NCBI GenBank assembly: GCA_016934825.1
Contig: JAFGSB010000032.1
Coordinates: 1-56,743 of the forward strand
Direction of reading: 5' to 3'
Origin: Candidatus Zhuqueibacterota bacterium
GTDB lineage: Bacteria; Zhuqueibacterota; Zhuqueibacteria; Residuimicrobiales; Krinioviventaceae
Length of the DNA stretch: 56,743 nucleotides
Made by a program: the position numbers and the translations under genes. Below the pieces are notes generated by a model, which saw only the letters and a list, made by a program, of their open reading frames with translations, made no database searches and was not told the DNA's origin. This document shows, piece after piece, positions 1 to 56,743 of this stretch; within the stretch, counting starts at the first letter, position 1; each line of letters begins with the position of its first letter.

Positions 1-2
1 CG

Positions 3-65
3 GCTTATGGTTTTCACGATATTCAATATTTCTCTTTGAAAATTATTCAAGCTACTACCAACTAA
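3..65 (+). CDS. 3' end of an unidentified gene cut by the window edge
   Basis: One frame is open from the first bases to a TAA at 63-65, giving a 20-residue tail (AYGFHDIQYFSLKIIQATTN). The YGF...YF.LKI pattern faintly recalls the C-termini of ISL3-like transposases, but this is too short to assign. It may be chance: another frame is open to about base 80. No function is claimed. Confidence 0.25.
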   Translation, partial: AYGFHDIQYFSLKIIQATTN

Positions 66-102
66 AAGTTAGAAGAACCTAAATTAAAAAAAGACTTTGA
101 TA

Positions 103-131
103 TTGACAAAATAGCATTTAATTACTAAATT
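103..131 (+). promoter_or_regulatory. Sigma70-like promoter of the polyprenyl synthase gene
   Basis: A perfect TTGACA lies at 103-108. A 17-base spacer separates it from TAAATT at 126-131 (4 of 6 match to TATAAT). Transcription would start near 138, about 45 bases before the GTG start at 183. This is inferred from consensus only. Confidence 0.5.
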
Positions 132-182
132 AAATATTATTATTTCAAAGCATTCGGAACACATACCCGAAAAGGACCATCA

Positions 183-1157
183 GTGAATATAAAGGAAATT
201 ATTTCCCCAATTCAAAAGCAGTTAGCAGAATTCGAAATCGCCTTTAATAAAAGACTCCATTCAAATATACCCCTTGCCGAAAAAGTTGTACGATATGTAG
301 CCGATAAAAAGGGTAAACGACTGCGCCCGATGTTGGTCTTCTTAACGGCTGAAATGCATGGGGAATCCAATGAAATCACTTCCGCCTCAAGTCTGGTCAT
401 TGAACTACTTCATACCGCAACGTTGATTCACGATGATGTGGTTGATGATTCAACTCTGCGCCGCGGTTCGCCAACCGTAAACAACCTGTGGAGCAGTAAA
501 ATTTCGATATTGGTTGGAGATTTCCTTTTTTCAAAAACACTCACTTCAATGGTCGATTTGAAAAGTATGGAGGCTCTTTCAATTCTATCGGACGCGGCCA
601 ATAAAATTACAGAGGGTGAACTGCTGCAACTTGACAATGATTATCTCAACGGTTTGAATGAATCGGTTTATTTTGACCTGATTTCCAAAAAAACGGCTTC
701 ATTATTCAGCGCATCATGTCAGTTAGGCACCTTATCGGTTACGGATGATAAAATTGCTATGAAGAAAATGAATCTCTTTGGTGAAAACCTGGGGATCGCA
801 TTTCAAATAACGGACGATCTTTTGGACTATACCGGAAATGAATCGAAACTGGGAAAACCGACCGGCAACGATATCCGTGAGAACAAGATAACATTACCAT
901 TGATTTTTTCTTTGTCAAAAGCTGAAAACAAAGTCAGGGATTTTATTTTATCCAAGTTTGGTAACGGAGATATTCAAGACAAAGATGTTGACTATATTAT
1001 CAATTTTGCCAGGGATTACGGTGGAGTTGATTATTCAACACAAACCGCAATAACCTTTGCAGACAGAGCATTTCAAATTTTAACAACATATTCTTCCTCG
1101 CAGGCACAAAACAGCTTAAAGCAGCTTGTTCAATTTTCTATTAACCGGGATAACTAA
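183..1157 (+). CDS. Polyprenyl diphosphate synthase, trans, long-chain type
   Basis: This 324-residue protein condenses isopentenyl diphosphate onto an allylic diphosphate to make the linear polyprenyl chain used for quinones. The first aspartate-rich motif reads HDDVVDDSTLRRG and the second reads DDLLDYTGN, both intact. The residue five before the first motif is a small Ala, which in this family usually means a long (C35-C40) rather than a C15/C20 product. GTG start, with AAAGGA about 5 bases upstream. It is separated by 310 bases from the following operon. The carotenoid genes at the other end of the window need C20 diphosphate, but this enzyme is probably not their source. Confidence 0.9.
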   Translation: MNIKEIISPIQKQLAEFEIAFNKRLHSNIPLAEKVVRYVADKKGKRLRPMLVFLTAEMHGESNEITSASSLVIELLHTATLIHDDVVDDSTLRRGSPTVNNLWSSKISILVGDFLFSKTLTSMVDLKSMEALSILSDAANKITEGELLQLDNDYLNGLNESVYFDLISKKTASLFSASCQLGTLSVTDDKIAMKKMNLFGENLGIAFQITDDLLDYTGNESKLGKPTGNDIRENKITLPLIFSLSKAENKVRDFILSKFGNGDIQDKDVDYIINFARDYGGVDYSTQTAITFADRAFQILTTYSSSQAQNSLKQLVQFSINRDN

Positions 1158-1467
1158 TTTTAATACTGCATTTTCATTTTATTCCCGTATTGTACTTACA
1201 AAAGTGCGTTGTTTATCTTTTCTTACATTTGCTCATGTGATAAAAAAACTATTTTTGAAATAATTTAAAATTATTAAATTATATATATTTACACTGGCAT
1301 CCGGTTGAATGACGCCGTTGCCTGATCCGGCGTACAGGTTCGATAAAAAATTTAATTCAAGTCAAATGATGATTTCATATCAGAAAACTATTATAATATA
1401 ATATGTTGAGTGTCGTGTCCGGTTTTAGCGGACACTGGTGAGATATTTATCAAAATAAGGAAAATAT
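1158..1467. other. AT-rich intergenic region with a small hairpin
   Basis: No gene is recognised. A perfect 7-bp inverted repeat (GTGTCCG / CGGACAC, 7-base loop) lies at 1415-1435, about 30 bases upstream of the next start. It is not followed by a T tract, so it could be a 5' leader structure. A reading frame running from 1410 into the SDR gene has no family features and is treated as spurious. Confidence 0.5.
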
Positions 1468-2400
1468 ATGAAACCCCGATCATTAGTTACTGGCGGCGCC
1501 GGTTTTCTCGGTTCCCATTTATGCGAACATTTATTAAAGCTTGGTCACCAGGTCATTGCCATGGACAATTTATTGACCGGAACGATCTCAAATATTGAAC
1601 ATTTACAGGGCGAAGATTTTAAATTTATAAAACATGACGTAACCGAATATATATACCTGGCCGGTCCAGTAAACTATGTATGGCATTTTGCCTCACCGGC
1701 AAGTCCGCTGGATTATTTACAATTGCCGATCCACACACTCAAAGTCGGCGCTCTCGGAACTCACAAAGCCCTGGGATTGGCCTTTGAAAAAAAAGCGTCT
1801 TTCATGCTGGCGTCAACATCCGAAGTGTACGGCGACCCGTTAATTCACCCTCAGGAAGAAGAATACTGGGGGAATGTCAACCCGGTCGGACCCAGGGGAG
1901 TTTATGACGAAGCCAAACGTTTCGGGGAAGCATTAACGATGGCATACCACCGGTACAAAGATATGAACACGAAAATTGTCCGAATATTCAACACCTATGG
2001 ACCAAGAATGCGCCCGAACGACGGCCGGGCCATACCGACATTTATTCCACAGGCTTTGAAAAATGAACCGATTACAATTTTCGGCGACGGCAAACAAACA
2101 CGCAGTTTCTGTTATGTGGATGATTTGATCGAGGGTATATGCCGGCTCATGTTTTCCGACTATCATGAACCCGTCAATATCGGTAATCCACATGAGATGA
2201 CGATCACCGAAATGGCCCAACTGATTATCGAATTATCGGGCAGTAAAAGCAAATTGATTAACAAACCGCTGCCGGTTGATGATCCCAAAGTCCGCCAGCC
2301 CAATATATCACTGGCAAAAAAACTGCTGGACTGGGAACCAAAAGTACCCGTAAATGAGGGTATTCAAAGAACGATCGAGTGGTTTCAAAATGTCTTATAA
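1468..2400 (+). CDS. NAD-dependent SDR, UDP-glucuronate decarboxylase (UDP-xylose synthase)-like
   Basis: A 310-residue extended short-chain dehydrogenase acting on a nucleotide sugar. The N-terminus carries the NAD-binding [10 protein letters not shown] motif. The catalytic YxxxK lies in GVYDEAKR, preceded by the NVNPVGPR segment characteristic of UDP-glucuronate decarboxylases. Later motifs ([26 protein letters not shown]) also fit that subfamily. The likely product is UDP-xylose for surface polysaccharide or LPS. The ATG has AGGA at good spacing. It is first gene of a probable operon running to 6850, 39 bases before the glycosyltransferase gene. dTDP-glucose dehydratase-like activity is a less likely alternative. 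Confidence 0.85.
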
Positions 2401-2439
2401 TAATATTATTCGGATCATTATACCTGAAAGGACAAAAAA

Positions 2440-3468
2440 ATAGAGCATGGCAAAATACTTATAATCCGGTTAAGTTCGATAGGCGATATATTACTGGCGA
2501 CGCCCTTACTCAGAGTTTTAAAAAACAAATATCCCGTCGCGGAAATTGATTTTATAATTAAAAAGCAGTATTACGATTTGTTAAAAACCAATCCGCACAT
2601 TCATAATTTGATTACGGTTGATACATCGGGCGGCTGGAAAGAATTAAAAGCGATAAAAGAACAGTTAAAAAACAGAGAATACAATTTAATTGTCGATATA
2701 CATAAAAATTTCCGCAGCGTCTATCTGAAAACCGGCCTGCTGTGTAAAAAGGTAACCTATAAAAAATATGCGTTAAAAAGATTCCTGCTGGTCAGGTTTG
2801 GCTGGAATTTATACCATAAAGTAATTCCCATTAGCCAGCGTTATATCAATAGTCTTTCCCGGTTCGGGATAGTATATGATCTGATGGGTCTTGAATTTTA
2901 CCCGGACCAGAAAATACAAAAAGAAACAGATATTTTATTAGCCGATCAGGGATTAACGAAAAACAAACTGACGATCTGCATCGCTCCCGGCGCCGGTTTT
3001 GAAACTAAAAGATGGCCCGTACAGTATTATATTCATCTTGCTCAAAAATTTTCGACAGAACTAAAATCCCAGATTTTACTGCTGGGCAACGAACAGGATC
3101 AAAACCTGACGCGGGAAATAAAAGAGCAGGTGACCGGCAAATCTTTGGATTTGGCCGGGCAATTGAGTATTATGGAGACAGCCTGCGCGATGAATCATGC
3201 GGATATGGTTATTACGAATGATACGGGACTTATGCACCTGGCAACGGCGCTGAATAAAAAAACCGTCGCTATTTTCGGCCCGACTACCAGGGAACTTGGT
3301 TTTTTCCCATCTTCTCCTTTATGCCGGGTTATAGAAAATAAAAACCTGAAATGCAGACCATGCACCCATATCGGATCAAAAAAATGTCCAAAGGGACATT
3401 TTAAGTGTATGAAGGATATTGAACCGGAACATGTATTTAAAATTGCAAAAAAATTATTGAACATGTAA
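2440..3468 (+). CDS. Glycosyltransferase family 9 (heptosyltransferase-like); start uncertain
   Basis: GT9 enzymes transfer heptose or related sugars from a nucleotide donor to the lipid A core. The C-terminal half is typical: NDTGLMHLATAL, then AIFGPTTREL, then a cysteine-rich tail with CRPC and KKCPKGHFKCM. The open frame extends well upstream of the first in-frame TTG (2578) and encodes the conserved GT9 N-terminus (KILIIRLSSIGDILLATP), so the gene must begin near 2440. No ATG, GTG or TTG is in frame there. Either ATA at 2440 is used (7 bases after AAAGGA), or one A is missing in the run after ATG 2447, which would restore an ordinary MAKILIIRLSS start. The family call is secure; the start is not. 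Confidence 0.8.
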   Translation: MEHGKILIIRLSSIGDILLATPLLRVLKNKYPVAEIDFIIKKQYYDLLKTNPHIHNLITVDTSGGWKELKAIKEQLKNREYNLIVDIHKNFRSVYLKTGLLCKKVTYKKYALKRFLLVRFGWNLYHKVIPISQRYINSLSRFGIVYDLMGLEFYPDQKIQKETDILLADQGLTKNKLTICIAPGAGFETKRWPVQYYIHLAQKFSTELKSQILLLGNEQDQNLTREIKEQVTGKSLDLAGQLSIMETACAMNHADMVITNDTGLMHLATALNKKTVAIFGPTTRELGFFPSSPLCRVIENKNLKCRPCTHIGSKKCPKGHFKCMKDIEPEHVFKIAKKLLNM

Positions 3469-3489
3469 TTTATTTCACAGGGATATCAA

Positions 3490-3864
3490 TTGGATAGTCG
3501 AGAATTAGCAACAAATATTGCCCAGCTCATATTGGAAAAAAAAGGTTATGACGTTCTTTTAATGGACCTGAAAGGACTGACCTCCATTACGGATTTTTTT
3601 GTCGTGTGTACGGCGGACAGCGATGTACAGGCCAAGGCAATCAAGGATCACATACAGGACGAGCTTCTTTATCAATCCGTACGGCCCTGGCACGTCGAAG
3701 GTTCAAAAAATATGAACTGGGTGTTAATTGATTTTGTGGATGTCGTTGTGCATATATTTCAGAAAGAAGCCCGTGAATTTTATACCCTGGAAAGATTATG
3801 GGGAGACGCCACGATAACAGAAGTAAAGGATAACGATGAAACCTCAGGAATACATACGGAATAA
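3490..3864 (+). CDS. rsfS: Ribosome silencing factor RsfS
   Basis: RsfS binds ribosomal protein L14 on the large subunit and blocks subunit joining when translation must be reduced. The 124-residue length and the conserved blocks SITDFFVVCTA, PWHVEG and WVLIDFVDVVVHIF...REFYTLERLW match the family throughout. The start is TTG with a weak AGGG upstream. It lies 21 bases after the glycosyltransferase gene and its last 29 bases overlap the start of argS, so the two are probably translationally coupled. Confidence 0.93.
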   Translation: MDSRELATNIAQLILEKKGYDVLLMDLKGLTSITDFFVVCTADSDVQAKAIKDHIQDELLYQSVRPWHVEGSKNMNWVLIDFVDVVVHIFQKEAREFYTLERLWGDATITEVKDNDETSGIHTE

Positions 3865-5488
3865 CATAAAAAACGCACTGTCTGCATGCGGTTTTGATGG
3901 TGATGACGAAAAATTGCTTGTCCTGGAAAAACCGAAACAGGCCGAATTCGGAGATATATCTTCGTCCGCGGCCATGAACCTGGCCAAAGCCGCCAAACAG
4001 GCGCCGCGAAAAATTGCCGCGGATATCATCAGCAAGTTGGATACCGATCCGTTTTATATCGAAAAAGTCGAAATCGCCGGGCCCGGATTTATCAATTTTT
4101 TTCTCGCTAAAGAATGCCTGCGCCAGGCGGTTTTGGATATACATCAGGAGGGAAAAGATTACGGCAAAAGTTTTTGGGGCAAGGGTAAAAAAATACAATT
4201 CGAATTTGTCAGCGCCAATCCGACCGGCCCGTTAAATATCGTCAGCGCCAGGGCTGCCGCGGTCGGCGACGTGTTCGCGTCGCTTTACAATATGGTCGGA
4301 TTCAAAGCCGAACGAGAGTTCTACGTCAACGACGCAGGGCGGCAGATCAGACTGCTGGGTATTTCCCTCAACGCCAGATACATGACCGAATTGGGCCGAA
4401 AAATCCCTGTACCTGAAGACGGGTATCACGGCAATTATCTCGCTGATCTGGCAAAAGAAATTGTTGCCAACGACAGCGACAAATACGCACAGTTCAATGA
4501 AGAAGAACGTTGTAATCTGTTCAGCAAAATGGCGTTGGACTATATGGTAAAACGTCATAAAGACAGCCTGGATAAATACCATGTGTTTTACGACAACTGG
4601 TTTCGCGAAACGGTCGTCCGCGAGCAAAAGGCCCATGAAAAAGTGCTGGATTATTTTGCGAAACACAATTACAGTTATACCAAAGACGGCGCGGTTTGGT
4701 TCAGATCGTCGGATTTTGGCGATGAAAAAGACCGTGTGCTGGTCACGAGCGAAGGCGAACCGACCTATTTTCTGATCGACATCGCCTATCACGAAAATAA
4801 ATTTTCCCGCGGTTTTTCAAAACTGTTTGATTTATGGGGTCCCGATCACCACGGTTACATCCCGCGAATGAGCGCGGCCCTGCAGGCTCTGGGACATCCC
4901 CGGGAGAAATTCGAGGTCTGCATCATCCAGCAGGTAAACCTGCTGCGCGGCGGCGACACGGTCAAAATGTCCAAGCGGGCGGGTGAAATCATCGAAATGG
5001 ACGAACTCATCGATGAAGTCGGCGTCGACGCGGCGCGGTACTTTTTTGTCGACCGGCGCGTTTCCCAGCCGCTGGATTTCGATATCGAACTGGCGAAAAA
5101 ACAATCGGATGAAAATCCGGTCTATTACGTGCAGTACGCCCACGCCAGGATATGTAATATTCTGCGGTTCGCGGTGGAAGGCGGCATCGAAATTCCCGGG
5201 CAGGCGGACATGTCGCCGCTGGGCAATGAACTGGAATTTGCGGTGGTCAAAAAATGCCTGGATTTCCCGGAGATCGTCTCAAAAGCGGCATCGGCCCTGG
5301 AACCGCACCGCATCACCGGTTACCTGCACGAAACGGCCACGGTGTTTCACCGCTTTTACCATGAAAACCGTGTTGTTACGGACAATGCTGAATTGACCGC
5401 AGCCCGCCTGATGTTGTGTAAAGTGACGAGGCAGGTCATCGCTAACGGATTAAAATTACTGTCAATTTCCGCCCCGGAAAATATGTAA
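3836..5488 (+). CDS. argS: Arginyl-tRNA synthetase
   Basis: A class I synthetase that charges tRNA-Arg in the cytoplasm. It has 550 residues, within the family range. Order: N-terminal Add1-type domain (about 1-90), catalytic Rossmann domain, KMSKR loop at 377-381, helical anticodon-binding C-terminus. The first signature is unusual: after SANPTGPL, where HVGH or HIGH is expected, residues 134-137 read NIVS, followed by the normal ARAAAVGD. The rest of the protein is intact, so the gene is probably functional and a natural variant. The 5' end overlaps rsfS by 29 bases and the next gene follows after 19 bases. Confidence 0.95.
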   Translation: MKPQEYIRNNIKNALSACGFDGDDEKLLVLEKPKQAEFGDISSSAAMNLAKAAKQAPRKIAADIISKLDTDPFYIEKVEIAGPGFINFFLAKECLRQAVLDIHQEGKDYGKSFWGKGKKIQFEFVSANPTGPLNIVSARAAAVGDVFASLYNMVGFKAEREFYVNDAGRQIRLLGISLNARYMTELGRKIPVPEDGYHGNYLADLAKEIVANDSDKYAQFNEEERCNLFSKMALDYMVKRHKDSLDKYHVFYDNWFRETVVREQKAHEKVLDYFAKHNYSYTKDGAVWFRSSDFGDEKDRVLVTSEGEPTYFLIDIAYHENKFSRGFSKLFDLWGPDHHGYIPRMSAALQALGHPREKFEVCIIQQVNLLRGGDTVKMSKRAGEIIEMDELIDEVGVDAARYFFVDRRVSQPLDFDIELAKKQSDENPVYYVQYAHARICNILRFAVEGGIEIPGQADMSPLGNELEFAVVKKCLDFPEIVSKAASALEPHRITGYLHETATVFHRFYHENRVVTDNAELTAARLMLCKVTRQVIANGLKLLSISAPENM

Positions 5489-5507
5489 AAAAAATAAAGA
5501 GGTTATA

Positions 5508-6434
5508 ATGAGTCTTCTTGTAGTAGGTTCAATGGCATACGATTCGGTGGAAACACCCTCCGCCAAAATAGAAAACGCGCTGGGAGGATCGGCGACTTTT
5601 TTCTCCGCCGCGGCAAGTTATTTCGCGCCGGTCAACCTGGTGGCCGTGGTCGGGGAAGATTTTAGCTTTAAAGACATTGAATTTTTGAAAAACAAAAATG
5701 TGGACCTGACCGGTTTGACAACTGAGCCGGGCAAAACTTTTCGCTGGTCGGGCAGGTACCTGGCAAATATGAACGACCGGGAAACGCTGGAAACCCAGCT
5801 CAATGTGTTTGAGCATTTCAATCCGGTATTACCGGAAAAATTCAAAGACAGCGAATACGTGTTCCTGGCCAACATCAATCCCGATCTTCAGTACAATGTT
5901 ATACAGCAGGTCAAAAATCCTAAATTTGTGGCCATGGATACCATGAATTTCTGGATCACCGGTTTTCTGCCGGACCTGAAAAAAACGCTGTCCGTGGTGG
6001 ACGCGCTGGTGATCAATGATTCCGAAGTGCGGCTGCTTTCGGGACAGGACAACCTGTTCAAGGGCGCGCAAATCATCCAGGATATGGGCCCCAAAATCCT
6101 TATCATCAAAAAAGGTGAACACGGATCGATGCTCATTCACAGGGACTCTTACTTTAGCTGTCCCGCCATACCCGTGGAAAACCTGTTCGATCCCACCGGC
6201 GCGGGCGACACCTTTGCCGGGGGTTTTATGGGCTATCTGGCCATGACTAATGCTATCAACAACGACAATCTCCGCCGCGCGATCCTCATGGGTACGATTA
6301 TGGCGTCTTTTTCTGTTGAGGACTTTAGCGTCAACCGGCTCAAGGACCTGTCCAAAACGGAAATCCGGCAGCGTATCAAAGCCCTGATCGATCTGATTCA
6401 TGTTAAAGAAGATAATAACTGGATAACAAAATGA
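5508..6434 (+). CDS. PfkB-family sugar kinase
   Basis: A 308-residue ribokinase-fold enzyme transferring phosphate from ATP to a sugar or nucleoside hydroxyl. The N-terminal GGSATFFSAAASYF corresponds to PfkB signature 1. DPTGAGDTFAGGF near residue 230 is signature 2, with the catalytic Asp and the anion hole. The substrate cannot be told from sequence. AGAGGT precedes the ATG. It overlaps the next gene by four bases (ATGA), so the two are co-translated. Confidence 0.88.
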   Translation: MSLLVVGSMAYDSVETPSAKIENALGGSATFFSAAASYFAPVNLVAVVGEDFSFKDIEFLKNKNVDLTGLTTEPGKTFRWSGRYLANMNDRETLETQLNVFEHFNPVLPEKFKDSEYVFLANINPDLQYNVIQQVKNPKFVAMDTMNFWITGFLPDLKKTLSVVDALVINDSEVRLLSGQDNLFKGAQIIQDMGPKILIIKKGEHGSMLIHRDSYFSCPAIPVENLFDPTGAGDTFAGGFMGYLAMTNAINNDNLRRAILMGTIMASFSVEDFSVNRLKDLSKTEIRQRIKALIDLIHVKEDNNWITK

Positions 6435-6850
6435 AAATTATCACCGAATTTATACCGGTCTCCACCAGGGGACATACGGACATTATAGATATCACGCAGG
6501 AAGCGGCATCGCTTTTATCAAAATCGGGTGTGTTAAAAGGGACAGTGACGTTTTTCGTCTCCGGTTCCACCGCGGGACTCACCACCGTTGAATATGAACC
6601 GGGACTTTTACAGGACCTCCCGGAGGTCTTTGAAAAGATCGCGCCCGAAGGTAAACACTACCATCATGACGCCACCTGGGGTGACGGCAACGGCAGCGCG
6701 CATGTCCGGGCGTCACTGCTTGGCCCATCGCTGGTGGTGCCGTTCACGTCCGGCAAAATGCTGCTGGGCACATGGCAGCAGATCATCCTGGTGGATTTTG
6801 ACAACCGTTCCCGTCAGCGCCGGATCGTAATGCAGATAACGGGCGAATAA
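6431..6850 (+). CDS. YjbQ family protein (UPF0047)
   Basis: A small 139-residue cytoplasmic protein of the YjbQ/UPF0047 family, for which a weak thiamine-phosphate synthase activity has been reported; the physiological role is unsettled. Conserved blocks seen are the STAGLTTVEYEPG segment, HHDATWGDGNGSAHVRASLLG with its clustered His/Asp residues, and GTWQQIILVDFDN near the C-terminus. It is the last gene of the operon, overlapping the PfkB gene by four bases and followed by a strong terminator. Confidence 0.9.
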   Translation: MKIITEFIPVSTRGHTDIIDITQEAASLLSKSGVLKGTVTFFVSGSTAGLTTVEYEPGLLQDLPEVFEKIAPEGKHYHHDATWGDGNGSAHVRASLLGPSLVVPFTSGKMLLGTWQQIILVDFDNRSRQRRIVMQITGE

Positions 6851-6920
6851 TTTTTATTTTCGTCCCACCGGTAAAAAGAAAAAACTTTCGTTCCAGGCAC
6901 GGCAGTTTTTAAAACAATCC

Positions 6921-6950
6921 AAACAAGGGATTTCGATCCTTTGTTTTTAT
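6921..6950 (+). terminator. Rho-independent terminator with UUCG loop
   Basis: An 11-bp stem (AAACAAGGGAT / ATCCTTTGTTT, one G-U pair) closes a TTCG tetraloop and runs into TTTTTAT. It ends the operon that includes yjbQ, 70 bases after its stop codon. Confidence 0.85.
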
Positions 6951-6968
6951 TCAAACTGGTAATATTAA

Positions 6969-7736
6969 ATGATCGAAATCGATAACATATCCTTTACCTA
7001 CACCAACGGCGCGGCCACCGGCCGCAGGATATTGAACAATATTTCACTAATCATCCGGCCCGGCGAATCCATTGCCGTTATGGGGCCAAACGGCTCCGGC
7101 AAGACCACTTTCGCCCGCTGTCTGAACGGTCTGCTGCTGCCGATGACGGGAACCGTCACCGTAAAAGGATTGCCGACCAATGTTGCCGCAAATCTGCCTG
7201 AAATACGCAGACAGGTGGGCATGGTGTTCCAGAACCCGGACAACCAGATCGTTTCGGCGACCGTGGAGCGGGAAATCGCCTTTGGTCTGGAAAACCTCGG
7301 CCTGCCGCGGACGGACATGCGCGAAATCGTCAATAAAATGCTGGCCGATTTTGAACTGACCGAATACCGTAAAAAATCCCCGCATTATTTGTCCGGCGGC
7401 GAAAAACAGCGGCTGGCCATGGCGGCGGTTTTGGCCATGCGGCCCTCCTACCTTGTTCTGGACGAACCCACCTCACTGCTGGACCCCAAAAGTCGCAGGG
7501 ACATATTGGAGATCATCAAACAACTGCACCGGCGAAAAGGCAAACCAGTCACCACCCTGCTCATCACCCAGTTCCCGGACGAAGCGCTGACTGCCGACCG
7601 GCTGATCATTTTCCACAACGGGGAGATATTTATGGACGACAAACCGGAAACCATCTTTAAACGCGTCGAGGAACTGTTCCAAATCGGCCTCGAACCGCCG
7701 ATCGAGTTTGCGCTGAATGAGATTTTAAAGAGGTGA
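6969..7736 (+). CDS. ABC ATPase of the energy-coupling factor (EcfA/CbiO) type
   Basis: A 255-residue ATPase of an ECF-type importer for vitamins or metal ions. Walker A reads GPNGSGKTT, the Q-loop region FQNPDNQIVSATVEREIAFGLEN is diagnostic of EcfA proteins, the ABC signature is LSGGEKQR, and Walker B is YLVLDEPTS. Usually an EcfT membrane protein and a second ATPase are adjacent; here none is found on either side, so the partners must be encoded elsewhere. The ATG follows about 20 bases after the terminator of the previous operon. Confidence 0.85.
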   Translation: MIEIDNISFTYTNGAATGRRILNNISLIIRPGESIAVMGPNGSGKTTFARCLNGLLLPMTGTVTVKGLPTNVAANLPEIRRQVGMVFQNPDNQIVSATVEREIAFGLENLGLPRTDMREIVNKMLADFELTEYRKKSPHYLSGGEKQRLAMAAVLAMRPSYLVLDEPTSLLDPKSRRDILEIIKQLHRRKGKPVTTLLITQFPDEALTADRLIIFHNGEIFMDDKPETIFKRVEELFQIGLEPPIEFALNEILKR

Positions 7737-8128
7737 TGATTACTGATTAATACCGGTCGTCGGGTAAACCAGTTCTGTTTAATGTAACTGAAAAAATTGT
7801 GCTATCGTTCATCCAGCATTTCAAATTGAAGAAGCGAGACCTGCCTGTATATGTATCGCACAGATGATAAACACTATTCTATTCACCAACCCAAAATCCT
7901 CCTCCCCTTAAATAAATCCTTGATTCTTGTACTAATTTTAATGATTTTTCAGGGAAAATAAACATCGATCAAATACTGAGGTCATTATGAAACTGTCGGA
8001 AATAGATGCAAAAATTATTTTTAATAAAACCTGATCAAAATGTAAGGAATAAATATGCGAATAAGATGTTAAAATGCAGGCAGGCTTACCTTTAAATTTA
8101 TAAAAATAAGAATCAGAAGGAAATCATC
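7737..8128. other. Intergenic region with a partial repeat
   Basis: No gene is seen. 7750-7766 (ACCGGTCGTCGGGTAAA) matches the left half of the palindromic repeat found complete at 31577-31622, so it is probably a decayed copy. The rest is AT-rich. AGAAGGAAA just before 8129 is the ribosome-binding site of the next gene. Confidence 0.5.
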
Positions 8129-8872
8129 ATGAAAATGAAAATAATAATTATGATCGTATTCACTGCTTTTTTCATCTTTACACCGTTTATCTATTCCAAA
8201 ATCATTTTTGATATCGAGTCGGGACAGGTGCATTCAGGATATAATGATGTGCGGATCCCGGGAGATAGCGGGACGCTTTTCTCATTATCGGAAGAGTTAA
8301 AGACTGATCCCTCCATTTTCTTCCGCGCCATGTTGGGGTATACCATAAATTCGAAACACACTGTGTCACTTTTATACGCCCCACTTACAGTTGAACCAAA
8401 GGGACAAATTGACAAAAGTATCATTTTTGCAGGAACAACCTTTCCGGCTGACGAACCGCTCACTGCAACATATACATTCAATTCCTATCGGCTTACATAT
8501 CGATATGAACTCGTTCAATCTGACAAACTGGATTTTGGCCTGGGCTTAACGGCAAAAATACGGGATGCAGTCATTAAGCTGGAGGGCAATAATCGGCAAT
8601 CAGAAAAAACCAATACTGGGTTTGTCCCGCTTATCAATTTTAGTCTGTTGTGGAAATTTCATGATCGAACCGGTCTGTTAGTTGAAGGAGACGCCCTGGC
8701 CGCGCCCCAGGGAAGGGCCGAAGATGTCCTTGCCGCGCTTACTTTTCGTATGTCCGACAAAGTCGCTTTAAAGGCCGGTTATCGCATTTTGGAAGGTGGA
8801 GCGGACAACGACGAGGTCTATACCTTCTCCCTGTTCAATTATGCGGTTGCGGGCCTGATTCTGGAGTTATAG
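8129..8872 (+). CDS. Predicted outer-membrane beta-barrel protein
   Basis: 247 residues. An N-terminal hydrophobic stretch ending near TPFIYS is a signal peptide. The rest alternates polar and hydrophobic residues in amphipathic strands (for example HTVSLLYAPL, YRLTYRYEL, LDFGLGLTAKI, VALKAGYRIL) and ends with hydrophobic residues (VAGLILEL), as in small outer-membrane barrels. No catalytic motif is seen. AAGGAA lies 8 bases before the ATG. Role unknown. Confidence 0.65.
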   Translation: MKMKIIIMIVFTAFFIFTPFIYSKIIFDIESGQVHSGYNDVRIPGDSGTLFSLSEELKTDPSIFFRAMLGYTINSKHTVSLLYAPLTVEPKGQIDKSIIFAGTTFPADEPLTATYTFNSYRLTYRYELVQSDKLDFGLGLTAKIRDAVIKLEGNNRQSEKTNTGFVPLINFSLLWKFHDRTGLLVEGDALAAPQGRAEDVLAALTFRMSDKVALKAGYRILEGGADNDEVYTFSLFNYAVAGLILEL

Positions 8873-9081
8873 CGCTTTTTCCAGGTCAATTTACAAAAAT
8901 TCCACCGGAGATTTTAAAACTTCCGGTGGAATTTTCGCTTGCCCGGGCGGAAATCAGAAAAGGACTTTCATATCTTAATATATTTTCCTATTTTTTATAC
9001 GACGGGCAGAGGCCACGGTATAATTGCACGCCAAGGGAAAAAACCACGGCGATTTTAAATAATCCAAAAACCGGAGAAAAT

Positions 9082-9483
9082 ATGTTTATAGTATTGTTAA
9101 TTATCACTTTTCTGATTTCATTGTTGGTGTGTTTTATTGTCGCCAGGATCTTTAACAAACCAATACAGGGTATATTAAACCGATTAATCGAGGACAGCAT
9201 AAGCGGAGCATGGCTGACTTATCTGAAATTTGCCATTTATGTTGTCGGAATTTCCGCCGGAGTTGGTATATGGCAGTTGGAAAGATATATTACCCCGACC
9301 GCCTCCGAAGGCAACAATATTATAACTCTGAATACAAACCGCTGGACATTGGAGATTTACCGTACTATAATCGGCACCCTTCAGGGTATTGCCTGGCTGT
9401 TGCTGGTCTTTTTTGTCTTCGCACTTATCGCCTATGTTATTGTCCGGTTGGTTGAAATGAAAAAAGAAATTGGACATAAATAA
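9082..9483 (+). CDS. Small membrane protein of unknown function
   Basis: 133 residues with three hydrophobic segments: residues about 1-24, about 50-66, and about 98-122, followed by a charged C-terminus (RLVEMKKEIGHK). The frame is open further upstream (from 8926), but ATG 9082 has GGAGA 5 bases before it and begins directly with a membrane segment, so the shorter form is preferred. The family was not recognised. It ends three bases before the YwbE-like gene, so both are probably in one transcript. Confidence 0.65.
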   Translation: MFIVLLIITFLISLLVCFIVARIFNKPIQGILNRLIEDSISGAWLTYLKFAIYVVGISAGVGIWQLERYITPTASEGNNIITLNTNRWTLEIYRTIIGTLQGIAWLLLVFFVFALIAYVIVRLVEMKKEIGHK

Positions 9484-9486
9484 ATT

Positions 9487-9714
9487 ATGGACTATAATAT
9501 AAGAGACAACATCAAACCCGGTTTGCCGGTCAGTATCGTTCTGAAAAAGGACCAGCGCACCGGCAAACGGACTAACGGGCTTGTAAAGGATATCCTGACT
9601 AAATCCCCGCGACACAGCCGCGGCATCAAGGTCCGGCTGGAAAGCGGCGAGATCGGCCGGGTATGTGAAATATTGGATTCTCAGGACGAACCGGGTGACT
9701 CGTCCACACCATAA
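9487..9714 (+). CDS. YwbE family protein (DUF2196)
   Basis: A 75-residue basic protein. The segment GLPVSIVLKKDQRTGKRTNG followed by VKDILTKSPRHSRGIKVRL and GEIGRV is the full hallmark of the YwbE/DUF2196 family, whose function is unknown. The length is normal. It follows the small membrane protein gene by three bases. Confidence 0.88.
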   Translation: MDYNIRDNIKPGLPVSIVLKKDQRTGKRTNGLVKDILTKSPRHSRGIKVRLESGEIGRVCEILDSQDEPGDSSTP

Positions 9715-9747
9715 AATGGAATTATACATGGAAATTGAATTCACCTA

Positions 9748-10488
9748 ATGTCAGCACGTGTTTGTATATACTTTTATAGTATTTCCCTGCTGTTGAGTTG
9801 CGGCAGGTCGTACGATCATATACCGCCGCGACAAGTGACCGCCGGTGAAATTCATTTTCAGGGGACGCAGGGAGAACCTGTCCAAAACACCTTTCTTTAT
9901 TCCGTGCCGCAAAACTACGATCCGGGGAATTCATATCCAATGATCGTTACACTGCATGGCGGCGGCAGTAACGCCACGGCGTTCCACGATTTATGGAAAT
10001 CGACGACCGACTCGCTTGGATTTGTCCTGCTGACGCCCCGGGGCGACGTCGAAAACGAAACAGGAATCGGCCGGAGATGGGGAGAAAATGCGGAACGTTC
10101 CGTGATGATATCGATTGATATTGTCCGGAAAGCCGCACATGTCGATCCGGGACGTATTTATATTGCCGGATTTTCATCAGGGGGCAAAACGGCATATTAT
10201 TTGGGCCTGAAATGCGCTAACCTGTTTCACGGATTCGCGGCGCTGGGCGCTCCTTTGGAAAAAAATGTGTTCCACAAGAACAAAATTTTCCCGAACAAAC
10301 AAAAAATATATATCGCACATGGCTCGCTGGAAACACAAATCGCGGAAAAATCCACACCCGTTATCGATGAATTAAAAAACCATGGAGCCGCAGTCGAATA
10401 TGTTCAGTATCAGGGCATCGGTCATACATTACCCGAACCGAAAGAACACGAACTGGGGCGTATTTTAAATTATCTGGACACTCAATAA
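9748..10488 (+). CDS. Alpha/beta-hydrolase lipoprotein, esterase/depolymerase-like
   Basis: 246 residues resembling LpqC/PHB-depolymerase-like esterases. A short hydrophobic N-terminus ends in a lipobox (LLLSC), so it is probably lipid-anchored. HGGGSN forms the oxyanion region, GFSSGG contains nucleophile Ser143, and GHTLPEP near the C-terminus supplies the catalytic His. GIGRRWGEN sits between, as in feruloyl-esterase-like members. The natural ester is unknown. No strong ribosome-binding site is seen before the ATG. The next gene starts about 45 bases downstream. Confidence 0.78.
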   Translation: MSARVCIYFYSISLLLSCGRSYDHIPPRQVTAGEIHFQGTQGEPVQNTFLYSVPQNYDPGNSYPMIVTLHGGGSNATAFHDLWKSTTDSLGFVLLTPRGDVENETGIGRRWGENAERSVMISIDIVRKAAHVDPGRIYIAGFSSGGKTAYYLGLKCANLFHGFAALGAPLEKNVFHKNKIFPNKQKIYIAHGSLETQIAEKSTPVIDELKNHGAAVEYVQYQGIGHTLPEPKEHELGRILNYLDTQ

Positions 10489-10534
10489 CTGTTTGAGTAA
10501 TACGCTTTTTAAACCTGAAAAAATTGAGGTTTTC

Positions 10535-12601
10535 ATGCGTAAATCAAAAAATTATAGATTAAATATCATTTTGTTGTTTGTGTTTTTATTTTCAATAAAT
10601 ATTGTCCAGGCCTGGGAAACGGCAACGCCGGACCAGGCAGGCATGAACATTAACAAACTGATACAGGCCCGCGACTACGCGCTGACCGGCGGAGGTTCCG
10701 GCTGCATTATCCGCGGCGGCAAACTGATTTTATCCTGGGGCGATTTGGATACGCTTTACGATTTAAAATCCTCCACCAAATCAATCGGTCTGACCGCGCT
10801 GGGCCTGGCCCTCGATGACGGTTTAATGTCACTGAATGAGCGCGCGCAAACCTGTTTGCAGGAAATCGGTATCCCGCCTGAGGAAAACGGTCAGACCGGA
10901 TGGCTGGAAAAGATCACCATCCGGCATCTGGCGACGCAAACGGCGGGATTCGATAAACCGGGGGGCTGGAGCCGGTTATTGTTCGCCCCCGGTAGCAAAT
11001 GGGCCTACAGTGATTGCGGACCGAACTGGCTGGCCGATTGTATGACCGTCGCTTTCAAAGAGGACCTCAAAACCGTTCTGTTCCGGCGCGTGTTTTCCAA
11101 ACTCGGCATCTCGGAAAACGACCTGACGTGGCGAAATAACGCATACCGGGAGGACACGATTTATGGTTTTAAACGCCGGGAACTGGGGTCCGGTATAAAA
11201 GCGAATATTAAAGCCCTGTCGTTAATCGGCTATTTGTACCTGCGCGAGGGGACCTGGCAGGGCAGGCAGCTTTTACCCAAGGAGTTCGTCCGGATGGTCC
11301 GGCAGACGCCGGCGGATGTGAACGGACTGCCGGTGACCAATGATCCGACCATACAATTTGAAAACGCTTCCGGCCATTACGGATTATTATGGTGGAACAA
11401 TAACGACGGCACCCTGAAAGGCGTTCCGAAAGACGCATACTGGTCATGGGGTTTGTACGACAGTTTTATTTTTATAATCCCGAGTCTGGACCTTGTCATA
11501 ACACGGGCGGGCAAAAGCATCCCCGGGGACAGGAGTCCGAGCAATTATAAAATAATCGAACCTTTTTTGCGGCCTGTTGCCGAATCGGCGGCGGACGGGG
11601 CACCGTACCCGCAGAGTAAATACATCACCAGTCTGGTCTGGGATTCCACAATCGTCCGCGACGCGCAGGGAAGCGACCTGTGGGTATCGACATGGACGGA
11701 TGACGACCAGATCTATACGGTATACGGCGACGGCTGGGGATTTTTACCCCGTGTCCCCGACAAGCTCAGCCAGGGATTCACGAAAATAAGCGGTACTCCG
11801 CAAAACTATAAGGCCGTGAATATCCGTTCGGGAACCGGTGAAACCACCGGGGACGGCAAAAAAGGCAAAAAAGCCAGCGGCCTGCTTATGGCGAACGGTA
11901 CATTGTATATGTGGGTAAGGAACGCGAACCAAAACGGCGAACAAAGTCAGCTTGCCTGGAGCAGGGACCACGCAAAAACATGGACATGGAGCGACTGGAC
12001 TTTCCCGGAGTTCGGCACGATGTGCTTTGTCAATTTTGGGAAAAATTATTCGGACGTCCCGGAAGAATTTGCCGGTTTCGTGTACATTCTTTCGTCCGAC
12101 GGACCCGGCGCGTATAATGAAGCGGACAGGGTTATATTGTTACGCGTTCAGCAGAACAGGATCACGGACAAATCGGCTTATCGATATTACTCCGGTACGG
12201 ATGAACAAGGCATCCCGGTATGGAGTGAAAACATTACCGACCGTCAGCCGGTATTTTCTTTTCCCGGCGGCTGCAACCGTATGGATGTCACTTACCATCC
12301 CGGTTTGCAAAGATTTTTGATGACCATGCGCGGCCGGGGTATCGCCGGAGGCGTGAATCATTTTAGCATCTACGAAGCGCCGCAGTTATGGGACCCCTGG
12401 AAAACTGTTTACTATACGCAAAACTGGCAGGGAAAAACCATGACGGAATTGCCGGGCAACGGCGGCTGGGGTGAGAGCGCGCACATACCTGCAAAATGGA
12501 TAAACGGTGACGATAACTCCTTTTACCTCATTTTCGCCGGCGATGATTGTTTTTCACTGCGAAAAGCATACCTGACCGTCGCGGCGCGCCCGCATGATTG
12601 A
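10535..12601 (+). CDS. Secreted serine beta-lactamase-fold protein fused to a DUF4185-like domain
   Basis: 688 residues. The frame is open from a TTG at 10493, but ATG 10535 starts at a proper signal peptide (cleavage near NIVQA-W). Residues about 30-350 are a beta-lactamase/transpeptidase-like fold (class C, esterase EstB type): the SxxK motif is SSTK at 79-82, and YSD stands where YxN is expected. Residues about 370-688 have repeated Trp- and Asp-rich blades (VSTWTDDDQIYTVYGDGWG, AWSRDHAKTWTW) as in DUF4185-type five-bladed propellers. The likely role is a periplasmic or surface hydrolase. It meets the next gene tail-to-tail with only two bases between stop codons. Confidence 0.75.
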   Translation: MRKSKNYRLNIILLFVFLFSINIVQAWETATPDQAGMNINKLIQARDYALTGGGSGCIIRGGKLILSWGDLDTLYDLKSSTKSIGLTALGLALDDGLMSLNERAQTCLQEIGIPPEENGQTGWLEKITIRHLATQTAGFDKPGGWSRLLFAPGSKWAYSDCGPNWLADCMTVAFKEDLKTVLFRRVFSKLGISENDLTWRNNAYREDTIYGFKRRELGSGIKANIKALSLIGYLYLREGTWQGRQLLPKEFVRMVRQTPADVNGLPVTNDPTIQFENASGHYGLLWWNNNDGTLKGVPKDAYWSWGLYDSFIFIIPSLDLVITRAGKSIPGDRSPSNYKIIEPFLRPVAESAADGAPYPQSKYITSLVWDSTIVRDAQGSDLWVSTWTDDDQIYTVYGDGWGFLPRVPDKLSQGFTKISGTPQNYKAVNIRSGTGETTGDGKKGKKASGLLMANGTLYMWVRNANQNGEQSQLAWSRDHAKTWTWSDWTFPEFGTMCFVNFGKNYSDVPEEFAGFVYILSSDGPGAYNEADRVILLRVQQNRITDKSAYRYYSGTDEQGIPVWSENITDRQPVFSFPGGCNRMDVTYHPGLQRFLMTMRGRGIAGGVNHFSIYEAPQLWDPWKTVYYTQNWQGKTMTELPGNGGWGESAHIPAKWINGDDNSFYLIFAGDDCFSLRKAYLTVAARPHD

Positions 12602-12603
12602 TT

Positions 12604-13749
12604 TTACACCAACACCTCTTCGGCAAGAGAGGCCGTTTTATATTCCAGGACAAGGTTATCCATCAGTTCTTTGACCGAAACTATTTCATTCACCCGCCAT
12701 GCATTGGCACCGGCGAATACGAATCCATCCTCCAGAAAACCCTGCTTTGCATTGGTCAGCGCCATGCCGATACAGTATGGCGCTTCCCTGAAATCACAGG
12801 TACGCAAACATTTCCACGGACATTTAAAGGGTTTTTTCTCTCCTGCGGATACATCCTGTAAAAAAGTATTTCGAATCGCGCGGCCCGGCAGACCTACGGG
12901 ACTGTCAATAATGATAATATCCTGTTCCCGGGTATTGAGATATGCCTTTTTGAACCGTATATCGGCGTCACACTCGTGAGTGCCGACAAAACGGGTGGCC
13001 ATTTGCACACCACGTGCTCCCAGTTGCAGGAATTTAAAAATATCCGCGCCCGTAAAAATCCCACCGGCGGCGATCACGGGGATGGCCCTCCCGGCCTGTT
13101 GTTCAAAAGGCTGCACCGCGGTTATCACATCCGTAACCAGATGCTCAAGGGCAAACGCCGGATCCGTTAACTGTACTTTTTTGAATCCCAGGTGGCCGCC
13201 GGCCATAGGTCCTTCAACCACGAATGCATCGGGCAAACAATTTTGTTTCAGCCAGGATCGGCAAATCAAATTCGCAGCACGGCCGGATGAAACAATGGGT
13301 ACGATGCGCGTCGAGCCCTCGCGTAACCGCTCGGGCGTGATTATTTGGGGGATTTTAAGGGGTAATCCCGCGCCCATAAACACCATGTCGGCCCCGGCGT
13401 CCAGCGCTGTAAGTAATAACGATTCATGGTCCGACAGGGCGATCATAATATTGACGCCGATAATACCGCTGCTCTTTGTCCTGGCAAGTTGAATTTCCCG
13501 TTTCAGCGCCCGTGCGTTGGCCTCACGAAAATGCCTGTTAAAATCGGGTTCCAACATGCCGATTCCCGCTGTTGCTATAACACCGATGCCGCCTGTATTG
13601 GCCACGGCCGACGCCAGTCCCGACAATGAAACTCCCACACCCATTCCACCCTGTATGATCGGCAACCGGGCCGTTAGTTTTCCTATATGTAATTCAGGCA
13701 GTGATTGCTCATCCATTTTTATTTTCCCTTCCGTATTATCGATATTCAT
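12604..13749 (-). CDS. Nitronate monooxygenase-like FMN oxidoreductase
   Basis: 381 residues of the 2-nitropropane dioxygenase/YrpB TIM-barrel family, which bind FMN and oxidise nitronates or related carbanions. Seen are PIIQGGMGVGVS near the N-terminus, VVEGPMAGGHLGF in the middle, IPVIAAGGIFTG and GARGVQMATRFVGTHEC. The C-terminal part has a four-cysteine cluster (C-PWK-C-LRT-C...C) shared with a subgroup of this family. An alternative start is the internal ATG at 13716, preceded by GAAGGG at good spacing. It is transcribed alone and convergent with the preceding gene. Confidence 0.85.
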   Translation of the reverse strand: MNIDNTEGKIKMDEQSLPELHIGKLTARLPIIQGGMGVGVSLSGLASAVANTGGIGVIATAGIGMLEPDFNRHFREANARALKREIQLARTKSSGIIGVNIMIALSDHESLLLTALDAGADMVFMGAGLPLKIPQIITPERLREGSTRIVPIVSSGRAANLICRSWLKQNCLPDAFVVEGPMAGGHLGFKKVQLTDPAFALEHLVTDVITAVQPFEQQAGRAIPVIAAGGIFTGADIFKFLQLGARGVQMATRFVGTHECDADIRFKKAYLNTREQDIIIIDSPVGLPGRAIRNTFLQDVSAGEKKPFKCPWKCLRTCDFREAPYCIGMALTNAKQGFLEDGFVFAGANAWRVNEIVSVKELMDNLVLEYKTASLAEEVLV

Positions 13750-13997
13750 ATCCCGTTACCGGTTTTTATAATTTTTACCATTAACAATATACAAATATTT
13801 CTGCTAGAGTTTTGTAAAAGTAATGTAAAAGCTGACGTACGGCAGAGGTATACAGTTTTTACGTTAACTTTCAGGCGATGGGGGGATAACGAAAGCCGAC
13901 ACGCGAAATGTCCCGACAATCAGCCCGGCAAGATAAATTATTTTTATATTTCATTAAAAACACCTATTATTAATAAAAACATGGACCCGGAAATAAA

Positions 13998-14465
13998 ATG
14001 AAAAATAACAAAACAAACCTGAACAAAGTCGCGGAAAAATATTTATACGATCATATTCCGATAACCCGGCATCTGGGGGTTTCCGTCACATGTTATGACG
14101 GGCAATCCATCAATCTGTCCGCCCCCCTTTCTCCCAATATCAATCACCAGGGGACGGTATTCGGCGGCAGTCTGGTGACGGTCGCTATACTGGCGGGATG
14201 GACTATTCTGCACCTCAAACTCATGTCGGCAAATTTAAACTGCCGTCTGGTTATTCAAAAAAGTATGATGGACTTTAAAAAACCGGTGTTGTCCGATTTT
14301 AACACAAAGTGTGTTTTCCCGGATCAGGATGAATGGTCAAAATTCATAAACACATTAACCCAAAAAGGAAAAGCCCGGATGAATCTGGTATCCGAAATTT
14401 ATGACGGGTCGAATCTGGCCGGAAAACACACCGGGACCTATGTTGCCGTAATGAACAAAGAATAA
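13998..14465 (+). CDS. Hotdog-fold thioesterase, YiiD C-terminal type
   Basis: 155 residues. The segment NHQGTVFGGSLVTVAILAGW is the hallmark of the YiiD_C putative thioesterase domain (hotdog fold), followed by VIQKSMMDFKKPV. Such proteins probably hydrolyse acyl-CoA or acyl-ACP thioesters; the substrate is unknown. Full-length YiiD also has an N-terminal acetyltransferase domain that is absent here. A GGAAA sequence precedes the ATG. It is divergent from the nitronate monooxygenase gene. Confidence 0.8.
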   Translation: MKNNKTNLNKVAEKYLYDHIPITRHLGVSVTCYDGQSINLSAPLSPNINHQGTVFGGSLVTVAILAGWTILHLKLMSANLNCRLVIQKSMMDFKKPVLSDFNTKCVFPDQDEWSKFINTLTQKGKARMNLVSEIYDGSNLAGKHTGTYVAVMNKE

Positions 14466-14850
14466 ATCATCGACTTTCCCTTGATATCACTTTCCTGGGG
14501 AACTGCCAACGCCCCGGGGCGTGGACATGACAATTCGTCAAGTTTAGTCCGGTTTTCAAATTAATAAAATGTGCCGTTATTTGTGCCCTGTCCTGCGAAT
14601 TTGCTAAATAAGCGTCAAATATCTCTTACACCCTCCAATAACAATTGATTTCATAAAATTTTGATATATTTATTACACGAATGGTACAGGATTTGCCTTC
14701 ATAAAATTGTTTTGTAAACCATATACCCTGGTGGGTGTTCCTAAATATTTTTGGGGTGTATACAGTCCTCCTGGATTGTAATCATGTAAAAATGGTGAAA
14801 GGCAGGCATTAATTCACATTCTGCAGTTAAATATTAATATGGAGTAGCAA
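14466..14850. other. Intergenic region before the LRR gene
   Basis: No gene is seen. A 7-bp hairpin with one G-T pair (CCTGGGG 14494-14500 / CCCCGGG 14512-14518) lies 30 bases after the thioesterase stop and may help termination, although no T tract follows. The rest is AT-rich and presumably carries the promoter of the LRR gene. GGAG precedes ATG 14851. Confidence 0.45.
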
Positions 14851-17499
14851 ATGAAAAAGATTCTGGTTTTTATCGTGTTGCTTTTACCGGTTGTGTCATA
14901 TTATTCGGCTGTAAATACATACGCTGCGGAAGATAGTCCGCCGGTTGGAGTGATTGAAACTCCTGAAAACAACTCTAACGTCCGGGGTACTGTTCAGATA
15001 ACGGGATGGGCCGCTGATGATAACAGCGGATTACAAATAAAAATATACCGTCAGGACGGTGCATCCCTGGTTTTTATTGGCGACGCCTGTTTTGTTGAAG
15101 GTATACGGCCCGAAATCGAACAGAGCTATCCGAAACCGCAGTATTACAGCGGTGGCTGGCAGTTTATGCTGCTGACCTATTTTTTGCCCAACCAGGGCAA
15201 CGGGGCCTATACATTACATGTTGTCGCACACGACGCCGCCGGGCAGCAGGTTATCCTGGGCACAACAAATATTATTTGTGACAATGCCAACTCGGCCAAA
15301 CCTTTTGGAATGCTGGACACACCCGCGCCGGGAGGAATAATTAACGGGACATCTTTTAAAAACTGGGGCTGGGCCCTGACTCCGCAGCCCAATTCAATTC
15401 CAACGGACGGCTCCACAATTGATGTTTTTGTGGATAGTATTAATATCGGCCATCCCTTATATAATATTTACAGGACGGACATAGCAGCTATGTTCCCTGG
15501 ATATGATAATTCCAACGGCCCCGTGGGATATTTTCACCTTAATACTTTACAATATAAAGATGGCCTTCATACAATCTACTGGAGTGTAACGGATTACGCA
15601 GGAAATACAAATACTATCGGGGACCGGTATTTCAGGATCCAGAACGGCCCGGAAATCGATATCCGGGGTAACAACAACTCTATCGCCAGCAGTGATACTA
15701 TCCCCTCCGGAGTCAGCAACACCGATTATGGAAATGTCGTGACAGACGGACGCATGCTGACCAAAACATTCGCTATTTTTAATACGGGCGCCTCGGATTT
15801 GCACTTGACCGGTTCACCGGTCGCTACGGTGAATGATGAAAATTTTAAAATAAAAAATCAACCGCCCGACGTTATAGCGGCGTTCGATACCGCCTTTTTC
15901 GATATTACTTTTCAACCTGCCGCAACGGGTCTAAAAACAGCTCTGGTCGAGATAAAAAGCGACGACGCCGACGAAAGCACCTATATATTCGGTGTGCAGG
16001 GTTGCGGTATATTAAATACGGATTCTCTCGCCCTTGTAGCCCTGTATGACAGCACCAACGGCGAAAACTGGAAAAACAATACAAACTGGCTCTCGGGACC
16101 GGTTGCAACATGGTACGGAATTACCGCATCCGGTTACAACGTGACGGCTATAAATTTAAGAGACAATAACCTGTCCGGCTACCTGCCGGCGGAAATCGGC
16201 GATCTGACACAACTGACAGTTTTGAATTTAAATATGAACCAACTGAAGGGCGAAATACCTGCCGAACTTGGCAATCTTGTTAATTTAACAAATTTAAACT
16301 TGGGTAACAACCAACTGGCGGGCGGTTTTCCATTGTTTGTAACAGATTTTGTTTCTTTACGTGAATTGAATCTGAAAAACAATCAAATAACCGGCGGCAT
16401 ACCGGCGGAGATCGGTAATTTATCCGGTTTAACGGAATTGCTGCTTGACGGCAACGAGTTGGACGGCGAAATTCCCATACAATTATGGACGCTGATGGAA
16501 TTGCAGCGTCTGGAATTAGATGGTAATCACCTTTCCGGTTCTTTGCCTACAGATATCGGGAACCTGATCAAATTAAGTTTTCTGGAACTCGACGGAAATG
16601 AATTCACCGGCAGCATCCCCGCGGAAATAGGTCAATTAACGGGACTGTACACATTATTGCTTTGCCGGAATCGATTTTCTGGATCCATTCCAGCGGAAAT
16701 TGGTTATCTGACCAACCTTCAAGAATTGGAGTTAAATAATAATATATTGTCCGGGGGCGTCCCCGCCGAATTGATAAATTTAACCAATTTGTACGAGTTA
16801 TGGATTTATAACAATCAATTGACGGATTTACCCGGCCTGTCATCCTTACCCGCGCTAAGCGATTTTTGGGTCCAGAATAACCAGTTCACGTTTGAGGATA
16901 TTGAACCCAATGCCGGGGTCCCCGGGATTATTTACGCGCCGCAGGATAGTGTCGGGAGTAAACAGGATACTGTTTTAGCGGCCGGTACGAAAATAACATT
17001 TTCGGTTGCCGTCGGCGGCAGCGCCAATGTTTATCAATGGATGAAGGACGGAATCGGTTTACCGGATTCGGACAGCAGCAGCCTTACTATCGCGGCAGCG
17101 GCGCAGTCCGACGCCGGAGATTATATCTGCAAAATCACCAATCCCATCGCGCCTGCCCTGACACTTTACAGCAGGCCGGTCCATATGACGGTAATCGGTG
17201 AAACAGATATCGAAAAACAGGCGGAACAAATACCCAAAGAATTCGCATTACGGCAGAATTACCCGAATCCGTTCAATCCGTCGACAAAAATTTTGTACGA
17301 AATACCGATGACCGACTATGTATCTTTAAAGATTTATGATATACTGGGTCGGGAAGTAGCAACCCTGATCAGCGGAAAACAGGCGGCCGGGATTTTTGAA
17401 ATTGAATGGAACGCAGGTGATTTGCCCAGCGGTATCTATATATGCCGATTCGAGTCGGCAGAGTATAGCAGATCCATGAAGCTGGTACTGCAGAAATAA
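14851..17499 (+). CDS. Secreted leucine-rich-repeat protein with C-terminal sorting domain
   Basis: 882 residues. Signal peptide (about 1-25). Then a Big/Ig-like module beginning GVIETPENNSNVRG, a second Ig-like part, a choice-of-anchor/ASPM-type module (about 265-390), and some 9-10 plant-type LRRs (about 420-690) with repeating NLxGxIPxEIGxLxxLxxLxL units. An Ig-like domain follows (about 700-790) with SDAGDYICK. The C-terminus has NYPNPFNPSTKI and LKIYDILGREV, a FlgD-like/type IX sorting domain. It is probably a surface adhesion or binding protein; no enzyme motif is seen. Confidence 0.88.
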   Translation: MKKILVFIVLLLPVVSYYSAVNTYAAEDSPPVGVIETPENNSNVRGTVQITGWAADDNSGLQIKIYRQDGASLVFIGDACFVEGIRPEIEQSYPKPQYYSGGWQFMLLTYFLPNQGNGAYTLHVVAHDAAGQQVILGTTNIICDNANSAKPFGMLDTPAPGGIINGTSFKNWGWALTPQPNSIPTDGSTIDVFVDSINIGHPLYNIYRTDIAAMFPGYDNSNGPVGYFHLNTLQYKDGLHTIYWSVTDYAGNTNTIGDRYFRIQNGPEIDIRGNNNSIASSDTIPSGVSNTDYGNVVTDGRMLTKTFAIFNTGASDLHLTGSPVATVNDENFKIKNQPPDVIAAFDTAFFDITFQPAATGLKTALVEIKSDDADESTYIFGVQGCGILNTDSLALVALYDSTNGENWKNNTNWLSGPVATWYGITASGYNVTAINLRDNNLSGYLPAEIGDLTQLTVLNLNMNQLKGEIPAELGNLVNLTNLNLGNNQLAGGFPLFVTDFVSLRELNLKNNQITGGIPAEIGNLSGLTELLLDGNELDGEIPIQLWTLMELQRLELDGNHLSGSLPTDIGNLIKLSFLELDGNEFTGSIPAEIGQLTGLYTLLLCRNRFSGSIPAEIGYLTNLQELELNNNILSGGVPAELINLTNLYELWIYNNQLTDLPGLSSLPALSDFWVQNNQFTFEDIEPNAGVPGIIYAPQDSVGSKQDTVLAAGTKITFSVAVGGSANVYQWMKDGIGLPDSDSSSLTIAAAAQSDAGDYICKITNPIAPALTLYSRPVHMTVIGETDIEKQAEQIPKEFALRQNYPNPFNPSTKILYEIPMTDYVSLKIYDILGREVATLISGKQAAGIFEIEWNAGDLPSGIYICRFESAEYSRSMKLVLQK

Positions 17500-18304
17500 A
17501 ACCGATAACCTGTCGGACAAATGTTTACACAGGAGCGACGTGTTTGCTGGCGTTGCTCCTGATTTGTGTTAGTACTCGATAAAACAAAATTTTCGGCATA
17601 GCTGGCTTATCTGACACTGGATTTTCCTCAAAATAAAAATTTACCGGAATTACCAACTTACCGGTATCCGCCGGGTCCCGCATCGTGGTCATTGAGCGTA
17701 AGCAGAAATGACTCAAGCACTTATCGCGAAAAGACCATGTATCCAATAATAATTATAAAAATAGATGGGTTTTTACTTAAAAGCCGGGAACATATTATAT
17801 TTTATAAGGTTAAATTTTTTAAAAACCATGAACAAGTTAACTTTTAAAACAAATACAATTCTATAGGAGCAAGTATGAAATAATTTTGGATTACGATTAA
17901 CTATTTGAAATTTGTTAAAACGAAAAAAATTTCAAATACGGAAAATTGTCAAGACTAAAATACAGCAAACAAAAAACTTATTTTTAGTCAAATCAATCTA
18001 CTACGAAATACCCATGGGAAAGTAAAAAATTACAACTTGCAAGATGTTTAAGAAAACATTACAAACGTCATTAAAAATATCAACATTATTATTCTCGCTC
18101 TATAAATATTTGATATGTTTTTTACTACGCAAATATGCTCTGAAAATCCGAATCAGTATCGCCGGAATTTGTATGCAGGTATTATTAAATTGAATTATTG
18201 TTGATAAAATCATATAAATGATTCCGACAGGACCAGAGAATTTCTCAAAAAAGATTGATTTGTCTTTAAATAAAATAAAATTAATAAAAATAAGGAATTA
18301 TCCT
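17500..18304. other. Long AT-rich intergenic region with hairpins and a two-codon ORF
   Basis: 17531-17560 is a 10-bp stem (AGGAGCGACG / CGTTGCTCCT) just after the LRR gene and may end its transcript. At 17865-17883 an ideal AGGAG is followed five bases later by ATG AAA TAA. A perfect 12-bp inverted repeat (TATTTGAAATTT / AAATTTCAAATA) lies at 17902-17938. The frame from 18218 into the barrel gene lacks a ribosome-binding site and is not counted as coding before 18305. Confidence 0.5.
17531..17560 (+). terminator. Hairpin after the LRR gene
   Basis: A 10-bp stem with one G-U pair and a 10-base loop, 31 bases after the stop codon. Only a loose T-rich stretch (GATTTGTGTT) follows, so termination efficiency is uncertain. 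Confidence 0.5.
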
Positions 18305-18982
18305 ATGAAAATCGAAAAATTTGTTGTAATCCTGTTTGCTGTATTTTTGTTCTCCTCTTCATACCTTTACTCCCGGTCCCCATTTTCATTTGCCGTTTCA
18401 GGCGGTTACTCGCTATACGCTTTCGATGATGTTAACAATTTATTAAATAATATTGATCGGTCCGATATAAACGGCGGACTGGCTGGTGGATTAAATCTGG
18501 GCTATTTTATCAATTCCGCAATCAGTCTGAATCTCAGAGTCGGCGCACTGTTCGCGGAATCAAATGAGGATTTTTATATTACCGGAGAAGCAGGTCCCCA
18601 ACCGCTTGGTACCGGAGAAAGCAGTTACGCGTTTCGCTCGGTACCGGTCGGCGCCGGAGTGATTTATCATGTGCCGCTTAATTCTTTTACGTTAAACATC
18701 GGTGGTTTTGTGGACAAGCATTTTGCCGAACGAATAGTGGAAATCGACACCAAAGGTTTGGCAAAAGGGTATAAAAACAGCACTTCAAAATCCGCTATCG
18801 GATTTCATGGTTTTATCGGTCCCGAATTTGCCGTGAACGAGCATATGAGCCTCGCCGGTGAATTCGGATACCGTAATGCCGAGATAAAAAATTTTACAGG
18901 CGCGGAAGAATTCATTCCCGAAGAATTAACGGTTGATTTCAGCGGGACATATTTTGCCGCCTGGTTCCGGTACCGGTTTTAA
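18305..18982 (+). CDS. Predicted outer-membrane beta-barrel protein, OmpA/OmpW-like size
   Basis: 225 residues from ATG 18305, chosen because it has AAGGA upstream and starts the signal peptide (KFVVILFAVFLFSSSYLYS). The mature part alternates in amphipathic strands (FAVSGGYSLYAF, SLNLRVGALFAE, FTLNIGGFVDKHF, GPEFAVNEHMSLAGEFGYR) and ends in the aromatic C-terminus YFAAWFRYRF, the classical outer-membrane barrel signature. Function unknown. A strong hairpin follows the stop codon. Confidence 0.78.
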   Translation: MKIEKFVVILFAVFLFSSSYLYSRSPFSFAVSGGYSLYAFDDVNNLLNNIDRSDINGGLAGGLNLGYFINSAISLNLRVGALFAESNEDFYITGEAGPQPLGTGESSYAFRSVPVGAGVIYHVPLNSFTLNIGGFVDKHFAERIVEIDTKGLAKGYKNSTSKSAIGFHGFIGPEFAVNEHMSLAGEFGYRNAEIKNFTGAEEFIPEELTVDFSGTYFAAWFRYRF

Positions 18983-18994
18983 GTAATACATCTC

Positions 18995-19028
18995 ACCTCC
19001 GGGAGGTCTTTGTTGACCTCCCGGAGGT
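18995..19028 (+). terminator. Perfect 14-bp hairpin after the barrel gene
   Basis: ACCTCCGGGAGGTC and GACCTCCCGGAGGT pair perfectly around a TTTGTT loop, 12 bases after the stop codon. No T tract follows. It may be a terminator or an mRNA 3'-end stabiliser. A weaker CCCCTC/GAGGGG pair lies in the 19125-19150 region. Confidence 0.6.
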
Positions 19029-19224
19029 ATCACAATCAACCGCGTTTATTTGAGTTCATGCTATAATAAATAGCAGGCATTTTTTCACTGCATTCAAAAA
19101 TTTTTAAAGCTTTTTCGATCGAATCCCCTCTCAGAAATTCCGGAGGGGTGAGGTGGATAAAATTCGAGAATTAGCTTGTTTTAATTAGTCTGTTTTTCAA
19201 ATTTCCGTTGAACCATAACAAAAT

Positions 19225-19881
19225 CTATAATTCCCACCATAAAGAATTGGGGAATTTTTTCTTTATAAATATAATCGGATCTTCGCGAGAAAAGACATAA
19301 CCCCGCTCGTAAAAGAGTTTATTTGTAAATCCATCGGAAATTGTTTTTGATATTACTTTACCCACTGTGTTAGTGGAATAGTCCTGGATATCACCTTCAC
19401 GCAACCCTAACCACGTGACATCAAAATTGATGATATGTCCTTTCGGTTTAACTGGAAACCATTCGGCTGTATACTCGATGGGCACCTCAGGATGACGCAT
19501 TCGATTATATTTTGAATCAGGAGAGGTCAAATTATTAACGATCTTGAGGGGCAGACTTCCAAACAAAGGCAAGATTACTGCTTTCAATGCATATTGACCT
19601 TCGGGAACATTGGGCACACAAAAATAGCCCTGCTTATCAGTGGTTACTGTATAATGATTTATCGTCCCGTCTGTACATTGACCTAACAGGACCACCTCGA
19701 AAGGACTGTCCCAATGTTGCCAGGACAATTCCTGGCTAATGTTTTCAACAATGACATTACCAACAATCAGGTAATTGTCTTCAACCGGTTCTTCAAGACT
19801 CTGTAATCCTCCCAAGTTAGCAGCACATCCTATTAGCATTAAAAGGGGAAAAAGAAAAACAAGATAAGTAATTTTTTTCAT
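19225..19881 (-). CDS. Lipoprotein with a carboxypeptidase-regulatory-like domain
   Basis: 218 residues. ATG 19881 is preferred over the GTG four codons upstream because GAGGA lies at proper distance before it. A signal peptide ends in lipobox LIGC. Residues about 35-110 form a CarboxypepD_reg-like beta-sandwich (IVGNVIVEN...TTDKQGYFCVPNVPEGQYALKAV). The C-terminal part is unrecognised. It is probably an outer-membrane or periplasmic lipoprotein of unknown role, transcribed convergently to the preceding barrel gene. Confidence 0.7.
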   Translation of the reverse strand: MKKITYLVFLFPLLMLIGCAANLGGLQSLEEPVEDNYLIVGNVIVENISQELSWQHWDSPFEVVLLGQCTDGTINHYTVTTDKQGYFCVPNVPEGQYALKAVILPLFGSLPLKIVNNLTSPDSKYNRMRHPEVPIEYTAEWFPVKPKGHIINFDVTWLGLREGDIQDYSTNTVGKVISKTISDGFTNKLFYERGYVFSREDPIIFIKKKFPNSLWWEL

Positions 19882-20009
19882 AACAATCCTCACATTTTAG
19901 GTTTATCCAGCGTTGCTTTCAATCACCAGGCAGTTAGCTTCTGTAAGTTTTTTCTCAACAAATTATCGGCATTTAATCCCAATACTACCGGTGTTAATGA
20001 GTGAACGGT

Positions 20010-20803
20010 TCAGGTTATATACAACTCGCATAAATTGTTGAGATGTTGGTCCTGGTTTTGGTGATATTTAAATCGACGATACTTTTTAAAGACTTTTATG
20101 GGATCAACTCCCGCTTGGAATTCTTTTCGCGCCTTATTTTCAGTTTCCAGAATTCGCTCCCCCACCTCAAGCACTTTTAATGTGAGTACCCGGGGAACCA
20201 CCAACACCCCATCAGGGTCACCAAAAATAAAATCTCCTAAATTGATCGCGACTGTTTCGGTTAATTCTCCGGAAATGATAATTGGCGTCTGATAATCAAG
20301 CATAATCACACGACCATAGGTCCCGACCGGCGAACGATATCGGATAGACACCGGATACTTTATTTCAAACAGCATCCCGCTAACCCGAGTACCACCATCC
20401 ACCAGGGCGCCCACCGCGCCATGCGCACGAGCCGTAGTAGCAGTGAGTTCTCCAAAAAGCGCTGCGTTATATGAGGTTGTTCCCCTCCCGTACTTCGACG
20501 CAGGGAAACTTTCTTGATCGCGTGCAATCGCCGAAACGGGTCAATTCATCCTTTATTGCCGTTGTGGCACCCTTTATGGTAAAAGCAGGTCCGGCAAGTT
20601 TCATATCTCAAGTTAGCGGCATAATCTCATAAGAAACTGCCTGATTGGGATAGCCAAACTTTCCGGAACATCAAAACCAAACCGGCATAAAGTTTCCTGC
20701 AGCGATTACAAATCTGCTCTAAATCGGAAGTTGATGTTGTTTCATTCCGGCTTTCAATATCAGCCGGTTTATTTAGTCCATCGCTTTGACGAGTCTCCTT
20801 CAT
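20010..20803 (-). pseudogene. Decayed RraA-like gene
   Basis: Read from ATG 20803, the frame gives an N-terminus (MKETRQSDGLNKPAD...) that runs into a TGA near 20629. The family homology continues in shifted frames: GYPNQAVSYEIMPLT, an in-frame TGA, DMKLAGPAFTIKGATTAI, then a further frameshift near 20540 into NAALFGELTATTARAHG and VGALVDGGTR...GDFIFGDPDGVLVVP. These are successive conserved blocks of the RraA/HMG-aldolase-like family. At least two frameshifts and one stop mean the gene is dead; only the 3' half (20010-20540) remains as one open frame. Confidence 0.8.
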
Positions 20804-21020
20804 TAGATTGTATGTAGTCAGAACATTTTGGATTATAATACTCTAAAATAAGAAGTACATTTTTAAAGAGCAAGTATTAATTTAATTCTTCATTATTAAT
20901 TGTGTTTGTTCATTTTTTTTGTTTTAATGTCAGATTTTTATGTTTCTCCTTGTTAAGATTATTTTTCCCCTTCCATAATACACATCAGCGGGTGTCACAT
21001 TATCCAGTGATTCTATGCTT

Positions 21021-21079
21021 GCCCCGGTCGTTGAGTAATCCCGTCATCAAACAAAGCGGGATAGTGGAACGTATTGAGA
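21021..21079. repeat. Interspersed palindromic repeat, diverged copy
   Basis: Begins GCCCCGGTCGTTGAGTA and ends GGAACGTATTGAG. These match the ends of the copies at 21185-21236 and 34187-34227, with an internal ATCCCG/CGGGAT stem. It is non-coding. Confidence 0.6.
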
Positions 21080-21117
21080 TGACATGACACAGCGAAAAAA
21101 CTGCCGGAAAACCATTA

Positions 21118-21236
21118 TAAAAATTCCGCCACTGATTCACTCGGACCAAACACGGATTTTATCTGCGTTTAATTTCAATTCTTGCCCCGGTCGCCGAGTA
21201 GGGCCGTCACGCCGGGCGTGACGGGACGTATCGAGG
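21118..21236. repeat. Composite interspersed repeat, copy 1
   Basis: The left half (AAATTCCGCCACTGATTCAC ... AACACGGATTTTATC) resembles the CCACGGATGA..CACGGA type repeat. The right half (GGTCGCCGAGTAGG ... GGGACGTATCGAG) contains a near-perfect 10-bp hairpin (CCGTCACGCC/GGCGTGACGG). The same two halves occur in the same order at 31500-31623. Confidence 0.7.
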
Positions 21237-21483
21237 CGTTTTTCAATCAAGTGCCGTCCACCTTCAAAACAGTTAAAGGGCCGGAACCCGACCCGAATCA
21301 ATAACAGCTAACAATTTTAGCGGCGCCATCAGGTGGACTACACCGCAGAACAGGAATTTCGGCTTGTCTCCGCTCGCACCGGACATCCTGTTCGGGGCGG
21401 GCAATAAAGCAGTACATCCTGTCCTGCACATGACAATTAGGATAAATTCTATAAATTAAAAAATTACAGATATAACGAAAAAA

Positions 21484-21605
21484 TTGTTGCATTTTGTAAT
21501 TTATGTCTTATATTTAAACAAATATAAATTTCAGTTGGGGAACAAAAAAGAAAAGGCATAACAGGACAGGGTTTTCCCGGTATTGTTATGCCTTTTTGTG
21601 TTTTC
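21484..21605 (+). ncRNA. Candidate small RNA or leader unit, copy 1
   Basis: TTGTTGC and TATATT are spaced like a promoter. They are followed by a short leader (ATTTCAGTTGGGGAACA) and a terminator hairpin (AAAAGGCATAACA / TGTTATGCCTTTT, then TTTTTGTGTTTT) at 21551-21605. A transcript would be about 80 nt and would stop before the YegP gene at 21674. A second copy is at 22172-22290. The RNA itself is inferred. Confidence 0.45.
21551..21605 (+). terminator. Terminator hairpin in duplicated block, copy 1
   Basis: A perfect 13-bp stem (AAAAGGCATAACA 21551-21563 / TGTTATGCCTTTT 21584-21596) with an inner GGG-TTTT-CCC. T runs follow, and A runs before it could serve the opposite strand too. Confidence 0.75.
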
Positions 21606-21673
21606 GGGTTCTCTGCGATTTATTTTAATTTAAAATCCTATATTTGTCCTGAACTTTTTGAAAGGAATAAAAA

Positions 21674-22003
21674 ATGGGTAAATATGTCATTAAAAAATCA
21701 AAGGACAATCAATTTTATTTTAATTTGAAAGCGGCCAATGGTGAAATAATACTGACCAGTGAAATGTATACAAGTAAAGATGGCGCGGAAAATGGTATAG
21801 ATTCCGTAAAGAAAAATTCACCGCTTGATTCCCGTTATGAGCGAAAAGAATCAAAAAGCGGACAAAATTATTTTATCTTAAAAGCCGCTAACGGACAAAT
21901 CATCGGCACAAGCGAGATGTACACGTCAAAGCCGGGTATGGAAAACGGCATAAAATCAGTAAAAAGCAATGGACCGGGTTCATCGGTTGAGGATTTGACA
22001 TAA
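21674..22003 (+). CDS. YegP family protein with tandem DUF1508 domains
   Basis: 109 residues made of two repeats of the DUF1508/UPF0339 unit. Each repeat contains a F.LKAANG.II.TSEMYTSK..(A/M)ENGI.SVK core, the first at residues about 10-48 and the second at about 58-98. The family is of unknown function; small beta-alpha-beta modules of this kind are common in FCB bacteria. GAAAGGAA precedes the ATG. The gene sits alone between the two copies of the duplicated terminator block. Confidence 0.92.
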   Translation: MGKYVIKKSKDNQFYFNLKAANGEIILTSEMYTSKDGAENGIDSVKKNSPLDSRYERKESKSGQNYFILKAANGQIIGTSEMYTSKPGMENGIKSVKSNGPGSSVEDLT

Positions 22004-22171
22004 ATAAACATTCCTGCTACCTCCCTACTCGCCCCGGATATCCCTGTCCGGGACGGGAAATAAAACAGGACATCCAGTCCTGCAAAACACTAGATTCCCA
22101 GTCTTTTCGAAAACGTTAAATTTGAAAACTTTTTCCCGGGGCAAGCAAAAATTTCATAAATAATGAAAATA

Positions 22172-22290
22172 TTGTTGCTTTTTAGTATTTTTGTATTATA
22201 TTAAAATATATACAAATTTCAGTTTGGGAAACATGATGAAAAGGCATAACAGGACTGGACATTCCCGGTATTGTTATGCCTTTTTGTGTT
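22172..22290 (+). ncRNA. Candidate small RNA or leader unit, copy 2
   Basis: TTGTTGC, an AT-rich promoter-like stretch (TATATT), leader AAATTTCAGTTTGGGAAACA and a terminator hairpin at 22239-22290. The inner stem differs from copy 1 (GGA-CAT-TCC instead of GGG-TTTT-CCC) but still pairs. It lies 165 bases before the subtilase start. Confidence 0.45.
22239..22290 (+). terminator. Terminator hairpin in duplicated block, copy 2
   Basis: The 13-bp stem AAAAGGCATAACA 22239-22251 / TGTTATGCCTTTT 22272-22284 is identical to copy 1 and is followed by TTTTTGTGTTTT. Confidence 0.75.
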
Positions 22291-22454
22291 TTAGGTTCTC
22301 CGTGGGTAGTAAATTCTTACAGTTTTTTATTTTTAATCAATTCAATGAGTGGGTTTTTTAAGAATTTTTTTATTTGAATGCGAAAATTCATAATTTATTG
22401 ATAATTTTCCTTTTTATTATAAAAACTAATAATAAAAACCTGTGGAGTCAATCA

Positions 22455-25400
22455 ATGGAATATATAAAAAATTTTCTTTTTGTTTTATTGTTAGTAATGA
22501 CTTCAATTACTCTGGGACAAACGGTTAACCGCCTTGATCCCTATGATATACAATACGAACCGGATGTTATACTGGTCAAGTTCCAGAAGGATGTAGAAGT
22601 ACCCTTGTTGTCAAACGGCAAACTGGGTAAAATGAGCCCCGATGGATTGGGCAAAGTTTTCAGCACCTATGGCATCACATCTGGTGAACGTCTTTTTCCT
22701 CATGTAAAAAAACAATCATCATTGCGAAAAATGAACCTCCCTGATGGCAGTCAGCAGCAGGTACCGAGCCTTTACAATATTTTCAAATTCAATGTGGATA
22801 CTAAATTTGATCCCAAAGCCGTTGCCGAAGAACTGTCGACACAACAGGATGTGGTTTATGCCGAACCCGATTACTATTTTTACGCAACCGGTACAAGCTC
22901 GGACAATCCGTTACCCTCTTTCAGTTTTTCCAATGGACTGAAAAAAACCAGTGCCACCACCCCCAATGATCCTTTGTACGGTGAACAATGGTATCTCGGA
23001 ACTTTTCCCGGCGTAAATGCCGAAGCGGCATGGGACAGCACCACCGGAGATACCACCCAGATCATTGCCATCATTGATACGGGTGTGGACTGGGACCACC
23101 CGGACCTGGATGACAATATCTGGACGAACTGGGGCGAGATCCCGGGCAACAGCATTGATGACGACTCTAATGGAAAAATTGATGACATTCGCGGCTGGGA
23201 TTTTGTCAATAACGACAATAACCCCAACGACGACAACTCGCACGGCACCCATGTGGCCGGCATTGCCGCGGCTGAAGGTAATAATGGTGTGGGCATATGC
23301 GGTGTGGCCTGGAATGCCAAGATCATGCCGGTAAAGATGCTGCAGAGTTCTGGCTCAGGCAGTTCCAGTGATCTGGCTTTGGCGATTAATTACGCGGCGG
23401 ATAACGGTGCAACCGTGATCAACATGAGTCTGGGGAGTTATGCGGAATCCATGATCGTGAAAACCGCTTTGGAAAACGCCTATTCAAGCGCGGTGCTGGT
23501 GGCTGCCGCGGGGAATGATGGATTGGATCTAGATTTACATAGTTCACCACTTTCATATTCTGCATTCTACCCTGCTTGTTATCCATTTGTATTAGGAGTC
23601 GAAGCAACTAATGATTTTGGTACTCTCGTATCTTTTTCAAATTATGATATCTCAGGACCAAAAATTGTAGGGAATAGTTCAGGATATAATTATGAAGTCA
23701 GATCTCCAGGTGTACATATTTACAATACATTCCCAAATGGGAATTATCATAATTTAAATGGAACATCTATGGCCTGCCCGGTGGTTGCGGGTGCTGTTTC
23801 TTTGTTAAAGGTTCTTTATCCAACACAGAGCACGGAACAGTTGTTTGCCAGGTTGATACAGGGTGCCAGCAGTAATATTCTTGATATTCAAGGCAGTATG
23901 GCCATTGAGTTGGAGCCGGATCTGCAATACATTACTTATACCTTGGTGGATACATTCCCTAGTTGCGATGGTGATGGTGTGGTCGATGCTGGCGAGACAC
24001 TTGAAATTTATTTGACTGTAAAAAATGTGGGAGGCTATGCGGACAGTGTTTGGTCAAAACTTCGATTAGGTGAATATGAAGATCCTTCAGTGGCTGATAT
24101 TATAGACAGTACTAGTCAGATCGGAGATATTTCTGAATACGCAACTTTAACAGGGGAATCCAATCCCTTTGTTATAGAGATTAATTCGGATGTTGTAAAT
24201 AACCGGGATATTGTGTTTGAATATGAGATTGGATATAAAAATGGAGGAATACAAGTAGGTGGAGAATTAGTATTAACTGTCCAGAAAGGTATAGAAATAG
24301 GTGGTTTAATCGACGTAAATACAGCTTGGACAAATGATAATTTTTATATTGTTGTTGATAATATTAGGGTGGGCGAGAATGTAACTGTAAGAATAGAACC
24401 GTCAACAGAGATTAGATTAAATCCAGATAAATCTATTGAAATCCGAGGTTCAATAATTGCACGAGGAAAACCAGATAGTCTAATTAAATTTATTAACAAT
24501 AGTTCTAATTTCTGGGATAGGATACATCTAAATAGTTATGCTGGTGATGATAGTTGTGTTTTTTCATATTGTTCAATTGAAGGATTTAAAAATTATGCAT
24601 TCCATTTCACCACCCAGTGTGATGTTACAATTTCAGATTGTGTCATTTTTAATGGTAATCTGACTGCGGAAAAGTGTTTTAATGTAAATAATCCAGTGGT
24701 TGATAAAATATTCAGAATAAACAGAAATGTACTTTTTGGTGATATTGGTAAAACCGCACTAGATATGGCTTTGTACAGTTACGCTACTAACATTTATTTT
24801 TGTAGCAATAACATAATAAATTCAAGAAGTTACATCCTACCACTTTCTTTCTATGCTGCTGAAGGGGGTGTAAAAAGAATTGTTGAGAATAATAATATTT
24901 TTAATAATAGCAGCACTCTATATGGTTTAAAGGATATCAGTCTTTATGGTAATCGTTCTTTTGCTGACATCAGCCAAAATTATTGGGGTACAACCGATTC
25001 AGTTGTAATAAAAAATAGAATCAATGACTTTTATTATGAAGGGAGTCGACCAATTGCTAAATTTTGGCCCTACCTTACTCAACCCTCTGATAGTGCACAT
25101 GGTATAGTCTGGAAAGTTGAATTAAACAGCCAAAATCCCCAAGAAGTAAGCATCGAACCCATCGGCATGGAAACTGTCCAATTCGATGTGTATTTTAACC
25201 GGGCCATGGATATTGATTTTGTACCTTTTTTGACTTTTGGCGTGCGTGACCCCTATACGCAGAATGTTGTCACAGACAATGCGTTCTGGTCTTCGGATTC
25301 AACCATCTGGTCCGCTTATTTTGATGTAGGTCTGGAGACAGGCGATGGTATCAATACCATCCGCGTGGCCAATGCCAAGGATACCGACCATTTTGATATC

Positions 25401-26555
25401 CCCATTGAAGATAGCCGGTTCCAATTTGTTATCCAGGCCGCCGGCGCGGCTTCAAATGAGTTTTTAGCAACTGTGGGTGTGGGCAAGGTAGAACTGGAAT
25501 GGCCCACAGCAGAGAGTGATGATGTTCTGGGTTACAACATGTACCGCATCATGCGACTCACCGACAGCACCTGGACCGATACAACGCTTATCAATACAGA
25601 GCTCATTACCGATTCAACCTATACGGATTATGCCGTAATTCCCGATTCCACCTACCGCTACTTGTACAGAGTGCTGGGCACGGACATGGTGGAGACCGAT
25701 TATTCAAAATCCGTGGCTGCCACGCCGGTGAACGCCTCCTCCGGCGACGCCAACGGCGATCTGGCCGTGAACGTGTTGGATATTGTGGCTATTGTCAACT
25801 ATATTCTGGAGGAAAATCCGCAACCCTTCCTGTTCGAAGCCGCCGATGTCAATGCAGACGGTTCGGTCAATGTTCTGGATATCGTCAGCACCGTGAACAT
25901 CATTCTTGGCGCCGGTAAACGCGTTCCGCTTGCGGACGCCGACGGCTCTGCAAACATGGAGATCAAAAACGGCAATATTTGTCTGGACAGTTCTTTACCG
26001 GTTTTTGCCATGCAGTTTACCTTGCGCGGACAGGATATGGAAAATTGTGAACTGGTTCCCACAGATGCTTTAACCGGTTTCGAGATCGCGAAAAACGAAA
26101 CTGAAGAATGGATCAAAGTGATAGCTTATTCATTGAGCGGCCATACAATAAACAGCGGCTTTCAGGAGCTTTTCAAGATCAAGGGCAACAGTGATATTAA
26201 ACTATCCGATATAGTCCTGGCCGACCGTAACGGGCTTCGTATTCCTACAGGCATATCCGAGACAATAGAGATACCTGAAAGTTATGTATTGAATCAGAAC
26301 TATCCCAATCCATTTAATCCAGAAACGACCATCAGTTATGGCTTACCCAAAGTCTCGGATGTGAAACTGGAAATCTACAATGTACTGGGTCAGCGCGTAT
26401 TTCAGTTCAAAGCAAGTGCTATGACTGCCGGTTATCATAAATACATCTGGAACGGCACCAGCGCAAGCGGGTCAATGGTGGGCAGTGGTGTCTATTTTAT
26501 CCGGTTGAAAGCCGGTGATTTTATCTCCGTTAAAAAAATGATGCTGCTACGATAA
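22455..26555 (+). CDS. Secreted subtilisin-family (S8) protease with dockerin and sorting domain
   Basis: 1366 residues from ATG 22455, which begins the signal peptide (KNFLFVLLLVMTSITLGQ) and has GTGGAG upstream; the frame is open 81 bases further. Order: propeptide-like part (about 30-140), S8 domain with Asp208 (IIDTGVD), His263 (HGTHVAG) and Ser438 (NGTSMACP), a CARDB-like part, a right-handed beta-helix-like region (about 615-875), a FN3-like part, a type I dockerin (about 1095-1150: DANGD..VNVLD and DVNADGSVNVLD, all calcium ligands present) and a C-terminal NYPNPFNPETTI sorting domain. The next gene, 14 bases downstream, encodes cohesin-like modules. Codon use turns AT-rich between about 23.52 and 25.1 kb. 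Confidence 0.9.
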   Translation: MEYIKNFLFVLLLVMTSITLGQTVNRLDPYDIQYEPDVILVKFQKDVEVPLLSNGKLGKMSPDGLGKVFSTYGITSGERLFPHVKKQSSLRKMNLPDGSQQQVPSLYNIFKFNVDTKFDPKAVAEELSTQQDVVYAEPDYYFYATGTSSDNPLPSFSFSNGLKKTSATTPNDPLYGEQWYLGTFPGVNAEAAWDSTTGDTTQIIAIIDTGVDWDHPDLDDNIWTNWGEIPGNSIDDDSNGKIDDIRGWDFVNNDNNPNDDNSHGTHVAGIAAAEGNNGVGICGVAWNAKIMPVKMLQSSGSGSSSDLALAINYAADNGATVINMSLGSYAESMIVKTALENAYSSAVLVAAAGNDGLDLDLHSSPLSYSAFYPACYPFVLGVEATNDFGTLVSFSNYDISGPKIVGNSSGYNYEVRSPGVHIYNTFPNGNYHNLNGTSMACPVVAGAVSLLKVLYPTQSTEQLFARLIQGASSNILDIQGSMAIELEPDLQYITYTLVDTFPSCDGDGVVDAGETLEIYLTVKNVGGYADSVWSKLRLGEYEDPSVADIIDSTSQIGDISEYATLTGESNPFVIEINSDVVNNRDIVFEYEIGYKNGGIQVGGELVLTVQKGIEIGGLIDVNTAWTNDNFYIVVDNIRVGENVTVRIEPSTEIRLNPDKSIEIRGSIIARGKPDSLIKFINNSSNFWDRIHLNSYAGDDSCVFSYCSIEGFKNYAFHFTTQCDVTISDCVIFNGNLTAEKCFNVNNPVVDKIFRINRNVLFGDIGKTALDMALYSYATNIYFCSNNIINSRSYILPLSFYAAEGGVKRIVENNNIFNNSSTLYGLKDISLYGNRSFADISQNYWGTTDSVVIKNRINDFYYEGSRPIAKFWPYLTQPSDSAHGIVWKVELNSQNPQEVSIEPIGMETVQFDVYFNRAMDIDFVPFLTFGVRDPYTQNVVTDNAFWSSDSTIWSAYFDVGLETGDGINTIRVANAKDTDHFDIPIEDSRFQFVIQAAGAASNEFLATVGVGKVELEWPTAESDDVLGYNMYRIMRLTDSTWTDTTLINTELITDSTYTDYAVIPDSTYRYLYRVLGTDMVETDYSKSVAATPVNASSGDANGDLAVNVLDIVAIVNYILEENPQPFLFEAADVNADGSVNVLDIVSTVNIILGAGKRVPLADADGSANMEIKNGNICLDSSLPVFAMQFTLRGQDMENCELVPTDALTGFEIAKNETEEWIKVIAYSLSGHTINSGFQELFKIKGNSDIKLSDIVLADRNGLRIPTGISETIEIPESYVLNQNYPNPFNPETTISYGLPKVSDVKLEIYNVLGQRVFQFKASAMTAGYHKYIWNGTSASGSMVGSGVYFIRLKAGDFISVKKMMLLR

Positions 26556-26569
26556 AATAATCGGAGATA

Positions 26570-29263
26570 ATGATGTTTAAAAAATACTTGACTTTGATTC
26601 TGATATTTATCCCTGTTTTTACATTCGGGCAGAATACATTAACGGTAGCTGATATGAGCAGCGCTTCCGGGGATACTGTAACGATAAGTGTAAATATTGA
26701 TAATGCTGATCCATTTGTTGTGTGTCAATTGAGCTTATTTTTGAATGATGAATTGACCTATCTGGAAGGCTCTGCATCTTTGACAGGACGTGCAGTGGAC
26801 CACTCTTTATCAGCGAATCTTGTCACTGGGGATAGTCTGCGGCTGCTTGCTTATTCTGCTAATAATACTGCTTTTACCGGAAACTCGGGAAGTGTATTAA
26901 CATTTAAACTTATTTTGGGTACCATTCCCGGGAATTATAACCTGATCCCCAAAAATGTAATTATTGGTAATGATGTTTCAGCGAATATACTTACGGGTTC
27001 GACTACTGGTACAGTAACAATTGAAACACCTGATATTGATCTGTCAACCGGTTCATTAAATTATACACGTACTGTTGTAGGCAATACCAGGAATTTATCT
27101 TTTACGATTTATAATACCGGTAATACAACATTATCAATTGACTCGATAGTTGTAGAGCCCGCTATTCATTACAGTATAACTCCGGGGTGGAACAGTACCA
27201 TAAATTCATCCAGTCAAACATCTGTTACCGTACAATTTGCTCCAATTGTTAAAGGGACGCTTGATGCTACAGTCAGAGTATATTCCGATGATCCGGATGA
27301 AATTATAAAGTCAGTTCAATTATCCGGTCTTGGTTATAAAATCAATGAATTACATGTGAACAATTTAACAACCCGTTCCGGTTTTGATACGACATTAACA
27401 GTTCGGATCAATAACCAGGAAGATATTACCGGATTCCAGTTTGATCTTGATATTCCATCCAGTATGACATTTTTAAATGAAAGTGAAGAATTGACGTCCC
27501 GTTCGAATGGACATCAAATATCCGCCAACGTCCTGGCAAATGGAGATGTTCGGATACTCGCTCATTCAATTGATCAAAATGCTTTTGTAGGGATGGATGG
27601 AGACGTTGCCAGGATTGGCTTTCATGTTGATGGATTGGGGGGTACATATAGTATAAATCCGGTCAATGTGATTTTAACAAATGATTCTGAGGAAAATGTT
27701 GTCTCTGATTCCTACAATGGTCAACTTAATATCGCATCTTCAGATATTCAATCTATTAGTACGATAAATTTCGGTACGGTTTCCGTTTTTGATACATCAA
27801 ATATTGCATTAACCATTTCAAATAATGGTAATGATACTTTATTTATAAACAATTTCACTTCAAATAATACAAATTTTTGGGCAGAGTTATCATTACCTAT
27901 GGTAATAAATCCTTCCCAGCAAAGCAATGTCAGCACATTCTTTCATAGCGATTCAGATGGTGATTTTACAGGCAAATTTAAAATACGCAGTAATGATCCG
28001 GATGAATATCCTTTTTATATTACAACTAGTGGGTCAGCTTTTATTCCCAATATTCTTATAGTTGAAGATACAACTGGTGTTAAAGGTCAAAATATCAATA
28101 TCAATTTATCAATTACCAACAATGAAAATTTTAATGCTTTTCAATTTGATCTCATCGTACCGGTTTGTTTGACTGTTAACCTTTCTTCATGTCAATTAAC
28201 AAGCAGAGCCCAGGGACATAGTTTGAGTAAAACTCAGATTGAATCCAACAAGTACAGATTTTTGGCCTATTCTACTAATAACGATATATTTACCGGGGAC
28301 AGTGGCCCGGTATTACAAGTAAACTGTGATGTAAGCGGCTCACCCGGTGCATACACATTAAGTACCGAAAATCAGATCATTGGTGGCACGGACGGACAAA
28401 ATGTTTTTAGCTCAGCAGTAAACGGTACATTTACATTAGATACAATACCCTCAAAAGTTGAAAACATTGTTCCCCAAATCATTGGTAATGACCTTAAATT
28501 GACATGGCAGACCACGTCAGGAGCAGCAACCTATAATATTTATAAGGGTACAACAACAGGTTTCGTACCTGATAAGGCTGGTGGCTCTAATCGAGTTGCC
28601 ACGAATCACTCAAGTCTGAATTGGACAGATACGGGTGTTATTGGAAACCCGGCCATCAATTATTTTTATATTATTACAGGTGTTTCAAGCGGTGGTAGTG
28701 AAGGAGAAAATTCAGATGTTATTGGAGAGTTTGATTTTCAATTGTATTCACCATCAACCGGTTACAATACCATTACGTTTGTTTTGGATGATCCCAATAT
28801 AACCACAGCTGCCGAATTGGGTGCTGCTATACCCAATTGCACAGCAGTTAAAGCCTGGGATGCTTCTACTCAAGGATATCCCTCCCTTGCTTTCAAAATC
28901 GGGGAACAGTGGTTCGGTTCTGCAGAAATTCAGGTAGGCAAGTCTTATTATGTAAATGTTACGTCACAATGCGTTTTATCTTGTATAGGAACAGTTAACG
29001 CATTCCCAGAATACAGTCTGCTTTGCCCTTCAACCGGTTATAACACAATTGCGATTCCTTTCACGAATAATCTAACAACTGCCACCCAGTTAGGAGAAAA
29101 TATACCGAATTGTACTGCGGTGAAAGAATGGGATCCTTCAAATCAATCTTATACATCTTTGGCTTTTAAAATCGAAGAATCATGGTTGGGGAGCGCCAGT
29201 ATAAAATGCGGATATACGTATTATATAAATGTTACTGAAAATGGAAGCTGGGATGGGAATTAA
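26570..29263 (+). CDS. Secreted protein with three cohesin-like modules
   Basis: 897 residues. Signal peptide (about 1-21), then three cohesin-like modules (about 22-155, 256-390, 493-625) sharing F(Q)FDL...LTSRA.GH.LS.....G..R.LAYS.N...FTG..G.V, alternating with two choice-of-anchor/ASPM-type modules (about 156-255 and 390-490). A FN3-like domain (about 627-725) precedes two 80-residue repeats with PSTGYNTI...IPNCTAVK.WD...SLAFKI. The C-terminus has no recognisable sorting motif. It lies 14 bases after the dockerin protease, so the two are co-transcribed and are likely partners in a surface complex. The exact ATG (26570 or 26573) is ambiguous. Confidence 0.8.
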   Translation: MMFKKYLTLILIFIPVFTFGQNTLTVADMSSASGDTVTISVNIDNADPFVVCQLSLFLNDELTYLEGSASLTGRAVDHSLSANLVTGDSLRLLAYSANNTAFTGNSGSVLTFKLILGTIPGNYNLIPKNVIIGNDVSANILTGSTTGTVTIETPDIDLSTGSLNYTRTVVGNTRNLSFTIYNTGNTTLSIDSIVVEPAIHYSITPGWNSTINSSSQTSVTVQFAPIVKGTLDATVRVYSDDPDEIIKSVQLSGLGYKINELHVNNLTTRSGFDTTLTVRINNQEDITGFQFDLDIPSSMTFLNESEELTSRSNGHQISANVLANGDVRILAHSIDQNAFVGMDGDVARIGFHVDGLGGTYSINPVNVILTNDSEENVVSDSYNGQLNIASSDIQSISTINFGTVSVFDTSNIALTISNNGNDTLFINNFTSNNTNFWAELSLPMVINPSQQSNVSTFFHSDSDGDFTGKFKIRSNDPDEYPFYITTSGSAFIPNILIVEDTTGVKGQNININLSITNNENFNAFQFDLIVPVCLTVNLSSCQLTSRAQGHSLSKTQIESNKYRFLAYSTNNDIFTGDSGPVLQVNCDVSGSPGAYTLSTENQIIGGTDGQNVFSSAVNGTFTLDTIPSKVENIVPQIIGNDLKLTWQTTSGAATYNIYKGTTTGFVPDKAGGSNRVATNHSSLNWTDTGVIGNPAINYFYIITGVSSGGSEGENSDVIGEFDFQLYSPSTGYNTITFVLDDPNITTAAELGAAIPNCTAVKAWDASTQGYPSLAFKIGEQWFGSAEIQVGKSYYVNVTSQCVLSCIGTVNAFPEYSLLCPSTGYNTIAIPFTNNLTTATQLGENIPNCTAVKEWDPSNQSYTSLAFKIEESWLGSASIKCGYTYYINVTENGSWDGN

Positions 29264-29345
29264 ATATTTAAGTCCTGAATATAAGTTTTCAATAAAAAAC
29301 GAAAAAGGAAATTATAATTACATTTAATCAATTTAGGGAGGTCCC

Positions 29346-30380
29346 ATGAAACAGAGTGTTACAGATCAAAAAACAGATTTTTTTAGAGGAAAAATGAAAA
29401 ACTGGATCGTATGCATTGTATTATCCAGTATCATGCTGCCGATTCTGGCTTTTGCCGGTGGTACACCCCATAGCGTCATAGGTACCGTTCATAATAATGA
29501 TGGATCGAATCCAGGGCAAAGTGATCTTACAATTAGTGTCTATATCACCTATGCAGGAACAGGTGATTCCAATACATTAACCAGAGATGCTGTTAACGTT
29601 CTATATGGTAGTGAAACCCTAATGGGTATTCCCTGGTATGAAATCAAGGCAGAAGCTTTTAGTGGTACCTGGTCTATCGGTGATGTTATGCATATTAGTT
29701 TCACCAATACTGCCAATGGCGAATCCAGTTCAACGGATGTTGTCTTGGATGCCTCAGATCCACAATTAGCAGGAGATACATCTTTACCTGTTGAACTGAG
29801 TACTTTTATTGCAAAATTTGTCAATAATTCAGTTATTTTAAATTGGGACACTGCATCCGAAATTGACAATTCTGGATTTAACCTATTCCGAAGTACAGAT
29901 AAAGGAAACAATTTCATACTTTTGAATACAAGATTGATAGATGGCGCCGGTACTTCATCATCATCCAATTCTTATTCTTTTTCAGATAAGAATGTAATAA
30001 ATGGTGTTACATATTACTACAAATTAGAGTCAGTAAGTCTTTCAGGAACAAAAATAGTAGCAGGTTTAACATCAATAACAATAGAAATTGAAGAAATTCC
30101 TGAAACCTTTGATCTGGCTCAAAATTATCCCAATCCATTCAATCCGGAAACCATGATACGATACAGTGTAGCTAAACAATCCAAAGTAAATATCTCTATC
30201 TATAATTTATTGGGACAAAAACTGATCACTCTGGTGAATAAAAACCAAGCTCCTGGCAACTATTCCCTAAACTGGTTTGGAAAAGATGTTAATGGTAATA
30301 ATCTGGGAACAGGGATCTATATTCTGCAGATGACAGCTGATAGTTTTGTTCAAACACGCAAGATCGCACTGATTAGATAA
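29346..30380 (+). CDS. Secreted protein with FN3-like module and C-terminal sorting domain
   Basis: 344 residues. The signal peptide lies at about 17-38 (WIVCIVLSSIMLPILAFA), so an internal ATG at 29394 is an alternative start, but AGGGAGG immediately precedes ATG 29346. Residues about 40-140 are an unrecognised beta-rich domain. PVELSTFIAKF...LNWDTASEIDNSGFNLFRS is the FN3-like module often placed before sorting domains. The C-terminus (NYPNPFNPETMI, ISIYNLLGQKL) is the FlgD-like sorting domain. It follows the cohesin gene by about 80 bases and ends at a clear terminator, so it may belong to the same operon. Confidence 0.85.
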   Translation: MKQSVTDQKTDFFRGKMKNWIVCIVLSSIMLPILAFAGGTPHSVIGTVHNNDGSNPGQSDLTISVYITYAGTGDSNTLTRDAVNVLYGSETLMGIPWYEIKAEAFSGTWSIGDVMHISFTNTANGESSSTDVVLDASDPQLAGDTSLPVELSTFIAKFVNNSVILNWDTASEIDNSGFNLFRSTDKGNNFILLNTRLIDGAGTSSSSNSYSFSDKNVINGVTYYYKLESVSLSGTKIVAGLTSITIEIEEIPETFDLAQNYPNPFNPETMIRYSVAKQSKVNISIYNLLGQKLITLVNKNQAPGNYSLNWFGKDVNGNNLGTGIYILQMTADSFVQTRKIALIR

Positions 30381-30396
30381 ATACATTATTAAACTG

Positions 30397-30430
30397 GCCA
30401 GTGCATATAATTATGCACTGGCTTTGTTTA
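30397..30430 (+). terminator. Rho-independent terminator after the sorted-protein operon
   Basis: A perfect 11-bp stem (GCCAGTGCATA / TATGCACTGGC) with a TAAT loop followed by TTTGTTT, 17 bases after the stop codon. Confidence 0.85.
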
Positions 30431-30453
30431 CCCGTACTGTGCGCAAAATCAAT

Positions 30454-30471
30454 CAGGACATCCTGTCCTGC
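30454..30471. repeat. Short palindromic repeat CAGGACATCCTGTCCTGC
   Basis: A 7-bp palindrome (CAGGACA/TGTCCTG, TCC loop). Close copies lie near 21411-21427 and 22066-22083 inside the duplicated blocks. Confidence 0.55.
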
Positions 30472-30609
30472 TAAACAGCCAATCCCGGTTCCTCCTGCTC
30501 CCCCAAACCCCCGCAACGGGGCTTGACAAATACCCTAACCATGTTTATATTATCCCACAGGTCCGAATCCCAGCGAAAGCAGTGAACGCCAAACAAGGAG
30601 GAACCCTCT

Positions 30610-31503
30610 ATGAAAATTTACATCAGAATATTTTTATTATTTTTTTTCGCTCTTTTACTCTGCTGCAACTCCGATAACAGCAAAACCGTGCAGATAGACT
30701 ATTTCGGTCTGCCGGAGCCGGGACTGAGACCGCAACCCTTCGGACAGGATGTCTTTGATCAGTATAAATTTTTGCTGCACGGTTTTCCGTCTTTTTCGCC
30801 GGACGGCAAACAGGTATGCTGGCCGGTGGTCCCGCCGCGGATTTTGACCATGACCTACGAGAACAACAAGTGGAGCGCACCGGAGTCGGCCCCGTTCTCC
30901 GAGCGCAACATCCAGGCGCCGTGCTGGTCCCCGGACGGCCGGAAGCTCTGGTTCCAGATGAGCCGTGCCGAAGGCTACGGCAGTCTGGACCTCTGGACTG
31001 TCACGAAAACCGATACCGGCTGGTCGGAGAAACAAAACGCCGGATCGCCGCCCAACTCGCCGTCGCTGGAGTCGCAGCCGAGCCTGACTAAATCCGGCAC
31101 GATTTATTTTACCGGCATTTATGAACAGGGTTTTATGCAGCGCGGTATTTACCGGTGTGAATATCAAAACGGCGCATACGCCGGGCCGGAGCTGCTGCCG
31201 GAACAGATCAACACGCCGTACCTGGATTACACGCCGTTCATCGCCCCGGACGAGAGCTTTTTGCTGTTCGCCTCCACCCGGCCGGACACGCTCGAGTCCA
31301 GTATACGGCTTTACGTGAGTTTCCACACGGACAAGGACACCTGGACGGAACCGGTCAATTTGAATGATGCCATGGAATTCGACCAGGCAAGCCGGTTTCC
31401 CTGTTTGACTCCCGACGGAAAATTTATTATCTTTCAGAGCGGACGCGGGTTTTATTGGTTGAGCAGTGACATTATCGAAAAGTGCCGGAATACCAAAATA
31501 TAA
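30610..31503 (+). CDS. Lipoprotein with WD40-like (PD40) beta-propeller repeats
   Basis: 297 residues. Hydrophobic N-terminus with lipobox LLLCC. The body has TolB/PD40-type blades: FPSFSPDGKQVCW, APCWSPDGRKLWFQ, QPSLTKSGTIYF, YTPFIAPDESFLLFAS and FPCLTPDGKFIIFQS. Such propellers usually bind proteins or glycans rather than catalyse. A perfect AGGAGG precedes the ATG. Monocistronic; the stop codon falls at the first base of a composite repeat. A long reading frame on the opposite strand is a shadow of this GC-rich gene. Confidence 0.8.
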   Translation: MKIYIRIFLLFFFALLLCCNSDNSKTVQIDYFGLPEPGLRPQPFGQDVFDQYKFLLHGFPSFSPDGKQVCWPVVPPRILTMTYENNKWSAPESAPFSERNIQAPCWSPDGRKLWFQMSRAEGYGSLDLWTVTKTDTGWSEKQNAGSPPNSPSLESQPSLTKSGTIYFTGIYEQGFMQRGIYRCEYQNGAYAGPELLPEQINTPYLDYTPFIAPDESFLLFASTRPDTLESSIRLYVSFHTDKDTWTEPVNLNDAMEFDQASRFPCLTPDGKFIIFQSGRGFYWLSSDIIEKCRNTKI

Positions 31504-31623
31504 AAATTCCGCCACGGATGAGCACGGACCGAACACGGATTTTTATCCGCGTTCATCGGCGGTTAAATTTATTATTCCCGGTCGTCGGGTAGGAGTCCCT
31601 CCTGGCGGCACGGGATATCGAGA
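31500..31623. repeat. Composite interspersed repeat, copy 2
   Basis: Left half AAAAATTCCGCCACGGATGA ... CGAACACGGATTTTTATCC, right half CCCGGTCGTCGGGTAGGAG ... CGGGATATCGAG. Same order of parts as 21118-21236. It begins at the TAA of the PD40 gene, so that gene ends inside the repeat. Confidence 0.7.
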
Positions 31624-31697
31624 AGACTTACAGCAACTGAGAGTGTGAACCACTGCTGGATACAAATATCATAAATTCCGAAAGGTGGGATATCGAA

Positions 31698-32519
31698 ATG
31701 GCAAATTCAGAGCACTTAAAAATACTGTTGCAGGGAGTTAAAGAGTGGAATCAATGGCGTAAGGAGAATCCGGCTATCCAGCCTGATCTCAGTGAGGCAG
31801 AACTAAACAATGCAGAACTGAACCACGCGCATTTAAGTTCAACCAATTTAAGTAAAGCAAAACTCTACCACGCCAATCTCAATTCTGCAGATCTCACTAC
31901 TGCAAATCTTCAAGGGGCCGATCTGATTGAAGCAGATCTCCGTAATGCAAATTTATCTTACGCCGATCTAAACCAGGCAACGTTAGTTTATGCTGATCTT
32001 GGCGGCGCAACACTGATTAGTACCAACTTTAATGATACGGACCTCAGTGCAATCCATTATAACCGTTCCAAAATGGCAGGGAATTATAGAGGTGTGCGTA
32101 TAGCATATTCTTATGGAAACGCGATTTTCAAGCGGGACGCGCAGGATCAGGATTTTATTGACAGCATGAAATTACAATATCAGTTTTCATGGTGGCGAAG
32201 TTTAATTTTCAAATTTTGGGGGCTGATTGATTATGGCCGCAGCCTGTCCCGCGTTGCCTTGTTTGCATTATTTATCGCAACCGTTTTCGGTTTTATATAT
32301 ATGCTTTCTCCGGATATGCTGGCGATAAGACATCAAGAGGATTGGTGGTTTTCACCTTTTTATTACTCGATTGTGACCTATACAACACTGGGTTTTGGCG
32401 ACATAACCCCGGCAACAAAGCCAGGAATGATCCTGGTTACAATTGAAGTGATCTTTGGTTATCTGACACTTGGCTTACTGGTTTCGATTCTGGCAAACCT
32501 GGTTGCCCGGCGTTCCTGA
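31698..32519 (+). CDS. Pentapeptide-repeat potassium-channel-like protein
   Basis: 273 residues. Residues about 28-115 are pentapeptide repeats (A(D/N)LxxADL pattern, e.g. ANLQGADLIEADLRNANLSYADL), predicted to fold as a cytoplasmic right-handed beta-helix. Residues about 175-273 are a two-helix ion channel: TM1 (LFALFIATVFGFIYML), pore loop with filter TLGFGD at 230-235 (canonical TVGYGD), and TM2 (MILVTIEVIFGYLTLGLLVSILANL). It would be a tetrameric inner-membrane cation channel with a beta-helical cytosolic domain, possibly a sensor. Filter selectivity for K+ is inferred from the motif. Confidence 0.85.
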   Translation: MANSEHLKILLQGVKEWNQWRKENPAIQPDLSEAELNNAELNHAHLSSTNLSKAKLYHANLNSADLTTANLQGADLIEADLRNANLSYADLNQATLVYADLGGATLISTNFNDTDLSAIHYNRSKMAGNYRGVRIAYSYGNAIFKRDAQDQDFIDSMKLQYQFSWWRSLIFKFWGLIDYGRSLSRVALFALFIATVFGFIYMLSPDMLAIRHQEDWWFSPFYYSIVTYTTLGFGDITPATKPGMILVTIEVIFGYLTLGLLVSILANLVARRS

Positions 32520-32624
32520 CAGCAGGCTAGATAAAGTACGATATAATTCGAATGTATATTATTATTCACTATATTTTTTTGATTCAGTGCGATCAATAAA
32601 TCATTATTTAATCAGGAGTCCAAT

Positions 32625-32897
32625 ATGATTAAAGAATTATTGCAAAGGGACGAGATCAAAGTGTCTCTGGTCGGGGGAATATGTATCATCCTGGTGGCGG
32701 TGTTTGTGAAAATGATCTTTCATCTGGAACAGGTCCCGTTCCACCAGAATGGCACGCTTCTGGCGCTCATTTTTTATCTGATGACCAGAGGGGCATTTAT
32801 CAAAAGAAAAGAAACGCCGAAATGGGACAACCCACTGGTCTGGAGCCTGGTTCTGGTTTTCGTTTCGATTGTTACGGTTTTGCTGCATGTGTATTGA
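32625..32897 (+). CDS. Small three-helix membrane protein of unknown function
   Basis: 90 residues with hydrophobic segments at about 12-32, 43-56 and 70-88 separated by charged loops (RKETPKWDN). AGGAG precedes the ATG at good spacing. It is not recognised. It follows the channel gene by 105 bases on the same strand and may be co-expressed. Confidence 0.65.
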   Translation: MIKELLQRDEIKVSLVGGICIILVAVFVKMIFHLEQVPFHQNGTLLALIFYLMTRGAFIKRKETPKWDNPLVWSLVLVFVSIVTVLLHVY

Positions 32898-33240
32898 CGA
32901 ACCGGGGCGCGCCGGAAAAAATTTCCCGCAAAGGCGGATATCAGACACAGGGCGAATGAATTTCCTGTTGATATTTAAATACACCCCCCTTTTATCCTCC
33001 CTCAAGAGGGGACTTTGCAATCGCGCAACTAAGGTCAAATTCGCAGGGGTGGGAGCCCCTGCGAGACGTAATATAAAATCCGCTCGCCCTGTAAAATATT
33101 TCCTCCGAAGACGGATATCCGACCCAGGGCGAACTAATTTACTGGCGATATATAAATACACCCCCTTTTGATTCCCCCCTCAAGGGGGGACTATATTGTG
33201 CCGTTGTTACGGTTATCCTGGAGGTTGGCAAGGGTGGTTT
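32898..33240. repeat. Tandem pair of about 177-base repeat units
   Basis: Two units in direct order share AAA..TTTCC.....A..CGGATATC.GAC.CAGGGCGAA and ATAAATACACCCCC.TTT...CCCTCAAG.GGGGACT: one at about 32911-33018 and the next at about 33088-33192. Between them is a hairpin CGCAGGGG/CCCCTGCG (33042-33063). A further diverged CCCCC...CTCAAG copy with its own CGCAGGGGC hairpin lies at 33985-34070. No gene is seen here. Confidence 0.75.
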
Positions 33241-33666
33241 TTACTCCACAAACGGGTTGCGTATCTCCAACATTTCGATTTTCTGACCATGTGACAACTC
33301 CTCGGAGTATAAAATACGGCATTGGGCCTGCAGCGCTCCGGCAATAATCAGCGCGTCGTAAAACGCAAACTGCCATCGTTCCATAATATCCAGCGCCCGG
33401 TGATACAGTTCGATGCTGGTGAAAACCGAACATAACGGCGTCAGCACGGCGTCGAGATATTTCCGGCAATCCGTGTTCGTCAGCGGCACGACAAATTTAC
33501 GCGTCGCGACGTTGATAAATTCCTGTATCACCTGGTAACTGATACAACCCGACTGTTCGAATAACGCCGTTTTGATTAACCTGTTGGCCGTTTGCTGTTT
33601 TACCGGATCCGTTTTATCGAAAGCGTACACGAGTTTATTGGTGCCCAGAAAATATTTACCGTTCAT
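33241..33666 (-). CDS. PIN-domain (VapC-like) toxin lacking the first catalytic Asp
   Basis: 141 residues. PIN-domain ribonucleases cut RNA using three or four clustered acidic residues. Conserved here are Glu in YQVIQEFINV, Asp in FYDALIIAGAL and Glu in ILYSEELSHGQ. The N-terminal motif reads YFLGTNKLVYAFD where LDTN is expected: the first Asp is Gly (GGC; one base from GAC) and the next hydrophobic position is Lys. The toxin may therefore be inactive or attenuated. Its start overlaps the antitoxin gene by 11 bases. Confidence 0.85.
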   Translation of the reverse strand: MNGKYFLGTNKLVYAFDKTDPVKQQTANRLIKTALFEQSGCISYQVIQEFINVATRKFVVPLTNTDCRKYLDAVLTPLCSVFTSIELYHRALDIMERWQFAFYDALIIAGALQAQCRILYSEELSHGQKIEMLEIRNPFVE

Positions 33667-33877
33667 TCATTTCATCCCTGCTGAACTTTTTACCGGGCGA
33701 GACATAGTGAAAGGAATTCATCAGCGAATCGTAATTATTTATTGTCTTGTCCGCGTTGACGACCTGTTTCAGCCACTGCCGGAACATATTGTTAAGCGAA
33801 GTATGTTCCCGGCGCGCTTTGTCCCTTGCTTTTTGTATATGTTCCTCTTCTGCGCTTAATGTGATGTTTTTCAGCAT
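33656..33877 (-). CDS. Ribbon-helix-helix-like antitoxin of the VapBC module
   Basis: 73 residues from ATG 33877, preceded by GGAGT; the longer open frame to 33943 lacks a ribosome-binding site. MLKNITLSAEEEHIQKARDKARREHTSLNNMFRQWL resembles short RHH DNA-binding antitoxins, with the strand KNITLS and two helices. The C-terminal tail would bind the PIN toxin encoded next. It probably autoregulates the pair. Confidence 0.7.
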   Translation of the reverse strand: MLKNITLSAEEEHIQKARDKARREHTSLNNMFRQWLKQVVNADKTINNYDSLMNSFHYVSPGKKFSRDEMNER

Positions 33878-34130
33878 AAAAAGACTCCATAGATTCACTA
33901 TTATCGTGTGCACTAATATAGTGTGCTTTATTTCAATGTCCACATATTTTTTCGTTGGGATTGGTTTATATTGTTATACTAAAAGCACCCCCATTTTATC
34001 CGTCCTCAAGGAGGGAGTTTGCTTTGCTGTCTCGCTGATGTGGCCAATCGCAGGGGCTTGAGCCCCTGCGTGACTGACGGCAGGTATCCCTGCGATACGG
34101 AAAACAGAATTTTGGTAACAAGGGGAAAAT

Positions 34131-34159
34131 GTGCGGCGCACCTTGGAGGTGCGTCGCAC
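34131..34159. repeat. 13-bp hairpin
   Basis: GTGCGGCGCACCT and AGGTGCGTCGCAC pair with one G-U and a three-base loop. No T tract follows. Confidence 0.6.
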
Positions 34160-34186
34160 GTGAGTAACGGTCCTGTCGACGCCAAG

Positions 34187-34227
34187 GTCCCTGAGTAGTT
34201 CCACGAAGTGGAACGTATCGAAGGGAC
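34187..34227. repeat. Interspersed palindromic repeat, best-preserved nested copy
   Basis: Outer arms GTCCCT/AGGGAC, inner hairpin GTTCCAC-GAA-GTGGAAC, with the shared GAGTAG and CGTATCGA between. The same flanks enclose different inner hairpins at 21021-21079 and 21185-21236. Confidence 0.75.
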
Positions 34228-34489
34228 AATTCGAACAAGATATGACTGTCATACCGATACTTGGCGGTTTTCCAAAACAAAGTTTTGCAAACAATTGCCT
34301 TGCCAATCAGGAAATTGGCAACGTGGAGAAAAAAAGTTGATTTTTATAATAATTGGATGTATAATATTTTTATTGAATCCATCAAGGACAATAACAATGT
34401 GAAACTTGCCGGTCATCACGTATTCATTTACATATAGCGAACTTGACTTGCTATTCCAACCCTGAATTTACACATGAGGAGACTAACAA

Positions 34490-36007
34490 GTGCGGACAGA
34501 AAAAGGTTTTGACAACGAAAAGTACCTGCAGGAACAAACAACCGCCATCCTGGAAAGGGTCGACCGTTTTAATCACAAGCTATATCTCGAATTCGGGGGC
34601 AAACTGTTATTCGATTATCATGCGGCGCGGGTCCTGCCCGGATTCGACCCGAACGTCAAGATGCGACTGCTGCAAAAGCTGAAAGATAAAATCGACGTCA
34701 TTCTCTGCATCTATGCGGGAGATATCGAAAGGAAAAAAGTCCGGGCGGATTTCGGCATTACCTATGACTCGGACGCCCTGAAAACCATCGATGATTTTAA
34801 GGAATGGGACATTCAAATCAAAGCAGTGGTCATCACAAGGTATGAAAACCAGCCGTCCGCCAAAGCGTTCAAAAACAAGCTCGAGCGGCGCGGGATCCGG
34901 GTTTATACGCATAAATTCACCAAGGGTTATCCCACGGATATTGACGTCATCGTCAGCGACGAGGGGTACGGCGCAAATGAATATATCAAAACGGGCAACC
35001 CGATCGTTATCGTAACCGGACCGGGTCCCGGCAGCGGCAAGCTGGCCACCTGTTTGTCCCAGCTTTATCACGAATACCGAAAAGGCATTAAAGCCGGGTA
35101 CGCGAAATTCGAGACTTTTCCGATCTGGAGCCTGCCCCTGAACCACAAAGTCAATGTCGCCTACGAGGCGGCGACCGTCGACCTGAAAGATGTTAACATG
35201 ATCGACCATTTTCATCTGGAAGCCTATAATGTCAAAACCGTTAACTATAACCGTGATATTGAAGCGTTCCCCCTGCTGAGAAGAATTATCAGAAAAATTA
35301 CCGGGGAAGAATCTTTCTACAAGTCCCCGACGGATATGGGGGTCAACCGCGCCGGTTTCGGGATCATCAACGATGATATCGTACAGCGGGCCGCCCACCA
35401 GGAGATCATCAGGCGGTATTTCAGGTGCGCGTGCGAATACGCCATGGGATTTATCGACCGCGATATCCTCGAACGGGCCGAACTGATCATGCGGAATATC
35501 GGCGCAAAGGTGGAGGACAGGAACGTCGTTTTGCCGGCAAGAAAAGCGGCGGCCAATGCGCAGAAAAATAACAAAGGCCATGACGGGATCTATTGCGGCG
35601 CGGCAATTGAACTCCATGACGGAACCGTTATCACGGGCGAGAATTCCGAGCTTATGCACGCCGCGTCATGTCTTGTTTTAAACGCGACCAAGCATCTGGC
35701 TGGCCTGCCGAAAGACTTGCATTTATTGCCCAGGAATATAACGGATTCTTTAACCTTTTTAAAAAAAGATATATTAAAAGGCAACAAGATCAGCCTGGAC
35801 CTGGACGAAACATTGATCGCGCTGAGTATCAGCGCCATATCGAATCCGGCCGCACAGATGGCCTTGTCCCATTTGGAAGAAATGCGGGGCTGCGAAGTGC
35901 ACATGACCCATATTCCGACGCCCGGCGATGAAGCCGGTCTGCGGAAACTGGGCGTTAATTTGACATCCGATCCCGATTTTTCATCCAAGAGCCTGTTTAT
36001 AAATTGA
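34490..36007 (+). CDS. DUF1846 domain protein
   Basis: 505 residues, the usual length of the DUF1846 family, which is of unknown function. Conserved parts seen: KLLFDYHAARVLPGFDPN near the N-terminus, IVTGPGPGSGKLATCLSQLYHE (phosphate-loop-like) near 180, FETFPIWSLPLNHKVNVAYEAAT, and SPTDMGVNRAGFGI. The start is GTG with GAGGAG upstream. Monocistronic, preceded by the hairpin-repeat region. A 350-codon frame on the opposite strand is a shadow. Confidence 0.9.
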   Translation: MRTEKGFDNEKYLQEQTTAILERVDRFNHKLYLEFGGKLLFDYHAARVLPGFDPNVKMRLLQKLKDKIDVILCIYAGDIERKKVRADFGITYDSDALKTIDDFKEWDIQIKAVVITRYENQPSAKAFKNKLERRGIRVYTHKFTKGYPTDIDVIVSDEGYGANEYIKTGNPIVIVTGPGPGSGKLATCLSQLYHEYRKGIKAGYAKFETFPIWSLPLNHKVNVAYEAATVDLKDVNMIDHFHLEAYNVKTVNYNRDIEAFPLLRRIIRKITGEESFYKSPTDMGVNRAGFGIINDDIVQRAAHQEIIRRYFRCACEYAMGFIDRDILERAELIMRNIGAKVEDRNVVLPARKAAANAQKNNKGHDGIYCGAAIELHDGTVITGENSELMHAASCLVLNATKHLAGLPKDLHLLPRNITDSLTFLKKDILKGNKISLDLDETLIALSISAISNPAAQMALSHLEEMRGCEVHMTHIPTPGDEAGLRKLGVNLTSDPDFSSKSLFIN

Positions 36008-36128
36008 ATTTTTTGGTTAAACTTACAAATGACTTGTCAATACCAGATACCCCAAACCCATAAGGGTCTTAATTGCGGTCACCCGGTTCGGTTTAATTTT
36101 AAACATTTCATAAACAAATAGGATAAAA

Positions 36129-36821
36129 ATGAAAAAACTCTTTTTCCTGTTTTTTGTATTCTGGATGGCTTTAACCCTGATCGCGGGACACTTTCGTGCA
36201 GAAGATTCAGAGCAAACCAAAGTCCGGGCCGACAATACTGTCAAATCCGATTCTATTTATATACAAATTTTTATGTCGCATTTGCGGGAGCATTTTGATG
36301 ACCTGCACGATGTGATCATGCGTTTTCACCACCAGGACCCGGCGATTAAGGGGCTCATCACTCTTGACATGCTGTGGCAGGACAATAAATTGATCTCCTG
36401 CGCCGTGGAATCAAACGACACCGGCAGCGAAGCCCTGGCTTCCGGACTGATCGAAAAATTAAAAGCCTGGGAAATCGACGGTCTGGACGGCCCGTTTACA
36501 ACGGTTTTACCCCTCTGCGTCCGGATCGTCGGCAGCGATGAACCGGATTTCCCAAACCTGGCCATCCTGACGGGATTTGCAGGGGATAAATCGGGCAACC
36601 CGGTCCGGAACGCGGTGATTGTTTTACGATCGCTGTCTGACCCCGAGATAAAAGTCCCGTACGCGCGGACAAATTCCGAGGGAATTTTCATCAGGACGCT
36701 CATACCGCCCGGCAAATATCAATTGTTATGTGTCCCGGTAAAAGGGGACACTATGTCAATCGGTCATCTCACGTTCATAAAAGGTGAGCACAAAAAAGAA
36801 CATGTGGTTATCGACAATTAA
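36129..36821 (+). CDS. Secreted AgmX/PglI-like protein with regulatory-like beta-sandwich
   Basis: 230 residues. Signal peptide (about 1-24). Residues about 45-135 resemble the AgmX/PglI C-terminal domain found in gliding-motility and secretion-related proteins: H.....V...H..DPAIKG.I.L...W....L.SC.VES...GSEALA...IEKLKAWEI. Residues about 140-230 resemble a carboxypeptidase-regulatory-like sandwich (GFAGDKSGNPVRNAVIVL...TNSEGIFI...IPPGKYQL). Role unknown. AGGA precedes the ATG. The nucleoside hydrolase gene follows after 27 bases. Confidence 0.65.
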   Translation: MKKLFFLFFVFWMALTLIAGHFRAEDSEQTKVRADNTVKSDSIYIQIFMSHLREHFDDLHDVIMRFHHQDPAIKGLITLDMLWQDNKLISCAVESNDTGSEALASGLIEKLKAWEIDGLDGPFTTVLPLCVRIVGSDEPDFPNLAILTGFAGDKSGNPVRNAVIVLRSLSDPEIKVPYARTNSEGIFIRTLIPPGKYQLLCVPVKGDTMSIGHLTFIKGEHKKEHVVIDN

Positions 36822-36848
36822 GTCGATGTGACAGGAAAGGAGCAAAAA

Positions 36849-37892
36849 TTGTTGCGGCTACACCTGATTTTGACTATTGCACTGACGGGATTGTTATTCG
36901 TCCCGCATAATAACACAATCGCCCAAAACACCCCGGTAAAAATTATCCTCGATACGGACCTCGGGCCGGATTCCGACGACGCGGGCGCCCTGGCGGTGCT
37001 GCACGCCCTGGCAAACAAAAATGAAGCCGAAATACTCGGCGTGGTCTGCGGCACGACGAACCCGTGGTGCGCCCCCTGCGCCGATGCCGTCAATACGTAT
37101 TATAACAGACCTGAAATACCTGTCGGCACGTTGAAAGGCCCCGGGTCCGCGGGAGGCAGCGAAGAGTGGTACGGCGATTCTTTCAACGGCTATATTGCCG
37201 GGCATTTCCCCAACCGGATCAGACACGGCGAGTATGCAGAAGATGCGGCGCATCTTTACCGGAGATTGCTGTCAACACAGCAGGACAGCAGCGTCGTGAT
37301 CGTCGTCACCGGTTCGCTGACCAATCTGAAAAATCTGTTAAAGTCTCATCCCGATTCACTTTGTTCCCTGCCGGGTTTGGCGCTCGTAAAAAACAAAGTC
37401 AAATCCCTGTCCGTCATGGGCGGCCGTTACCCTCAGGGTCAGGAATCCAATTTCTGCGTCGACGCCGAAGCGACAAAATTCGTCGTCTCCGAATGGCCGA
37501 CGCCGGTGATGTTCAGCGGATACGAGATCGGCGAGGAGATCCTGACCGGGCCGCGGTTAACACTCGAAACCCAGGAATCCAATCCGGTGACCGCCGCGTA
37601 TCACTTGTGGGATTTACAGTTTGCGAGACGTTTCGAAAAGGATTTTGATCCCGAATCCGGTATCTGGCCGCACAGCAGTTATGACCAGACCGCCGTTCTG
37701 TACGCGGTAAGAGGTCTGAAAAATTACTGGAAAGCGGAAACGACAGGATATAATTTTATTCACGAGGACGGCTCGAACGAGTGGCGGGCCGAACCGGACA
37801 AAAACCACGCCTATCTGATCGAACTTTTACCAAGAGAAGAACTCGCGAATATCATTGAAGACCTGATGGTTGCCTTGCCCAAAGGAAAATAA
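36849..37892 (+). CDS. Exported inosine/uridine-preferring nucleoside hydrolase-like protein
   Basis: 347 residues. Start TTG 36849 is chosen because AGGAAAGGAG ends 6 bases before it and it begins directly at a signal peptide (LRLHLILTIALTGLLFV); a GTG seven codons upstream is possible. The N-terminal IILDTDLGPDSDDAGAL is the DxDxxxDD calcium-binding motif of nucleoside hydrolases, and VVIVVTGSLTNLKNLL and FCVDAEATKFVV are further family blocks. It would cleave the N-glycosidic bond of nucleosides in the periplasm. Such exported members often occur with sugar-degradation genes, as here. Confidence 0.85.
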   Translation: MLRLHLILTIALTGLLFVPHNNTIAQNTPVKIILDTDLGPDSDDAGALAVLHALANKNEAEILGVVCGTTNPWCAPCADAVNTYYNRPEIPVGTLKGPGSAGGSEEWYGDSFNGYIAGHFPNRIRHGEYAEDAAHLYRRLLSTQQDSSVVIVVTGSLTNLKNLLKSHPDSLCSLPGLALVKNKVKSLSVMGGRYPQGQESNFCVDAEATKFVVSEWPTPVMFSGYEIGEEILTGPRLTLETQESNPVTAAYHLWDLQFARRFEKDFDPESGIWPHSSYDQTAVLYAVRGLKNYWKAETTGYNFIHEDGSNEWRAEPDKNHAYLIELLPREELANIIEDLMVALPKGK

Positions 37893-37956
37893 AAGTTGCC
37901 ATGTTTACAAATTTATTGTATCATACAAAAACGGTTAATCAAACGGCAGGTCAAAT

Positions 37957-38607
37957 ATGCTTTTTAAAACAATAGCCACGGGCCAACTCTTTCCCGGTTT
38001 ATATACGGTTAACTGCAGGTACGTTAATTTTTACATCTATACGGATAAAGATTTTATTTTCTGCTTTGACGCCGGAACCGGACAGCGGAGAATTAAAAAA
38101 GAGCTGAAAAAAATCAACATCTCCCCGGAACAGGTCACCCATGTGTTTCTCACCCACAGCGACAAGGACCATGTCGACGGTTTAAAATTGTTTACCAACG
38201 CGCGGGTTTATATGTCAAAACCGGAAATAGCGCTGACAGAGGGAAAAATAAAACGGTCACCTTTTGCCAGGAACGTTATTAAAAATTTTAAATGCCGGAC
38301 TCTGAACGACGGCGAAACCATAACCATTGGGACAACAAAAATACAAGCAATCAGCACCCCGGGACATACGCCCGGGTCCATGTCATATTTACTGAACGAT
38401 CACATACTTTTTATTGGAGATTGCTTTCATATCGAAAAGAATACGGCGACGACGGGTAAAAATTTTCTAAATATGGATATGGAGCGTCAGCAGGAATCCA
38501 TCAAAAAATTAGCACAATTAAAAGACATAAAAATTGTTTGTACCGGGCATACCGGGACAAGCGAGTATTTTGATTCGATTATGGAAAAGTGGCAGTTCAA
38601 ACAATAA
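37957..38607 (+). CDS. Metallo-beta-lactamase-fold hydrolase
   Basis: 216 residues. The metal motif is HSDKDH (HxDxDH, with Asp in place of the usual second His). Further ligands are His in STPGHTPGSMSY, Asp in LFIGDCF and His in CTGHTG. No signal peptide is seen, so it is probably cytoplasmic. The substrate is unknown; glyoxalase II-like and lactonase-like enzymes share this pattern. GCAGGT precedes the ATG. Confidence 0.82.
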   Translation: MLFKTIATGQLFPGLYTVNCRYVNFYIYTDKDFIFCFDAGTGQRRIKKELKKINISPEQVTHVFLTHSDKDHVDGLKLFTNARVYMSKPEIALTEGKIKRSPFARNVIKNFKCRTLNDGETITIGTTKIQAISTPGHTPGSMSYLLNDHILFIGDCFHIEKNTATTGKNFLNMDMERQQESIKKLAQLKDIKIVCTGHTGTSEYFDSIMEKWQFKQ

Positions 38608-38664
38608 AATGTATCAGTCTCGGAATGAGATGAGGACACTGCCATTTTAAAAGGAGAGCCAACA

Positions 38665-40074
38665 ATGAAAAAAATACATCTGTTACTGGTTTTCGCCCTT
38701 GTAATGCTGATCGGCAGTTGTCAAAAAATAGAAACCGGGGAAAAGTCTGTCCTCAACACCGTCGCCGACAAACCGCCCATGGGCTGGAACAGCTTTAATT
38801 CGTATGACTGCGCCATAAATGAACAGCAGTTTAAAGTGGTAGTAGACTGGCTGGCGGACAATCTGCTTGAGTACGGCTGGGAGTACGCGGTCATCGATTA
38901 TATCTGGTGGCACCCGGAACCGGGCAACTGGGACACGCCGAGACGTTTCGGGCATCCCAATATCCGCTACAAAGAGGACGGCGCGCCGTTATTTCCCGAA
39001 TATACCACAATGGATGAATACGGCCGTCTGCTTCCCGCGGTGGAGCGGTTCCCGTCCGCGGTAAACGGACAGGGATTCAAACCCATCGCCGATTATGTGC
39101 ACGGCAAGGGCATGAAATTCGGCATCCACATCATGCGCGGCATTCACCGGGTCGCGGCATATAACGATACGCCGATCTTAGACAGCGAGTACAGCGCCAA
39201 AGATATAGCCGAACCATGGGACACCTGCTCCTGGTGCAATCACATGTACGGCGTGGACGCCGCCAAACCGGGCGCGCAGGAATATTACAATTCGTTGTTC
39301 AAACTTTACGCCGAATGGGGTGTGGATTATATCAAAGCCGATGATATACTGGCGCCGCCGTATCATGCCGGGGAGATCGAATTAATCCATAACGCCATCG
39401 AACAGTGCGGCCGGCCCATGGTGCTCAGCCTGTCTCCCGGCGAAGCGCCGTTGTCGCGTGCAAAACATCTCGTCAACCAGGCCAATATGTGGCGGATCTC
39501 GGCGGATTTCTGGGACGAATGGGGAAAGCTGCTGCACTTGTTTGATCTGCTGAACTCCTGGTCGCCCTGGATTCAACCCCATCACTGGCCGGACGCGGAC
39601 ATGCTGCCCATCGGCCATATTTCCCTCGGCGGTAGGCCGCACGGCCCCGACCGGATGTCTATGTTCACCTGGCCGGAGCATTACACGCTGATGACGCTGT
39701 GGTGTATCGCCCGCTCGCCGCTGATGTGGGGCGGCGACCCGATGACCTCATCCGAAAAAAGTATTGATTTTCTGCGCAACAAAGAGGTCCTCGAAGTGAA
39801 CCGGAACAGCATTAACAACCGGCAAATAGTCCGCAGAGATCAACACGTCGTCTGGGCGGCCGATATCACTGAAAGTAATGAAATGTATATCGCGCTGTTC
39901 AACCTGGCGGACGAACCGCAGACCGTCTCTTTTGATTTCGAATACGAGCACCTGCGCGGCAAATACACGGTTCGGGACCTGTGGGCGCAAAAGAATGCGG
40001 GTATATTCGAAAAAGAATTTTCCACACAACTGGACCCGCACGGCGCGGGACTTTACCGGTTGATCCCGCAATAA
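38665..40074 (+). CDS. Glycoside hydrolase family 27 lipoprotein, alpha-galactosidase-like
   Basis: 469 residues. Signal peptide with lipobox LIGSC. The N-terminal PPMGWNSFNSYDC is the GH27/alpha-galactosidase signature. VDYIKADDI holds the nucleophile Asp (KxD), WRISADFWD the acid/base Asp region, and WCIARSPLMWGGDP is a late conserved block. The C-terminal 80 residues are a beta-sandwich. It likely removes alpha-linked galactose or a related sugar outside the inner membrane. AAAGGAGA precedes the ATG. Confidence 0.85.
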   Translation: MKKIHLLLVFALVMLIGSCQKIETGEKSVLNTVADKPPMGWNSFNSYDCAINEQQFKVVVDWLADNLLEYGWEYAVIDYIWWHPEPGNWDTPRRFGHPNIRYKEDGAPLFPEYTTMDEYGRLLPAVERFPSAVNGQGFKPIADYVHGKGMKFGIHIMRGIHRVAAYNDTPILDSEYSAKDIAEPWDTCSWCNHMYGVDAAKPGAQEYYNSLFKLYAEWGVDYIKADDILAPPYHAGEIELIHNAIEQCGRPMVLSLSPGEAPLSRAKHLVNQANMWRISADFWDEWGKLLHLFDLLNSWSPWIQPHHWPDADMLPIGHISLGGRPHGPDRMSMFTWPEHYTLMTLWCIARSPLMWGGDPMTSSEKSIDFLRNKEVLEVNRNSINNRQIVRRDQHVVWAADITESNEMYIALFNLADEPQTVSFDFEYEHLRGKYTVRDLWAQKNAGIFEKEFSTQLDPHGAGLYRLIPQ

Positions 40075-40137
40075 GTTTTTTCGGTATTGAATAAAACAAC
40101 AAAGTAATTGCCCGGATTAAAATGTCTAATTCAATTT

Positions 40138-40300
40138 AACGCAGAGTCCGGCCAATAAATACTTTTTTGTAAACAAATTCTTTTAATTGATGTAGGTTTA
40201 GATAAATTTATCTCTGCGCGCCCGGCGCCTCGGCGTTGAATGAAAATTTAATAATATTTTGTGATTTTTTTAACGCAGAGGTCGCGACGGACGCAGAGTC
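40138..40300. repeat. CGCAGAG-type interspersed repeats, inverted pair
   Basis: CTCTGCG...CGCCTCGGCGTTGAA (40211-40240) and its imperfect inverse TTAACGCAGAGGTCGCG...ACGCAGAG (40270-40300) face each other across 29 AT-rich bases. A fragment AACGCAGAG lies at 40138. The pair sits between convergent genes and may also act as a terminator. Confidence 0.6.
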
Positions 40301-40349
40301 AGAACCGGGTGACTTTTTCAATCATAAAAAATCTCTCGGTTTTTAATTT

Positions 40350-43300
40350 CTATTTCAACTCTTCAATTCTGATATTCCTGTACTCGATCCTGGTGCTGTG
40401 GTTCTGCAACCCGATGTAGCCTTTTCTGTTTTTGAGACCCGGATGTTCGTTTTCCAGATCCATATGGTCTATCAGATTGGCGTTAATGATCTCGTGATCG
40501 TTCAGATTCACCGTGACATTCGGTCCGTCGCACACAATTACCATTTTTTGCCACTCGTTCGCCGGTTTGCTGAACCGACCCGACGGCGCCACCACACCGT
40601 AAATACTGCCGGTGTACTGCCATTTATTCAGTTTTGCATACATTTCAGCGTAATCGTCCAGCACCTGGATCTCCATGCCGGTATAGGCGGGATCGCCTTG
40701 CCGCGGGGCGCGGATGAACACGCCGCTGTTGCCATCCGGCGGCACCCGGAATTCAAGTTCCAGTTTGAAATTGCCATATTCTTTATCCGTGGATATCCAG
40801 CCGCCCCCGCCCCCGTTGGTATATAAAATACCGTTCTCCACTTTCCAACTGTCCGGTTTATTGCCGATAACCTGCCAGCCGGTCAGGTCTACTCCGTTAA
40901 ACAGGGCGCCTGAGAATGCCGGTTCCGTGTCCGGCAGTTCCCTGATATAAATATTTCTGAAATACAACGGCGAACTGTGCGCCTGCAGTTCGATCTGCCC
41001 GGCGGGATAGATGGGTTTGTCCCGCTCCCAGTAGTTTTCCAGGATGACATTGTCCACTACCAGCATGTCGTTCAGCCAGACGGTGACCCGTTCTCCGCTC
41101 ATAATGATGTGGAACGTGTTCCACTGCCCAACCGGGTTATCCGCTTTAACTATCGGTTTGCCCGGGTTATTTTTATTGTTATACAGTCCGCCCGAACCTT
41201 CCGGCCACAACTCGGGGTCCCATATCTGCACCTGCGGGCTGCCGCGCAGATACAAACCGCTGTCGCCTGCCTTTTCGATTTTCCAGTCCACCCACATCTC
41301 AAAATTGGCGTAATCCTTCACGGTGCAGAGGCTCGCTCCGTGACCGTCAAAATACAGTTCGCCGTCCACAACATGCCAGTGCGCACGCATAATGCTGTCC
41401 GCTTTGGCCTGTTCGCGAGCCAGTTCTTCCGGGCTTATGTGCGCGCGCTTCACCGGGTCCGCCACCAGGCCCTTCCAGCCGCTCAGGTCTTTGCCGTTAA
41501 AAAGTTTGGTAAAGCCCTGCCGGTCCCTGTCCTCCCGTTCCGTTATGACCGGCGTTGAATCGAGTTTGGCCAGCAGTCTGTCATCGGCGCCGGCCCGGAT
41601 CATCGCCAGGACCGCCTGTTCCGCGCTCAGATTTTCCCGATGCTCCCTGTCAAAAGCGGCAATTTTCACCGCCGCCAGCGAGGCATCAAAATTGAGGTCG
41701 GTATCGTTTAAAAAAGAGACCGTATATTTCAAAGCTTGCGGTGTTTTAATATTGGCCAGTTGAGAAAGGATCAGTTTTTTTTCCTCGGGACGGACAGCCG
41801 CTTCCATAAACTGTCTGCAAAAGGAAACCGCGCGCGGTTCGCCGATCACGTTTTCACGCAACAGACGCATACCGCCGCGTATGGCCAGTATTTGGACCAT
41901 AGTATCCTTTGTGGTTTTGGCAAGATGCACCAGATCATTTAAAGCGCCCTCATCCGGCCAATCCGTCAGCGCCCGGATTGCCGGGTCTTTCAGTTGTTCG
42001 TTGGTTGTTTCAATTAATACGACTTGTCGCAGCGGATTTCCGCCGATACTTTTAAATATATCCAAAAGTTCGGCTTTCGCTTCAACGGAAGCGCTGTTAT
42101 ACTTTTCTCTTAGCCTTTCAACTGTTGACCTGTTATTGTCACTATTGCGGACAATCGCGACAACCACTTTTTTCGCGGCCCTTTTTTCCGCTCCATTTGC
42201 CTTCAGATAAATATCAATCAAGCGCGGTAATTCGTCCTCTCCCGCTAATGGCGCGAGAGCCTCAAGAGCGGCTGTTCGTACCTTTTCTTCCGAATCGAGC
42301 TGCGTTAACAACAGGGGAACGGAATCCCGCACGTCGCGCTCTTTTAAAATGTCGAGCAAAACAATTTTCGCGTCCGGCGATAATTCCGGCAGTCTTTGTT
42401 GAATGACGGGTATAACAGAATCGTTTGACAGTAAAAGTAATTTCTGTTTTATTGTTGTTCGTTCAATATCCTCTTCCGCTATATTCAGAGTGTTAACCAG
42501 ATCATTTGCCGCAGCATCCCCTAACATTGCGGTAACCGCGCCAATCGCCGCCAGGCGGACAATGGTCGGACCGGATACGAGTTTTTCACGAATAACAGGG
42601 ATCAGGGACTCGGCGTCCTGCCGGCCGAGCATATCTATTATATCGGCCTGCACTTCCGGTTTCGCCGAATTTAAAAGCTGCGTCCATTTTTGATTAAAGG
42701 ACTCTCCCTTAAATTGTTCTCCGAGACGTAACGCCGCGATCCGGGTTTTATTATTTCCGGAGGAAACCTGGGATACAATGCGGTCAAAAGCGCCCTGTCC
42801 TTTTATCTTGACGAGCAGAGTCAAGGCCGCTATTTTATATTGGTCAGAAAAAGGTTCCGCTATTATGTCCAGACAAATTGATTCGCAAGTTGATATATCA
42901 CCCTTTGCCGCCCTGATTTCGGCAAAAGTCAGCCAGGTTTCCGTATAGTTATTATTCTCAATTGCGGCCTGTTTTAATATACTTCCCGCCGGCGGATAAC
43001 CCATTTGGGCCAGCGCGGTTAATGATGCTTCTTTTAACTCCTGATCTTTCACTAATTCCAGAATAGTGTCAGCAGCTTTAACATAACCCGACTCGCCCAG
43101 GGCTTTGATATATGCGCCCTTTTGCAGCGTTGACGCATTATCAAGAGCTTTAAATAAATCCTCCCCGGCTTTCGGTCCGCCGATGGCGACCAGCGCCCGG
43201 GTCGCCGGCTCGTATAATCTTTCGTGGTTTAAAAACCGGCTTATGGCATTTACAGATTCCTCCCCGGCACAATTGTGCAATTGCGAAAGCAAAAAGGCTT

Positions 43301-43676
43301 TTTGTTCATCCGGTAATCCGGTTTGTAAAGCCGAGTGTAATGCCGATATAAGCATTTTTCTCTCAGGGTCGCGGCCCGGTGCGGCAACATAATGAACCAG
43401 ACCGCTTAGGGCATATTGCGAAGTCACATATTCACTTGTATCCCCGGAAGCCAGTCTACCGCAGATATCCAGAATTCCGTTTTGTCCGAAGTCAAGAATG
43501 GTCCGCATCAGCAGAATATGATCCACATTGCTCTGTGCCGGCAGTTGTCCTAACAATTCATGCAGGGACGGCTTATCCCCGGATGCGCCGGTTCGTGTAC
43601 CGGAGTTAAATGTCGCGCAGCCGGTGACTGATAAGACGACAGCCAAAAAAATTATCCGGTTGATATATTTGATCAT
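40350..43676 (-). CDS. Giant lipoprotein: HEAT repeats plus two 3-keto-disaccharide hydrolase (DUF1080) domains
   Basis: 1108 residues. Signal peptide with lipobox VTGC. Residues about 40-700 are HEAT-type helical repeats (for example TAALEALAPLAGEDELPRL, VRLAAIGAVTAML). Residues about 725-915 and 920-1108 are two DUF1080 beta-jelly rolls, each with LFNG.DL.GW....W.V..G.LY...G..L.T...Y.NF...W and SG(L/V)(Y/F)(L/I)R. DUF1080 enzymes hydrolyse or bind 3-keto-glucosides. It follows the oxidoreductase gene by 33 bases, so one transcript is likely. Confidence 0.88.
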   Translation of the reverse strand: MIKYINRIIFLAVVLSVTGCATFNSGTRTGASGDKPSLHELLGQLPAQSNVDHILLMRTILDFGQNGILDICGRLASGDTSEYVTSQYALSGLVHYVAAPGRDPERKMLISALHSALQTGLPDEQKAFLLSQLHNCAGEESVNAISRFLNHERLYEPATRALVAIGGPKAGEDLFKALDNASTLQKGAYIKALGESGYVKAADTILELVKDQELKEASLTALAQMGYPPAGSILKQAAIENNNYTETWLTFAEIRAAKGDISTCESICLDIIAEPFSDQYKIAALTLLVKIKGQGAFDRIVSQVSSGNNKTRIAALRLGEQFKGESFNQKWTQLLNSAKPEVQADIIDMLGRQDAESLIPVIREKLVSGPTIVRLAAIGAVTAMLGDAAANDLVNTLNIAEEDIERTTIKQKLLLLSNDSVIPVIQQRLPELSPDAKIVLLDILKERDVRDSVPLLLTQLDSEEKVRTAALEALAPLAGEDELPRLIDIYLKANGAEKRAAKKVVVAIVRNSDNNRSTVERLREKYNSASVEAKAELLDIFKSIGGNPLRQVVLIETTNEQLKDPAIRALTDWPDEGALNDLVHLAKTTKDTMVQILAIRGGMRLLRENVIGEPRAVSFCRQFMEAAVRPEEKKLILSQLANIKTPQALKYTVSFLNDTDLNFDASLAAVKIAAFDREHRENLSAEQAVLAMIRAGADDRLLAKLDSTPVITEREDRDRQGFTKLFNGKDLSGWKGLVADPVKRAHISPEELAREQAKADSIMRAHWHVVDGELYFDGHGASLCTVKDYANFEMWVDWKIEKAGDSGLYLRGSPQVQIWDPELWPEGSGGLYNNKNNPGKPIVKADNPVGQWNTFHIIMSGERVTVWLNDMLVVDNVILENYWERDKPIYPAGQIELQAHSSPLYFRNIYIRELPDTEPAFSGALFNGVDLTGWQVIGNKPDSWKVENGILYTNGGGGGWISTDKEYGNFKLELEFRVPPDGNSGVFIRAPRQGDPAYTGMEIQVLDDYAEMYAKLNKWQYTGSIYGVVAPSGRFSKPANEWQKMVIVCDGPNVTVNLNDHEIINANLIDHMDLENEHPGLKNRKGYIGLQNHSTRIEYRNIRIEELK

Positions 43677-43709
43677 GTTATTATCCTCATAGATTTCGAT
43701 AAACTACGA

Positions 43710-44981
43710 CTATATTTGCCAGGGGGCGCGCATGGGTTGATGAATGAAACGGCTCGCTTCGTCGTCATTGACGAACACCTGTCTGGCCGGATCAAAATAG
43801 AGTTTCCGGCTCAATCGAACGGCTATTTTGGCCAGGTTGACGAGCGTGCAGGAGCGGTGTCCGTTTTGTTCGTTCAGGGCGAACTTTTTTCGTTCACGCA
43901 CCGCCTGGTAAAAGTCCGTTACCTGCTGTTCCGGTTCCGGGAATTGTTGTAATTTCTTTTTAAGGTCCGGGATATCCGATTCGAATCCGGGATAAAGTTT
44001 GCCATGCGGCCCTTCGATGAACGGAACATGTTCGTTTTGGGATTCGCCGTCCAGGATAATTTCACAGCCGTCGGCGTATTTCATATAAATCTTTCTCCAG
44101 CTTCCGCACGCGTCGGGGTGCGCCTGCGGGGCGTCCGCTTCTATCTCAACGGGACCGGTATTGTCCTTTTCCAGCAGGTACTGCACAGGATCGAGGTAAT
44201 GCTGGCCCATATCGCCCAGGCCGCCGCCGTCATAATCCCAGTAACCGCGAAACGATTCATGCACCCTGTGATGGTGATACGGTTTATAAGGCGCCGGTCC
44301 GAGCCACATATTATAGTCCAGTTCTTTAGGAATCCATTCCGGTTTATATGCCGTTTTACCGCTCCAGAAAAATTTCCACTCAAACCCGGTCGATTGAGAA
44401 ATTCGTACTTTTAAGGGCCATCCCAGCAAGCCGCTCAACACCAGTTTTTTGATGGGTGCTACCGGTGTTCTGAAACCGTAAAAAGTACCGTCAAACCGGA
44501 ACCAGGTGTTAATTCGGAAAATCCGGTCATATCGCTGTATCGTTTCCACAACCTTCTGACCCTCGCCGATTGTGCGGGTCATGGGTTTTTCACACCAAAT
44601 ATCTTTACCCGCCTGTGCCGCGGCCTTGGAAATGAGACCGTGCCAGTGCGGCGGCGTTGCGATGTGTACTACGTCAATATCTTTCCGGTCGAGCACTTCC
44701 CGGAAATCCTTATACCCTTTTACATCCGGCTTAACCATTGATAATGCCCGTTGTAAATGTTTTTCATCAACATCACAAACAGCTAAAAGCCGGGCTCCGG
44801 GGTACCTGAGATGACCGCGTCCCATTCCGCCGACCCCGATTACGGCTTTGGTCAATTCATCGCTTGGCGGTGTGTATTCCTGTCCGCCAAGTACATGACG
44901 GGGGACTATTGTAAAAAATCCTGCCGCCGAAACTGCTGATTTAATAAAATGTCGCCTGTTGATTCTTTGATTGGTCTGCAT
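43710..44981 (-). CDS. Tat-exported Gfo/Idh/MocA family oxidoreductase
   Basis: 423 residues. The N-terminus has a Tat signal (NRRHFIKSAVSAAGFF). VIGVGGMGRGHL is the NAD(P)-binding motif, GKDIWCEKPMTR carries the catalytic-region Lys (EKP) and GQHYLDPVQYLL lies in the C-terminal domain. Secreted members of this family oxidise sugars or cyclitols at C3 or exchange with bound NAD. With the neighbouring DUF1080 lipoprotein it suggests a 3-keto-glycoside route in the periplasm. Confidence 0.88.
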   Translation of the reverse strand: MQTNQRINRRHFIKSAVSAAGFFTIVPRHVLGGQEYTPPSDELTKAVIGVGGMGRGHLRYPGARLLAVCDVDEKHLQRALSMVKPDVKGYKDFREVLDRKDIDVVHIATPPHWHGLISKAAAQAGKDIWCEKPMTRTIGEGQKVVETIQRYDRIFRINTWFRFDGTFYGFRTPVAPIKKLVLSGLLGWPLKVRISQSTGFEWKFFWSGKTAYKPEWIPKELDYNMWLGPAPYKPYHHHRVHESFRGYWDYDGGGLGDMGQHYLDPVQYLLEKDNTGPVEIEADAPQAHPDACGSWRKIYMKYADGCEIILDGESQNEHVPFIEGPHGKLYPGFESDIPDLKKKLQQFPEPEQQVTDFYQAVRERKKFALNEQNGHRSCTLVNLAKIAVRLSRKLYFDPARQVFVNDDEASRFIHQPMRAPWQI

Positions 44982-45210
44982 TTTTGAAATCCATTTTTTT
45001 GTGTGAATTTTGGGTAGGTTGAATAAATGAATATAGCCTGCGTCCGGATTGACACGGGCACATTGAAATATAAAAAAGGAAAAAAATAATTACAAGTGAT
45101 AAAATTATCATTCCTGTTTTATTTATAAAACGACATTTTTTTGTTTACATCTGAACAAAATTTTTTAAATTGTAAGTAAAATGATTCGTTTAAATTAAAA
45201 AGGACAGGAA

Positions 45211-46620
45211 ATGCTGAAAACAAAGCCAATATTACTTGTTCTTCTTTTCTTTACCTTTACGCTAAACGGGGCCCCGGAGTTTGATTTATATTTTATCAAT
45301 AAAACCATGCGGGTGGATTATTTTCATACCGGCACAGCGGCAACTGAACATTTCAGTTTAGACCGGATTTACCAAGAGGGTGAATGGCCAGGCAACCGGA
45401 TTAATCTTATTGATACGCTCGATCTTGGCAAATATATACTCCGGGTTTACGATTTGAGAACCAACGTCCTTATTTACTCACGCGGTTACAGCACAATTTT
45501 CGATGAATGGCAGACCACTCATGAAGCGAAACAGGGTACTTTTCAAACGTTTCACGAAACTGTTCGGTTTCCCTTTCCCAAAAACAGGGTGAAAATTGCC
45601 CTGGCCGTTCGTGACCGGCATAATCATTTTGTAGAGAAATATACCAAAACGATTGACCCGGCTTCCCGGTTTGTGAACCTGGAACAAAAAAAATATCCCT
45701 TCAAAACCCAAAAGTTCATCGACAACGGCAAGCCCGAAAATAAAGTCGATATTGTGATTCTGGGCGACGGTTATAAAAAAAATGAAATCGAAAAGTTTCA
45801 TAAAGATGTTAAACGGTACACAAACATACTGTTTGTTACCCAACCCTTTAAAGACAGGAAATCGGATTTCAATATCTGGCTCGTTGACGTGGAATCACAG
45901 GATTCCGGAATCGATGAACCGCGCGAAAACAAATGGCGTCATACGGCTTTGGGTGCGTCTTATAATTCGTTCGACTCCCCCCGCTATGTTCTTACCCTGG
46001 CCAATAAAGAATTGCGGGATATCGCGGCCCTTGTACCATACGATCAAATCTATATCCTAATCAATTCTCCCAGATACGGCGGCGGCGGCATATTTAACCT
46101 GTATTCCATTTCTTTCACCGGTTCGGAGCCCCGTCTGCCGGAATGGTGGTCAGAATATGTGTTCGTCCATGAATTTGGACATGCGTTTGGCGGTCTTGCG
46201 GATGAATATTATACTTCGAATGTTTCGTATGACGAATTTTATCCGGCCGGTGTTGAACCCTGGGAACCGAATATCACCAGGCTGGCGGATAAAGACAAGC
46301 CCAAATGGAGTCTTTTAATTACCCCTGGAACACCTGTACCGACACCGTGGCCCAAAGCAAAATACGACTCTCTTGGTGTAAACCTCAGACAACATAAAAG
46401 AGATACACCCGAATATATCCGTATTGAAAAACAAATGAAGGAAATATTGAACAATTCGGCAAACAAGTACGGAGTCGGTTGTTATGAGGGCGCCGGTTAT
46501 GCTTCAACCGATATCTACCGGCCATCTCTGGACTGCCGCATGTTTTCCAAAAGCCTGGTGGAGTTTTGTCCAGTTTGTCAAAAGGCCATTAACAAAGTTA
46601 TTACTTTGTATACAAGATAG
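45211..46620 (+). CDS. M64-type metallopeptidase, exported
   Basis: 469 residues. Short signal peptide (about 1-20). After an N-terminal beta domain (about 20-160), VDIVILGDGYKKNE begins the peptidase domain. The zinc motif is HEFGHAFGGLADEYY with His320, Glu321, His324 and a downstream Asp, as in IgA-peptidase-like M64 enzymes. Late Cys residues (GCYEGAGY, CRMF, CPVCQ) fit the family. AAGGACAGGA precedes the ATG. Divergent from the oxidoreductase gene. Confidence 0.88.
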   Translation: MLKTKPILLVLLFFTFTLNGAPEFDLYFINKTMRVDYFHTGTAATEHFSLDRIYQEGEWPGNRINLIDTLDLGKYILRVYDLRTNVLIYSRGYSTIFDEWQTTHEAKQGTFQTFHETVRFPFPKNRVKIALAVRDRHNHFVEKYTKTIDPASRFVNLEQKKYPFKTQKFIDNGKPENKVDIVILGDGYKKNEIEKFHKDVKRYTNILFVTQPFKDRKSDFNIWLVDVESQDSGIDEPRENKWRHTALGASYNSFDSPRYVLTLANKELRDIAALVPYDQIYILINSPRYGGGGIFNLYSISFTGSEPRLPEWWSEYVFVHEFGHAFGGLADEYYTSNVSYDEFYPAGVEPWEPNITRLADKDKPKWSLLITPGTPVPTPWPKAKYDSLGVNLRQHKRDTPEYIRIEKQMKEILNNSANKYGVGCYEGAGYASTDIYRPSLDCRMFSKSLVEFCPVCQKAINKVITLYTR

Positions 46621-46843
46621 TAAAAACGACCGGAAAAAGGTAACAAGTACCATTTTAATAATCTTTAAGAGTACTACAGGCAAAAAGGAGGATTTTGAGA
46701 CCATTTAAATTACTGTTTTTTTATAGTTTATGACATAAATTTCCGCAATCTTTTAAACCTGACCGGTATAAAAATTGCTACGATAAAAACGGTAATATAC
46801 ACTAAATTTTAAAATTTTTTTATCTTAAAAAGGTTGTGGGAGT

Positions 46844-49762
46844 TTGATAGACACAAACATAAAGCTGACCGAATTAATTGAACCGGGTATATTACAGGAA
46901 ATTCAAAACTCGTTTGCAGCGAAAAATATGCTGGGGTTGGCTATATACAATGAACAGGACATTCAAATAACCACACCTAATCTTAATTTAATTCCGGGTA
47001 AAATTGATTACATCAACAAAGAATTTTTAAATCTGCTATTTTTACCCCGTTTTGAGGACATAAACACAAATCATAATTTTCAATACGATAAAACAATTTA
47101 TTCATCATTTTTGAACAAAGAGATCATACGAGCGGTTATCCCTGTTTTTTTTCAAGATCAGTTAATGCTAAAAATCAGTTTACTGCAAAGAACAAATTCA
47201 GAAAATGATATCCTTGGTCTTTTAACACATATCAATGAAAACTCAGTTACGGAATCATCTTTAGCTTCCATACTTGACAAAACAAAACCGGAACCCGGCA
47301 ACGAATTAATATCCCTCGTTGAAAATTTTAAAAACCAGGTTCTGCTCTTACTGGAAGCCGGATGGCAACGCACAAAGGTCCAGTATTCTCATGAAGAATT
47401 TGTGCAAATCCAGCCCCCCGAACCGGTGGTATCGCCTCAAAACGGAAATTATATCATCTTTACAACGTCGGCCAATATTATACTTGATGCAACCCAGAAA
47501 ATAATAAATATTCTGGGTTATAAAAACACATCTTCTTTGATCGGGGAGGATATTATTCATAACCTCATACTGCTTCAAGAGGAACAAAATACAATCAAAG
47601 AACAATTACAAAAATCGGGTAAACTGGACTGGTATTCCACAATTTTAAAATGCAAAAACGGATCGACGCTATATTCGAAAATACAAGTCGTTCCTCAAAA
47701 ATCGGGGAAACAACTAATCGGTTATGAGTACCATTTTGAATTGTCTAAGGTCAATCAAGCGGTAGACTCAAAAGCCGGTATTAATTCACAAAAAATAGTT
47801 CCCGACAAAACAACAGGTCCGGATAAATCCAAAAACAAAAAAGACAATAAAAAAGAATCTGATCCTGAAACAGACGCCTCAATTGCTTCATTGAAAGAAA
47901 TCGGGGACATGTTTGACGCTATGCCCAATCCGATCCTTATTATAGATGAGCACAAACAGATTTGTATCTGGAATCGTTTAATGGAAGATGTCTTTAACAT
48001 TTCGCCCATGTCTGTTTTGGGAACTAATTTTACCGAACTTTTATTGAACGACTCTCAACGACTCTGGGAAAAATGGCTGGCGGAGTTTAAAGCGAAAAAG
48101 AAAGAAAGTACATTTTATCCGACCGAAGTATTAAACTTCCTTGATCGTAAGGGGGACATTATCAATGCCAGAATATCCCTGGCAAAAATAAATTCATTTC
48201 AAAGAGAGTTTATCTCTGTTATATTCAAAGATTGGCACTATAAATCCCAGGAAACCAAATTTTTTCAGGATTATATAGACAAAATTGTTGATTCCGCCAT
48301 CGTACAGATCATAACAAATGAATCCGGACTGATCATTTACGCCAACAAGGTTGCTTTATCCTTTTTGGAAATCAGGGAAGAATTTATTCTGAATAAAAAT
48401 ATTCAGGAATTATTTTTGGACGACATTGACGAGTATTTCAAGCAGAATAAAAATATTACAAAAAACAATTACCGACAATTTATAGCCCAGATGATGCCGG
48501 AATATGCCGAAGGAAAAATTATTAACCTGAAAATAAAAAAATTAGATACCCCCAATACACTCGATCAATACCTGCTCTGGGAATTAAAATCCCTGCCAAA
48601 GGGTCAAAGCTATCTTATGCACAAAAACAGCTTCGGCAAAATACAAAAACTGGATTATTTACGGGGTATTTTCCCAAAAATTACCGCGAACTTTGAAATC
48701 ATATCAAATGAGCTTTATCAAAATACTTCTTCCCTGTTATTGAATGAAAATATAAATGATGAGGCCCGTGAATATATCCTCAATATTAAAAAACTGGCAA
48801 AAAAAGCATCGGACATAAAAAAAGAATTACAGCATTTTTGCTGTACGGGAAAAAACGATCTGGAACCAATAAACTTAAACGAAATAATTAATCAATGGCA
48901 AAACACATTAAGACAGGCAGTACCCAAACATATCACACTTGAATTGAATCTGAAAAATAATATTGGTTGTATTCTGGCAAACGGCAGACAGATAAAACAT
49001 GTTCTGAAAATATTGATCAAAAACTCTGTCGATTCCCATTCTACCGGGGGCAAGATATATATACACACTCGGGTCCATAAAGTGAAATCCGATGAATCAC
49101 TGGATATGACAAAACAAAAAGGGAAAACATTCATCGCACTGGAAGTTATCGACTCGGGTAGCGGGATCCCGATGAATATCCGGGATCAGTTATTCGAACC
49201 GTTTGTCACGACAAAAGATTTTACCATTGGAAAAGGATTGGGACTTGCTTCGGTTTATGGAATCATAAAAAACCACAATGGTTATATCGCCATTAAAACA
49301 CTTGACGGCCAGGGAACCATCGTGTCCCTGTTTTTTCCAATGGTGGAAAACACAAAAAATCAAAAGTCAGCCGACGATACAGGGACTTCAGATATTATTC
49401 TATTAATAGATGACGATCCGGGGATTATCGAAGTGAATTCAATTACCTTGAAACATTTTGGATTTTCCACACTCCCGGCGACAAACGCCAATAAAGGTAT
49501 TGAATTGTTGAAAAAACATAAGGAAGATATCAGTATAATTATTCTCGATATTTCACTACCGGATATGGAAGGGATAATCTGCGCCGAAAAACTTTTAAAG
49601 ATATCCTCGTCAACACCAATCATTTTGTCCAGCGGTTATCACTGTGATGAAAATTATTACAAGTTCATGAAAAAAACCGGCGCCGTATGGCTGCAAAAAC
49701 CCTATACATCGAATAAATTGTATCAGGCAATCCAGGATTTGCTTTCAAAAAAACGTAGTTAA
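46844..49762 (+). CDS. Hybrid PAS sensor kinase-like protein without the phosphoacceptor histidine
   Basis: 972 residues, no membrane segment. N-terminal domain (about 1-175) of unknown type with a possible sensory fold, then PAS-like domains at about 200-300, 345-465 and 475-580. The DHp region aligns without gaps to the QK.....GxLAGGIAHDFNN pattern, but the His position is Ala615 (KITANFE). The ATPase domain is intact: N box LIKNSVDSH, G1 DSGSGIP, G2 GKGLGLASVYG. A receiver domain follows (about 845-968) with DDD, Asp902 (ILDISLPD), SSGY and Lys in QKPY. TTG start with AAAAAGG upstream. It could be a degenerate kinase, an ATP-dependent switch, or phosphorylated in trans. Confidence 0.85.
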   Translation: MIDTNIKLTELIEPGILQEIQNSFAAKNMLGLAIYNEQDIQITTPNLNLIPGKIDYINKEFLNLLFLPRFEDINTNHNFQYDKTIYSSFLNKEIIRAVIPVFFQDQLMLKISLLQRTNSENDILGLLTHINENSVTESSLASILDKTKPEPGNELISLVENFKNQVLLLLEAGWQRTKVQYSHEEFVQIQPPEPVVSPQNGNYIIFTTSANIILDATQKIINILGYKNTSSLIGEDIIHNLILLQEEQNTIKEQLQKSGKLDWYSTILKCKNGSTLYSKIQVVPQKSGKQLIGYEYHFELSKVNQAVDSKAGINSQKIVPDKTTGPDKSKNKKDNKKESDPETDASIASLKEIGDMFDAMPNPILIIDEHKQICIWNRLMEDVFNISPMSVLGTNFTELLLNDSQRLWEKWLAEFKAKKKESTFYPTEVLNFLDRKGDIINARISLAKINSFQREFISVIFKDWHYKSQETKFFQDYIDKIVDSAIVQIITNESGLIIYANKVALSFLEIREEFILNKNIQELFLDDIDEYFKQNKNITKNNYRQFIAQMMPEYAEGKIINLKIKKLDTPNTLDQYLLWELKSLPKGQSYLMHKNSFGKIQKLDYLRGIFPKITANFEIISNELYQNTSSLLLNENINDEAREYILNIKKLAKKASDIKKELQHFCCTGKNDLEPINLNEIINQWQNTLRQAVPKHITLELNLKNNIGCILANGRQIKHVLKILIKNSVDSHSTGGKIYIHTRVHKVKSDESLDMTKQKGKTFIALEVIDSGSGIPMNIRDQLFEPFVTTKDFTIGKGLGLASVYGIIKNHNGYIAIKTLDGQGTIVSLFFPMVENTKNQKSADDTGTSDIILLIDDDPGIIEVNSITLKHFGFSTLPATNANKGIELLKKHKEDISIIILDISLPDMEGIICAEKLLKISSSTPIILSSGYHCDENYYKFMKKTGAVWLQKPYTSNKLYQAIQDLLSKKRS

Positions 49763-50104
49763 TTTTGTAATCCGGATCAGGCGGCGCTGTCCGTTAACCG
49801 GATACCGGTGATTTTTTACTAAATAAACGATAGAATGAATTTATCGAATCCCATATAATAGGGATTAAGACGTTTACAGTTAACTCTACGGTTTTACCAA
49901 AACAGATATCAAAAATCCGGTTTATACTTTGCATCTATTAATAATAACAGGCGTTTCAATGAGGGACGTCATCACCTATAAATTCAATATAAACATTGCG
50001 GATTTTAATTTTGTGCAATCAAATCGATTCAAAATATTCAGGCCAGTTGCCCTCTAATTTTCAAACTGTTGGGGTTTGTTCGATTTTGCAACGGGACTCT
50101 CGAT
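49763..50104. other. Intergenic region between convergent genes
   Basis: No gene is seen. A weak terminator-like element (ACCGG-ATA-CCGGT, 49797-49809, then six T) ends the kinase gene. The remainder is AT-rich without recognised motifs. Confidence 0.45.
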
Positions 50105-50824
50105 TTATAACAAATATTTAAGATCTATCAACAAAAAATATAAAAACTGCGCGATATAAGCGTGATATACAAAGGCGGGGAGTTTTATTTTATATAATCC
50201 TGTCCATTTTCCGGTAACAGCAAATACAAATCCAAGTATAAACCAGCTTAAATAATTTAATAACGGCGCATGGTCATTCTGCCAGTACCAGTAGTCCACA
50301 TATGTTGCAGCCGGTTCCATAATAAGATCAAACAGCGTCATCAACAATGCAACGCCAGCGGCCATTAAAAAAAAACTTTTATTATCGAAAAAATTTTTCA
50401 ACAGCGCAAGCGAAGAAAGCAGAATGCCAAGCCATGCAAATCCAATGGCCAGCGGAACCTCAAATAGTTGAGGTTGTAAAACATTTCCGTAATAATATTG
50501 ACCGAATATAAGGCCGGTCTTTACTCCCACGAATTCAAAGAAAATTGAGAGTGTAACAACCGCCAGGCTCCAAATCAAAAAAAAGTATTTTGATTTATTA
50601 TATCCCTGCTGGTAATACTCATTGAATATTAAATACCATAGTACAAAACCCAACAATAATAATAATGGAGACGCTACTATCCTCATGAGCTCCTGAAAGA
50701 GGCCTAATATATGCCACAGGGCGCCCGCACATAACAGAAAATACAAAATAAAAATAGAAATTTTATTATTTATAAAACTTTTCTCTTTTTTAATTACCTG
50801 AATATAACGTCCCGGCCTTTCCAT
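50105..50824 (-). CDS. cruF: Carotenoid 1,2-hydratase, CruF type
   Basis: 239 residues with about seven membrane segments. FEFVGVKTGLIFGQYYYGNVL, EVPLAIGFAWLGI, TLFDLIMEPAA and YWYWQN...LNYLSWFILG are the hallmark blocks of CruF and bisanhydrobacterioruberin-hydratase-like proteins, which add water to the acyclic psi end of gamma-carotene or lycopene. Last gene of the carotenoid operon; its start overlaps the glycosyltransferase gene by 31 bases. Confidence 0.75.
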   Translation of the reverse strand: MERPGRYIQVIKKEKSFINNKISIFILYFLLCAGALWHILGLFQELMRIVASPLLLLLGFVLWYLIFNEYYQQGYNKSKYFFLIWSLAVVTLSIFFEFVGVKTGLIFGQYYYGNVLQPQLFEVPLAIGFAWLGILLSSLALLKNFFDNKSFFLMAAGVALLMTLFDLIMEPAATYVDYWYWQNDHAPLLNYLSWFILGFVFAVTGKWTGLYKIKLPAFVYHAYIAQFLYFLLIDLKYLL

Positions 50825-51939
50825 TCTATTGATCCTTTATAGAAACGAATAACAGAGTTTACACCGATTATTAATGTCAATAAAATGCCGACCGGATGTA
50901 ACAATACTGATTCCCAAAACGGCTGTTTGTATTTTACGGAAAGTAATACTCGTATCAGCAGATTTATACACAACGCTGTGAATATGAGAATATGCTGTGT
51001 TATAAAAATTAGTATATATGGTAATACATATATCGAAAACAACAGCAGTATAAAAAAGATGAACGATACCGTATGATAACCCATCAACCCGAATGCGTTT
51101 TTCGAAAAGCCATTATAAACCTGAGGCCAGGAGTTGTACATTTTACCGTAAACGTCTTCTCTGCCAGCGGTTGTCAGGATTTTTATATTTTTTTGTTTAA
51201 CCAGCCGGGCAAGAACCGTATCTTCAACGATTTCATTTTTGACACTGTTATGACCGCCAATTTTATCATAAGCTTCCCTCGTCATTGCAAGCCATTGTCC
51301 GTTTGCCGCGGCCAATGAGGGGAATTTGCTGTAATATGTCAACCACAATGGTAAAAAACTATATACAAACATATCAAAAACGTGTACAACCAGTTTTTCA
51401 CCCAACTTTTGTGTCATTTGTTGCGGAAAAGTGGATAATAATCCTAAATTTAAATGTTGTATCCAACCAACCGTATGAGAAACAGCGCTATGTGAATGGA
51501 CATTATCCGCGTCGGTAAAGATGAGTATTTCTCCGGTTGCCTGCAGGCTTAATTGAAAACAGGCCCAGTTCTTGCCTGTCCATCCGGGCGGCAGAGGTTG
51601 ACCCTTTAGTAATTTTATCTTGTCCGTCTTTTCCATTATTTCATGAACAAATTTCACCGTATTATCGGTTGAAAAGTCATCAAGAACAATTATTTCAAAA
51701 TTAGGAAAATCCTGTTCCAATACTGATAACAAACATTTTTTTATGTTTCGTTCTTCATTTCTGACCGGTATCAGTACCGAAACTTTTAGATTGTTTTTAA
51801 AAGCGGGCCCATTTTTTAATAACGGGGCTGAAAAAAAATTATATAAAGTGACAAGAAAAATGATTAATAAAAAAATATTGATAGCGCTAAGAAAATACAG
51901 CAATTTTTCATCCTTTTTTCTTTGTTCGAAATTTTTCAA
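50794..51939 (-). CDS. Carotenoid glycosyltransferase (GT2, CruC/CruG/CrtQ-like)
   Basis: 381 residues. One N-terminal membrane segment, a GT2 domain (about 50-270) with VSVLIPVRNEERNI, IIVLDDFSTDNT, PPGWTGKNWACFQ, FTDADNVHS and EIVEDTVLARL (the QxxRW region is replaced), then 2-3 C-terminal membrane helices. The GWTGKNWA block and the topology match CruC/CruG and CrtQ enzymes that glycosylate hydroxylated carotenoids. Overlaps the acyltransferase gene by 32 bases. Confidence 0.78.
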   Translation of the reverse strand: MKNFEQRKKDEKLLYFLSAINIFLLIIFLVTLYNFFSAPLLKNGPAFKNNLKVSVLIPVRNEERNIKKCLLSVLEQDFPNFEIIVLDDFSTDNTVKFVHEIMEKTDKIKLLKGQPLPPGWTGKNWACFQLSLQATGEILIFTDADNVHSHSAVSHTVGWIQHLNLGLLSTFPQQMTQKLGEKLVVHVFDMFVYSFLPLWLTYYSKFPSLAAANGQWLAMTREAYDKIGGHNSVKNEIVEDTVLARLVKQKNIKILTTAGREDVYGKMYNSWPQVYNGFSKNAFGLMGYHTVSFIFFILLLFSIYVLPYILIFITQHILIFTALCINLLIRVLLSVKYKQPFWESVLLHPVGILLTLIIGVNSVIRFYKGSIEWKGRDVIFR

Positions 51940-52621
51940 TGTACCTGTTTATCGATTCTTTACCCTTGAAAATGATAATAGCATTTTCCTGATTAATAAT
52001 TGCCCGGTTCAATTTATCAAGAAGGTTTTCCATTTTGGTTTCATATTCTTTCATATTTATCATATTAGGACTGTTTAGCAAAAAATGATCAAACATAAAA
52101 TAGACATCCGGTCTTTGTTCATTAAAAAATTCAATTTTTATGGCCAGCAAACAGCAATAAACCGGTTCGTATACGTTTCTGAAAATGATTTCCGGTCCTC
52201 TTTTAAAACCGGGCGGCATTTTCCCCCAGGGCAGCAGTTCTCCCTGCGGGAAAATACATATTAAGCAAGAAGATTTATTCAAAATGATCGAACGCGTATA
52301 GTCCAGCGACTCTTTAACGCCGGAGATCGAACCCTGCCTAATTGAATAGGCGCCGATGCGTGAGAAAAAAAAATTCCTGGTCAGTTCATCTTCAAGCATC
52401 ATAAGATAAATTTCGCGTTTAAATATTATTTTATTTAAAATATAGACAAAAAATCCATCCCACCATGTGCTATGATTTGGCATTAAAATAACTGGAATAT
52501 CCCGTTTAAAAACAGGCGGTTCCCCAAAATAATATAGCCCGTTGAAATGTTGTTTTAATAAATGTGTAATATAGGCATAAAATATCTTATCTGCCCATTT
52601 GGAATGCCGCGCTTTGATCAT
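51908..52621 (-). CDS. PlsC-superfamily acyltransferase, CruD-like
   Basis: 237 residues. The catalytic NHSTWWD is the HX4D motif of the PlsC/LPLAT superfamily; IFPQGELLPWGKMPPGFKRG is the acceptor-binding block (FPxG). In this operon it most likely esterifies the sugar of the carotenoid glycoside, as CruD does in green sulfur bacteria; a general phospholipid acyltransferase is the alternative. It begins 13 bases after the phytoene synthase stop. Confidence 0.7.
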   Translation of the reverse strand: MIKARHSKWADKIFYAYITHLLKQHFNGLYYFGEPPVFKRDIPVILMPNHSTWWDGFFVYILNKIIFKREIYLMMLEDELTRNFFFSRIGAYSIRQGSISGVKESLDYTRSIILNKSSCLICIFPQGELLPWGKMPPGFKRGPEIIFRNVYEPVYCCLLAIKIEFFNEQRPDVYFMFDHFLLNSPNMINMKEYETKMENLLDKLNRAIINQENAIIIFKGKESINRYIEKFRTKKKG

Positions 52622-52634
52622 TTTAATTACGAAT

Positions 52635-53543
52635 TCAGGATAAAATATTCAGTCTTTCTTGAGCAATTTCAAATTTGGTGTGCAATACCTCTTTGAACAG
52701 AATGATTAACTTTTTATATATAGGGACATACACTCTGCCAAGAAATGGATTATACGTCCGTTCCTCTATTTTACGTAATATTCCCCTGTATATTGTGCTG
52801 GCGGAGTAAATAGCAAACCTTGAATCCGTGGCTAACATTTTAATACCGGATTGTGCCTCATCATAATACTTATGCGCCCGGATTACCTGGAATTTCATCA
52901 ATTCTATGAATTTGGAAGATAAATTTTCCTTTAAAAAATCATTCTCTTTAATGTTGAACCGTGCCATCTCATCAAGAGGAATGTAGATTCGGTTCATCTC
53001 TTTATCTTCCTGAATATCTCTTAATATATTGGTCAGCTGCATGGCGATACCGAGCTTTTCGGCATATTTAAAGGCTTTATCGTTTGTATAACCCAACACA
53101 TATGTCATCATTATTCCGACAACACCGGCTACCCGGTAACAAAAAGTATATAGTTCATCAAAAGTATTGTATCTTGATTTTTGAATATCCATTACAACGC
53201 CTTTTAACAGCTCTTTTGGATATTCAAACGGGATTCCATATTCTGTTGCCACAGAAATAAATGACGATAAAATCGGATGTTCCGATTCACCGGTCCGGTA
53301 GCCAATTTCCAATTCCCTTTCCAGGAATTCGACTTCATGCAGTATTTCGCTATGACTTCTGGACCGTGGATTATCGATCAGATTATCAGCATAACGACAA
53401 AACCCATATAACGCAAATGTTGCCCATTGTTTTTGCTTTGGCAAAAGACGGGTTGAAATGTAAAAACTTTTGGAATACTTTGCTGTTATATGTCTTGCGT
53501 ATCGGAATGCAGACGGGTTGCTTTTCATCAGGTCGGTTTTCAT
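52635..53543 (-). CDS. crtB: Phytoene synthase
   Basis: 302 residues. The two Mg-binding aspartate motifs are present: RYADNLID and NILRDIQEDKEMNRIYIP. ARHITAKYSKSFY is the N-terminal conserved block, and YCYRVAG-like FCYRVAGVVGIMM lies between. It condenses two geranylgeranyl diphosphates to phytoene. Its ATG overlaps the stop of the upstream desaturase by four bases. No dedicated C20 synthase gene is in the window. Confidence 0.92.
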   Translation of the reverse strand: MKTDLMKSNPSAFRYARHITAKYSKSFYISTRLLPKQKQWATFALYGFCRYADNLIDNPRSRSHSEILHEVEFLERELEIGYRTGESEHPILSSFISVATEYGIPFEYPKELLKGVVMDIQKSRYNTFDELYTFCYRVAGVVGIMMTYVLGYTNDKAFKYAEKLGIAMQLTNILRDIQEDKEMNRIYIPLDEMARFNIKENDFLKENLSSKFIELMKFQVIRAHKYYDEAQSGIKMLATDSRFAIYSASTIYRGILRKIEERTYNPFLGRVYVPIYKKLIILFKEVLHTKFEIAQERLNILS

Positions 53544-55057
53544 TTTACACCCATTGCAGAGAAATTAATACGACTTTTTTTAAAGTCATTTAAAATCACA
53601 TTTTCGGTTGTTCTGGCGGTTAACATAACGCCCGGGAGGCCGGCTCCGGGATGCGTGCTGGCGCCGACAAGATATAATCCTTCTATATCACTGCATCGGT
53701 TATGCGGCCTGAAAATAGCGGTCTGGGTTAATTTGGGTTCGACACCCCAGGCGCTGCCCAGGTAAGCATTCTGTTTTTTCTCAAAATCCAGCGGTGTAAA
53801 CATTTCACAAACCTGCAAATTCTTTCTCAAATCTGTCAGACCGAAATCATCCTCAAGAAAAGCCAGTACTTTATCTTTAAATAGTGTGCCTTCTTTTTCC
53901 CAATCAACCCGGCCTGCTAAATTGGCGACCGGAATGAGGACATACATACTCTCACATCCATCAGGAGCCATTTGCGGGTCCGTTTTTGAGGGCACATGCA
54001 GGTACATGGAAAAATCATCGGGCAGGATTTTTTTATCAAAAATATCTTTAATTAAACTTTTATAACGTTTTGATAAAATAAGAGTATGGTGCTTCAATTC
54101 ATGATACCTTTTTTTTACCCCAAGATATAACAGGAAAGCACTCATGGAATAATCCGTTTTCTTCAATTTTTTATCGGTCCACTTTTGCCGGTATTCCGGT
54201 TTAATCAGGTCTTTGTAGGTATGAATAAAATCGGCATTGGAGACAACGGCATCCGCTGGATAAAAATCATCACCGACTTTTACTCCAACTGCTCTTGTAT
54301 TATTTAAAACAATTTCTTTGACCGGTTTATTTGGTTTAATTTCTCCGCCCAGCTTTAAAAAAACTTTTTCGAATGATTTTACCAGACTATACATACCACC
54401 CTTACTGAACCATACTCCCCCCTCTTTTTCGAGATAAGGTATCATCTGATAAACTGAGGGTGCCCGAAAGGGATTACCGCCGATGAATAATGGATGAAAG
54501 GAAAATGTAAACCGGTGTCTAAAATCTTTAAAATAATGTTTCGCAAATGAATACGTTGGTAAAAGAGCATTCAAACGAAGGGCATAGGGAATAAATTTCA
54601 ACATTGTTCCCCAATTCATGAACGGCGTAGCTCCCAGGCCCCCTGTAATTACAACATCATAAATTTTTTTCGAAGCATTTATGAATTTATCATAATTTGT
54701 TGCATCTTTGGCATTATACCGACGCATTTGCGTTTTCATTAATTCTGAATTATCTGTGTAATCGATAAAGCTTTTATCATGAAAATATATACGATAAAAC
54801 GGTTCAAGCTTAATCAACTCGAGATAATCGCTCAATTGTTCATTGGCGGACTGGAAAATATCATTAATGATATCCGGAGCGGTAATTAATGATGGACCCA
54901 TGTCGAACTTATAACCGTCTTTTTCAAGGGGATAGGCATGTCCCCCGACAAGAGCGTTTTTTTCAAATACCGACACCTTGAATCCCCGGGCTTGTAATCG
55001 AATCGCCAGGGACAAGCCTCCAAAACCGGCGCCAATGATTATTATTTTACCCTTCAT
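53540..55057 (-). CDS. CrtI-family carotenoid desaturase, second copy
   Basis: 505 residues. N-terminal FAD-binding GAGFGGLSLAIRL, then KDGYKFDMGPSLIT and GGNPFRAPSVYQMIPYLEKEGGVWFSKGGMY; the C-terminus has GLYLVGASTHPGAGLPGVMLTAR, the CrtI signature. With a second CrtI-like gene next door, one is probably the phytoene desaturase and the other a later-step enzyme (CrtD-like 3,4-desaturase). Which is which cannot be settled from motifs alone. Confidence 0.88.
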   Translation of the reverse strand: MKGKIIIIGAGFGGLSLAIRLQARGFKVSVFEKNALVGGHAYPLEKDGYKFDMGPSLITAPDIINDIFQSANEQLSDYLELIKLEPFYRIYFHDKSFIDYTDNSELMKTQMRRYNAKDATNYDKFINASKKIYDVVITGGLGATPFMNWGTMLKFIPYALRLNALLPTYSFAKHYFKDFRHRFTFSFHPLFIGGNPFRAPSVYQMIPYLEKEGGVWFSKGGMYSLVKSFEKVFLKLGGEIKPNKPVKEIVLNNTRAVGVKVGDDFYPADAVVSNADFIHTYKDLIKPEYRQKWTDKKLKKTDYSMSAFLLYLGVKKRYHELKHHTLILSKRYKSLIKDIFDKKILPDDFSMYLHVPSKTDPQMAPDGCESMYVLIPVANLAGRVDWEKEGTLFKDKVLAFLEDDFGLTDLRKNLQVCEMFTPLDFEKKQNAYLGSAWGVEPKLTQTAIFRPHNRCSDIEGLYLVGASTHPGAGLPGVMLTARTTENVILNDFKKSRINFSAMGVK

Positions 55058-55098
55058 GATAATTCTTTTGATATTTGTAACTCAATATGATATTTAAG

Positions 55099-56577
55099 TT
55101 AATGCTCATTTTCTAAAATTAGTTCAGCAGTTAGTTTACCTGATAGCATAACTAATGGTACTCCACCTCCCGGATGTACAGATCCACTCGCGAAATACAA
55201 TCCTTTTATGTTGCGGTCGCGGTTTGCAGGCCGTTTAAACGCCATTGCTGGACTATTTGAAGATATACCATAAATACTGCCTTTATTGCTTTTGTATAGT
55301 GTATAAAAATCTTCCGGGGACATAATTTTTTCTTCTCTGATCTTTGATCTTATATCTATCCCGATTTCCAATAATCTTGTAATAACTATGTTTTTCATCT
55401 TTTCTGCAATTACCTTCCAGTTTTGTTGTTGATGTAAATATGGCATATTCAATAAAACAAACCAGTTTTCCCAATCCTTAGGAGCGTGATTTTTATCCTT
55501 TTTACTTGTTATGGCAATATAAATTGTCGGGTTGTCGGGCGCTTTCAAATCGTCAAAAATTTGTTTAAATTCCTTTTCATAATCTGCTGAAAAAAGAATA
55601 TTATGATGCTTCAACAATACATGCCTTTCATTAATTCCCCAAAAAAACACCAGACCGGAAAGTGATGGTTCCAGTTTATTCATGCGCTTGCGGATTTGTG
55701 GATAACCGTCTATCAGATCATTATAGCTTGTAACAACGTCAGCGTTACAGATGACATAATCTGCGTTTACCCGTTCGCCGTTGACCAGTATCCCCTGTAC
55801 AACATTTTTATTACTAAAGATCTTTTCGACATGGCTGGACAGAAAAATTTCTACCCCCAGTTGTTTGGCTATAGTTTGTAAAGCTTCAACCAGCCTGTAA
55901 ATTCCTCCCATTATATAAAATCCACCCAAACCATTTTCTACATAAGGAATAATATTTAACGTGGCCGGCGCCCTGAACGGATTGGAGCCGTTGTAAGTGC
56001 TGTAGCGGTTAAAAATCTGGATAAGTCTTTCATCCGTAAAAAAAGATCTAACCGCTTTGTTTACAGTGCGGAATGGATCAATTTGATAAAATTTCAAAAG
56101 TGTAGGTAAATATTTCCACTTTAACATATGTTTCAATTCATGAACGGGAGAAAAGAGAAAAATATCCGCAGTTCTATCATAAATACGTTTACTGTAATTG
56201 AAAAATTTTTCAAAAGCTTTTATATCACCGGCAGTTAGTTGACCAATATGTTCACTCATTAGTTTTCGGTCAGAGCTGGCATCGAAAATTGTTCCGTCAT
56301 GAAAAAAGTACCGGCATATCGGTTCAATAGGTTGAAATTCCAGAAAAGACCGGCGCTGATAGCCGGCAAACTCAAAAAGCTCATCAATTACAAAAGGCAT
56401 GGTAATTAAAGAAGGACCGCTGTCAAACCGGCAGGAGCCAAGGCGGATTTCATTCATTTTGCCGCCAACGGTCTCGTTATTTTCAAATAATTTAACTTTG
56501 AAACCCATCCTGGCGAGACGAATTGCTGAACTTAATCCACCCAAACCGCCCCCGATAATTGCAATTGATTTACTCAA
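55099..56577 (-). CDS. CrtI-family carotenoid desaturase, first copy
   Basis: 492 residues. GGGLGGLSSAIRLARMGF binds FAD; CRFDSGPSLITMPFVIDELF and GSNPFRAPATLNIIPYVENGLGG follow, with the C-terminal GLYFASGSVHPGGGVPLVML. TTG start with AAAGGTG at good spacing; it lies four bases after the stop of the lycopene cyclase gene. Roughly a third identical to its neighbour by eye, so an old duplication. Confidence 0.88.
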   Translation of the reverse strand: MSKSIAIIGGGLGGLSSAIRLARMGFKVKLFENNETVGGKMNEIRLGSCRFDSGPSLITMPFVIDELFEFAGYQRRSFLEFQPIEPICRYFFHDGTIFDASSDRKLMSEHIGQLTAGDIKAFEKFFNYSKRIYDRTADIFLFSPVHELKHMLKWKYLPTLLKFYQIDPFRTVNKAVRSFFTDERLIQIFNRYSTYNGSNPFRAPATLNIIPYVENGLGGFYIMGGIYRLVEALQTIAKQLGVEIFLSSHVEKIFSNKNVVQGILVNGERVNADYVICNADVVTSYNDLIDGYPQIRKRMNKLEPSLSGLVFFWGINERHVLLKHHNILFSADYEKEFKQIFDDLKAPDNPTIYIAITSKKDKNHAPKDWENWFVLLNMPYLHQQQNWKVIAEKMKNIVITRLLEIGIDIRSKIREEKIMSPEDFYTLYKSNKGSIYGISSNSPAMAFKRPANRDRNIKGLYFASGSVHPGGGVPLVMLSGKLTAELILENEH

Positions 56578-56581
56578 TCAG

Positions 56582-56743
56582 TCACCTTTTTTTTATTTTT
56601 TCATAAAGGATTGTACATAACATGATATGAGATAAACCAAAACCAAAATCCTCAATTGGGATCGTAAACAACCGGACATTTAAAATTGTGCTTTCATTAT
56701 ATAATACTAACGGTCTGGCTGTTAAATAGCCGTTAAAAATAAA
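56582..56743 (-). CDS. Lycopene cyclase, CarR/CrtYcd type (3' end, cut by window edge)
   Basis: The last 53 residues of a minus-strand frame that is open to the window edge. FNGYLTARPLVLYNE and LFTIPIEDFGFGL match the end of the small membrane-bound lycopene cyclase domain (YNxxxxxxxRxxTIPxEDfxf), followed by a hydrophobic helix and a basic tail (YEKIKKR). It is the first gene seen of the carotenoid operon. The gene's 5' part lies beyond the window. Confidence 0.75.
   Translation of the reverse strand, partial: FIFNGYLTARPLVLYNESTILNVRLFTIPIEDFGFGLSHIMLCTILYEKIKKR

Follow-up and report, generated by a model that had tools for sequence, protein, structure and literature searches.

A likely cohesin-dockerin assembly for proteolysis with type IX export in Calditrichota and Bacteroidota

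INTRODUCTION

Enzyme complexes assembled through cohesins and dockerins are, to our knowledge, almost confined to polysaccharide degradation in Firmicutes. In cellulosomes of the Clostridium thermocellum type, secreted enzymes bearing a dockerin duplex are joined to a non-catalytic scaffold with several cohesins. Clostridium perfringens has non-cellulosomal cohesins and dockerins on secreted enzymes (X82 modules, GH84/GH33), with one cohesin per enzyme and pairwise complexes (PMC12997984). The Limousia mucinolysome, also from Firmicutes, is a non-cellulose complex that includes dockerin-bearing peptidases, its enzymes being mainly glycoside hydrolases for mucin (PMC12997984). The same 2026 paper states that no cellulosome systems had been described outside Firmicutes (earlier work in subscription journals may be missed here), and reports 78 human-gut Bacteroidetes MAGs with both modules, a result it calls surprising and in need of study. 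None is reported in one cellulolytic Bacteroidetes lineage with the type IX secretion system (T9SS) (PMC5831590). A precedent is Ca. Stygibacter (Cloacimonadota), for which a cellulosome-like complex was proposed by inference from MAGs (PMC8542988). There, dockerins occur on S8 and C25 peptidases and the cohesin scaffoldin has a T9SS-type CTD, but GH18 and GH57 enzymes are also present, and the 3755-aa scaffoldin carries carbohydrate-binding domains. A dedicated protease-scaffold pair spanning two phyla is not described in the relevant sections of that paper.

We analyse such a pair on a 56,743-nucleotide stretch of DNA ('the window'), which is contig C70 of a 5.39-Mb host genome. It resembles the cellulosome in its enzyme-borne dockerin duplex and its multi-cohesin non-catalytic scaffold, both predicted to be secreted, and the host meets the cellulosome criterion of having such a scaffold and a dockerin enzyme in the same genome. 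It differs in having proteolytic cargo rather than glycoside hydrolases, Gram-negative T9SS export, a sorting tail on the enzyme, cohesin sequences too distant for the Pfam cut-off, and no CBM found on the scaffold in Pfam/NCBIfam scans (the duplicated domain at the C terminus could contain one that went unrecognised). Where C. perfringens enzymes carry their own cohesin, the window has a separate, non-catalytic, triple-cohesin scaffold. Identity as a cellulosome proper was rejected, no glycoside hydrolase cargo having been found (S8 in the window, and four relatives searched). Having failed the cargo criterion, the window system is not a strict member of the cellulosome family, though it most likely works like one. 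A T9SS-exported proteolytic complex, which we regard as a likely cellulosome-like variant outside Firmicutes, rests on binding that is inferred and not shown.

THE GENE PAIR

Features of the locus are listed in Table 1. The first gene encodes a subtilase (P0001) that meets the Peptidase S8 triad criterion with D209/H264/S439 (P0001 numbering, motif positions). The second encodes a scaffold with three repeats, each about 130 residues long, that are separated by two Ig-like domains. The gap between them reads AATAATCGGAGATA and includes the ribosome-binding GGAG.

A preliminary description, made from sequence alone, had given the coordinates of the two-gene region and the 14-base gap, and had proposed a complete type I dockerin duplex on the subtilase and three cohesin-like modules in the next gene; all of this held. 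It had not mentioned the two choice-of-anchor-D domains, the FN3 domain, the duplicated domain of about 80 aa, the lack of a T9SS tail on the scaffold, or a fourth, small cohesin-like domain in the protease, between its dockerin and T9SS tail.

Table 1. Features of the protease-scaffold locus, in window coordinates
Feature	Coordinates	Strand	Evidence or remarks
Dockerin-bearing subtilase (P0001)	22455..26555	+	1366 aa from ATG 22455; Pfam Peptidase_S8 E 1.3e-53
Peptidase S8 catalytic domain	23058..23867	+	Pfam, residues 203-472
Type I dockerin duplex of subtilase	25716..25910	+	Pfam Dockerin_1 E 5.2e-10; PDB dockerin matches
Small cohesin-like domain directly after dockerin	25911..26279	+	AF2, Foldseek, hhalign
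T9SS type A sorting domain of protease	26301..26543	+	TIGR04183 E 4.4e-11; Pfam Por_Secre_tail E 3.7e-7
Intergenic gap, 14 nt	26556..26569	+	GGAG ribosome-binding site at 26563-26566, from sequence
Three-cohesin scaffold, 897 aa	26570..29263	+	N-terminal hydrophobic signal-peptide-like segment; no T9SS tail
Cohesin module 1	26633..27025	+	AF2 pLDDT 97.1; Z 18.0 to 6kge_A
Choice-of-anchor-D / ASH-like Ig domain 1	27029..27334	+	NF012200 E 7.4e-18, two stretches; Pfam
Cohesin module 2	27341..27736	+	Profile E 4e-46; genome search E 1.6e-44
Choice-of-anchor-D / HYDIN-like Ig domain 2	27758..28027	+	Pfam PF22544, residues 397-486
Cohesin module 3	28046..28453	+	Profile E 6e-47; genome search E 2.2e-45
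FN3-like domain of scaffold	28475..28714	+	PDB 3mpc_A E 8.9e-7, residues 636-715
Duplicated ~80-aa 'GYNTI' domain, scaffold C terminus	28742..29254	+	Matches to L044-L046, L016-L018
Small T9SS-tailed protein	29346..30380	+	82 nt downstream of scaffold gene

THE SCAFFOLD REPEATS ARE COHESINS

The repeats lie at residues 22-151, 259-388 and 494-623 and each matches the family profile at E < 1e-44. The AlphaFold2 model of module 1 superposes on cohesin 6kge_A with an rmsd of 1.6 over 128 residues (VIA-align), and in both Foldseek and VIA-align the first 50 rows are all cohesins (best E 1.6e-9). The fold is closest to type I cohesins (CaCohA2, CipA), and C. perfringens-type cohesins (2jh2, 2vo8) are also matched. 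Chance similarity of the repeats to cohesins was rejected on the fold Z of 18. The preliminary description would have been refuted had the repeats lacked the cohesin fold; it passed. Modules 2 and 3 were assigned by profile, the fold model having been made for module 1. All three repeats are cohesins.

Profile A3, an alignment of 25 modules from eight loci, gave 19 matches in PDB, 17 of them cohesins or scaffoldins, while a PDB search with one divergent cohesin as the query gave none. Singly, 10 of the 25 modules match Pfam Cohesin (best E 6e-9).

The preliminary description had also proposed a search of both proteins with Pfam models PF00963 (Cohesin) and PF00404 (dockerin). The dockerin passes. 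The full scaffold has no match to Pfam Cohesin even at E 10, Pfam showing only its two choice-of-anchor-D/ASH-like domains. Module 1 in isolation matches PF00963 over its full length (E 8e-4), scoring 20.1 bits, under the gathering score of 24.1 bits, a threshold that concerns detection and not structure. Pfam scans of the scaffold and of the host genome thus miss the three cohesins because they score below threshold, not because they are absent. Some relatives pass the cut-off (L093, 34.1 bits).

THE DOCKERIN AND THE DOMAIN BEHIND IT

Pfam Dockerin_1 covers subtilase residues 1098-1145 at 39.8 bits, against a cut-off of 22.9. Both F-hand loops have the D-x-N-x-D...D calcium ligands, which are kept in nine orthologues; mean column identity in the nine-sequence dockerin alignment is 72%. 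In known type I dockerins, positions 10 and 11 contact the cohesin. These are Val-Leu in both F-hands of P0001, and among 87 dockerins of relatives, with differing cargo, they are mostly Val/Ile and Leu in both F-hands, the calcium ligands being nearly invariant. Equal residue pairs in the two halves would permit a dual binding mode of the clostridial kind, a possibility inferred without binding data.

MAFFT aligned the roughly 120 residues between the dockerin and the T9SS tail with cohesins, which prompted a dedicated test. Profile-profile comparison with the scaffold cohesins (hhalign, A3) gave E 5.5e-6 and probability 86. The AF2 model (pLDDT 88.6) retrieved only cohesins or cohesin-like modules at ranks 1-18 in Foldseek (best E 1.9e-5), with a best Z of 12.1, to 6kgc_A. 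As TM-scores were only about 0.5-0.6, we regard the domain as a reduced or divergent member of the cohesin fold. When the window is compared with a Caldithrix orthologue, the catalytic domains are 69% identical and the dockerins 72%, against 20% for the post-dockerin domain; the T9SS tails share 52% and the cohesins 28-46%. In these two Calditrichota orthologues the dockerin has thus changed no more than the catalytic domain, unlike the domain behind it.

HOST GENOME CENSUS AND EXPORT MACHINERY

A genome-wide dockerin count, another check named in the preliminary description, was made with profiles of the window subtype. The single dockerin found sits in the window protease (E 2.5e-33; next best 3.8e-8), and the three cohesins found are those of the window scaffold (next cohesin 1.2e-7). 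The next-best dockerin belongs to a second subtilase, on contig C57, and its recognition positions hold different residues. By Pfam, the host genome contains five dockerins and eight cohesins in total, several in one polypeptide, so cross-talk with the window pair cannot be excluded. That second subtilase (L052:9562-11187, G000:C57) has 541 aa, with the dockerin at the very C terminus and no T9SS tail. Also in the host, three adjacent genes (L053:8215-12425, G000:C106) mix cohesin and dockerin modules of another subtype with T9SS tails.

SprA is encoded in the host genome (E 2.7e-44), indicating that T9SS machinery is present. The T9SS cargo criterion, a sorting domain plus the machinery, is met by the protease and not by the window scaffold, in which Pfam/NCBIfam scans found no T9SS domain. 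The type IX-like sorting suggested in the preliminary description therefore held, with the correction that the tail is on the protease. The recognisable surface signal at the locus is thus on the enzyme, not the scaffold. Most scaffolds of relatives do end in a T9SS tail, unlike that of the window.

Dockerins can also stand alone at the C terminus: in the sampled Bacteroidales genomes 31 distinct dockerin proteins stop within 15 residues of the dockerin, leaving no room for a T9SS tail. A signal-peptide-like N terminus was called in all 28 bare-dockerin proteins with complete starts, versus 88 of 185 other ORFs. The call is a simple hydrophobicity rule, crude and indicative only.

CONSERVATION OF THE PAIR

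A dockerin protease paired with a multi-cohesin scaffold occurs in two phyla, Calditrichota and Bacteroidota. Within the host's class, the complete gene pair was found in just one other genome, the Caldithrix MAG N075bin58 (G039), which places the host most probably in Calditrichota. In this MAG the same two genes are 17 bases apart, and identity to the window is 36% for the scaffold and 49% for the protease. The pair is also found in Bacteroidales, Prolixibacteraceae and other Bacteroidota MAGs, one cluster (L067/L069) having four subtilase-dockerins, two triple-cohesin scaffolds and one single-cohesin protein. A search for related loci with the single scaffold sequence found nothing; with a two-sequence scaffold alignment it found seven.

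A dockerin protein is encoded immediately before the multi-cohesin gene, or with just a single-cohesin gene in between, at 15 of the 16 such loci whose upstream DNA could be used (the window, L066, the L067/L069 cluster, L070, L071, L072, L090, L091, L092, L093, L094, L152, L153, L158 and L159). The sole exception is L155, a 7-cohesin scaffold without a neighbouring dockerin gene. The count is not fully independent, since G142, G338 and G246 look like close relatives. Cargo at L093, L094 and several later loci is not subtilase, and partners at some divergent scaffold loci are not proteases (Omp28-like, InlB repeats).

Presence was also matched between genomes. In the 393 genomes of one Bacteroidota relative's order (that of G066) the scaffold was found in 8 and the dockerin in 22, all 8 being among the 22 (hypergeometric 2e-11, ignoring phylogeny and relatedness). 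Dockerin and cohesin searches in the large genome set scored at most 15 candidates per genome. A complete subtilase-dockerin is encoded in G091 and G204, yet neither yielded a cohesin of the window type at E 1e-6; in G120 and G442 the contig stops inside or just past the protease gene. With the trees of the protease and of the scaffold resolved only in part, we claim neither gene transfer between phyla nor strict co-descent.

EXPANDED SYSTEMS AND THEIR CARGO

Two MAGs of the order Bacteroidales have larger sets: 24 cohesins in G071 (L101-L111, L152, L155) and 29 in G116 (L120-L133, L153, L154), with scaffolds of at least 8 and at least 10 modules. Each has at least 15 dockerin proteins. Among the 16-17 examined per genome, recognisable enzymatic cargo is almost all peptidase, including the gingipain family C25: Peptidase C25 (5), C10 (3), S8 (4), M14 (2) and M28 (1), along with one peptidyl-arginine deiminase (PAD) and one PNGase-like C-terminal domain. 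Many further peptidases in these genomes carry a bare C-terminal dockerin, and many dockerin carriers have no recognised catalytic domain. Per-protein Pfam tables (E 1e-4) for the dockerin proteins of four relatives contain no glycoside hydrolase domain.

Cargo differs in G142 and G338, comprising PKD/Ig repeats, BNR repeats (two such proteins may have a sialidase-like fold) and N-terminal dockerins on Fib_succ_major proteins. Calling the system proteolytic is therefore apt for the window-type pair and for G071/G116, but not for all genomes that have the dockerin. The N-terminal dockerin plus Fib_succ_major (PF09603) family (L112-L119, L134-L145) has many members per genome and no clear enzyme.

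G116 also encodes short cohesin-dockerin proteins (L126) resembling adaptor scaffoldins. Short proteins from relatives in the order (L048:5163-6476, L049:9350-10648, L050:325-1485, L051:8869-10026) have one module-3-like cohesin and a C-terminal dockerin-like segment; they could be self-docking or adaptor proteins.

PROPOSED ASSEMBLY

Our main reading, to which we give a probability of about 0.72, is that the locus encodes a small, cellulosome-like, T9SS-exported assembly for proteolysis. Sec would bring both subtilase and scaffold into the periplasm, and the subtilase would leave by the type IX system through its C-terminal sorting domain. Its calcium-binding dockerin would plug into the scaffold cohesins, so that up to three subtilases may sit side by side at the cell surface on one scaffold, there to digest proteinaceous material. 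In relatives, the cassette of dockerin, cohesin-like domain and T9SS tail would attach several subtilases, or cargo of other kinds, to scaffolds with anywhere from 3 to at least 10 cohesins.

The folds, domain order, conserved neighbourhood, genome-level uniqueness, cargo types and presence of SprA are shown. Binding, stoichiometry, surface location and substrate are inferred, and there is no model of the complex. Conserved gene order in two phyla and the peptidase-dominated cargo of relatives fit a scaffold for a proteolytic complex, as the preliminary description had inferred. Caldithrix abyssi grows on proteinaceous substrates (PMC5317091), which is consistent with a part in digesting protein but is no proof of it.

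Several points count against this reading. The path of the tailless window scaffold across the outer membrane is unexplained. Two genomes with the subtilase-dockerin lack a detected cohesin, one scaffold (L155) lacks an adjacent dockerin, and some scaffold partners are not proteases. The protease's own cohesin-like domain could conceivably receive the dockerin.

If true, a dedicated proteolytic version present in both Calditrichota and Bacteroidota would carry the cohesin-dockerin principle over to protein digestion, and it would speak directly to the open question of PMC12997984 concerning Bacteroidetes genomes with both modules. The locus offers a minimal model with one enzyme and three sockets, as well as a new cohesin-dockerin pair whose binding can be studied.

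A bolder reading is possible, though much less likely than the main one and not our principal claim, in which the dockerin is a transplantable ticket for T9SS, docking substituting for a sorting domain. Enzymes with a bare dockerin would dock in the periplasm onto a T9SS-tailed scaffold and leave as a folded complex; the window would be the mirror case, its tailless scaffold being carried out by the protease with the sorting domain. Export in this way is inferred. The locus opens to experiment the question of how enzymes that lack a T9SS tail are exported.

ALTERNATIVE EXPLANATIONS

Since the protease has a cohesin-like domain of its own, docking in cis, or head to tail between protease molecules, remains a live rival, albeit an unlikely one. 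The scaffold cohesins would then serve something else, or the scaffold would just cap chains. In its favour, the domain behind the dockerin is cohesin-like and accompanies the dockerin in T9SS-tailed carriers. Against it, this domain diverges fast (20% versus 72% for the dockerin), unlike a conserved binding surface; it is absent behind the bare C-terminal dockerins of expanded genomes, which have similar recognition residues; and the constant pairing with multi-cohesin genes is left unexplained.

The protease could instead be a maturation or processing enzyme of the neighbouring surface protein, the dockerin-cohesin contact being brief, which we think very unlikely. Processing systems commonly place a protease gene next to that of a single secreted multidomain protein, and the two genes are closely adjacent. 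Scaffold-bound clients better account for clusters with as many as four proteases for two scaffolds (L067/L069) and for the relatives' large sets of unlinked dockerin peptidases from five families, and cargo at the same gene position can be non-protease. As a main reading it was rejected on the many-client clusters.

That the modules are structural spacers or adhesion modules without mutual affinity, the pair being kept for a shared attachment role, has some support, cohesins and dockerins occurring in many non-cellulosomal proteins and the host having others, some in one polypeptide, but is also very unlikely given that 87 dockerins with unrelated cargo keep the recognition positions in both F-hands, and that dockerin presence is matched with cohesins across genomes.

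NEIGHBOURING GENES

The GYNTI domain of the scaffold is common to other large secreted proteins of the host genome and its class. Elsewhere (L059, L061, L062), GYNTI-domain proteins are immediately followed by homologues of the small T9SS-tailed protein encoded after the scaffold, and the window copy might be an accessory or anchor. That GYNTI proteins often directly precede such a small T9SS-tailed protein makes a second conserved pair, maybe an anchoring couple. Upstream of the protease-scaffold pair, positions 14851-17499 encode a leucine-rich-repeat surface protein with choice-of-anchor-D and Ig domains and a T9SS tail, and positions 21674-22003 a 109-aa protein whose two tandem repeats of about 48 residues resemble, by sequence only, the YegP/DUF1508 family.
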